Part shown: piece after piece, positions 1-39,969 of the stretch
How positions within the stretch are numbered: position 1 is the first letter of the stretch
Layout: each line of letters starts with the position of its first letter
Assembly: GCA_015228935.1 (NCBI GenBank)
Contig: JADGCO010000002.1
Location: 99,838-139,806, forward strand
Origin: Magnetococcales bacterium
Lineage (GTDB): Bacteria > Pseudomonadota > Magnetococcia > Magnetococcales > DC0425bin3
Length of the DNA stretch: 39,969 nt
Reading direction: 5' to 3'
Program-made: the position numbers and the translations under genes
The notes under the pieces: generated by a model
The model's input: only the letters and a program-made list of their open reading frames with translations
Database searches by the model: none
Told to the model about the DNA's origin: nothing

Positions 1-25
1 GAATGAAAAAATGCTCCCTACGAAA

Positions 26-43
26 CCGGTTTCATGAAACCGG
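26..43. repeat. Perfect 18-base palindrome containing the kinase stop codon
   Basis: The sequence ccggtttcatgaaaccgg is a perfect inverted repeat, and the TGA stop codon of the hybrid kinase lies near its centre. In leftward transcripts it can form a hairpin with AAA/TTT extensions. No long U-run follows, so it is a poor intrinsic terminator. It could instead stabilise the mRNA end or bind a dimeric protein. Confidence 0.5.
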
Positions 44-2473
44 GTTTGATTTATCCTGCTCGATGAAGTTTCGCAAGGCATCCAGAATGGGAGCAAATTC
101 TTCTGTGAGTCGATCCAGGGCCTGACGGGCGCTTTGCCACTCTCCATTGCGGATTTCACGATGCAACCACTGTGATGGCTCCTTGAGCGAGGGAAAGATG
201 GCATTGGCCATGCTGCCGCGCAGTACATGCGCTTTTGCCCTGGCCTCTTCCTGGAGTTGTTCTGCCACATCCCGTTCCATACTGGCCAAGAGGTCAGGAA
301 TTTGTTGGACAATCAGTTCGGCCACCTCCTGGAAGGTTTCTTCCGGCAAGCCGAAGACCTCCATCGCCTGGGCAATGTCAAAAACCGGACGGAGCGCAGC
401 ACCGGCAGTCGGTTGCGGAGAAAGACTCTTTTGATCCAGGACCGTCACACTCTCTTCGTTATGGGCGTCATATTCTTCCCTGGCAATCGGCTTGAGATAT
501 TTCCGCAGCAGGTTTTCCATGGTCCGGAGGGTGACCGGCTTGACCAGGATTTCATCCATGCCCACCTCGATGCAATCCCGCCGCTTGCCTTCCATGATGT
601 CGGCGGTAAAAGCCACGACCGGCAAACGTGGGCGATGCTCTTCGGCTTCCCGGGCACGGATGGCGCGTGTGGCCGTCAGGCCATCCATCCCCGGCATCCG
701 GCAATCCATGAGAACCAGACCGTAGTCATGTTGCCGCAACTTTTCCAGGGCCGAGGCTGCATTGGAAGTCGTGTCCACCAGGGAGGGATCACACCCCAGA
801 TTTTGCAACATGCCGCTGGCCACCTTCAGGTTGGCGGCATGGTCGTCCACGATCAGAATACGATCCTGATACAGTTTGCGTACCGGATTATGCCTTTGTT
901 CCCGACCGGACCTGGAAGCTGGATGGGCATAATGGACCAGCCCCTCACCCAATAAACGGTCGATTGCCCCACGCAAACGGACTGCACTGATCGGTTTTTG
1001 CAGACACAGCACATCTCCCGGCACATTGGCGGCCTGATCGAGACCATGGTCCAGAAGATCCGTCAACAGGATCACGCCAACACCTGGTACCAGCATTTCG
1101 TGCAAATCAACCATCTCCGAACGCTCACCCCCACCGGCTTTTTGGTTGACCATCAGCAAACGATAGGGATCGTGTGCCGCCTGCGCCTCTCTTAACAGGG
1201 TCCGGGAGGTTTGCGGATCATCCGCATGGGTATGACGAATTTCCAGGGTTGCAAAAAAGTCATCCAGAAGCACCCGTTGCAATCCGTGGCTGCCAATCAC
1301 CAAAACCCGGAGGGTTGGCAATGTTTCCATGTCAGGCGAACCAAACGTTTCGGCGACCTCTTCCAGAAAAATCGAAAAATGAAAAACACTGCCAGAACCC
1401 GCCCTGTCGTTGGCATCCACGCCGATCCGCCCCCCCATGAGTTCCACCAATCTTTTGCTGATGGTCAAACCCAATCCGGTTCCTTCGACATGTTCCTGCC
1501 CGGGTTGATGCTCCACCTGGGTAAATTTATTGAAAATTCTTTCGCGTTGTTCTTCGGGCACACCGATACCGGTGTCCCACACCTCAAAATAATATTCCGA
1601 TTTTGCGGAATCCCGTGCCTGGATGCGCACATGCAATTCAACCACTCCCCCTTTGGGAGTGAACTTGACGGCATTTCCCAACAGGTTGACCAGAATCTGG
1701 CGCAGGCGATTGGGATCCCCACGGACCGAGGTATGCAATCCTCTCGGGACAAAAGCCGTCAGTTCCACGCCCTTGGAGTGTGCCAGGGGGGCCATCATCA
1801 GGGCCGCCTCGTCCACCAGGGCACGCAGATCGAAGACCGCCAAATCCAGGGTCAGATGGCCGGCCTCGATCTTGGAAAAATCCAGTGTATCGTTCAGGAG
1901 GGAGAGAACAGCCCGACCGGAACTGTGACACAACTGGATATATTCCCGATACTGTGGCTCCATCCGTGCCCGGCGCAACAGTTCCAGGATGCCCAGCACC
2001 ACATTCAGAGGCCCGCGAATTTCATGACTCATATCGGCCAGAAAAGCGCTCTTGGCCCCATTGGCGCGGATGGCCTGATCCCGGGCTTCCTGGAGATCCC
2101 GGGTTCGACTCTGAACCTCCTCTTCCAGACGAACCTGCTGGCGTCGCAACGCCTCTTCAAGATCCCGGCTGCGACTGATGTCCGCCCGGATGGAAAAAAA
2201 CCAGCGACTCCGCTGCCAGAATCCGGACATCAGCAACAAAAAACCGCCCAAATCGCCGGCCCAATGAATGGTGGACCGCCATGCCGAATCCATCCAGGCG
2301 CAAAGAAAGTCCAGATAAACAAGGTGCCCCACCAGCAACAGGACCGCTCCCGCCAGGATAAACTTCCAGCCAGACAGCATGCCCGCCCTCTCCTGTCGCA
2401 ACCAGGCGACAAGAAACACCAGCACCACCATGGCAGAAACGAAAGCCGCAGGTGCATTTGCAAAATTATTCAT
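32..2473 (-). CDS. Hybrid sensor histidine kinase with two receiver-like domains and an Hpt-like domain
   Basis: Membrane-associated phosphorelay kinase of 813 residues. The N-terminus has about three hydrophobic segments (roughly residues 8-24, 36-56 and 70-85) followed by a coiled coil (about 100-140). A HisKA domain follows with phospho-acceptor His150 in a SHEIRGPLN context. The HATPase domain shows an N-box (about 258-270), a DTGIG G1 box (300-304) and a GTGLGL G2 box (331-336). A first receiver-like domain (about 387-505) has Asn where the phospho-Asp should be, so it is probably a pseudo-receiver. A second receiver (about 538-660) keeps Asp543/Asp544, Asp590 and Lys645. The C-terminus carries an Hpt-like helix with His749 (AHVLRGSM). 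It lies 10 bases downstream of the chemoreceptor gene on the same strand, so the two are probably one operon. The start at 2473 has a GGGA-type ribosome site. The input signal is unknown; there is no obvious periplasmic sensor loop. Confidence 0.93.
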   Translation of the reverse strand: MNNFANAPAAFVSAMVVLVFLVAWLRQERAGMLSGWKFILAGAVLLLVGHLVYLDFLCAWMDSAWRSTIHWAGDLGGFLLLMSGFWQRSRWFFSIRADISRSRDLEEALRRQQVRLEEEVQSRTRDLQEARDQAIRANGAKSAFLADMSHEIRGPLNVVLGILELLRRARMEPQYREYIQLCHSSGRAVLSLLNDTLDFSKIEAGHLTLDLAVFDLRALVDEAALMMAPLAHSKGVELTAFVPRGLHTSVRGDPNRLRQILVNLLGNAVKFTPKGGVVELHVRIQARDSAKSEYYFEVWDTGIGVPEEQRERIFNKFTQVEHQPGQEHVEGTGLGLTISKRLVELMGGRIGVDANDRAGSGSVFHFSIFLEEVAETFGSPDMETLPTLRVLVIGSHGLQRVLLDDFFATLEIRHTHADDPQTSRTLLREAQAAHDPYRLLMVNQKAGGGERSEMVDLHEMLVPGVGVILLTDLLDHGLDQAANVPGDVLCLQKPISAVRLRGAIDRLLGEGLVHYAHPASRSGREQRHNPVRKLYQDRILIVDDHAANLKVASGMLQNLGCDPSLVDTTSNAASALEKLRQHDYGLVLMDCRMPGMDGLTATRAIRAREAEEHRPRLPVVAFTADIMEGKRRDCIEVGMDEILVKPVTLRTMENLLRKYLKPIAREEYDAHNEESVTVLDQKSLSPQPTAGAALRPVFDIAQAMEVFGLPEETFQEVAELIVQQIPDLLASMERDVAEQLQEEARAKAHVLRGSMANAIFPSLKEPSQWLHREIRNGEWQSARQALDRLTEEFAPILDALRNFIEQDKSNPVS

Positions 2474-2483
2474 GCGTCCCGCT

Positions 2484-4373
2484 TCAACTCCCTTTTTGCC
2501 CGGTCTTGAAATATTTCATGCTGTTTTCAAGGAGTTCAGCCTGGGCCGAAAGTTCCTCCGACGTGGCGGACATCTCTTCTGCCGCACCGGCATTTCTCTG
2601 GATGACCTGATCCAATTGCTGGATGGCCTGGTTGATCTGGCCAATACCCTGACTCTGCTCCTGGGTGGCACTGGCAATTTCCCGGATCAGTTCAGAGGTT
2701 TTTTGGATGTCGGGAACCAATTGATCGATAATGCCCAGGGTCTTTTCTGCCACAGCCACACTGGACCCGGACAACTGGTTGATTTCACTGGCGGCAGACT
2801 GACTCCGTTCGGCCAGTTTCCGGACTTCGGCGGCAACCACGGCAAAACCCTTGCCTTGTTCACCCGCCCGCGCCGCCTCGATGGCGGCATTGAGCGCCAA
2901 CAGGTTGGTCTGCCGGGCAATTTCTTCAATCACCGAAATTTTTTCCGCAATGGAGCGCATGGCCTTGACCGCCTCGGCAACGGCGACGCCTCCTTCCACG
3001 GCATCTTTTGCGGCTTTTGTGGCAATCTTGTCGGTTTGCTGGGCACTGTCGCTGTTTTGCTGGATCCCGGAGGCCATTTGTTCCATGGCTGCGGAGGTCT
3101 CTTCAATTGCGGCGGCCTGTTCGGAAGCCCCTTGTGCCATCCCCTGGGAAACCTCCAACAATTCCCCACTGCCGCTGGCTACCGACGTCGAAGCATGGGC
3201 GATTTCACCAACAACCTCGCGCAGACGGTTCACCATGGAGTTCAGGGCCTGAACCAATTGACCCGTCTCATCTTCTTGATGAAGATCCAGATTTTGCGTC
3301 AAATCGCCAGAAGCGATTCTCTTTGCAAAGTCAACACCCTGTACAACGGGCGACGTAATGGACCGGGCAATCAGGAATGCCAGGATAATTCCCACGACGA
3401 TGGAAATAGCTAAAACCGCCACCACACCGATACGTGTCTGCACACCATTATGGACCATCACCTCTTCCGACATGATGTTTTGATTGGTCACCTCGATGAC
3501 CTGGTGCAACAGATTTTTCACATCGACCAGATGCTTTTGAGTTTCCGTGGCAAAAATGGCCCGCGCTTTTCCTTTTCCTTCCAGGTTTTTGTAGGCAAGC
3601 TCTTCCATTTTTGCCAGGTCGGACTGGACACCAACCAGGGCACCATTGATGCCGGACTGATAGATTTTTTTGGCCTCGGAAAAATTCCCCGCTTTCAATG
3701 CTTCGTGAACATCATGACCCAGCCGGTGCAACTCCTTGTGGACGGGTTCGACATGCGCGAGGATTTCGGCCATTTTGGAATCAGCCTGGCGTTTGTTTTG
3801 GGCATCCGGGCCATAGATGAACTTGCCAAACTGACATTGCGTTGGATCCAACTGGACGGTCAGCTCACGCTCTTCCTTGAGTATGGCGTTTTGCACCTTG
3901 CCGGCCCAGCCCAGATGGGCCGCTTCCATTTTGGCAAGAAACCCGGGAAACTTGTCGTCTGCCGGATGAAAGACATCCTGAATTTTGGCAGCAGAGGCAT
4001 GCAACAGTTTATGGGGTTCTTCCAACTGGGTGAAAATGGGACCCAATGTTGGAACCATGGCCTCGGCCAGTTTGCGTCCCTCCCCATAATACCATTTGCC
4101 AAAGGCGCACTGGGTATGGTCCAACTGCACGTCCAGGCGTGCCGCCGAGTCACTGCTGATAAAGGCGCTCAGGGCATTGGCCCAGTTCAGATGGTCGATC
4201 TCTTTCTGGAGAATGTTGCCACGCAACTGATTCCCCCCCACAACAACCTTCCCATCCGCGACCATGCGCGTGATACCGGAAACAGCCCACAACCCCAATC
4301 CCGACATCAAAACAAGCACGACACCGATGCCAATCAGAACCTTTTTGTTAATGCTTAAATTTTTCCACCTCAT
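2484..4373 (-). CDS. Methyl-accepting chemotaxis protein with two tandem CZB zinc-binding domains
   Basis: Transducer that would control CheA. With the ATG at 4373 (a G-rich ribosome site precedes it; an in-frame TTG lies 6 bases upstream) it has 629 residues. TM1 covers about residues 8-32 and TM2 about 312-335. A HAMP domain follows, then a long cytoplasmic signalling coiled coil with the hairpin tip at EIARQTNLLALNAAIEAARAG (split by family as E-x-ARQTN and ALNAAIEAARAG). The region between the membrane spans carries two CZB-like domains. The first has His61, Cys89 (in HTQCAFGKW), His121 and His125; the second has His153, Cys180 (in PTQCQFGKF), His212 and His216. Both show the 3-His/1-Cys pattern. 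Topology predicts that the pair lies outside the cytoplasm. It is the first gene of a likely operon with the hybrid kinase. The family call is firm; the zinc or oxidant-sensing role is known for CZB and inferred here. Confidence 0.95.
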   Translation of the reverse strand: MRWKNLSINKKVLIGIGVVLVLMSGLGLWAVSGITRMVADGKVVVGGNQLRGNILQKEIDHLNWANALSAFISSDSAARLDVQLDHTQCAFGKWYYGEGRKLAEAMVPTLGPIFTQLEEPHKLLHASAAKIQDVFHPADDKFPGFLAKMEAAHLGWAGKVQNAILKEERELTVQLDPTQCQFGKFIYGPDAQNKRQADSKMAEILAHVEPVHKELHRLGHDVHEALKAGNFSEAKKIYQSGINGALVGVQSDLAKMEELAYKNLEGKGKARAIFATETQKHLVDVKNLLHQVIEVTNQNIMSEEVMVHNGVQTRIGVVAVLAISIVVGIILAFLIARSITSPVVQGVDFAKRIASGDLTQNLDLHQEDETGQLVQALNSMVNRLREVVGEIAHASTSVASGSGELLEVSQGMAQGASEQAAAIEETSAAMEQMASGIQQNSDSAQQTDKIATKAAKDAVEGGVAVAEAVKAMRSIAEKISVIEEIARQTNLLALNAAIEAARAGEQGKGFAVVAAEVRKLAERSQSAASEINQLSGSSVAVAEKTLGIIDQLVPDIQKTSELIREIASATQEQSQGIGQINQAIQQLDQVIQRNAGAAEEMSATSEELSAQAELLENSMKYFKTGQKGS

Positions 4374-4489
4374 GATCAATACCCCCCATCAAACCCCTTC
4401 CTGTCCCGTTTGGCCGACACTCCGACCTGAAGCAGCATCGGCAGACTAGCAGATTTGACGCGGGTTTGAAAGGATGGTAAGGATGTCAA

Positions 4490-4750
4490 TTATCTGACAG
4501 ACAGGATGCGCAACAGACGACGCACATCCGCATCGGTCAAAACTGTCTCCAGAGATAACTGTTTCAGGGATCCATTGCTTGTCGAATGATGACCCTCTTC
4601 GCCCATCCGGGAATCCAGTCGTTCTTGTTGGTTCAACACCCCCTCCGCACAAACCAAGCCTCGTGATGCAACCCTGTTCGATACCACATTCGCAATTTCC
4701 GCTGGCAACAGCATACCTGCTCCTATCGTCCTGACGCCGTCCACATCCAT
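4490..4750 (-). CDS. Possible small hypothetical protein upstream of the chemoreceptor
   Basis: An 86-residue open frame starting at ATG 4750, with GGAG nine bases upstream. It ends in a helical-looking stretch (TDADVRRLLRIL). Codon choice resembles neighbouring genes better than the opposite-strand reading does. The frame stays open upstream to 5146, where it overlaps the nuclease gene, so the start is uncertain. It would be the first gene before the chemoreceptor, with a gap of about 116 bases. I do not recognise any family. It could be spurious. Confidence 0.3.
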   Translation of the reverse strand: MDVDGVRTIGAGMLLPAEIANVVSNRVASRGLVCAEGVLNQQERLDSRMGEEGHHSTSNGSLKQLSLETVLTDADVRRLLRILSVR

Positions 4751-4949
4751 GGAATACGACTCCGTGCCGGTTCCGCTGGGAAACGACACCCGCCAACAAG
4801 CAACAAGATGCAAAAAGCAACTCCCGGGCCAAATAAATTCATCGACCAGAAAACCCTCTGTCTTGTATCCCCACGCGCCGTCCCGGACACTGAACCCTGT
4901 CAAAAATCCGATCAGAACGAAAATCAGCTCCACGCCGGGGTGGTTGGAA

Positions 4950-5645
4950 ATGGTTGGATCCGATTTTTCTGGACGCTGGCGTGAATTTTTGGAAAAATCA
5001 GGTGAGACACGGGAGCAGAAACCTTTGGACAATGACTCAATAAAAATCTGCTGGCACTGTCTGGCCGGTGAAACACTGAAAATGCTGCTGGAACCCGTCG
5101 GCATTGAAGTACGTTCGGAAGTCCAGGTCGTGGCTGCCCCACCCAAAGCCGACCTGATTTTGATTCAACGCAAAGCAGGATGCCAGACGGAAGCGCAACG
5201 ATTGCTCCTGGCCGACGGATTGTGGGACCTCGATGCAGACCATATTCTGGTTGAATTGAAAATCACCGAAAGCCTGGACGAGAATGCTCTTTCCCAACTT
5301 GCGGTGTACGACTACCTCTATTTGGGCACCGCAAAGTTGCAACGGCAGCAATTGCGAAGTGTCCTCATCAGTTCCACAACACCGCGAAAAGAATTCCTGG
5401 CGAGGTTCGCTTTTGAAACCACAGGATCCCGTGGCGTCTATGAAAGCAAGCCACGCTGGGGCGGCATCATTCGATTAATACTTTTGAATGAACTGAAAAA
5501 TGAGGTCCGCAACGCCCCGTTGAAATTTTTTGCAAGCCGCATGGACGAGAAAAAAAAGCCTTTGAAACAATCAAGAACACGAAGTTATTCAAACTCTCCA
5601 CGGCATTCAATCAGATCATCTTCGGTTTATGGAGATTACAGATGA
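4950..5645 (+). CDS. PD-(D/E)XK-like nuclease domain protein, zero-frame product
   Basis: A 231-residue frame if started at ATG 4950. The frame is open back to 4749, but that extension looks non-coding. The core has the spacing of a PD-(D/E)XK fold: Asp68 in PPKADLILIQRK, then Glu102-Leu-Lys104 in HILVELKIT, followed by a helix with Q-L-x-x-Y. This resembles the Rpn/transposase-associated nuclease group common in large multi-copy families. After an A8 run at 5550-5557 the zero-frame tail becomes an Arg/Ser-rich string and stops at a TGA that overlaps the next ATG (ATGA, 5642-5645). The -1 frame continues instead as an amphipathic helical segment straight into the next ORF. So the intact protein is probably the 343-residue fusion, made by frameshifting or broken by a one-base change. 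Confidence 0.7.
   Translation: MVGSDFSGRWREFLEKSGETREQKPLDNDSIKICWHCLAGETLKMLLEPVGIEVRSEVQVVAAPPKADLILIQRKAGCQTEAQRLLLADGLWDLDADHILVELKITESLDENALSQLAVYDYLYLGTAKLQRQQLRSVLISSTTPRKEFLARFAFETTGSRGVYESKPRWGGIIRLILLNELKNEVRNAPLKFFASRMDEKKKPLKQSRTRSYSNSPRHSIRSSSVYGDYR
5552..5558 (+). promoter_or_regulatory. Canonical -1 ribosomal slippery heptamer A AAA AAG
   Basis: Zero-frame codons are GAG AAA AAA AAG CCT, so bases 5552-5558 form X XXY YYZ exactly in phase. Slippage by -1 gives ...E-K-K-K-A-F-E-T-I-K... and runs without a stop into the 5642 ORF. A AAA AAG is the efficient heptamer known from dnaX and IS3-type elements. I see no strong stimulatory hairpin just downstream. The alternative is a one-base loss from an A-run. 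Confidence 0.6.
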
Positions 5646-5980
5646 AAGGTTCAATGAACAGCCCAGAGTTGAAAGAGATCACAGTAGATCATGTCATGAA
5701 ACTTGGGAAAGAATGGATGGACTTCATCCTGAACGCAACACCCGTCGAAGTGCTTCTGTCCACACCACAATTGGAACATTGTCTGGACCAGGAACATCGG
5801 AATGGACACCGAGATGGCGAAGCCAGGATGCTGATGCGTCAGTTGCAACGCCGCTTCGGCAGCGTGCCTGACTGGGTCAACGAAAAAATTGCCAAAGCCG
5901 ATCTGGCATCCCTGGAAGCGTGGGGGCTGCGGTTTGTGGATGCCCAATTCTTGGACGAGGTATTCGCTGACAAGGTGTGA
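5642..5980 (+). CDS. DUF4351-like domain protein, or C-terminal part of the nuclease fusion
   Basis: 112 residues. It begins with a W-x-D-F-I-L-N-x-T-P motif (about 30-40), then a His/Gly/Arg stretch (HRNGHRDGEAR), and ends with a DUF4351-like domain: L-x-R-Q-L-x-R-R-F-G, then W, then a helix-turn-helix with L-x-x-L-E-x-W-x-L-R-x-x-D-A. ATG 5642 has GGAG upstream and overlaps the stop of the preceding frame (ATGA), so it can be translated by coupling. Its homologue at the right edge of the window shares the start region even at DNA level. In this family the domain usually forms the C-terminus of PD-(D/E)XK proteins, which supports reading it as the second half of a split gene. The biochemical role of the domain is not known to me. 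Confidence 0.75.
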   Translation: MKGSMNSPELKEITVDHVMKLGKEWMDFILNATPVEVLLSTPQLEHCLDQEHRNGHRDGEARMLMRQLQRRFGSVPDWVNEKIAKADLASLEAWGLRFVDAQFLDEVFADKV

Positions 5981-6120
5981 CAAGTATGCGATTGTACGCT
6001 ATCTGGAATTTTGCGCCTTTACCCAGGTGCCTGCGAATGCCCAGGATTTTGCACCTTGTTTTTTTCTGCCGGTTTGGGTAGAGTGATGGCGGAAAATTGA
6101 GAGAGGGGAATAACCTGCAT

Positions 6121-6135
6121 ATGCCACTCGGATGA
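6121..6135 (+). promoter_or_regulatory. Four-codon leader ORF overlapping the rnhA start
   Basis: GAGAGGGG at 6101-6108 is a strong ribosome site placed for ATG 6121, which encodes only M-P-L-G before TGA. That TGA overlaps the rnhA ATG (ATGA, 6132-6135). rnhA itself has no good ribosome site, so it may rely on reinitiation after this minimal ORF. Confidence 0.35.
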
Positions 6136-6683
6136 TCAGCCTCGTCCAAGATACAGATAAGCGTCCCCAGGTGAGAATTCACACCGATGGGGCATGCAGT
6201 GGTAATCCAGGTCCTGGAGGATGGGGAGCCATCCTGCGTTACGGCTCCCACGCCAGGGAAGTGTGTGGCTTCGCAGCACACACGACAAATAATCGAATGG
6301 AAATGTTGGCGGCCATCCATGCCCTGCATGCCCTGAAAAAAAGCTGCCAGGTCCAGTTGATCACCGATTCCACCTACGTCAAGGAAGGAATCACCCAGTG
6401 GATCCACGCCTGGAAAAAACGCCAATGGCGCAAAAAAGATGGCAGCGCCGTCCGCAATGCTGATTTGTGGCAAAAACTGGATCTGTTGACCCAAATGCAT
6501 ACCGTGCGCTGGGAATGGATCAAAGGCCATGCCGGACATCCCGACAACGAATTGGCCGATCAATTGGCCCGTCAAGCTATTGACATGGGATTGAAGGGAG
6601 AGTTGCCACCCGATCCGGATGGCCCCTCTCCGGAACCTGAAAAAGAAGCAACCCTTTTTTCTCTCACAGGAAACCACACTTAG
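6132..6683 (+). CDS. rnhA: Ribonuclease HI
   Basis: Cleaves the RNA strand of RNA-DNA hybrids in the cytoplasm, removing R-loops and primers. The 183 residues carry the complete catalytic set at a constant +9 offset from the E. coli enzyme: Asp19 ([11 protein letters not shown]), Glu57 (NRMEML), Asp79 (ITDSTYV), His133 (KGHAGH) and Asp143 (ELADQLA). The basic handle helix is present ([11 protein letters not shown]). The C-terminus extends about 25 residues beyond the fold as an acidic, proline-rich tail (about 155-175). Its ATG overlaps a four-codon leader. A YdcH-like gene follows after 12 bases, so the two are likely co-transcribed. Confidence 0.96.
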
Positions 6684-6695
6684 GAGGAGGCTTCC

Positions 6696-6914
6696 ATGTT
6701 CGAGGACCAGCTCCAGGCCGTTCAAGAGTTGTTGGAGACCGATGCCCAGTTTCGGGAACTCCATGAACAGCATCAAAACCTGAAAGACAAGATTGCCGAA
6801 TTGGGACCACGCAGCCTGGGAGACTTCACTGTCGAACGCATGAAGAAGGAAAAGTTGTTGATCAAAGACAAAATGGCCACCATTCTGCAACGCCACACCG
6901 AAACCCGAGTCTGA
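6696..6914 (+). CDS. YdcH/DUF465-family small protein
   Basis: 72 residues, almost entirely helical and charged, with the family signature near the C-terminus (ERMKKEKLLIKDKMATIL), which matches the L-K-K-x-K-L-x-L-K-D-x-I pattern of DUF465 (YdcH) proteins. A strong ribosome site (GGAGGAGG) lies just before ATG 6696. It follows rnhA by 12 bases. These proteins are predicted cytoplasmic coiled coils with no established function; none should be inferred from the neighbour. Confidence 0.85.
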   Translation: MFEDQLQAVQELLETDAQFRELHEQHQNLKDKIAELGPRSLGDFTVERMKKEKLLIKDKMATILQRHTETRV

Positions 6915-6920
6915 CCTTTT

Positions 6921-6959
6921 GGACCCCTGGCGACCGGAGCCACCCGGGGTCCGGTCGCC
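6921..6959 (+). promoter_or_regulatory. Two overlapping, mutually exclusive hairpins
   Basis: Hairpin A pairs GGACCCC (6921-6927) with GGGGTCC (6946-6952). Hairpin B pairs GGCGACCGG (6929-6937) with CCGGTCGCC (6951-6959). The 3' arms share two bases and the 5' arm of B lies in the loop of A, so only one can form fully. It lies 7 bases after the YdcH-like stop. A C-run rather than a U-run follows, so an intrinsic terminator is doubtful. Confidence 0.45.
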
Positions 6960-7297
6960 CCCCCTCCCCCTCCCAACATGCACGCCACTCCCGGTCACAG
7001 CCACCATATGCCTCATCCGTATCAAGAAAGAACCTTGTGACAGCTTCTTTTTCAAGCCTTAACCGTTCTTCTGTTCGTGCCACCCCTTGACTCCAACTCC
7101 GCAAGCTCTCTCCTTCTCACCAACTCGCATTTTTTTGTCTCTTGCCAGCCCCCTATCTCACTCCCCCCACAGGCTTCTATCGCCCAATCTCCAGACAAGC
7201 TGTTGCCAGCACAGGCCTCCTCCGCCCATCCCCAGTCAAACAAATCCAGCAACGGAATGGCATCATTTCTGCTTGTACCGTCCACCTGAACCACTCT

Positions 7298-7473
7298 CGA
7301 CAAGGAAGACGATTCACTTGGCAAGCCACCTGATATTTTTCGACAGGAAAGACGATTCACTTGGCAAGCCACCTGATGTTTTTTCGGCAGGAAAGAAAGT
7401 TCATCCGGCAATCTGCCTGAATTTTTCTTGGCAGATAAGTGAATGTACCCGGCAATAAAATGCCTCAACATAT
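7298..7473 (+). repeat. Tandem 43-44-base repeat, about four degenerate units
   Basis: Units begin at 7298, 7341, 7385 and about 7429. The first two are nearly identical; the third and fourth drift. The end of a further unit may be visible at 7274-7297. Each unit keeps a small inverted repeat around GGC/GCC: TGGC-AA-GCCA in units 1 and 2, GGCA-atc-TGCC in unit 3, and GGCA-N6-TGCC in unit 4. The array ends about 12 bases before the cysC start, so it could be an operator array or a 5' leader of hairpins. Confidence 0.6.
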
Positions 7474-7484
7474 TTTGGTGAGAG

Positions 7485-8096
7485 ATGTCATTCATGAACG
7501 AGAAAAGCTCGAATACGGTTTGGCAACCAGCCACCATCACACGACTTGATCGGGAAAAGAAAAACAATCATCGCGGTCTGGTCATCTGGTTTACCGGACT
7601 CTCCGGCTCCGGAAAATCCACGCTGGCCCAGGCTACCGAGGCCAAACTTTTCGAGACAGGCTTCCACACCTATACCCTTGATGGCGACAACATGCGCCAT
7701 GGCCTGTGCGCAGACCTTGGCTTTTCCAACGAAGATCGCATCGAGAATATTCGCCGAATCGGTGAAGTGGCCCGGCTCCTGATGGATGCCGGAACCATCG
7801 TCCTCGCCGCCTTCATCTCCCCGTTTCAATCCGACCGGCAAAAAGTTCGCAATCTGGTCGAGCCGGGAACCTTCTTTGAAATATACTGCAATTGTTCACT
7901 GGATATCTGCGAACAGCGCGACGTGAAAGGTCTCTATCGCAAAGCCAGAGCCGGACAAATTCCCAATTTTACCGGTATCTCATCCCCCTACGAACCTCCA
8001 CGCACACCCGAATTGGAGCTGGATACCGGCCATCTGGATATTGCCAGTTGTGCAGAACGCATCGTGACAGAAATCAGGCCTCGCATTGCCCTGTAG
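7485..8096 (+). CDS. cysC: Adenylyl-sulfate kinase (APS kinase)
   Basis: Phosphorylates adenylyl sulfate to PAPS using ATP in the cytoplasm. The 203 residues are the normal length for a stand-alone CysC. The P-loop GLSGSGKS is at about 38-45. The LDGDN motif (about 65-69), the ISPF segment and the lid motif KGLYRKARAGQIPNFTG are all present. ATG 7494 is an alternative start with a better-spaced GAGAG site. No cysN, cysD or cysH lies nearby, so it is isolated from other sulfate genes here. PAPS could serve assimilation or a sulfotransferase acting on a glycan or lipid. The repeat array immediately upstream may control it. Confidence 0.95.
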   Translation: MSFMNEKSSNTVWQPATITRLDREKKNNHRGLVIWFTGLSGSGKSTLAQATEAKLFETGFHTYTLDGDNMRHGLCADLGFSNEDRIENIRRIGEVARLLMDAGTIVLAAFISPFQSDRQKVRNLVEPGTFFEIYCNCSLDICEQRDVKGLYRKARAGQIPNFTGISSPYEPPRTPELELDTGHLDIASCAERIVTEIRPRIAL

Positions 8097-8197
8097 CACG
8101 CCTGAATTCTCTCCAGTCACCCCCACTCCACCCGGAATCACGACAGAAACCGCTCACGATCAAGTCCGTGCAATAAGGAATGGCTTGATTTTATCGA

Positions 8198-8227
8198 TTG
8201 CAGAAAATGCAACTCATCGTATACAAT
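8198..8227 (+). promoter_or_regulatory. Putative sigma70-type promoter
   Basis: TTGCAG (8198-8203) and TACAAT (8222-8227) are separated by 18 bases, in an AT-rich stretch just before the small membrane protein gene at 8263. It would give a leader of about 30 bases. Confidence 0.4.
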
Positions 8228-8262
8228 GATGGCAACTGTATAAGTCGGAAGGAATGATCTCG

Positions 8263-8739
8263 ATGATACCGATTCGCACATTGCTACTGTCCGCAGCCGC
8301 AGTCCTGATGATCGGCTTGTTGTTCCATGGCGGCAATTTCAACGAACTGCTGACCCTGGAAAACGTCTTCACCTGGATCATCCTGGCCATCTTGTGGGTC
8401 CTGCTCGGGCAGTGGTTCGAACGTACCCGTGCCGAATCCGAACAGGAAACCTCAGGCGAACCCGAAAAAGACGATGAACCCGAGGAAATGATGACTCCCC
8501 AACAAGGTGCCGTGTATCACCAGTTACCCTGGCAGGTCACCCAGCAAGGTTCCTCCCTGGGTCGGTTCCACGACCTTCCGATCCCCGCATGGATCGAAAC
8601 CTCCGATGGCAGACGCGCCGAATATTCCGGTACCGTCGCCATCCAAATGCCCGAAGAGTGCCGTTGTCTGGAATTTCCCAAACGAGGTGAATTGATACTC
8701 CCACCCGGTCTCGTCTACCTGATCAACCGCCAAACCTGA
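8263..8739 (+). CDS. Small inner-membrane protein of unknown function
   Basis: 158 residues from ATG 8263, which has GGAAGGA nine bases upstream; an earlier in-frame ATG at 8254 lies too close to that site. Two hydrophobic helices sit at about 5-20 and 33-50. An acidic linker follows (about 58-80, rich in Glu and Asp), then a C-terminal soluble domain of about 75 residues. That domain has a pattern of short strands ending in a proline-rich L-P-P-G-L-V-Y motif. I recognise no family. It stands alone between cysC and mutS. Confidence 0.75.
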   Translation: MIPIRTLLLSAAAVLMIGLLFHGGNFNELLTLENVFTWIILAILWVLLGQWFERTRAESEQETSGEPEKDDEPEEMMTPQQGAVYHQLPWQVTQQGSSLGRFHDLPIPAWIETSDGRRAEYSGTVAIQMPEECRCLEFPKRGELILPPGLVYLINRQT

Positions 8740-8887
8740 AATCAAGCGGGAGGAAAAAAATTCACCAGTCGGTTCGCATCGCCGACACCGCCCTCTTGTC
8801 GCCCATGTCAACAACCCGTCACGGTCGGAAAAGAACGGAAGGGGTGGGTCGTGAATCTTCGTAAAACGATCAAACCATTGAACATAA

Positions 8888-11542
8888 ATGAATAACACAA
8901 ATAAAACCCCGAAAGACAACAGGACGGATACGCACACGCCCGTCATGCAGCAGTATCTTTCCCTCAAAAATGCCCATCCCGATACCATTCTGTTTTACCG
9001 CATGGGCGATTTCTATGAAATGTTTTATGAGGACGCCAAAACCGCAGCGGAGGTTCTGGGCATCGCCTTGACGCATCGCGGTCAATCCGCCGGGCAACCC
9101 ATCCCCATGGCCGGCGTACCCCATCATCAGGCCCGCATCTATCTGAAAAAATTTCTGGATGCCGGTTACAAGGTGGCCATTTGCGAACAAATGGAACCAC
9201 CGGGCCTGAACCGGGGACCCGTCAAACGGGCCGTGGTGCGCACCATCACAGCCGGCACCCTCACCGAAGATGACCTGCTCGACCCCTTGACCAACAACTA
9301 TCTCGTGGCCCTGGCCCTGAGTGCCGCACCCGGCAAAAATGCAAAAGCCGACCTGGCAGTCGCCTCCCTGGATCTCTCCACTGGCCTCTTTCAGGTGGCC
9401 CTGACCCGGACCCTGGACCGGACCCTGACCGAAATCTCCCTCCTCTCCCCGTCGGAAGTGATCATCCCGGAAGGGTGGGAACCGCCCGATGACATGGCCG
9501 ATTATCTCCCCCGTTGCACCCGCCGACCCGCCTGGGAATTTGATCCGGAACAGGGAAGCCGCAACCTCCAGAAACACTTCCAGGTGACCTCACTGGATGC
9601 CTTCGGCATCGAAGACTCCCCCGTCTGCAAGGCCGCAGCCGGAGCCTTGATCGGCTACTGTCTGGAAACCCAGAAAGGGGCCGTGGAACATATCACCTCC
9701 CTGACCCGCATCGAACCGGATGATGTCTTGATTCTGGACGATACTTGCCGACGCAATCTGGAAATCAACACCACCCTGCGCGACAACCAGCGCCGGGGAA
9801 GCCTTCTGGGAACACTGGATATCACGAGTACTCCCCTGGGCAGTCGCCTGCTCGCCACCTGGTTGAACCGTCCGTTGCGTCAGATCGATCTCATCCACCA
9901 ACGTCAGGATGCTGTCGCCTGGTTGTTGCATGATCAGGCCCTCCGCCTGCATATCCGCACCGAATTGAAAGGCATTGCCGACCTGGAACGGCTCCTCGCC
10001 CGGATAACCCTGGGCCGGTCTTCACCTCGTGATCTGGGTGCTTTGCGGAAAACCCTGGCCCACTTGCCAAAAATCACCTCCCTGTTGACCGAGGCATCCT
10101 CCTCACCCCCATCCCTGATCATGGTCCTCCTGAACGGCATGCAGGGGCATGACGATCTGCTCGCCCATCTCCAGGCTGCCCTGGCCGACGATCCACTCCC
10201 CGTTGACCAGAAAGAGGGCAACATCATCCGCAGCGGTTTCAATCCCACCCTGGATCAGCAACGCACCCTGGCCCGCGATGGCAAGGTTGCACTCCAGAAA
10301 ATGGAGCAGGAAGAGCAAATCAAGACCAAGATTCCCAAATTGAAAATTCAATACCATCGCTCCTATGGCTACAGCATCGAGGTCGGCAACAACCATACAG
10401 GCAAGGTTCCCTACTACTACCAGCAACGGCAAACCATGACCAATGCGGTACGTTATGTCACCACTGAACTGAAAAAACTCGAAGAAGGTATCCAGAACGC
10501 CGAGGAAAGCTTGGTGCGTCTGGAAGAGAGTCTGTGTGACGACATTCGGAAGCGTGTGGCCGGCCATGCCACGGAAATTCAGGTCACGGCCCGTGCCCTG
10601 GCGACCCTGGATGTCCTGACCGCTTTTGCCGAAATGGCCTATCAACATCACTATTGCCGCCCCGAGATGGAAACCACGACGACCATCGACATTCGGCAAG
10701 GCCGCCATCCTGTCGTGGAAATGTTTACCGACAGACCGTTCGTGCCCAACGACACCCTGCTGGACGGCCAGGAAAACCGGTTGATCCTGCTGACCGGACC
10801 CAACATGGGAGGCAAATCGACCTGGATGCGTCAGGTGGCCCTGATCACCCTGATGGCCCATACCGGTGCCTTTGTCCCCGCCCAATCCGCCCGCATTGGT
10901 CTGGTGGATCGCATCTTCACCCGGGTGGGTGCCGCAGATGACCTGGCCGGTGGTCGTTCCACGTTCATGGTCGAGATGACCGAAACCGCCCATATCCTCC
11001 ACCATGCCACCCACCAATCGTTGATCATTCTGGATGAAATCGGACGCGGCACCTCGACGCTGGATGGTCTGGCCATTGCCCAGGCCGTCGCCGAACATGT
11101 CCATGGCATCATCCGCGCCCGCACCATCTTTGCCACCCACTACCATGAGCTGACCGCTCTCGAACTGACCCGTCCCGGAGTCGTCAATCATACGGTGGCC
11201 GTGCGTGAATGGCAGGAAAGCGTCCTGTTTCTCCATGCCATCATGCGGGGACGGGCCAATCGCTCCTACGGCATTCATGTCGCCCGGTTTGCCGGCATCC
11301 CCCGCGATGTCACCCAACATGCCGACGCCATCCTGGCCTCCCTGGAAAGGGATGCGCCCCGCCCCGGGGATCTCCAGGATATCCCTGCATCCCTTGCCAA
11401 CGGGCCGGCACCAACCCGATATGAAATTCCGTCACCCCACCCTGTCATGATAGAGTTGCAGGCTCTGGATACCGATACCCTGACACCCCGCCAGGCCATG
11501 GAAACCCTTTATCGGTTGAAAGAAATGGCCACCATTGCATAG
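8888..11542 (+). CDS. mutS: DNA mismatch repair protein MutS
   Basis: Recognises base mismatches and recruits MutL. The 884 residues are full length. The mismatch-reading Phe-x-Glu motif is Phe42-Tyr-Glu44 in GDFYEMF. Connector, lever and clamp domains follow. The ABC-type ATPase has Walker A TGPNMGGKST at about 636-645, Walker B LIILDEIGRGTST at about 710-722, and the ATHYHEL switch further on. The C-terminus ends with a short helical dimerisation segment. The ribosome site at 8888 is poor; an in-frame ATG at 8945 still precedes the Phe-x-Glu motif. No mutL is in the window. Confidence 0.98.
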   Translation: MNNTNKTPKDNRTDTHTPVMQQYLSLKNAHPDTILFYRMGDFYEMFYEDAKTAAEVLGIALTHRGQSAGQPIPMAGVPHHQARIYLKKFLDAGYKVAICEQMEPPGLNRGPVKRAVVRTITAGTLTEDDLLDPLTNNYLVALALSAAPGKNAKADLAVASLDLSTGLFQVALTRTLDRTLTEISLLSPSEVIIPEGWEPPDDMADYLPRCTRRPAWEFDPEQGSRNLQKHFQVTSLDAFGIEDSPVCKAAAGALIGYCLETQKGAVEHITSLTRIEPDDVLILDDTCRRNLEINTTLRDNQRRGSLLGTLDITSTPLGSRLLATWLNRPLRQIDLIHQRQDAVAWLLHDQALRLHIRTELKGIADLERLLARITLGRSSPRDLGALRKTLAHLPKITSLLTEASSSPPSLIMVLLNGMQGHDDLLAHLQAALADDPLPVDQKEGNIIRSGFNPTLDQQRTLARDGKVALQKMEQEEQIKTKIPKLKIQYHRSYGYSIEVGNNHTGKVPYYYQQRQTMTNAVRYVTTELKKLEEGIQNAEESLVRLEESLCDDIRKRVAGHATEIQVTARALATLDVLTAFAEMAYQHHYCRPEMETTTTIDIRQGRHPVVEMFTDRPFVPNDTLLDGQENRLILLTGPNMGGKSTWMRQVALITLMAHTGAFVPAQSARIGLVDRIFTRVGAADDLAGGRSTFMVEMTETAHILHHATHQSLIILDEIGRGTSTLDGLAIAQAVAEHVHGIIRARTIFATHYHELTALELTRPGVVNHTVAVREWQESVLFLHAIMRGRANRSYGIHVARFAGIPRDVTQHADAILASLERDAPRPGDLQDIPASLANGPAPTRYEIPSPHPVMIELQALDTDTLTPRQAMETLYRLKEMATIA

Positions 11543-11560
11543 GAAACAGGCTTCTTGATC

Positions 11561-12907
11561 ATGCTGGAATATCGTGTATCGACATTGACCAACCCATCCC
11601 GATTCTGGACGTTTGTCCTGTTGACTTTCCTGTTGCTTCTTTTCCCCGTCGCCTCTGTTCAGGCCAGGGATGCTGCGTCAAAACATCCCCATCTCTGGAT
11701 CCATCCCCTCGAAGGAGCCGATGGTGCCAAGGTGGACGAGGCCCAGGCCGTGCGTGTCCTGAACGCCATTCAACAGGCTCTGAGCCGGCTCCAGGGCTTC
11801 CAAAAACTGGATCTGGGTCCCCCGGCGTATGTATTACCCCTGGGTGCCCCCGACCCGCGCACTCTTTTGGGAGCCTCGCAACTCGCGCAATTGGGGGCTG
11901 ATTACATTGTCGGTCACACCTTGATTCCCGGACGGGCGGGGTTTCTCACCCTGGAGCTTTATCAACCTCCGCAACCCCGCATGATCTGGATGGCCACCCA
12001 ACCCCTGACAAAAGATTCCGACCTGCGGCAGGCAACCAATCAGTTGGCCCTGCAATTGGCAGAACACCTGCAACGCCTTGACAGTCAAATTCTGGTCGCC
12101 ATGACCCCCATGTCAGCCTTGCAGGCCATCGCCAAGGCACCGGCCACGACAGAATCCGCTTCCACACTGGATACACCTCAGGGGGATCAGCGCTACGCCA
12201 TTCAGGTGGAAGCCAGTCTTGCGGCGGCCAACGCCCACAAAACCATCAAACTATTACGCACTCGTGGTTACGAACCCCGTCTTGAGATGGCCAAGGATAC
12301 CGAACATCACAAATGGCATTATGTCCGCATCGGCTCCTATTCCGACCGCAACTCTGCCCAGACTGCCCTGCAAGCCTTCATGGAAAAAGAAAAAATGCCC
12401 GCCGTCCTGGTCATGGGAGTCCCTGGGCAAAAAGGCGATTCCATCTCTGCCAATATGGCGTCCGACAACAATAGCGACGACGATCAGGAAGATGAGACCG
12501 AAGACGAAGAAGAAGAGGCGACACCACCGCGTCACTTGAAAGCCCAACGCCCCTCCCCCCGCTCCAGCAACCTGACCCGCTCCTCTGCGCGTTCATCAGC
12601 CAGCATGGTTCGCAAAGGCTCAAGACACAAAGCACGCACCGAATCTTCCAAGAAAAAAGCCACGGCCACGACCTTCGATATACGCATCAATCCCAGCCAG
12701 GTACGCGGCCATCCGGAAAAAATCATGGCGTGGATGCGCAAAAAAGGATATCACCCCCATGTACATCGTGTCCGCGATTCCAGGCGGCAGGTCCGTTCGT
12801 CCGTGCGCCTGGGACCTATTCGGGGCAAACAAAATGCCCTGGCCACCCTGGAATCTTTCCGGCGACGTACCGGATTGAAGGCCACGGTCATTCCGGCAAC
12901 CAAGTGA
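11561..12907 (+). CDS. Exported protein with two SPOR-like domains
   Basis: 448 residues from ATG 11561; AGGAAACAGG sits about 10 bases upstream. A signal peptide is visible (hydrophobic stretch about 15-34, ending S-V-Q-A-R). A mixed N-terminal domain (about 45-180) has a GADYIVGHTL motif reminiscent of periplasmic curli/LpoB-type nucleotide-like folds, but I do not name it. A SPOR-like repeat follows (about 207-285: Y-A-I-Q-V ... Y-V-R-I-G-S-Y). Then comes an acidic stretch (about 305-320), a basic Ser/Arg/Lys-rich linker (about 325-370), and a second SPOR-like repeat to the end. SPOR domains bind denuded peptidoglycan at the septum, so a periplasmic wall-binding role is likely. It starts 18 bases after mutS. 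Confidence 0.75.
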   Translation: MLEYRVSTLTNPSRFWTFVLLTFLLLLFPVASVQARDAASKHPHLWIHPLEGADGAKVDEAQAVRVLNAIQQALSRLQGFQKLDLGPPAYVLPLGAPDPRTLLGASQLAQLGADYIVGHTLIPGRAGFLTLELYQPPQPRMIWMATQPLTKDSDLRQATNQLALQLAEHLQRLDSQILVAMTPMSALQAIAKAPATTESASTLDTPQGDQRYAIQVEASLAAANAHKTIKLLRTRGYEPRLEMAKDTEHHKWHYVRIGSYSDRNSAQTALQAFMEKEKMPAVLVMGVPGQKGDSISANMASDNNSDDDQEDETEDEEEEATPPRHLKAQRPSPRSSNLTRSSARSSASMVRKGSRHKARTESSKKKATATTFDIRINPSQVRGHPEKIMAWMRKKGYHPHVHRVRDSRRQVRSSVRLGPIRGKQNALATLESFRRRTGLKATVIPATK

Positions 12908-12934
12908 TCCTGTTTTCCGATTGAGGATGAATCC

Positions 12935-13489
12935 ATGCCTGTCTATCCCTATCAGGGCATCTTTCCAACCATTCACCCCACGGCCTTCATCCATCCCGAT
13001 GCGGTGATCATCGGTGATGTTCACATTGGCGCTGAATCGTCAGTCTGGCCCATGGTCGTCATTCGGGGCGATGTCAACTACATTCGCATCGGCGAACGCA
13101 CCAGCATCCAGGATGGATCCGTGGTCCACGTCTCCCGTCCCTCGGAAGCCGCCCCCCAGGGACACTCCACCCTCATCGGCAACGATATCGTTGTCGGACA
13201 CAAAGTGGTCCTGCATGGTTGCCGTCTGGAAGATGCCTGCCTGATCGGTATCGGTGCCATCCTTCTCGACAATGTCACCATGGGTCGCGAATCGATTGTG
13301 GGGGCCGGTTCGCTCGTGACACCAGGCAAGAATATTCCGGCAGGCACCATGTGGATGGGATCCCCGGCCCGGCAACTCCGCACCACATCCGAAACTGAAC
13401 GACAATCAATCCGGTCCACCGCCGATAATTATCGCCGCCTGGCCGCCCAGTACCTCCATGAACTGAGTGAACAAAAAGTAACCAACTGA
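12935..13489 (+). CDS. Gamma-type carbonic anhydrase family protein (YrdA-like)
   Basis: 184 residues forming a left-handed beta-helix of hexapeptide repeats (for example VIIGDV-HIGAES-SVWPMV). The three zinc ligands of the gamma class are in place: His65, His89 and His94, with the same 5-residue spacing as in Cam. A C-terminal helix follows (about 150-180). A good AGGA ribosome site lies 8 bases before the ATG. The acidic proton-shuttle loop of Cam is missing, as in most YrdA/PaaY relatives, so real carbonic anhydrase activity is uncertain. It follows the SPOR-like gene by 27 bases and may share its transcript. Confidence 0.9.
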   Translation: MPVYPYQGIFPTIHPTAFIHPDAVIIGDVHIGAESSVWPMVVIRGDVNYIRIGERTSIQDGSVVHVSRPSEAAPQGHSTLIGNDIVVGHKVVLHGCRLEDACLIGIGAILLDNVTMGRESIVGAGSLVTPGKNIPAGTMWMGSPARQLRTTSETERQSIRSTADNYRRLAAQYLHELSEQKVTN

Positions 13490-13598
13490 CCCACTTGGAA
13501 TATTTCCACCCAGAATAGTCACATCCGGCAAAACATCACCATCATTTGCGCGCTTGTCCTGAAATCTTTTTCAAACACAAACTGGATCAGACACTCCA

Positions 13599-15278
13599 AT
13601 GGAACGATGGCGCCTTTATAGTGGCTTGGTGTTGATGGCCTTTGTCCTGACGCACTTTCTGAATCACGCTCTGGGAATTTTTTCAATCCCTCTTATGAGC
13701 AGTGGCGGAGAATACCTGACTGAACTCTGGGATTTAAAGCCCTTGTCGGCACTCCTGACTCTGGCTCTGATCGTTCACCCATCCCTGGCACTTTGGACAC
13801 TTTTCCGTCGTCGCAATTTTCGTCTGCCACATTGGCAGCTTTGGCAGATTGGGATCGGCATTCTGATTCCTTTCTACCTTGTGGACCATTTACTGCTCAA
13901 TCTGGTGCTGGGACATGTCACCCGGTTTCACACCAGTTATGATTTCATTCTCACCTCCGTCTGGCAAATCCAACCCCTGCAAGGTCTGAAACTCGGTGTC
14001 GGTGTCATTCTGGTCTGGATCCATCTGACCTTGGGGTTTCGCCAATGGCAAGGTCATCGTCCCTGGTTTGCTCGTTGGCGTCCTGTCCTGCTCGTCACGG
14101 CCTTCCTGTTCCCCACTTTGACCCTGACCGGCTATATTGCCTCCGGCAACCGTGCCCCCCATCCAGACCAGCAACCCTATCTGGTGCAAGAGATCATTGC
14201 CGAATCACATTTCACACCGAAAATGTCCACCTGGATCCGTCAATCCAGTCACTATCTGACCCTGGGAGGAGTCGGTTGTCTCATTTTGCTTTTTTTTGCC
14301 CGCAAAATGCGTCTGCAAAGGTTGCTACAGGGTTCAGCCCCCAAGCTTTTCTATCGGGACAATTTTATTCTGAACATTCCCAACGGAGCTACAGTATTGG
14401 AGGTGGTACAAAGGGAAGGGATCGCTCATGCAGCCATTTGCGGTGGCCGTGGCCGATGCAGCGTCTGCCGGGTCCGTATTGGCCAGGGCAGTGAACATCT
14501 CCCTCCGCCGAATGCTGTCGAACGCCAGGTCCTGAATCGCGTTGGTGCCCCGGAAACGGTTCGTCTCGCCTGCCAGATTCGGCCCCGCGCCAATCTGGAA
14601 GTCACCCCCCAACTCCCCCCGTCGGCTTCCATGAGCGATTGCCTGCCTGACTCCGGCCAGAAGCATGGCCGAGAAGCAGAAGTGGCCATTCTGTTTGCCG
14701 ATTTGCGTGGTTTTACCACCCTGGCCGAAAATCGTCTGCCGTTCGATGTCGTCTTCATCCTGAATCAATATTTCAAGCTGATGGGAAAATCAGTCGAAGA
14801 ATCGGGAGGCTATCTCGATAAATTCATAGGCGATGGTGTCATGGCCCTGTTCGGTATCGAGACAGGTCTTGCGGCGGGATGTCGAGCCGCCTTGCACTGT
14901 GCCCAGCGTGTCGATGCCGGACTCGTCACCCTGAACGAACACCTGCAACACGAACTCAACCAACCCCTCAAGGTCGGCATCGGCATCCATGCCGGCAACG
15001 TCATCCTGGGCGAAATGGGCTACGGAATCACCCGCCACCTGACAGCCCTGGGCGATGCCGTCAACATTGCCAGCCGCCTGGAAGGGGCCACCAAGGAGTT
15101 GGGCGTCCAACTCGTCATCTCCGAAGTCGTGGCCCTTCAGGGAGGCATCAACCCCTCTGCTTTTCAAAAAACTGAAATGTCAATTCGTGGCCGCACCGAA
15201 CCCTTAAGCATCCGTGCCATCCCCTCGGCTTCAAGTCTCCAATTATCGACACCATCTACCGTTGACCTGTCGAACTGA
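13599..15278 (+). CDS. Membrane class III nucleotide cyclase with a [2Fe-2S] ferredoxin domain
   Basis: 559 residues in three parts. The N-terminus has six transmembrane helices; helices 1-4 carry conserved-looking histidines (His19/His23, His60, His97/His105, His141), which suggests haem b ligation as in SdhC-type anchors. A plant-type ferredoxin domain follows, with Cys281-x5-Cys287-x2-Cys290-x34-Cys325. The C-terminal cyclase domain has metal aspartates Asp368 (FADLRGF) and Asp412 (DKFIGDGVMALFG), with Lys408 suggesting ATP as substrate, and LGDAVNIASRLE further on. It would couple quinone or electron-transport redox state to cAMP. Linked iron-sulfur cyclases of this layout are known; the haem is inference. 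It is monocistronic, with about 110 bases of upstream sequence. Confidence 0.92.
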   Translation: MERWRLYSGLVLMAFVLTHFLNHALGIFSIPLMSSGGEYLTELWDLKPLSALLTLALIVHPSLALWTLFRRRNFRLPHWQLWQIGIGILIPFYLVDHLLLNLVLGHVTRFHTSYDFILTSVWQIQPLQGLKLGVGVILVWIHLTLGFRQWQGHRPWFARWRPVLLVTAFLFPTLTLTGYIASGNRAPHPDQQPYLVQEIIAESHFTPKMSTWIRQSSHYLTLGGVGCLILLFFARKMRLQRLLQGSAPKLFYRDNFILNIPNGATVLEVVQREGIAHAAICGGRGRCSVCRVRIGQGSEHLPPPNAVERQVLNRVGAPETVRLACQIRPRANLEVTPQLPPSASMSDCLPDSGQKHGREAEVAILFADLRGFTTLAENRLPFDVVFILNQYFKLMGKSVEESGGYLDKFIGDGVMALFGIETGLAAGCRAALHCAQRVDAGLVTLNEHLQHELNQPLKVGIGIHAGNVILGEMGYGITRHLTALGDAVNIASRLEGATKELGVQLVISEVVALQGGINPSAFQKTEMSIRGRTEPLSIRAIPSASSLQLSTPSTVDLSN

Positions 15279-15353
15279 TTCAACATAAAATTGCATTTAA
15301 TTATGGATTTACGATCATTTACCCTGGCAGATTCCCATATCAGGTGTAAGGCA

Positions 15354-17132
15354 ATGATGATTCCCCCTCCAAACAACAGCTTTCCTGAAACTGAAAAAGA
15401 TGGAAATTTTTCAGTCTGGAAGGTTCTTTTCATTTCCTGGCTTGCCACAATCATTCTAACCGTGTTTTTTATTATTCCACACGAGGACGATATATTTTAT
15501 TTCGCCCAGGGACTCAACCTTGCCAAAAGAGGTTCTCTTTCTATTCCGATTCAAGATCATGAGATTCGCCTTTTTTCTATTTTTGGAACCCTGCCGTTTT
15601 TTCACTCTTTATTTCAAAGATTGTTTGATTTAATCCATATTCCATTGAATTTCCACACATATCGTCTATTTACATCCATCATCGCCATTGTCAACATCAT
15701 TTTAGCTCTCTGGTATATTCGGATCACATCACCACAGGACGCCACATGTTTCCGTAGGCGGTCTGCCTTGTTTTTGTTCTTGATCTCCACGACATATTAC
15801 TCCATGTCCTGGATGGTCGTGCGTCCCGAATTCATTGGTTTATCTTTTTTCCTCGCAGCCTTGATTGCCGACCAATCTTTCCTCAGGCAAGAAAAATCTC
15901 CCTGGCACGCTTTTCCAATAACAGGAATTCTTTTTGGAACAAGCGCCATCTGTCATCCTGTCTGCACAATTTTAACGGGACCAACAGCACTCGTGATTGC
16001 CATACGCGAGTGGAAACGACACGATAAAAACCACCTGAAACCATTATTGCTTGTACTGTTTGGTATTTTCCCCGCTCTTGTTTTGCTGTCATACTATACA
16101 TATTATCGCCAGGATTCAATTCCTTCATTGCTTCTTCATGTCTGTGAACTCCTGGGTCCTTTCTACTGGAATCTGATTTCCAATTATCTACCAGGACTGG
16201 ATGTCTCACCAGAAACGATTTGGGGTGAGGCTCCCACACCTCATATGGGAGAGCAAATAATATTAAATCCGCTTATGTTCACCTTTTCAAACATATTAAA
16301 TACCAAAGAAATCATGATTTTGCTAAGAATCTTTATGTATTTAGCGCCATATTATTTGATATTGATTGCCACCATCATAATTGGCCGAAAAAAAGATGCA
16401 ATCAACATAGGCATACAAATCTCTTTTCCGTACAGATATCCATTTATAATATCTGTTATTTTAATTCATATTATTGTCTATTCAGGCATGACATTTTATG
16501 GATTTCTTGGCTTTCTGCTCACCATCTTACTTGTTCAATCCAATGGATGTCGGATAGGAAACTGGATTTTCACACGCCTCTCTAAGAAATTTATAAACAT
16601 AGGCTTAATATTGTCTATTCTTTACATTCTTTCCTGGCCGTTACTACATATAGGAAAACATATCGTGTTTCCAAATCACTTTCCTGATCCTTTAAAAATT
16701 CAGCGTGAAGTTAATCTCATCAGACATGATATTGACTATTTATTCCTTCTTGACTCAACAATCGTCCCCGTTTTTATATCTGATTTTGAAAAAACCATAG
16801 CCCATGATCCATCTGCCACTTTCGAAACATACTGGATTTTTCCAACAATTGGCACATTCCTGACAAAAAAAGAAGCAGAATTCGTAAAAGGTTTTTTTGA
16901 TAATATCATAAAAAATAAATCAAAAAATAGAATTGCTTGGCACATCAAAGCTTCCGATGCAGCAATTAATAATGGTTCTGTCTGTATTAATATTCCTAAA
17001 AATAATATAGAAATTTATTTTAAAATTTCCCGGATAATTTATAAAGATAACAAGAATTACATATTTACAAGCAACGGATTTACCACTGAATGCGCTAAAC
17101 AGCCACAATCATTGCTTCGCACACAGGAGTGA
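15354..17132 (+). CDS. Multi-membrane GT-C-like glycosyltransferase, AT-rich
   Basis: About 592 residues from ATG 15354 (a TAAGG site is close upstream; the frame is open to 15291). It has roughly ten hydrophobic helices. A short periplasmic loop after TM1 carries an acidic motif (PHEDDIFYF), the position where GT-C enzymes such as PMT and ArnT keep their catalytic Asp/Glu. It would use a polyprenyl-phosphate sugar and act on the outer face of the inner membrane. The last 150 residues are a soluble domain. The gene, especially its 3' half, is clearly AT-richer than genes to its left, which suggests transfer. It converges with the GT2 gene, 42 bases between stops. The exact family is uncertain. 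Confidence 0.7.
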   Translation: MMIPPPNNSFPETEKDGNFSVWKVLFISWLATIILTVFFIIPHEDDIFYFAQGLNLAKRGSLSIPIQDHEIRLFSIFGTLPFFHSLFQRLFDLIHIPLNFHTYRLFTSIIAIVNIILALWYIRITSPQDATCFRRRSALFLFLISTTYYSMSWMVVRPEFIGLSFFLAALIADQSFLRQEKSPWHAFPITGILFGTSAICHPVCTILTGPTALVIAIREWKRHDKNHLKPLLLVLFGIFPALVLLSYYTYYRQDSIPSLLLHVCELLGPFYWNLISNYLPGLDVSPETIWGEAPTPHMGEQIILNPLMFTFSNILNTKEIMILLRIFMYLAPYYLILIATIIIGRKKDAINIGIQISFPYRYPFIISVILIHIIVYSGMTFYGFLGFLLTILLVQSNGCRIGNWIFTRLSKKFINIGLILSILYILSWPLLHIGKHIVFPNHFPDPLKIQREVNLIRHDIDYLFLLDSTIVPVFISDFEKTIAHDPSATFETYWIFPTIGTFLTKKEAEFVKGFFDNIIKNKSKNRIAWHIKASDAAINNGSVCINIPKNNIEIYFKISRIIYKDNKNYIFTSNGFTTECAKQPQSLLRTQE

Positions 17133-17174
17133 TTTATCATAATAATATAATTTGGAAACCGAGATAGAAACAAC

Positions 17175-18185
17175 TCAATTGTAAGGATCGTTTTCTGGTC
17201 CAGATCTGGTTGACAATACGGATGGCTCTCCACCATGGGGCATGGTTGCTTTTAAATATTGAAAAGATAATGATCGATGATTGACCGAATGACCATGAAC
17301 AATGTGGGAAAGATGAACCCGCATCTCCGCCACCTGTTCGGACAATAATCCGAAACAAAACAGGAAAAATGCACACATCGTCAAGATAGTAAAAGTTCCA
17401 CTCAGGACAAGCTTGCCAAAAATAAATAAAACGACTATTTCGTGTATTAAGCCCAACAGGAAAAGAAAAAAGCTCAAAGGAAGAAAAAAACGCCAAGGAT
17501 GAAACAATAAGACAATGCGAAAAATGATGGCCATGAAGCGTATGCCATCCCGAAACTCCCGAATTTTGCTTTCTGTTCCCGCAGGTCGAGGTTTTTGTAT
17601 AATGGGATGGAATTCAACCCGATAGTTGCAGGTCAAAAAGGCCAGGGTACTGGTCGATGGAAAAGAGAATCGCGTTGGGTAGAGATGATAAAATTCCAGG
17701 GCACGTTCTCGATAAAAAACTCTCAGACCACAAGTCAGATCGGGAATGGTATGGCCAGAGATATGGGAGGCCACCAGGCAAAGAATTTTATTTCCCAAGC
17801 CACGGATCCAATTGCCACCCATCTGGTCTTTATGGCGGGCACCGACCACCATTTCGGCCTGATCCATTTTTTGAATCATACTTGGCAGGGCCTCGGGAGG
17901 TAGCTGTCCATCCGCATCCAATATCGCTACAACCGGCTGTTCCAAATTCATGATCGCAGTTTTTACGGAGGAACCGTTACCACGGTTATAGGGATGCCGG
18001 ATCACGTCTGCACCAGCCTGGATGGCCTGTTGGCTCGTATCGTCTTCCGAACCATCGTCAATGACCACAACCCGCCATTGCCGACTCACAGCCAGTGCTC
18101 GCCTGACAGTATCGGCGATGACTGGTCCTTCGTTATAAGCCGGAATCACCACGACCACATCGGCCAAAGTCACACGCTTATCCAC
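17175..18185 (-). CDS. Family 2 glycosyltransferase (polyprenyl-phosphate sugar synthase type)
   Basis: 336 residues. The GT-A domain starts VVVIPAYNEG (about 11-20). The nucleotide-sugar and metal-binding acids are Asp43/Asp44 (VIDDGSEDDT) and the DXD-type Asp90-Ala-Asp92. PYNRGNG (about 65-71) matches the DPM1/GtrB-like group. Two or more transmembrane helices follow at about 230-300. Such enzymes charge undecaprenyl phosphate with a single hexose for use by a GT-C transferase, and candidates lie at 15354 and 23696. The start at 18185 is a GTG with only a weak GGGA site. Confidence 0.9.
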   Translation of the reverse strand: MDKRVTLADVVVVIPAYNEGPVIADTVRRALAVSRQWRVVVIDDGSEDDTSQQAIQAGADVIRHPYNRGNGSSVKTAIMNLEQPVVAILDADGQLPPEALPSMIQKMDQAEMVVGARHKDQMGGNWIRGLGNKILCLVASHISGHTIPDLTCGLRVFYRERALEFYHLYPTRFSFPSTSTLAFLTCNYRVEFHPIIQKPRPAGTESKIREFRDGIRFMAIIFRIVLLFHPWRFFLPLSFFLFLLGLIHEIVVLFIFGKLVLSGTFTILTMCAFFLFCFGLLSEQVAEMRVHLSHIVHGHSVNHRSLSFQYLKATMPHGGEPSVLSTRSGPENDPYN

Positions 18186-18277
18186 TCTTGCAATCCCATC
18201 TTCCCGGGCAATGAGTCAACAGTCTATGCATTTCACGCGGTACAACAGAAACCCCGTTCCCAACGGTTTGCAACAGT

Positions 18278-19858
18278 TTATTTATCTCCCGAGAGGCTGA
18301 AAAACATCACATTCCAGCCAGACCGGAACAGGGATATGGCTTCCCTGAAACTTCGAATATCCAACAAACTGCGCAGAAGATAAGCGGGGCGGGTGTAAAA
18401 ACGCCGGTAACCCTCCTGAACAGCCGCTTCGATCTCCTGGTTGGTCAATTCAGTGAAGTGTTCATTGTAATAGCTGACCGTGTGGAGTTGTTTGATATGG
18501 AGGTCATCTGACGGTACAATGACCGCAGAGGGAACCAATTTACTAATCTCTTCGAACAGAGGCGTACCCGGATAGGGGGAACAAACCGAATAGGTCACTG
18601 TCGTGGGGGCCGCTTCGTGGATAAAACGGAATGTATTTTCAATGGTCTGTCGAGTTTCCCCCGGCATGCCAAGCATCATGTGGGCATGGGTTCGAATGCC
18701 AATTTTTCGGCACATGGCCAATTCTTTGCGGACCGTGTTTAAATCAATCTTCTTATTGGCCCGAGCCAAGATTTCAGCATTGCCGGTCTCTACCCCGAAT
18801 TTAAGCTGGCACAAACCGGCTTTTTTCATTAATTGCAGGTAATCCTCATCCAATTCACCGGATATGGCGTTGGCTATCCACTGCAAACGGATGCCACGAG
18901 AGATAAGTCCCTTGCATATTTCCACGTTTCTTTTTTTATAAGCACAGAAAGTTTCGTCTCGAAAATAGACTGTTTTGCACCCCTGTTCGGCAACCAGTGA
19001 CATTTCCTTCAATACGGAGGCCGCCGAACGCACCCGCAACGACATTCCCAGGGAATACGGGGCTGTACAAAAGGTACACTTGGCGGGACACCCCCGACTG
19101 GTCAACATGGTAACATAGGGATATTTTCTAATCAGCGGATTGTAGTACTGTTCTCCCTTGGGCAGGAGATGGCGATGAGGAATGGGCATGTCATCCAGAT
19201 TTTTGATATAAGGATAGGCTGGATTGATATGAACCTTGCCCGCCATGCGATAGGCAATTCCCGGCACATCCTCCCATGGCTTCTTCTGGTCCCAAGCCAA
19301 CAGCAAATCCCGCAGTGCATACTCTGGCTCCCGCATCACAACAGCAGTCACCAGTTCATGGGCCAGGCAATGTTCCGGTAAAAAAGTGGGGTGGGAACCA
19401 AACAACACCACGCGCAGATCAGGATACACCGACTTAATGCTTTTCAGAACATGCATATCTTCGGCAAAGGTCATGGTGGAAGTCAGCACCACCACCACAT
19501 CATATCCCTGACACCTGTCCCGTGTTTGCTCAAGGGTCAATCTCTCTCCCAAGGCATCCAGAAACAGCACGTCAAGTCCTGCCTCGATGGCCACGGAAGC
19601 CGCATAGAGGATGGACAACGGCGGAAGGGAACCACCTCCAACCAGCTTGCCACTGCACCAAGCCCCATAGAAAGTGTCACGGATGACATTTTGGTTGGAC
19701 GTATTGCCAGGGATCAGAAATATTGTCTTCAATCGGCTTAACAGTATGGTTTTATTGTGATTGGGGAGCCAGCATGAAATGGTAAACCAAAAAAGCCGTT
19801 TTCGTAAACGTTTTTTTTTGGTCACTGACCAAAACCAGAAAATCCTTGACAATACCAT
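18278..19858 (-). CDS. Radical SAM protein with B12-binding-like N-terminal domain
   Basis: About 526 residues from ATG 19858. The frame is open to 19912, and a TTG start at 19732 would begin right at the Rossmann domain, so the start is uncertain. The N-terminal domain looks like a cobalamin-binding Rossmann fold (LFLDALGE ... VVVVLTSTMTF ... VVLFGSHPT), but I see no D-x-H-x-x-G motif, so base-off B12 ligation is doubtful. The radical SAM cluster motif is CPAKCTFC, with three cysteines four and three residues apart. FGVETGNAEIL and HAHMMLGMPGET follow, as is typical of the Elp3/MiaB-like fold. It is divergent from the aminotransferase gene. The substrate is unknown; a methylation or rearrangement step in the glycan cluster is possible. 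Confidence 0.85.
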   Translation of the reverse strand: MVLSRIFWFWSVTKKKRLRKRLFWFTISCWLPNHNKTILLSRLKTIFLIPGNTSNQNVIRDTFYGAWCSGKLVGGGSLPPLSILYAASVAIEAGLDVLFLDALGERLTLEQTRDRCQGYDVVVVLTSTMTFAEDMHVLKSIKSVYPDLRVVLFGSHPTFLPEHCLAHELVTAVVMREPEYALRDLLLAWDQKKPWEDVPGIAYRMAGKVHINPAYPYIKNLDDMPIPHRHLLPKGEQYYNPLIRKYPYVTMLTSRGCPAKCTFCTAPYSLGMSLRVRSAASVLKEMSLVAEQGCKTVYFRDETFCAYKKRNVEICKGLISRGIRLQWIANAISGELDEDYLQLMKKAGLCQLKFGVETGNAEILARANKKIDLNTVRKELAMCRKIGIRTHAHMMLGMPGETRQTIENTFRFIHEAAPTTVTYSVCSPYPGTPLFEEISKLVPSAVIVPSDDLHIKQLHTVSYYNEHFTELTNQEIEAAVQEGYRRFYTRPAYLLRSLLDIRSFREAISLFRSGWNVMFFSLSGDK

Positions 19859-19948
19859 GTCGATAAACCCAAATAGTCTGGAGATGTGGGAAAGGACTCC
19901 ATCTCTGGCCAAGATTCATTTATTTCCGTTATTATTCAAACGATTGGA

Positions 19949-21211
19949 ATGCACATGTTCTTCCCCCCACAGCCACGCTACCGCATCTATTCACGGTTGA
20001 AGGATTATTTCTGGATTTTGCGTGACTCATGGCTTGGTCAACGCCTGATCGGTGATGACACCGGACGACTGGAGGCGGTCGTGCGTCAGGCATTGAATAC
20101 CCCGCATGCTCAATGCCTGCCCATGGCTCGTACCGGTATATTTCTGGCCGTGCGTGCCCTGATCAAACCCGGGCAAAAGGTCATCTTGTCACCCTACACC
20201 ATATCCGAAGTGGTCAATATGGTGATTTGTGCCGGTGGCATTCCCTGTTTTGCCGACCTGGACCGAGAAACCTGCAATATCAATCCAGAAGAAATTCGCC
20301 AATTGATTGATAAGGATACCGGAGCGATCCTGATTACTCACTTCCATGGACTCGCCTGTGACATGGAGCCAATCCTGGAACTGTGCAAGACGCACAATCT
20401 GCCTCTCATCGAAGATGCGGCACAGGCCTACGGAACCCGATATAAAGGTCAGGCCGTAGGCACCTTCGGGGATGCCGGTCTGTTCAGCCTGGGCATGTAT
20501 AAATACCTCAACTGCTTCTATGGTGGCCTGCTGACTACACCCCATGCTCATCTTGCTGAAAGAGTCCGCCAGGAACTCGCTTCGACATCCTGGGAAAGCA
20601 TGGCCCGTTTCCGTAGCCGGGTTGCCAAAGGGCTGATCACGGACCTGGCCACTTGGCCGCCACTGTTTTATTTATTCACTTATTGGGTTTTTCGTTACGG
20701 TCACCTCAACCAAGTCAAGGCCATCAACGATGCGGTTGTCGGGATTGACCTGCAACCCGTCATGTTCACCACCATTCCCCCGGAATATCTGTGCCGCATG
20801 ACTCCCATGCAGGCACGCCTGATCCTCGACCAGTTGGATCTGTTCACCGGTCACAATGAGCGACGCCTGCATATGGCACGTATGTATCACGAAGGGCTGC
20901 GAGACGTTCGACAAGTGCGTCTCCCACCTCTGCGCCTGGATGGCTCTCATACCTACCTGCATTATCCCATTCAGGTCTCGGACAGAAGCGAGCTGTTGCG
21001 ACATATGATGCGGGTGGGTCGTGATGTCCGGGAGCAACATACACGCAATTGTGCAGATTTGCCCTGTTTTGCCCCCTTTGCCAGGGATTGCCCCAATGCC
21101 CGACAATTGGCCAGGGAGATCATCGTCCTGCCAACCTATCCCCGCTATCCGGATTCGGAAGTCATGAAAAACATTGAAGCCATTCGCAATTATTATAAAA
21201 TGAACAATTGA
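19949..21211 (+). CDS. DegT/DnrJ/EryC1/StrS-type PLP aminotransferase
   Basis: 420 residues from ATG 19949 (the frame is open to 19886). Fold-type I features are present: LPMARTGIFLAVRAL in the cofactor-binding region, the PLP-ring Asp156 (PLIEDAAQAYG), and the Schiff-base Lys185 (GLFSLGMYKYL), spaced as in DegT sugar aminotransferases. Two features differ from typical relatives: a loop of about 60 residues after residue 205 with an aromatic hydrophobic patch (LATWPPLFYLFTYWVF), and an aromatic N-terminal extension. This suggests membrane association or a lipid substrate. Family members aminate keto-sugars or cyclitols. A GMC oxidoreductase follows after about 66 bases on the same strand and could supply the keto group. 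Confidence 0.88.
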   Translation: MHMFFPPQPRYRIYSRLKDYFWILRDSWLGQRLIGDDTGRLEAVVRQALNTPHAQCLPMARTGIFLAVRALIKPGQKVILSPYTISEVVNMVICAGGIPCFADLDRETCNINPEEIRQLIDKDTGAILITHFHGLACDMEPILELCKTHNLPLIEDAAQAYGTRYKGQAVGTFGDAGLFSLGMYKYLNCFYGGLLTTPHAHLAERVRQELASTSWESMARFRSRVAKGLITDLATWPPLFYLFTYWVFRYGHLNQVKAINDAVVGIDLQPVMFTTIPPEYLCRMTPMQARLILDQLDLFTGHNERRLHMARMYHEGLRDVRQVRLPPLRLDGSHTYLHYPIQVSDRSELLRHMMRVGRDVREQHTRNCADLPCFAPFARDCPNARQLAREIIVLPTYPRYPDSEVMKNIEAIRNYYKMNN

Positions 21212-21288
21212 CATGCGGATCGGAATTCATGAGGAATATCCAATCCATCCTTACTGGTCACAAGGCGGAAAATTGACATGCGGATCGG
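21206..21288 (+). repeat. 18-base direct repeat covering the start of the GMC gene
   Basis: aattgacatgcggatcgg occurs at 21206-21223 and again at 21271-21288, 65 bases apart. The first copy contains the aminotransferase stop codon and a decoy ATG (21213); the second contains the real GMC start (21278). The decoy frame is 26 codons and closes just inside the GMC gene. Confidence 0.8.
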
Positions 21289-22975
21289 CGTGATCGGTTC
21301 CGGTCCCAGCGGCATTGCAGCCGCAGCGGTACTCCTGGACAAAGGCCACCAAGTGACCATCCTGGATGGTGGTCATGTACCGGAAGATTGGTCCCGAAAA
21401 CTCCAGCAGGAACTGTGTCTACGCCTCGATCAAGGTCTGGATCCCACCCCGGATCAGTGGCAAATATTGCGTTACGGCCCTGCCGGATCCAACCCGGACA
21501 ACAACACCAACACAACGGCTGCACCTGGTTTTTTACGCTCGCTGTTGGTCAGGCACATGCCTTCGGTCCTGTCCAAAAAGCGGATTCTGGGATCCACTTT
21601 TGCCTTTCATGGCATCGATGAGGGAATCACGCTTTCCGGAGCCGGTTTGGCGCGTTCGCTGGGTGTTGGAGGACTGGGTCAGGTTTGGGGGGCCGGCTGT
21701 TTCCCGTTACGCCCCGATGAATATGGTCAATGGCCATTTTCGCAACCGGAACTGGAACCCTACCTGGTCCAAGCTGCTCACCTGTTGCACCTGTGGCAAC
21801 AAGAAGATGGTTTGTGCCACCTGTATCCGCTTTATGGTCCCATCCAGACCAATCCAGATCACGCCATGTTCAAATCCATCCCACTGAATCAGCGGGATGG
21901 CGACTCGCCTGCCGAAAATTTAATCCAACACTGGAAAACACAGGATACCGCCCTGCACAAGGCCGGAATCGCCGCCGGACGGATGCGCCTGGCTGTTCAG
22001 GCCACCACGGGTGGCAGAGACGGTTGCCAATTATGTGGCTTGTGTTTCCATGGCTGCCCTTATGGGATGATTTTCAACGGGGTACAACGCATCCGTGATT
22101 TCCAGAATCGTGACAATTTCACGCACCGACCTGGGTGGTTTGTACATCGATTTCAGGAAGATGACCACGGCGTAACCCTTGAAATCCAGGCACAGGGTCG
22201 TTTGTTTCGGGAATCCTTCGATTGTATCATTCTGGCTGCCGGAGTTCTCTCCTCATTGCGAATCGCCGCCGACTCCCTCCGCATCTGGAATCATCCCAGC
22301 CGGTTGGTGGACAATGGGGCTGTACTCATGCCCGCTTTGGCCAGAACACGCCAAAAGTTGGGATGCAGCCCACGCACATTCACCATGGCCGAAGCCGCCA
22401 TGGGCATTGCTCCACATGTAATTTCCAAGCAGGGTGTACAGATTTCCATCTATTCGGCCACCTCGATCTTTCGGTACCCTCTGTTGGGACTTTTCCGTGC
22501 TTTACCCAAATCCCTGTCCAATCTGGCCGCCAGGTTGGTGGGCGATCCCATCATTCTTCTGATCTATTTTCACAGTTCCGACTCCAGGGGAGCCACCATC
22601 ACCTGCCAAAGCAATGATGGCACCACCCCGGGACATCTGGTGGTCACCCCGGATGACACACCATCCCCCATCGATAACCTCCTACCTCAGCTCCTCTCTC
22701 TGCTGAAAAAAAATCGCCATGCAACCGGTTTTGTCCCCCTGCCTCTGTTCATGAAAAAAACTCCCTTCGGCTTCTCAGACCATCTGGGTGGTTCTCTGCC
22801 CATGCGGCAAAATCCCGGCATTCTGGAAACCGACTTCCAGGGGAGGTTATTTGGAACCAAAAAGGTTCGCGTCGTCGATGCCAGTCTCTTCCCGGTCTTT
22901 CCGGCCCAGAATGCCACCTATGTCGGCATGGCCAATGCCATGCGTATTGCTGATGGAATCACCGCAGACTCTTGA
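21278..22975 (+). CDS. GMC-family FAD oxidoreductase with a four-cysteine motif
   Basis: 565 residues. The N-terminal FAD Rossmann motif is GVIGSGPSGIAAA (about 4-16). A second glycine-rich segment (SLGVGGLGQVWGAG) fits the GMC substrate and FAD region. The active-site His falls in FSDHLGGS, and the C-terminal signature DASLFPVFPAQNATYVGMANAMRIAD is split by the family as VDASLFP and NATYVGMANA. Cys250-x2-Cys253-x2-Cys256-x3-Cys260-Pro resembles a ferredoxin-type cluster site and occurs in several bacterial GMC subfamilies. It would oxidise an alcohol to a carbonyl. Paired with the preceding aminotransferase, it could make an amino group in two steps. The 18-base repeat around its start is odd. 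Confidence 0.9.
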   Translation: MRIGVIGSGPSGIAAAAVLLDKGHQVTILDGGHVPEDWSRKLQQELCLRLDQGLDPTPDQWQILRYGPAGSNPDNNTNTTAAPGFLRSLLVRHMPSVLSKKRILGSTFAFHGIDEGITLSGAGLARSLGVGGLGQVWGAGCFPLRPDEYGQWPFSQPELEPYLVQAAHLLHLWQQEDGLCHLYPLYGPIQTNPDHAMFKSIPLNQRDGDSPAENLIQHWKTQDTALHKAGIAAGRMRLAVQATTGGRDGCQLCGLCFHGCPYGMIFNGVQRIRDFQNRDNFTHRPGWFVHRFQEDDHGVTLEIQAQGRLFRESFDCIILAAGVLSSLRIAADSLRIWNHPSRLVDNGAVLMPALARTRQKLGCSPRTFTMAEAAMGIAPHVISKQGVQISIYSATSIFRYPLLGLFRALPKSLSNLAARLVGDPIILLIYFHSSDSRGATITCQSNDGTTPGHLVVTPDDTPSPIDNLLPQLLSLLKKNRHATGFVPLPLFMKKTPFGFSDHLGGSLPMRQNPGILETDFQGRLFGTKKVRVVDASLFPVFPAQNATYVGMANAMRIADGITADS

Positions 22976-23026
22976 TAACCCCCTTGACTGCCGAGAGGCT
23001 GTCCATGAACTCTCTCCGACCAAGAA

Positions 23027-23677
23027 TCAAGCCCCCGTCTCCACACCTGACACAAGAGATCCTAATTTTTTTTTGAATACCAAAAAGCTTTTAAACGGAC
23101 CATCCAATCTTTCCAGAACGTGAAACCCCATATTCAAATAAAACTGAATCGCAGAATTCTCGGGCATGGCCCCGGTTCTGGCGTGAAATACGTCAATCCT
23201 GTTTTGGCAAAGCCAAGCCTCCCCCCGACCAATCAAACCAGCAGCCAATCCGGTCCGTTGGTGCTGCGGATCCGTAAAAATAACAAACACCTCTGGATTC
23301 AAAATTTTATACTCTGGAAGCTTGTATCCTGGTAACAGAAAACTTGCCAGAGTTGGAAACAAAATTTTCCGAAATCTGGAACTGCGAAAAAATTGCCTTG
23401 CTCCATACAAAACACAATAAACGAAAGTCCCCTTGATACATCGATGCATGAAATCTTCTGCCTGCTTGGTAATGACCAGGGCAGCAACAATATGCTGATC
23501 ATGGGAATCTCTGGCCACAAACACACCCTCATGAGGAGAGACTGCCAGAAACCGCCATAAATGCTTCAAATATCCCAAACCAAAGGCCGCCGTCACACTG
23601 TCTTCGACATGCGCCTCATGCAACCTGCTCAGGATCTCATAATCCGCATCACTCAGAGGAATGTCAGATAATAACAT
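23027..23677 (-). CDS. GNAT-family N-acetyltransferase
   Basis: 216 residues. The acyl-CoA binding motif A is VFVIFTDPQHQRTGLAAGLI (Q/R-x-x-G-L/A type, about 129-148). A motif B-like segment follows (ARTGAMPENSAIQFYLNMGFHVLERL), in which N-x-x-A-I-x-F-Y-x-x-x-G-F is typical. It would transfer an acyl group from acyl-CoA to an amine, and the amino group made by the nearby aminotransferase is a reasonable guess. It is the last gene of a leftward run, 18 bases after the membrane protein gene, and it converges on the GMC gene. Confidence 0.85.
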   Translation of the reverse strand: MLLSDIPLSDADYEILSRLHEAHVEDSVTAAFGLGYLKHLWRFLAVSPHEGVFVARDSHDQHIVAALVITKQAEDFMHRCIKGTFVYCVLYGARQFFRSSRFRKILFPTLASFLLPGYKLPEYKILNPEVFVIFTDPQHQRTGLAAGLIGRGEAWLCQNRIDVFHARTGAMPENSAIQFYLNMGFHVLERLDGPFKSFLVFKKKLGSLVSGVETGA

Positions 23678-23695
23678 GGCAATAATCTTTCACTC

Positions 23696-25474
23696 TCATT
23701 TCATTAATGGTTCGTGACGAAGATCATAAACAAAAACACCACTTTCATATATAAAATAATCGAGCCTTTCAACATGCTGGCGAAGAAACTGTGCCAAATC
23801 AGGCAATACCGGAGAGACAATCCTGGAAAACAAAGATAAATACCGGGACGTGAAAAAAATATGCGAAGGCAATTCCTGAAAATGTTTAACCGGTCGTGAC
23901 AAATCAATTCCCCAAAGTTTCAAGAACTGCAAATCTCTTTCGCTACTTTGAGCAAAATAGCGCTGGGTCAGCACCACGAAGCGTGGGACCCGCACATCAT
24001 TCCACTTGCGGACGGGATGACGTCCCCAGGAATCCAGGTAAATGTCATCCTGCGCGGCCAAATCCTGACTGACTCTCCAAACATGAATACCATAAGACTC
24101 AAATATTTCCGGGCGAACCATACCCACAACCTGATTTTCCCCCCGGTCGTTCAACCATTTTATCAAACCCCTGTTTGTTGTATCATCAGAGTCAAAGTAA
24201 GGATGGATGTGAAAAATTTGCATCACAAGCAACACCCCCAGCATAATCCTGAACTGCAAGCGGATTCTGGCATTGAAACCTGGTTGAATACCAGAAATCA
24301 ACACAAAAACAGCATATCCGGCCAGCAAAATATAGTATACAGTCAGGGGTGCCAAAGCCTCTATTTTAGGAAATAACCGAAAATGAAATACATACCATAC
24401 AATGGGAACCACAGGACCAAATAACAATAACGCCCGAAATGCTGTCCAACCCTGACCCAGTACCAAACGAGCCACCATGAACCATCCGACAATCGACAAC
24501 ATGGTCAGCGGTCCATCAAAAATCAGGGGGTAAAAAGTAAACATTCGCAAGCGGTGCAGGGCAGAATCATCACTTCGTTCAATGTATGTGTTCCAATCCG
24601 TCCCATGAGAATACCATTGCAATTGATCCCAATAGGTTCTCATCGGCACACCGTAATAGGCAGAAAAATACCACGCATCCGGATCAGGGACCAACTGAAG
24701 TATACCCCATGAAAATGATTGATAAATAACAGGAATACTCAAAACGCCAAGCAGCGCGACAATAATAGTTAAAACGACATTTGGCTGGGATTGGGTTCCC
24801 CGCTGCCTGGTGGCACGTAGCAGAACAAAAACCTCCACCCCCAGAATGCCAGCAAGAAACGGAATCGTCGATAAATGTGCCGCCAGGGTCCATGAAACAG
24901 CTAAACCCACCCAAAAAGCACGCTTCAATGATGGACCCAGCTGATAATGAAGGCAGGCAGACAATACCAGGGCAAGGTTGGTCATATTTATCAAGGGTGG
25001 CAACAACTCCCGGTTGTGCCAGTGGATAGATCCCGAAAAAATCACCATCACAACCGTGGCAACCTGCCAGATGGTCACCGATCGGATCTCCCTCCCGGCT
25101 CTCGATTCCAACCTTGCGGCCTGAGAAACAATCAATACAAGTATACCAAGCAAGGCTGCAATCAGAAACGCCTGACAAAAAGCCATGTATTTCATGCCAA
25201 AAGGCACCATGGCTGCAAACAATGTATGCACAAAATGGACTATGGGTTTGCCCAGCACCATTACTGAAGGAATCAGATGACGTACACTCCACTGCTCCGG
25301 GGTAGGCATACCACTCCCATGATCAAGAAACGTTTGCAGGTAGATCAAATTGGAATGCGCCATATAATAATAGGTCGCGCTGTCCCCTTGCAGTGGAACA
25401 AGGGGGTAGCCCAGCATGAAAAACAATGCAAAAATTCCGCCCATGGCGGCCAAATGCCAGCTTGTTTTTTTCAT
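23696..25474 (-). CDS. Multi-membrane GT-C-like glycosyltransferase
   Basis: 592 residues with about ten to twelve hydrophobic helices. The first periplasmic loop contains an acidic motif just after TM1 (VPLQGDSATYYYMAH), the usual site of the GT-C catalytic Asp. A C-terminal soluble domain of about 170 residues follows the last helix. Its ATG overlaps the stop of the upstream radical SAM gene by four bases (ATGA), so the two are translationally coupled. The GNAT gene follows by 18 bases. A role in transferring a lipid-linked sugar outside the cytoplasm is inferred from topology and the acidic motif; sequence similarity to a named family is not obvious to me. Confidence 0.75.
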   Translation of the reverse strand: MKKTSWHLAAMGGIFALFFMLGYPLVPLQGDSATYYYMAHSNLIYLQTFLDHGSGMPTPEQWSVRHLIPSVMVLGKPIVHFVHTLFAAMVPFGMKYMAFCQAFLIAALLGILVLIVSQAARLESRAGREIRSVTIWQVATVVMVIFSGSIHWHNRELLPPLINMTNLALVLSACLHYQLGPSLKRAFWVGLAVSWTLAAHLSTIPFLAGILGVEVFVLLRATRQRGTQSQPNVVLTIIVALLGVLSIPVIYQSFSWGILQLVPDPDAWYFSAYYGVPMRTYWDQLQWYSHGTDWNTYIERSDDSALHRLRMFTFYPLIFDGPLTMLSIVGWFMVARLVLGQGWTAFRALLLFGPVVPIVWYVFHFRLFPKIEALAPLTVYYILLAGYAVFVLISGIQPGFNARIRLQFRIMLGVLLVMQIFHIHPYFDSDDTTNRGLIKWLNDRGENQVVGMVRPEIFESYGIHVWRVSQDLAAQDDIYLDSWGRHPVRKWNDVRVPRFVVLTQRYFAQSSERDLQFLKLWGIDLSRPVKHFQELPSHIFFTSRYLSLFSRIVSPVLPDLAQFLRQHVERLDYFIYESGVFVYDLRHEPLMK

Positions 25475-26877
25475 TTCTTTCGGAACGGTAGAATTGTCTC
25501 AAGAAGAGCCAAAAACCCAAACCTCTTGATGATACCAATAAATTTATTCGGAGTCAAATGCATCCAGATCAAGGCACGTTTTTGCAGCCGGCTCAAATAC
25601 TCAGGACTCATGCCATTGACCTCCATGACTCCACCTTCATAACGTGAATATTTACTGTAATCCGTCGTGACAAGTTTCAGGCCATGCCGCCCTTCTTTAG
25701 CCATCTCCATCAACTCGGTTCCGGGATAGGGAACAGCAATGGAGAGTGGCGAATAAGAAATTTCGGGTATGCTGCGAATCAGACGCACTGTTTCCCAGAC
25801 ATCCGCTTCGGTCTCACCCGGGTGCCCCATCATGGCCGAACAGGTCACTTCCATGCCCACATCCTTGGCCATCCGGAAGGCCTTACGCATTTCATCATGG
25901 CTGACTTCCTTGCGAATCAGCTTCAAAACCCGGGGGCTGCCACTCTCGATACCAAAGCTGATGCGCACCATGCCGGCACGTTTCATGAGCGTCAGCAGTT
26001 CCATATCGATAAGGTTGGCCCGGGTCCATCCCTCCCAGGTCACTTTCATGCCCTTTTCGAGCAGCAACTCGGCAAGCTCAACAACATTTCTCTTTCTCAA
26101 GGTCAATGTGGAATCATTGAAACAGAAATGGTGAATGTCAAAACGTTCCTGCAACATTTGCATTTCCGCCACCACATTTTGGGGCGAGCGGCAACGCAGT
26201 GTGCGACCTTCCAAAAGCATGGCCGCACAGAATGAACACTTGAAAGGACAGCCCCGCGTATAGAGCAGGGTGGCATAGCGAACATACCCCTTGTCTGGAA
26301 CCTGAGTCCGGTAACGATCCTCCAGCAGATCCCAGGCCGGAAAAGGTAAAGCATCCAGTTCATGGGGCGTCGGACCCCAGCCATTATCGACAATCTGTCC
26401 CCCTTGCCGATACATGACGCCAGGAATGGTCGCGACGGAACCATCTTCCCTGGCAAGCCCCCGGAGCAAATCAGCAAACATCAACTCCGCCTCACCCAGC
26501 ACGGCCAGATCAAAACAGTCAAAAAAAGCTTCAGCACCCAACAAGCTGATATGGGGACCACCAATTATTGTCCTGATATCGGGCTGTTGGCGCTTCAATC
26601 CCTCGGCGATCAATCGGGCTTTGTGATAGATGGGCGTGGTGGCACTCAACCCAACAACCGTGGGTTTTTCGCGCAAAATCCTCTCGACAACGTCAACGTC
26701 GCTCAATCCGGCCACTTCAGCATCCAGAATCGCTACCGAAAATCCCGCATCCCGGGCAATACTGGCCAGCATGGTGATCCCGATGGGTGGCACAAAGGCC
26801 TGGTTTCTGGCTATCCTGGAAAAAGAGCCATGGATATCACTCCATGCAGGTTGCACCAGCATCAATCGTACATTCAT
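25471..26877 (-). CDS. Radical SAM protein with B12-binding domain
   Basis: 468 residues from ATG 26877, chosen because AAGGA lies about 10 bases upstream; the frame is open to 26895. The N-terminal cobalamin-type Rossmann domain (about 1-150) includes PPIGITMLASIARDAG and GGPHIS, common in HpnJ/HpnP/BchE-like class B enzymes. No D-x-H-x-x-G is seen. The cluster motif is Cys210-x3-Cys214-x2-Cys217 (TRGCPFKCSFC). FGIESGSPRVL and the G-H-P-G-E-T segment complete the radical SAM barrel. It is about 44% of the cluster's radical chemistry by gene count, the other being at 18278. It is coupled by ATGA to the GT-C-like gene downstream. Confidence 0.88.
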   Translation of the reverse strand: MNVRLMLVQPAWSDIHGSFSRIARNQAFVPPIGITMLASIARDAGFSVAILDAEVAGLSDVDVVERILREKPTVVGLSATTPIYHKARLIAEGLKRQQPDIRTIIGGPHISLLGAEAFFDCFDLAVLGEAELMFADLLRGLAREDGSVATIPGVMYRQGGQIVDNGWGPTPHELDALPFPAWDLLEDRYRTQVPDKGYVRYATLLYTRGCPFKCSFCAAMLLEGRTLRCRSPQNVVAEMQMLQERFDIHHFCFNDSTLTLRKRNVVELAELLLEKGMKVTWEGWTRANLIDMELLTLMKRAGMVRISFGIESGSPRVLKLIRKEVSHDEMRKAFRMAKDVGMEVTCSAMMGHPGETEADVWETVRLIRSIPEISYSPLSIAVPYPGTELMEMAKEGRHGLKLVTTDYSKYSRYEGGVMEVNGMSPEYLSRLQKRALIWMHLTPNKFIGIIKRFGFLALLETILPFRKK

Positions 26878-27045
26878 GAACAAACCATCCTTCACACGTC
26901 ACTCGGAAGCCGAAATTGAACAACTCTTGAGGCTTAGCATATATGTATCCAGGTTGCGAGGCAATTCACCCTGGCAGGAGTTGACCAGCCAGGATCATTG
27001 GCTCTGCCCACCTACGCCTTCGTTGCCAAGGCGGTTGCTGGCTCA

Positions 27046-27122
27046 GGTCCTTGATGCAACCCTGGCAGATCCCTCTCGGTTAATGGTTCGGGTCCATGAT
27101 GCAACCCCGGCAGATCCTTCTC
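27046..27122 (-). repeat. Two 32-base direct repeats just after asnB
   Basis: Copies at 27046-27077 and 27091-27122 match at about 29 of 32 positions, with a period of 45 bases. They begin 4 bases beyond the asnB stop. The core reads TGATGCAACCC-GGCAGATCC on the plus strand. They lie in the 230-base gap between asnB and the radical SAM gene, which otherwise shows no gene. Confidence 0.7.
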
Positions 27123-27125
27123 CAG

Positions 27126-29021
27126 TCATGGCGCTGCCTTTGTGTCGGTTTCTGACCAAAGAGCCAGCATCAGGCAACACCACAGCATTCGATTGTGATC
27201 CGCTCTTCCGGCCCGGTGCTGCTCCAAAAAAGCCAGGGCCTGATGAGGTCGAATCACATGCAGATCAGCCAGGGATGAAGATCCCAATGTATCCCTGGCC
27301 CAGCCTGACAGTCCTCCCTTCAACCAGGCATTCATGGGAGGTGTGAAACCTTTTTTCTTGCCTTTGAGTACCCTGGCAGGCAACTGCCGGTCAAGCAAAC
27401 GGCGATACAAACGTTTGGTGGAAAATGGACGAATTTTATACGCCGGAGGCAAACCCAACATGAAATCCACCACATCATTGTTCAGCAACGGCAAACGTAC
27501 CTCAAGAGAAACCGCCATGCTCGTGCGATCAACCTTGGGAAGATTGTCATCCCGTAAAAATGTATTCATATCGACATACAGCAAACGATGCACCGGTTGT
27601 TCTGCCAGAGACACCCGGCCAAAGGCTTGCTCCATGGGTGCAAAAGCATCATGCCCGTGTAGACGCCCCAAAAAATTTTCGGTGTAAAGTACATATTTAT
27701 CTTCCGCAAACGTCGCCTCCTTCCAGGCAAAATGCGCTCGTTCCAAAGGAAGTTCCGCTCCACGGACAAAACGTTTGGCCAGGTAATCCATACCGATACG
27801 GCGACTGGAAACAGGCAAACCATCTGACAAGGATCGCAAACCCCGACGCAACAGCCTGGGAATCATCCGATACCCTTGAGCCAAAACAGGGGCATATACC
27901 GTTGGATACCCACCAAAAATTTCATCACCACCATCTCCGGAAAGGACGGTTTTGACCCGTTGACCGGCAAAACGGGCCAATTCCAGTTGAGCCAGGGCTG
28001 AGTAGTCAGCAAATGGTTGATCACAAGCTTGCAGGACTTCCCTGGCCAGATCTATGACGTGTTCCGGATTCAGAGGCATGTCCAGTTCATGGTGACTGGT
28101 CCGAAATTTTTGCGCCAATTCCCGAGCCAGAGGCAATTCATTGTAAGTTGGCGCATCCGAAAACCCACAACTGAAAGTTTGCAGGCCGGATTGTGCCGTG
28201 GATGCGTAAGAGACTACACCACCAGAATCCACTCCCCCGGAAAGAAAAGCCCCCACCGGCACATCACTTCGTAGGCACATACGGATCGAGCGGTCCATGG
28301 CCTCATGCAAGCCTTCAACAGCGTCATTCCAGGAAAGGCCGGACGGCTCGAACCGGGCATCCCAAAAACGCTGACAAGTCAGGGTCCCCTGTCGATAAAC
28401 ACCCCAATGTGCCGGAGGAAAAGATCGCACAGCCTGATAGATGGTTCGGGGTTCAGGAATGACCAGGTAACTGAAAAACTCATCCACAGCCAGAGGATCC
28501 AGAGACCGATCCCACCAATCCAGTCCATAAAATGCCTTGATCTCCGAAGCCAGGGCCAAACGTCCGTTCTGGGTAATCGTATATAAAGGCTTGATGCCAA
28601 AACGATCCCGCGCCAGAAACATGTCCTGCTCATGACTGTCCCATATGGCCAGAGCAAACATGCCGTTAAACCTGGCAAAGGCCTCCGTACCCCAGTGACA
28701 AAAAGCCTGAAGGACCACCTCCGTATCGGATCGAGTGGTAAATTTATGACCCAAAGCTTCGAGTTGAGTGCGCAATTCCAGGAAATTGTAGACCTCCCCG
28801 TTATAGACCATATGATAACGACCATCTGAGCTGGCCATGGGCTGGGCACCACCAGACAAGTCAAGCATGGCCAAGCGTCTATGGCCCAGAGCCGCATGAC
28901 CACCCATGAATACTCCCTGACCATCGGGTCCCCGATGCGCCAAACTTTGGTTCATGGGTTCAATTAATTCTGATCGAACCGCTTCCCCAGACCTCAGAAC
29001 CACCCCACAAATGCCACACAT
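27126..29021 (-). CDS. asnB: Glutamine-hydrolysing asparagine synthase-type amidotransferase
   Basis: 631 residues. After Met removal Cys2 is the glutaminase nucleophile (MCGICGV), with RGPDG (about 30-34) and YNGEVYN (about 73-79) completing the class II glutaminase domain. The ATP-pyrophosphatase motif SGGVDS lies at 261-266. The C-terminal part retains LSGDGGDEIFGGY and KGFTPPM. It converts aspartate to asparagine or, in glycan and natural-product clusters, amidates another carboxylate such as a uronic acid. Its position between a TRAP operon and radical SAM/GT-C genes on the same strand favours a specialised role, but classic AsnB activity cannot be excluded. Confidence 0.93.
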   Translation of the reverse strand: MCGICGVVLRSGEAVRSELIEPMNQSLAHRGPDGQGVFMGGHAALGHRRLAMLDLSGGAQPMASSDGRYHMVYNGEVYNFLELRTQLEALGHKFTTRSDTEVVLQAFCHWGTEAFARFNGMFALAIWDSHEQDMFLARDRFGIKPLYTITQNGRLALASEIKAFYGLDWWDRSLDPLAVDEFFSYLVIPEPRTIYQAVRSFPPAHWGVYRQGTLTCQRFWDARFEPSGLSWNDAVEGLHEAMDRSIRMCLRSDVPVGAFLSGGVDSGGVVSYASTAQSGLQTFSCGFSDAPTYNELPLARELAQKFRTSHHELDMPLNPEHVIDLAREVLQACDQPFADYSALAQLELARFAGQRVKTVLSGDGGDEIFGGYPTVYAPVLAQGYRMIPRLLRRGLRSLSDGLPVSSRRIGMDYLAKRFVRGAELPLERAHFAWKEATFAEDKYVLYTENFLGRLHGHDAFAPMEQAFGRVSLAEQPVHRLLYVDMNTFLRDDNLPKVDRTSMAVSLEVRLPLLNNDVVDFMLGLPPAYKIRPFSTKRLYRRLLDRQLPARVLKGKKKGFTPPMNAWLKGGLSGWARDTLGSSSLADLHVIRPHQALAFLEQHRAGRADHNRMLWCCLMLALWSETDTKAAP

Positions 29022-29098
29022 ATGCTTGAGACGTTTCCTTCGTCAACAGGTTGTCGAAGCGAGATACGATACAACCGAATATTGGATCCTGTTCCCAA

Positions 29099-30382
29099 TC
29101 ACAACATCCCCAACCGGGCCGGTAGCCAAAGAGAGAGGGCTGGCCAATAGGTGACCAGGATCAGAAAAACCAGCATGGCAATCATCCAGGGCAGACAGGC
29201 CATCGTCACCTCGGTCAGTCCCATGCGGTTGATGCCACTGGCAATATAGAGATTCAGACCAACTGGCGGGGTCACCATGCCAATTTCCATATTGACAGTG
29301 AGAATGATGCCAAAATGGACCGGATGGATACCCATTTTCGTCGCCACGGGAAACAAAAGCGGTGCCATGACCAGAATGATGGAGGAAGGTTCCATGAAAT
29401 CGCCGGCCAGGAGCAGAACCAGATTGACGACCAATAAAAACATCACCACGCCAAACCCCTGATTCAACATCCAGGTGGTCAGGGTTTGTGGAATGTTTTC
29501 ATAGGTCAGCAGAAACGAAAAGAGGATGGCATTGGTGATGATGTACAAGAGCATGGCGCTCATGTTGGCGGCATCCAACAACACCTTGGGCAAATCGGCG
29601 ATTTTCAGATCGCCATAGACAAAAACGGCCACAATGAAGGCGTAGACGGCGCTGATGCCCGCTGCTTCCGTGGGCGTGAAAAGTCCGGAGTAGATCCCCC
29701 CCATCACAACAAAAATCAGGGAGACGCCCCAAATACTGTCCCGCAAGGCCTGCCAGCGTTCTCTCCAACTGGCCTTGGGCTGGCGGGGATATTTGAAGCG
29801 ACGCGCCCGTTCCCAGGTGACAAACCCCAACATCAAGGCCAGCACCAACCCCGGCACAAGCCCGGCCATGAACAATGCCCCGACCGATGTGTTGGTGGAA
29901 ATGGCGTACATCACCATGACAATCGAAGGAGGAATGAGAATCCCCAGGGCACCGGCAGAGGTGATGGCCCCGGTGCCAAACTCCTTGGGAAACCCGGCAC
30001 GCACCATGGCCGGCATCAAAATCGAACCAATGGCCACCACCGTGGCAGGCGAAGATCCCGAAATCGCCGCGAACAAGGCGCAGGAGACCACACCCGTCAA
30101 GCCCAGGCCACCATGCCAGTGTCCCACCAGGGCATTGGCAAAACGAATCATGCGCCGCGCCACCCCTCCATGGGTCAAAAAAGCACCCGCCAGGATAAAA
30201 AAGGGTATGGCCATGATTTCAAAACGTTCAATGCCGGTGAACAGTTTCAGGGCCACGGCCTCGATGGGAACCTGGGTCAGGGCGAAGAGGTATATCAGCA
30301 CGGTCAATCCCAGGGCGATGGAGATTGGCATGCCGGTGATCAACAACACTGCCAACAAACCGAAAATGATGATCCCGCTCAT
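29099..30382 (-). CDS. dctM: TRAP transporter large permease (DctM)
   Basis: 427 residues, about twelve transmembrane helices. It carries typical family stretches: MAIPFFILAGAFL, AISGSSPATVVAIGSI and GALGILIPPSIVMVMYAI. It forms the ion-coupled channel of a TRAP importer, working with DctQ and the periplasmic binding protein. Its ATG overlaps the dctQ stop by four bases (ATGA). It is the last gene of the operon; asnB follows after 77 bases on the same strand, with no obvious terminator between them. Confidence 0.96.
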   Translation of the reverse strand: MSGIIIFGLLAVLLITGMPISIALGLTVLIYLFALTQVPIEAVALKLFTGIERFEIMAIPFFILAGAFLTHGGVARRMIRFANALVGHWHGGLGLTGVVSCALFAAISGSSPATVVAIGSILMPAMVRAGFPKEFGTGAITSAGALGILIPPSIVMVMYAISTNTSVGALFMAGLVPGLVLALMLGFVTWERARRFKYPRQPKASWRERWQALRDSIWGVSLIFVVMGGIYSGLFTPTEAAGISAVYAFIVAVFVYGDLKIADLPKVLLDAANMSAMLLYIITNAILFSFLLTYENIPQTLTTWMLNQGFGVVMFLLVVNLVLLLAGDFMEPSSIILVMAPLLFPVATKMGIHPVHFGIILTVNMEIGMVTPPVGLNLYIASGINRMGLTEVTMACLPWMIAMLVFLILVTYWPALSLWLPARLGML

Positions 30383-30936
30383 GACGGATGCGGCTCCTCA
30401 TTTTCGTATGGGTTGCCCAATGGGAGGTGATCATGGCGGGGCAAGGTTCTGGTGTGGTAAAAGCCCCAGGCCACTTGCAAAAAACGCCAGCACATCAGGG
30501 ATGATCCCAGTGGAATGCAGAGATAGACCAGCCACATGGGGAGTTCCAGATCCGGGGATGTCTGTTCGGTGCGGCTGATGGCCCAGACAAAATGCGCCCC
30601 CAGTGAACCAATGATCGCCGTAAAAACAGCGCCGCTCAGCAGGCCGAAGAGAATCACCTTGTGACGCAGGTCCTCACGCAGGCCTTTGACCACCACATCC
30701 ACGCCCACATGAATTCCGGTACGCACCCCATAGGCCGCCCCGAATTTTGCCATCCAGATGAACAGATAGATGCACACCTCCTGTGCCCAACTGGTTGAAA
30801 AGTGCGACATGGGTTCAAACAGCCAGGGAATGCCCAAGGCATAACGATGCACCACCGCCACAAACACGATCACCGTGGAACTTCCCATCAACAGGATGAT
30901 CAACCACTCTTCCAGATGATCCAGAAGGCGCGACAT
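30379..30936 (-). CDS. dctQ: TRAP transporter small permease (DctQ)
   Basis: 185 residues with four predicted transmembrane helices (starting about 14, 55, 95 and 135). The WLFEPMSHFSTSWAQEVCIYLFIW region, broken as W-A-Q-E and Y-L-F-I-W, matches DctQ proteins, and G-I-H-V-G-V-D is characteristic. It stabilises DctM in the membrane. It sits 7 bases after dctP and overlaps dctM by four, giving the standard P-Q-M order. Confidence 0.93.
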   Translation of the reverse strand: MSRLLDHLEEWLIILLMGSSTVIVFVAVVHRYALGIPWLFEPMSHFSTSWAQEVCIYLFIWMAKFGAAYGVRTGIHVGVDVVVKGLREDLRHKVILFGLLSGAVFTAIIGSLGAHFVWAISRTEQTSPDLELPMWLVYLCIPLGSSLMCWRFLQVAWGFYHTRTLPRHDHLPLGNPYENEEPHPS

Positions 30937-30943
30937 ATCCGTA

Positions 30944-31954
30944 TTACAATTTGGCCGGATCGAAACCGGTGGCCTGATAGATGGACTGGATCAGGTCGGC
31001 CCCGATCCGGTTAGCCATCTCTTGATGTACCTTGATCAAGGCCTTTTTCCAAGCCAGGCGTTGTTCGGGGGTCAGGGTGGCAATCTGGGTTTTTCCGGAT
31101 TGGCGGACCAATTCCACGGCCTTGTCGTTTTCCTGCTTGGCAATTTGATTGGCAAACTGGGTGGCTTCCTGCATGGCTTTTTCCAGTTGGGCGCGAATAT
31201 CGGCAGGAAGTCCCTCCCAGAATTTTTTGTTGACGATCACGGCATATCCCAGATAGCCATGATCCGAAACGGTCAGGTGTTTTTGGACCTCATGCATTTT
31301 CTGGGTATAAAAATTGGACGCCGGATTTTCCGTCCCATCCACCACGCCGGTTTGCAGAGCCTGGTAGACTTCGGAAAAGGCCATGATCTGGGGATTGGCA
31401 CCCAGGGCACGCATCTGGGCTTCCAGGACCTTGGAAGATTGAATCCGCAGTTTCATCCCCTTGAAATCGGCCAGTTCCTTGAGGGGTTTGTTGGCACTCA
31501 TCTGCTTGAAACCGTTATCCCAATAGGCCAAGCCGAGAATTTTCTTGTCGGCGAGCCTGGCCAGCAGGGCCTGACCGACCGGACCTTGGGTGACCTTGTG
31601 CAACTGGTCATAATTGTCAAAGAGGAACGGCAGATCGAAGACCTCAAACTCCTTGGCCCCCAGGGGACCGAATTTGGCCAACGAAGGAGCCAACATTTGC
31701 ACGGCACCCAGTTGCAAGGCTTCGAGTTCTTCCTTGTCTTTGTAGAGCTGACTGTTGGGATAGAGTTCTACCTTGACTTTGTTGTTGGTGTACTGCGCCG
31801 CCAGATCGCGAAATTTTTCCGCCGCTTTCCCCTTGGGCGTATCCGTTGCCACCACATGGCTGAACTTGAGGAGAATCGGCTCCTCGGCCATAGCCATGCC
31901 ACACCATGCCAGCACCACGGCCAGGGTCCCCACACCCGTTTTCCACAGTTTCAT
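30944..31954 (-). CDS. dctP: TRAP transporter periplasmic substrate-binding protein (DctP)
   Basis: 336 residues from ATG 31954, preceded by AAGGGGA; the longer frame to 31999 adds a non-signal-like leader. The signal peptide has a likely cleavage after A-M-A (about residue 23). The mature protein begins with the family-typical L-K-F-S-H-V-V and contains the conserved carboxylate-binding Arg in MKLRIQSS, then GVVDGTENP (about 220-228). It binds a small carboxylate-bearing solute and delivers it to DctQM. The family prefers C4-dicarboxylates, sialic acid, uronates or keto-acids; the substrate cannot be chosen from sequence. Confidence 0.95.
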   Translation of the reverse strand: MKLWKTGVGTLAVVLAWCGMAMAEEPILLKFSHVVATDTPKGKAAEKFRDLAAQYTNNKVKVELYPNSQLYKDKEELEALQLGAVQMLAPSLAKFGPLGAKEFEVFDLPFLFDNYDQLHKVTQGPVGQALLARLADKKILGLAYWDNGFKQMSANKPLKELADFKGMKLRIQSSKVLEAQMRALGANPQIMAFSEVYQALQTGVVDGTENPASNFYTQKMHEVQKHLTVSDHGYLGYAVIVNKKFWEGLPADIRAQLEKAMQEATQFANQIAKQENDKAVELVRQSGKTQIATLTPEQRLAWKKALIKVHQEMANRIGADLIQSIYQATGFDPAKL

Positions 31955-32359
31955 GAAAAATCCCCTTTTTAATGTCTTGTTAAAACCATCCCAGATCATA
32001 AGGTTCGACAGCGTTCAACAGACACACGCCACGATGTATTAACAGAGTCGTCCATCACCCCCCCCCCTCCAAAAACCACACTGATGGAAAGAAAAATTTA
32101 TTTGACGTCCATTCAAGATACCCGAATTGTCGCCAAATGTAGAGTGACAATCCAAATCCATGGTATCTATCAAGCACGGAAACTACATCGCATTGATTTT
32201 CCTAATTATTATCATATAGTTACAAATTTTATCTTGAAACACCAAAAAAAACATGGTAGTTGAAGAAGTTGCGATGATTGGAATGCATGTTCATCGCCTA
32301 CCCAGCTTCGTTTAACAGAGATTCTTCGTCAAACCCTCGCTTGCTACTAGGTTGTCATC
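31955..32359. other. 405-base divergent intergenic region, AT-rich
   Basis: Lies between leftward dctP and rightward dgt. No gene seen. It contains a C10 homopolymer at 32058-32067 (G10 in the dctP direction), about 104 bases before dctP, and an AT-rich half from about 32095 onward that carries a likely dgt promoter. Confidence 0.7.
32193..32220 (+). promoter_or_regulatory. Putative dgt promoter
   Basis: TTGATT (32193-32198) and TATAGT (32215-32220) with a 16-base spacer in AT-rich DNA. It would give a leader of about 130 bases before the dgt ATG. Confidence 0.35.
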
Positions 32360-33694
32360 ATGCCTTCGAAAAAGAAAAAAAACAGATGGAAAAAATTATT
32401 GTCAGAAAGCAGAATGGTAAAGGAGGCTAAACAACCCGGGGATAGACACGCTTTCGAAATCGATCTTGATCGAATTGTTTTTTCCACGTCATTTCGCAGA
32501 TTAAAAGATAAAACTCAGGTCTACTCTTTACCAAGCAACGATCATGTCAGAAACAGATTGACACATAGTCTCGAAGTCAGCTCAGTAGGCAGATCGTTAG
32601 GAGTTGGGGTTGGCCATCATGTGATAAATAAATACAATCTGGACAAATTGTCTTCATATCATTTTGGGTGTGTTGTTCAAGCTGCATGCTTGGCCCACGA
32701 TATTGGGAACCCACCTTTCGGTCATTCAGGTGAAAATGCAATCAGTGAATGGTTTAAAAATAGATCTCCAAAAGGATGGGATTCAGGATTAACTAGAAAA
32801 CAAAAAGATGATTTAGAATGTTTTGAAGGGAACGCACAAGGATTTCGCATTTTGACAAATATTGAATATGCCAAGCGCAAAGGTGGACTGCGTCTGACGC
32901 ATGCAACCCTTTCTGTATTTGTAAAATATCCGAGAAATGCCAGCAACAACCCAAAGGACGGATATATTGGTAGCAAGAAAAATGGTTTCTTTCAATCTGA
33001 AAGAAAAATTATCGATGAAACCGCGAAAGCTACGGGGATGATTGAAATTGATAACGGATATTGGAAGCGACATCCGCTTACTTATCTTATGGAAGCTGCT
33101 GACGACATTTGCTACTCTGTTGTTGATATTGAAGATGGTTTTGAACTTGGAGTGATTTCATATAAAGATGCATGTGAAATATTAGCAAACATGGCTAACA
33201 TAAATCTGAAAAAAAATTTTCCGCCTATCGAACAAATCAGATACCTTAGATCAATAGCTATCGGGAAATTAATTGAACAAGCAAAAAATGTATTCATAGA
33301 AAACGAGGAGTCGATTCTATCGGGAGAATATGGGAAAGGATTGCTTGATCATTTTGTTTTCGTAAAAGAAGCAAAGAAATTAGCGGAAACTATTTATTCG
33401 TCGGATCATGTTGTTAAAAAACAGGTTTCTGGTCGCAATATCATCCACGGGATTCTTGACGAAATGTTTGGAATTGTAATTAAATTACATGAAACGAACT
33501 GGGATATAAGTAAATTAGATCACTGGGAACGAAATATTGCCTACCTTATCGGAAAAAATGAACTAGATGTGATTAAATCACAACCAACATCAAGCAAATA
33601 TGATGCCATCAGGTTTCTTGTTGACTTTGTTTCCGGCATGACAGACGGGTTTGCTTTACGGCTTCATCGACAAATAAACGGGATTGATATCTAA
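32360..33694 (+). CDS. dgt: dGTPase, HD-domain dNTP triphosphohydrolase
   Basis: Hydrolyses dGTP (sometimes other dNTPs) to the nucleoside and triphosphate. 444 residues, close to E. coli Dgt. HD-fold ligands are present: His69 in RNRLTHSLEV, His113-Asp114 in LAHDIGNPPFGHSGE, and a distal Asp in AADDICYSVVDIEDG (about 247). The N-terminal FSTSFRRLKDKTQVY is typical. The gene is far AT-richer than the flanking dct and accA/dnaE genes, indicating acquisition. An AGG site lies about 10 bases before the ATG. dGTPases can starve phages of dNTPs, and an isolated AT-rich copy beside a mobile element and an antitoxin-like gene fits a defence role, but a housekeeping role is also possible. Confidence 0.94.
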   Translation: MPSKKKKNRWKKLLSESRMVKEAKQPGDRHAFEIDLDRIVFSTSFRRLKDKTQVYSLPSNDHVRNRLTHSLEVSSVGRSLGVGVGHHVINKYNLDKLSSYHFGCVVQAACLAHDIGNPPFGHSGENAISEWFKNRSPKGWDSGLTRKQKDDLECFEGNAQGFRILTNIEYAKRKGGLRLTHATLSVFVKYPRNASNNPKDGYIGSKKNGFFQSERKIIDETAKATGMIEIDNGYWKRHPLTYLMEAADDICYSVVDIEDGFELGVISYKDACEILANMANINLKKNFPPIEQIRYLRSIAIGKLIEQAKNVFIENEESILSGEYGKGLLDHFVFVKEAKKLAETIYSSDHVVKKQVSGRNIIHGILDEMFGIVIKLHETNWDISKLDHWERNIAYLIGKNELDVIKSQPTSSKYDAIRFLVDFVSGMTDGFALRLHRQINGIDI

Positions 33695-33863
33695 GATGCT
33701 GTCCAAAACATGATGATTTCTGAAAAAACGAGTAAAAAAACTGGGATGGAGGTCTAGGAGGAAGCGGCTCTGCCCTTCCTCCTGGCGGGGTTTAGGGCGG
33801 AGCCCCAATAAAATCTTTCTTCCCGATTTTTTTATTCGAGAATTTATAGACAGCCTCTTAGAT
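33689..33863. mobile_element. MITE-like palindromic element between two convergent genes
   Basis: Terminal inverted repeats of 20 bases (33689-33708 and 33844-33863) match at 17 of 20; consensus ATCTAAGAKGCTGTCYAWAA. Both ends contain the ATC TAA (Ile-stop) of the flanking genes. A second inverted pair lies inside (33729-33746 with 33821-33838, about 15 of 18), and a perfect AGGAGGAAG/CTTCCTCCT hairpin sits in the middle (33756-33764, 33775-33783). There is no coding capacity. A T-run follows the inner stem, so it can act as a bidirectional terminator. Confidence 0.75.
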
Positions 33864-34100
33864 TGCCAACTCTTGCAATTCAGACTCCAACGGAAAAATC
33901 TTGTATTGCTTGAGAAGCATCAAAAATTCCACGCGAGAGATGCCAGCCAACTCGGCAGCACGCCCCGATGAAAGCCGACCCAACTCATAAAGTTTAATAG
34001 CAGTCAACAAGCACATTTCATGAGCAAAAGAAATTTCGTCCATTTTTTCTGAAATCAAAATTTGTTCCGGAACATCGATCACAATCTGCCGTGTCGTCAT
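33858..34100 (-). CDS. UPF0175-family antitoxin-like protein, orphan
   Basis: 80 residues from ATG 34100, chosen for GGAGA upstream; the frame is open to 34127. A short N-terminal strand (RQIVIDVPEQIL) is followed by helices with L-x-x-A-I-K-L-Y-E-L-G-R-L-S-S-G-x-A-A-E-L-A-G-I-S-R-x-E-F, the UPF0175 helix-turn-helix signature. UPF0175 proteins are usually antitoxins of PIN-domain or DUF3368 toxins encoded just downstream. Here the downstream position is occupied by the MITE-like element and no toxin frame is present. So it is an orphan, perhaps a remnant of a pair. Confidence 0.85.
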   Translation of the reverse strand: MTTRQIVIDVPEQILISEKMDEISFAHEMCLLTAIKLYELGRLSSGRAAELAGISRVEFLMLLKQYKIFPLESELQELAI

Positions 34101-34162
34101 GGGATATCTCCACTCGCATAATGCCAAAATGACCTGATCTGCATCCTCAATCTTCCCGGTAA

Positions 34163-35128
34163 CTACCCTCCTCCTCCCAAAACCACGCCCATGGCGAGAA
34201 ATTTTTCCCGGCGTTCGCGGGCAAGGTCTTCTGGTGGTACCGAACGGAGTTCCCGCAGATGATGGAGCAACTGGTCACGCAGGAGGATTGCAGCGGCCTG
34301 GGGATCCCGATGCGCCCCGCCGATGGGTTCCGGAATGATGCCATCGATCACCTTGAGGGCAAGAATTTCTTCGGCGGTCAGGCGCATGGCTTCGGCGGCA
34401 AGTTCGGCCTTGGTGGCATCCTTCCAGAGGATGGAGGCACACCCTTCGGGAGAGATGACAGAATAAATGGCGTGTTGCATCATGAGAACACGATTGGCAA
34501 TTCCCAGGGCCAAGGCACCGCCGGATCCCCCCTCCCCGATCACCACAGCAATCACAGGGGTGCGCAAACGGATCATTTCCTTGAGATTGTCGGCGATGGC
34601 CTGGGCCTGTCCCCGTTCTTCGGCCCCCTTGCCGGGATAGGCCCCTGGGGTATCGATCAGGGTAATGACGGGCAAACGAAATTTTTCCGCCATTTTCATC
34701 AGACGGAGCGCCTTACGGTATCCTTCGGGTCCTGGCATGCCAAAATTGCGGACCACCTTCTCCCGCGTGCCCCGACCTTTTTCCTGACCAATCACCATGA
34801 CGGTCATCCCATCAATTTCAGCCATACCCCCGACGATGGCCAGGTCATCGGAAAATTTCCGGTCGCCGTGCAGCTCCGTAAAGCCGGTGAACACCGTCCC
34901 CAGATAGTCACTGGTATAGGGACGATCCGGATGTCGGGACAACTGGGTCTTCTGCCAGGGTGTCAATTGACTGAAAATTTCCCCGGTCAAATCCCGAACC
35001 TTTTCATCCAGGCTGACAATATCCTTGGCAAGGTCCAGATCCGAAGTGGTGGAAAGGTGCCGCAGCTCCTCCACCTTGACCAGCAGCTCCCCAATGGGCT
35101 TTTCAAATTCCAGCCAGGTTGGTGCCAT
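34163..35128 (-). CDS. accA: Acetyl-CoA carboxylase carboxyltransferase subunit alpha
   Basis: Forms, with AccD, the carboxyltransferase that makes malonyl-CoA for fatty-acid synthesis. 321 residues, normal length. The crotonase-like core has conserved stretches: FTELHGDRKFSDD, MPGPEGYRKALRLM, LIDTPGAYPG and EGGSGGALALG, and the C-terminal ISPEGCASILWKD. A leading helical region (about 8-60) is typical. It starts 7 bases after the dnaE stop, so the two are one transcript, an arrangement common in proteobacteria. Confidence 0.98.
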   Translation of the reverse strand: MAPTWLEFEKPIGELLVKVEELRHLSTTSDLDLAKDIVSLDEKVRDLTGEIFSQLTPWQKTQLSRHPDRPYTSDYLGTVFTGFTELHGDRKFSDDLAIVGGMAEIDGMTVMVIGQEKGRGTREKVVRNFGMPGPEGYRKALRLMKMAEKFRLPVITLIDTPGAYPGKGAEERGQAQAIADNLKEMIRLRTPVIAVVIGEGGSGGALALGIANRVLMMQHAIYSVISPEGCASILWKDATKAELAAEAMRLTAEEILALKVIDGIIPEPIGGAHRDPQAAAILLRDQLLHHLRELRSVPPEDLARERREKFLAMGVVLGGGG

Positions 35129-35135
35129 ATACTTG

Positions 35136-38100
35136 TCATTCCCGGGTAAAAACCACTGCCTGAAGACCGAACAACTCCTGCAACTCTTCCAATAAGCGCG
35201 TGCTGGGCTGGACAGAACAGGCCCTGCCCAGCCGGAGGATGGTCTGTGCCTGCGGTAAACGCAAGGTCAGAAGCACCTGGCACTCAGTGCCTCGATGGTG
35301 CGTCAGCACAGTTTCCAGACGTTGCAGGACATCTGCCGAGAGGGTGACCATATCGGCCTTGATATGCAATACCCGACAAATTTCCTGGCGAAAGGCATCC
35401 AGGGTACGAATTTTATCGGCGATCATTTTGGGTTCTTCGTCACTCGCATCGACGGTTCCCTCGACCACGACCGGGGCATCCCCTTCCAGGCACTCGCGGG
35501 AGGCCTGATAAACCTCAGGAAAGACAACAATTTCCAACTGCCCATACATGTCTTCCACAGTAAGGAAGGCCATGCGATCCCCTTTGCGGGTCCGGTGAAT
35601 TTTACGTTCAGCCACCAGCCCGGCCAGCTTCAGGAGTGGCCCCCGGTCAATTTTGCCACCTTTGTTCCAACTGCCGCTTCTGCCTTCCCTTTCCGCAGCA
35701 TCGCCGCCGTTGACGTGACCACTGCCGCTGCCATTGACATGGCCGCCGCTGCCACTGCCGATGCCACCGTCACCGCCTTCCGTCGCTCCGAATCGCTCCC
35801 GCAACGTCAAGGTGGTTTCCAGACCATAGGAGGACAACTCCTCCGCATATTTTTGCAAAGGATGTCCGGTGAGGAAAAAGCCCAGGGCCTCTTTTTCGAA
35901 GGCCAGCAACTGGTTGGCATCGGGTTCCGGGACCTCGGGCAGGGGTGGATCGCCGCTGTTCGGGTCGGACTCATCATCGGCCAGGTCGCTGAACAAATCC
36001 CGATAACCGAGCGCCGCATCGGCCTGCTTGCGGGCACCTACGCTCATGGCATCCGGCAGACCTGCCAGCAGTGCCCGACGATTCCTGACCAGGGAATCAA
36101 AGGCTCCCGCCCGGATCAATTGTTCCAGCATGCGTTTGTTGAGGGTCCCGGAACCCAGCCGACGACACAGATCATACAGGGAACGAAAAGGTCCCTCCCG
36201 GTCGCGATGGTCCAACAGGGCGGCCACGCCTCCCTCGCCCACACTTTTCACCGCAATCAGGGCATAACGAATCCCCTCTCCTTCCACCATGAATACATCC
36301 CGCGAACGATTGATATCCGGGGGATAAACCGGGATCTGCATCTCCCGGCACTCGCGGATGAAATGCATCAGCTTGTCGGTGAACTGCATTTCGCAGGTCA
36401 TGGTGGCCGCCATGAATGCCACGCGATGATGGGTTTTGAGCCAGGCCGTCTGGTAGGAGATCAGGGCATAGGCCGCCGAATGGGATTTGTTGAACCCATA
36501 GCCGGCGAATTTTTCCATCAGGTCAAAAATATGTTCGGCCTTTTTTTCCGGAATGCCATTGCGGCGTGCCCCGTCCATGAATGTGGCCCGCTGGGAGGCC
36601 ATCTCTTCGGCTTTTTTCTTGCCCATGGCCCGCCGCAAAAGGTCGGCACCGCCCAGGGTATAACCAGCCAGGACCTGGGCAATTTTCATCACCTGTTCCT
36701 GATAGAGAATGACACCGTAGGTCTCTTTCAGGATCGGTTCCAACTGCGGCAGGGGGTAACTGACCGCTACCTGCCCATGTTTGCGATTAATGAAATCATC
36801 CACCATCCCCGACCCGAGAGGCCCGGGACGATACAGGGCCACGAGGGCAATGACATCTTCCAGGGTATCCGGCGCAAGTTTTTTCAGGATTTCGCGCATC
36901 CCCGAAGATTCCAACTGGAACACGCCCCGTGTCCGTCCCTCCTGCAACAGCCTGAAGACTTCCCTGTCTTCCAGATTGATCTGATTGATATCGATGGGAG
37001 GTTCACCCCGAGCCAGCCGGTCGGTATTGACCATTTTCAGGGTGGCCTGGATCACGGTCAGGGTTTTCAGTCCCAGAAAGTCAAACTTGACCAGACCCGC
37101 CTTTTCGACATCACCCATATTGAACTGGGTCACTGGCATGGAAGAGCGCGGATCCCGATACAAGGGAACCGTATCGGTCAGCGGACCATTGGCGATGACC
37201 ACTCCGGCTGCATGGGTTCCCGCCGAGCGGGGCAAGCCTTCCAGGGCCAGACAAAGCTTCATTAAATCGCGAACTTCGGGTTCATCTTCCTGGAGTTTCT
37301 GCAGGCGTTCTTCCTGTTGCAGGGCCGTTTCCAGGCTGATGCCGAGCATGTTGGGGATCATTTTGGCGATGCGGTCCACCCGGCCATAGGGAAATTCCAG
37401 GACCCGTCCCACATCCCGGATCACGGCCCGTGCCTGGAGCGTGCCGAAGGTGATGATCTGCGCCACCCGGTCCGCTCCGTACCGATCCTGAACGTAATGG
37501 ATGACTTTTTCGCGTAGATCCATGCAGAAATCCACGTCAAAGTCGGGCATGGAGACCCGTTCCGGATTGAGAAATCTTTCAAAAAGAAGCTGATACCGAA
37601 TGGGATCCAGATCCGTAATATCCAACGCCCAGGCCACCACGGACCCCGCCCCCGAACCCCGTCCTGGTCCCACCGGAATTTTTTCCCGTTTGGCCCAGCG
37701 GATAAAGTCGGACACGATCAAGAAATATCCCGGAAACCCCATCTGGATGATGACATCGATTTCATAATCCAGGCGATTTTTATACACGATTTCCTGGGCG
37801 GCAAACTGCTCGGGGGAGAGATGCGGTTGCAGTTCGCGTTGCAAACGTCCCTGCAATCCCTCCTCGGCCACATGATGCAACCAGGAGGTCAGATCATTCC
37901 CTTCCGGCACGGGAAAGTCCGGCAACATGGGCCTGCCCAGTTCCAGACGGGTATTGCACCGTTTGGCAATCCGGATGGTATTGGCCACGGCTTCCGGCAC
38001 ATCGGCAAACCGCCGGATCATCTCTGCGGGTGGGACAAAATGGTGCTGCGCGTTGAACCTGGGTCGTTCTTCTTCATGCAGGGTATGGCCCAGACCGATG

Positions 38101-38786
38101 CAGAGGAGCGCATCCTGGGCTGGTTGATCTTCGGGATCGAGAAAATGGACATCGCTGGTTGCCACCAGGGGAAGGTTCAACTCCATGGCCAGATCCATGG
38201 TTTGGCGATTGATTGCCTCTTCACCCGGCAGGTCGTGACGTTGCAATTCCAGATAAAAATTGGGTACGCCGGCACCATCGTCAAACAATTTGGCCAACCT
38301 CAGGGCCATGGCGCGTGCCGCGTCCGTCTCTCCTGCCCGCAGCAGGCGTCCGATGGCCCCTTTGGCAGCGCCGGAGAGGGCGATCAATCCCTGACCATGG
38401 CGTTCCAAGGTTTCCAGATCCACCCGGGGTTTGCCGTGACTCCCCTCCAGATGGCCCACGGAGAGAATACGCAACAAATTCCGCCATCCTTCCTGATTGC
38501 GGCTCAGCAGGATCAACTGGTCGCGTACCTCCCGGTCCAGGCGCTCGGAATGATCGAGCCGATTCGGTACCACCAGAATCTGGGCACCCAGAAGCGGTTT
38601 GACCCCTGCCTTCAGACATTGCGTATAAAAAGGGATGGCAGCAAACAGATTACCCTGATCGGTCAGGGCCACTGCCGGCATTTTCAATTCTCGCACCCGC
38701 TGCAACAAACCTTCCACCCGTACTGTGGAAGTCAGCAGGGAAAAAGCGGTATGCACATGTAAATGGATAAAGCCGGATGACGGCAT
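35136..38786 (-). CDS. dnaE: DNA polymerase III subunit alpha
   Basis: Replicative polymerase, 1216 residues. The PHP domain begins FIHLHVHTAFSLL; the polymerase core has the catalytic Asp pair in PDFDVDF (414-420) and GPGRGSGAGS (373-382). A helix-hairpin-helix region follows (FNKSHSAAYALISYQTAWLK), then an OB fold near the C-terminus (about 1053-1095) and a tau-binding tail. Unusually, a linker of about 50 residues (about 1001-1050) made mostly of Gly, Ser, His and Asn (repeated G-H-V-N-G) sits before the OB fold, making it longer than typical DnaE. The leftward operon continues into accA. Confidence 0.98.
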   Translation of the reverse strand: MPSSGFIHLHVHTAFSLLTSTVRVEGLLQRVRELKMPAVALTDQGNLFAAIPFYTQCLKAGVKPLLGAQILVVPNRLDHSERLDREVRDQLILLSRNQEGWRNLLRILSVGHLEGSHGKPRVDLETLERHGQGLIALSGAAKGAIGRLLRAGETDAARAMALRLAKLFDDGAGVPNFYLELQRHDLPGEEAINRQTMDLAMELNLPLVATSDVHFLDPEDQPAQDALLCIGLGHTLHEEERPRFNAQHHFVPPAEMIRRFADVPEAVANTIRIAKRCNTRLELGRPMLPDFPVPEGNDLTSWLHHVAEEGLQGRLQRELQPHLSPEQFAAQEIVYKNRLDYEIDVIIQMGFPGYFLIVSDFIRWAKREKIPVGPGRGSGAGSVVAWALDITDLDPIRYQLLFERFLNPERVSMPDFDVDFCMDLREKVIHYVQDRYGADRVAQIITFGTLQARAVIRDVGRVLEFPYGRVDRIAKMIPNMLGISLETALQQEERLQKLQEDEPEVRDLMKLCLALEGLPRSAGTHAAGVVIANGPLTDTVPLYRDPRSSMPVTQFNMGDVEKAGLVKFDFLGLKTLTVIQATLKMVNTDRLARGEPPIDINQINLEDREVFRLLQEGRTRGVFQLESSGMREILKKLAPDTLEDVIALVALYRPGPLGSGMVDDFINRKHGQVAVSYPLPQLEPILKETYGVILYQEQVMKIAQVLAGYTLGGADLLRRAMGKKKAEEMASQRATFMDGARRNGIPEKKAEHIFDLMEKFAGYGFNKSHSAAYALISYQTAWLKTHHRVAFMAATMTCEMQFTDKLMHFIRECREMQIPVYPPDINRSRDVFMVEGEGIRYALIAVKSVGEGGVAALLDHRDREGPFRSLYDLCRRLGSGTLNKRMLEQLIRAGAFDSLVRNRRALLAGLPDAMSVGARKQADAALGYRDLFSDLADDESDPNSGDPPLPEVPEPDANQLLAFEKEALGFFLTGHPLQKYAEELSSYGLETTLTLRERFGATEGGDGGIGSGSGGHVNGSGSGHVNGGDAAEREGRSGSWNKGGKIDRGPLLKLAGLVAERKIHRTRKGDRMAFLTVEDMYGQLEIVVFPEVYQASRECLEGDAPVVVEGTVDASDEEPKMIADKIRTLDAFRQEICRVLHIKADMVTLSADVLQRLETVLTHHRGTECQVLLTLRLPQAQTILRLGRACSVQPSTRLLEELQELFGLQAVVFTRE
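35637..35786 (-). repeat. Gly/Ser/His/Asn low-complexity insert inside dnaE
   Basis: Bases encoding about residues 1001-1050. The plus-strand text is rich in GCC/GCT triplets, with two G-H-V-N-G units. It is in frame and lies between the polymerase core and the OB fold, where length changes should be tolerated. Confidence 0.7.
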
Positions 38787-39146
38787 CTCAGGATAACCTG
38801 CGTCACAACACCAGATGCGCGGGGTAGAATCGTCCGAATTGGCCAGGGTGACGGTCTCCCCGGACTGGACGATGACGAACAGAAATCACTCTCCAGACAT
38901 CATCCAAGGTTACGATGTCAGACATGGACAATTTCTCCCAAGCATAGAAGGCCACTCCCATGGAAAAGCATACCCGAAACCACGTTCCGGGGTGAAGGCA
39001 TTTATCCATCCTGGATTGCGATGGATTTTCCTGGACTTCTGAGGATACAAAAAAGATCTCCCGGACTTCCGAAGACGCAAAAAAGCCAGCAAGGCATGAT
39101 CCCTGCTGGCTTTCTGGACTTTCCTGGAACTTTTTGGAAACGGGTT
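38787..39146. other. 360-base region between dnaE and tRNA-Leu
   Basis: No convincing gene; short frames have no ribosome site or recognisable product. It must hold the dnaE promoter. It contains two 30-base degenerate direct repeats (39031-39060 and 39061-39090), both with A6 runs, and the tRNA terminator. Confidence 0.6.
39079..39113 (-). terminator. Intrinsic terminator of tRNA-Leu
   Basis: On the minus strand GCCAGCA (39110-39104) pairs with TGCTGGC (39091-39085) around a 12-base loop, followed by TTTTTT (39084-39079) and preceded by A-rich bases. It lies about 35 bases past the tRNA 3' end. Confidence 0.8.
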
Positions 39147-39231
39147 TGGTGCGGATGGCCGGACTCGAACCGGCACGGCTTGCGCCACTGCCCCCTCAAG
39201 ACAGCGTGTCTACCAGTTTCACCACATCCGC
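39147..39231 (-). tRNA. tRNA-Leu, anticodon GAG
   Basis: 85 bases including an encoded CCA. The acceptor stem is GCGGATG paired with CATCCGC and the discriminator base is A. The anticodon stem is CTGTC/GGCAG (one G-T pair) with the loop TTGAGGG, giving anticodon GAG. There is a long variable arm (TGGCGCAAGCCG), as expected for a class II tRNA, and the T arm is CCGG-TTCGAGT-CCGG. It reads CUC and CUU codons. Confidence 0.96.
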
Positions 39232-39538
39232 ATGATCGACTTGTCAGGACCAAATCCGCTTCGCCTGCGCAAGCGACCGTGGCAAGCTAACAAAGATGCA
39301 ACCATCTGGCAACGGTTTTCTTTGCACCCTTGTCGAGTTTTGTGACAAAACGGACGAACCGCCGAGTGGAAACTCGCGATTGCGGTCTTAACTCGTGCCG
39401 CCTTCCTAAAGGTCAAAATCGTCGGCACCCGGATTGATAACGTTTTCGCAGTTCAGAGGCTGGCCTATGCGTAACCCCTGTCAACGCTTCACACCACACT
39501 GCACGATGTAGCACGCATGACCCCGGAACCAAGATTTT
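39232..39538. other. 307-base intergenic region upstream of tRNA-Leu
   Basis: Apart from the possible tRNA promoter I see no gene, repeat or clear hairpin in this stretch. Confidence 0.5.
39284..39312 (-). promoter_or_regulatory. Possible tRNA-Leu promoter
   Basis: On the minus strand TTGCCA (39312-39307) and TAGCTT (39289-39284) are 17 bases apart, about 50 bases upstream of the tRNA 5' end. The -35 matches five of six consensus bases; the -10 is weak. Confidence 0.3.
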
Positions 39539-39969
39539 TCAGATGGTATCCTTATTGTTCTCTGAAAATACCTCACCCAGTGATTGGGCATCCAACAGCC
39601 GCAGGCTCCATTCTTCCAACGATGACAAACCAGCCTTGGCCACTTTTTCTCTGGCCCAGTCAGGTATGGTCCCGAAGCGGCGGAGCAACTGGCGCGTCAG
39701 TACCTTGGCCTCACCGTCCCGCTCGCCATCCTGGTGTCCGGCTTGATGTCCGGCTTGATGTCCGGCTTGATGTCCGGCTTGATGTCCGGCTTGCAGCCCG
39801 GCTTGATGTTCCTGCATCAGGCGATGCTCGATTATTGGCAGGGAAAAAAGTTTCTCGCCGGGTGTTGTGTTCAAGATGAAATCGAACCATTCCTGCCCGA
39901 GTTGCGAGATGTATTCTGGCGTGATTGTTTCCATTGCCGGGCTGATCAATGAATCTTTCATCTGCAATC
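39539..39969 (-). CDS. DUF4351-like family protein with a G-H-Q-A repeat, cut by the window edge
   Basis: At least 142 residues; the reading frame is open to the window edge, so the true start may lie outside. It is a paralogue of the ORF at 5642: shared W-x-D-F-I-L-N-x-T-P, then L/M-x-Q-E-H, then the DUF4351-like end (LTRQLLRRFG-x5-W-A-R-E-K ... L-E-E-W-S-L-R-L-L-D-A). Between the two parts is a run of about five G-H-Q-A units. The first codons (TTG CAG ATG AAA) align with the region spanning the frameshift junction in the 5642 copy, so an upstream nuclease domain is expected beyond the window. Confidence 0.8.
   Translation of the reverse strand, partial: LQMKDSLISPAMETITPEYISQLGQEWFDFILNTTPGEKLFSLPIIEHRLMQEHQAGLQAGHQAGHQAGHQAGHQAGHQDGERDGEAKVLTRQLLRRFGTIPDWAREKVAKAGLSSLEEWSLRLLDAQSLGEVFSENNKDTI
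39735..39806. repeat. 12-base tandem repeat, about six units
   Basis: tgtccggcttga repeats from 39735 to 39794 in five near-perfect units, with a sixth diverged unit to 39806. It keeps the reading frame and encodes the G-H-Q-A array of the DUF4351-like protein. Slippage would add or remove four residues at a time. Confidence 0.9.

Follow-up and report, generated by a model that had tools for sequence, protein, structure and literature searches.

Two reading frames meet at a run of eight adenines

The window analyzed here is a 39,969-nucleotide stretch of a Magnetococcales draft genome (4.7 Mb, 197 contigs), and the locus of interest, on its forward strand, comprises two overlapping open reading frames (ORFs). 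The upstream ORF extends from a probable TTG start to a premature TGA (5025 to 5645) and encodes an N-terminal domain followed by 28 out-of-frame residues. It is preceded by a probable Shine-Dalgarno (SD) sequence, GGGAG, at 5011 to 5015, and most paralogues have a like SD and TTG upstream. The putative PD-(D/E)XK catalytic residues (5151 to 5261) are all present, namely, D43 (5151 to 5153), E77 (5253 to 5255), and K79 (5259 to 5261). The downstream ORF encodes 112 amino acids from a conserved ATG (5642 to 5980), with an intragenic SD, GGAG, at 5631 to 5634, and its product is a candidate RpnS-like antitoxin. This ORF contains a tetrapeptide-repeat region, EHRNGHRDGEAR (5792 to 5827), whose copy number varies within the family, and a DUF4351 domain (PF14261; residues 54 to 106, encoded at 5801 to 5959; E value of 1.4e-7), which bears out its description as DUF4351-like in a first-pass annotation.

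The two ORFs meet at an A8 run (5550 to 5557), at which homologues have nine bases, making up three codons. In the nuclease frame, the junction reads GAG (5547) AAA AAA AAG CCT; the run is followed by a G at 5558 and then by CC, and an in-phase A_AAA_AAG heptamer occupies 5552 to 5558. The zero frame continues as PLKQSRTRSYSNSPRHSIRSSSVYGDYR and ends at 5645; past the junction, the −1 frame has no stop before the one at 5980. The first-pass annotation had proposed that a −1 slip joins the two parts into a 343-residue nuclease fusion. The A8 run, the in-phase heptamer, the open −1 frame, the GGAG, and the ATGA at 5642 are all present, and no stop separates the two parts; the stated length, however, was counted from a Met codon at 4950, and the fusion would have 318 residues because the paralogue start is a TTG that matches window position 5025.

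Homologues read the junction in a single frame

To compare the junction, DNA spanning it was taken from ~80 Magnetococcales copies. These homologues pass through the junction in a single frame (...ERKKAFETIKHAGLF...), and the usual state across them is ASR(Q/M)(D/E)E(R/Q)KKAFETIKHAGLF. Between GAG and GCC, the family has nine bases and the window eight, leaving it one nucleotide short. Homology of the window nuclease ORF to 80 copies stops at the junction, and the region that follows (5558 to 5641; AFETIKNTKLF...GLWRLQ), which aligns in frame with the ~80 homologues as the ancestral linker coding region, is out of frame with the nuclease in the window. The Arg/Ser-rich tail of the window ORF is an out-of-frame version of this conserved linker. 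A relaxed-selection test on the segment that is now out of frame gave a rank of 7 out of 48. No second copy broken at the window's junction site was found among the ~80 homologues; one candidate, L068, was rejected since its break lies upstream. Most likely, the window junction reflects the loss of a single letter, which broke one copy of a common Magnetococcales nuclease gene. The simple decay offered as an alternative by the first-pass annotation is now the best fit, and the slip that it favored was not borne out.

Programmed −1 ribosomal frameshifting at A_AAA_AAG would yield a regulated mix of short nuclease and long fusion, and several features of the window suit it: the heptamer is the optimal shift heptamer in E. 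coli and is in phase, both frames are otherwise open, and the heptamer is followed by CC, reported for E. coli as the 3′ dinucleotide most prone to shifting (PMC5009743). However, in homologues the fusion occupies a single frame, A_AAA_AAG is kept in only 8 of the 79 copies other than the window's (A_AAA_AAA in 15), and the arrangement is unique to the window copy. No stem was found downstream of the heptamer when folds without pseudoknots were modelled (z score of +1.27; 185 of 200 shuffles fold equally well or better), and GGAG, AGGA, and GAGG are absent just upstream of it. In addition, the 40-kb window contains 27 copies of AAAAAAG, whereas shuffled sequences would be expected to give 9, so the presence of the heptamer carries little weight by itself. 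Because the fusion is normally single frame and the heptamer is not kept, programmed frameshifting is not supported, and we regard it as highly improbable. The dnaX and IS-element systems use the same A_AAA_AAG in phase; unlike in those systems, the heptamer here is not conserved, there is no stimulatory stem, and the fusion is normally a single-frame product. A dnaX-like conserved slip that truncates the intact homologues was also considered and was rejected, as A_AAA_AAR is found in just 23 of the 79 copies and the −1 extensions range from 2 to 72 residues.

Three further readings concern the length of the run itself. An assembly or consensus error, with a true A9 and an intact gene, would give exactly the window pattern through a one-base homopolymer mistake in a draft genome of many contigs. 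If the reads were short ones, however, eight-base homopolymers would usually be called correctly, and we consider such an error very unlikely. Phase variation between A8 (off) and A9 (on) within a population is about as improbable: poly-A runs are mutable, and L019, a close paralogue that a larger deletion has broken, carries A9 within the same EKKKAFETIK context, but the family does not keep the run long, having mixed R/Q/K codons at this site, and the A8 state was seen in a single genome. Finally, slippage of the ribosome or RNA polymerase on A8 could rescue some full-length protein without being programmed, such that the broken gene partly works. Neither part of the window gene has a second lesion, and in some bacteria, runs of A8 to A9 are prone to slippage that can bring broken ORFs back into frame (PMC1088944). 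On the other hand, many genomes show selection against runs from a length of nine bases (PMC1088944), which A8 does not reach, and the lesion may just be recent. Such leakage is somewhat easier to credit than phase variation or an assembly error, yet it too is unlikely. The one-letter deletion is not obviously old, judging by the retained catalytic residues and the lack of a further stop in either part.

The family is mobile, multicopy, and decaying

The N-terminal part has 19 matches in the window genome, and several other copies in this genome are broken through frameshifts, deletions, or contig ends. In-frame TAG or TAA codons in several own-genome paralogues, which resembled stops, were not counted as breaks, as they precede the true TTG start. 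A search of 61 relatives found homologues of the N-terminal part in 22, all of them Magnetococcales, and the same limit to Magnetococcales held in a phylum-wide sample of 299 genomes. Two genomes of the same genus (G001 and G002) have the same flanking genes at syntenic loci and lack the window gene. Since the family is mobile, present in multiple copies, and decaying, the loss of one base in the window copy is ordinary. A methyl-accepting chemotaxis-like gene (2484 to 4379, reverse strand) adjoins the nuclease locus and is also missing from the syntenic loci L120 and L121 of the two same-genus genomes.

An internal start site is conserved at the nucleotide level

The frameshift in the window is itself ordinary, and the real signal at this locus is a start site within the gene that is found across the family. 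In counts over 81 copies, the internal ATG is conserved in all 81, and GGAG lies exactly 7 nucleotides 5′ of it in 77. In the window, these elements (5631 to 5644) fall within coding sequence for GLWRLxMKG. The residues encoded by GGAG vary across copies (WR, RR, RS, or GR), and the codons used for them are restricted: an Arg at position −3 of the internal ATG is encoded by AGR in 63 of 63 cases and an Arg at −4 in 26 of 27, against 0 to 12% AGR in most other Arg columns of the family. Among divergent pairs, the six-codon windows of highest synonymous identity all surround the internal ATG. We also counted changes by parsimony on a tree built without the GGAG and ATG columns and compared the result with 300 windows of the same phase. 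GGAG required 5 nucleotide changes against 32 steps expected, the lowest value of the 300 windows, while the residues encoded across it, at two codons, changed ~16 times on the tree. We attribute this pattern to selection for translation initiation, because protein constraint alone does not predict it. The internal Met may have a role at the protein level as well, although such a role leaves the GGAG unexplained.

The four copies that lack the usual GGAG (L044, L092, L093, and L094) form a subfamily, and all read ATGGAGGGTnnnATG. In these copies, GGAGG is found 5 nucleotides before a new ATG, four codons downstream, an arrangement seen in none of the 77 other copies. This subfamily appears to have a relocated start site, and the relocation of both the SD and the ATG suggests that production of the small protein is selected for. 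Copies of the C-terminal part that lack most of the N-domain mostly retain the internal ATG, and many also retain GGAG; three N-truncated copies (L178, L180, and L181) keep the ATG and not the SD.

Collectively, these data strongly support the view that the family consists of nuclease genes with an intragenic start for their own DUF4351 C-terminal protein, much like RpnL/RpnS, and we infer from them that the small protein is translated and acts as an antitoxin. A free C-terminal domain made from the GGAG and ATG, as the first-pass annotation suggested, is thereby strongly supported family-wide; the ATGA overlap to which it drew attention (the TGA at 5643 to 5645 with the ATG at 5642 to 5644) is a by-product of an ATG followed by an A, read in the shifted frame. 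The family's internal start may already have been noticed in the literature.

The N-terminal domain has no detectable kinship with Rpn

Across 44 aligned homologues, D43 and K79 are invariant and E77 is at least 90% conserved, in keeping with the D ... (D/E)xK signature of PD-(D/E)XK nucleases, which the window copy also carries. On the basis of the D43/E77/K79 motif, we consider the N-domain a putative PD-(D/E)XK-like nuclease. An AlphaFold model made to address its fold was of low confidence (pLDDT of 45). None of the 44 members matched PF04754, none had a match to another Pfam model covering the N-domain, and TIGR01784 gave a weak match in 2 of them (best, 1.1e-4). No solved structure in the PDB covers the domain, the one chain matched aligning at profile positions 170 to 223 only, and PADLOC returned a single weak match. 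Comparison of the N-domain by hhalign with three Rpn-type groups of Magnetococcales gave probabilities of 0.1 to 0.2% and no alignment. Because the N-domain is unmatched by TIGR01784, PF04754, or other models, we describe the family as working like RpnL/RpnS and not as Rpn.

The C-terminal module is shared with Rpn proteins

In E. coli rpn genes, RpnS is made from an internal start and binds and blocks RpnL; four-residue repeats determine specificity, rpnS also occurs as separate genes, which in some species bear the annotation DUF4351, and one Rpn system restricts phages (Zhong et al. 2023, PMC10327210). The window family shares much of this organization. PF14261 is present in 43 of 44 members, and hhalign aligned the family's C-terminal module with the C-terminal end of PF04754 Rpn with a probability of 99.4%. 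Like RpnL/RpnS, the family combines a nuclease N-terminal part with a separate C-terminal protein that would be made from a conserved, in-frame internal start with its own SD; variable-number tetrapeptide repeats lie in the small protein, the C-terminal module is DUF4351, copy number is high, and some copies have a free-standing C-terminal gene. The two differ in that the N-domain of the window family, which is known here from sequence, is not matched by Rpn models and in that its start lies ~50 residues before the repeats, predicting a protein of ~112 amino acids compared with 5.4 kDa for RpnAS.

The PF04754 Rpn genes of Magnetococcales, which served as a positive control, have an SD-like core before a conserved internal Met near the repeats in 21 of 21 cases. 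They have the same DUF4351 C-module as the window family and likewise a conserved internal SD before Met, whereas their N-domain is different (hhalign probability of 0.2%) and their start is nearer to the repeats. Among PF04754-type genes (L219 to L246 and L136 to L140), a near-invariant GAGGAGG or CAGGAGG is found upstream of the Met in PEEEEKMMSQFA or LQEVDAMLAETV, and this element and Met read as a textbook RpnS start. In the window genome, DUF4351 is matched 51 times and the C-domain profile 69 times, on several unrelated N-domains; the DUF4351 module seems to be shuffled in this genome.

A proposed gene-within-gene arrangement

The explanation that we favor with considerable confidence is that the window holds a copy, broken by a change from A9 to A8, of a single-frame nuclease-DUF4351 family with an intragenic start for an RpnS-like restraining protein. 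The family gene would normally produce one protein of ~320 residues, in which a PD-(D/E)XK-like nuclease domain is followed by a linker, variable tetrapeptide repeats, and the C-terminal DUF4351 domain. In intact copies, the hidden start should additionally yield the tail as a small protein of its own, as in the antitoxin-within-toxin Rpn phage-defence genes: the C-terminal ~112 residues would be translated by themselves from the internal SD and ATG, and this product would most likely keep the full-length nuclease in check by binding to it, in the way that RpnS acts on RpnL. We extend the RpnL/RpnS logic to the family because the DUF4351 module, the variable repeats, and the internal start are common to both. 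In the window copy, loss of one A from the A9 run would have left the nuclease domain ending in an accidental 28-residue tail, severed from DUF4351, with the internal start undamaged and the small, free DUF4351 protein still encoded intact. Most likely, the truncated nuclease is inactivated through loss of its C-terminal module. The support at the sequence level consists of the single-frame homologues, the one-base deficit, the nucleotide-level conservation of the internal start, the intact catalytic residues, and the intact C-terminal ORF.

A broader reading, toward which we lean with more reserve, is that this is a non-Rpn nuclease family, found only in Magnetococcales among the genomes searched, with its own gene-within-gene antitoxin, and that the DUF4351/RpnS module can be exchanged between unrelated nuclease domains, an internal start being carried along or regained in every case; in the window copy, such a gene would have been split naturally into a truncated toxin and a free antitoxin. 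The C-terminal module with its own start seems to be combined with different nuclease domains, and intragenic antitoxins are perhaps not limited to Rpn proteins, as the family-wide internal start suggests.

Extra C-terminal DUF4351 ORFs in tandem were seen at L055 (685 to 1020 and 2160 to 2450), L049 (2075 to 2452), and L189. They adjoin full-length genes or each other, an arrangement that resembles E. coli rpnES/ypaA.
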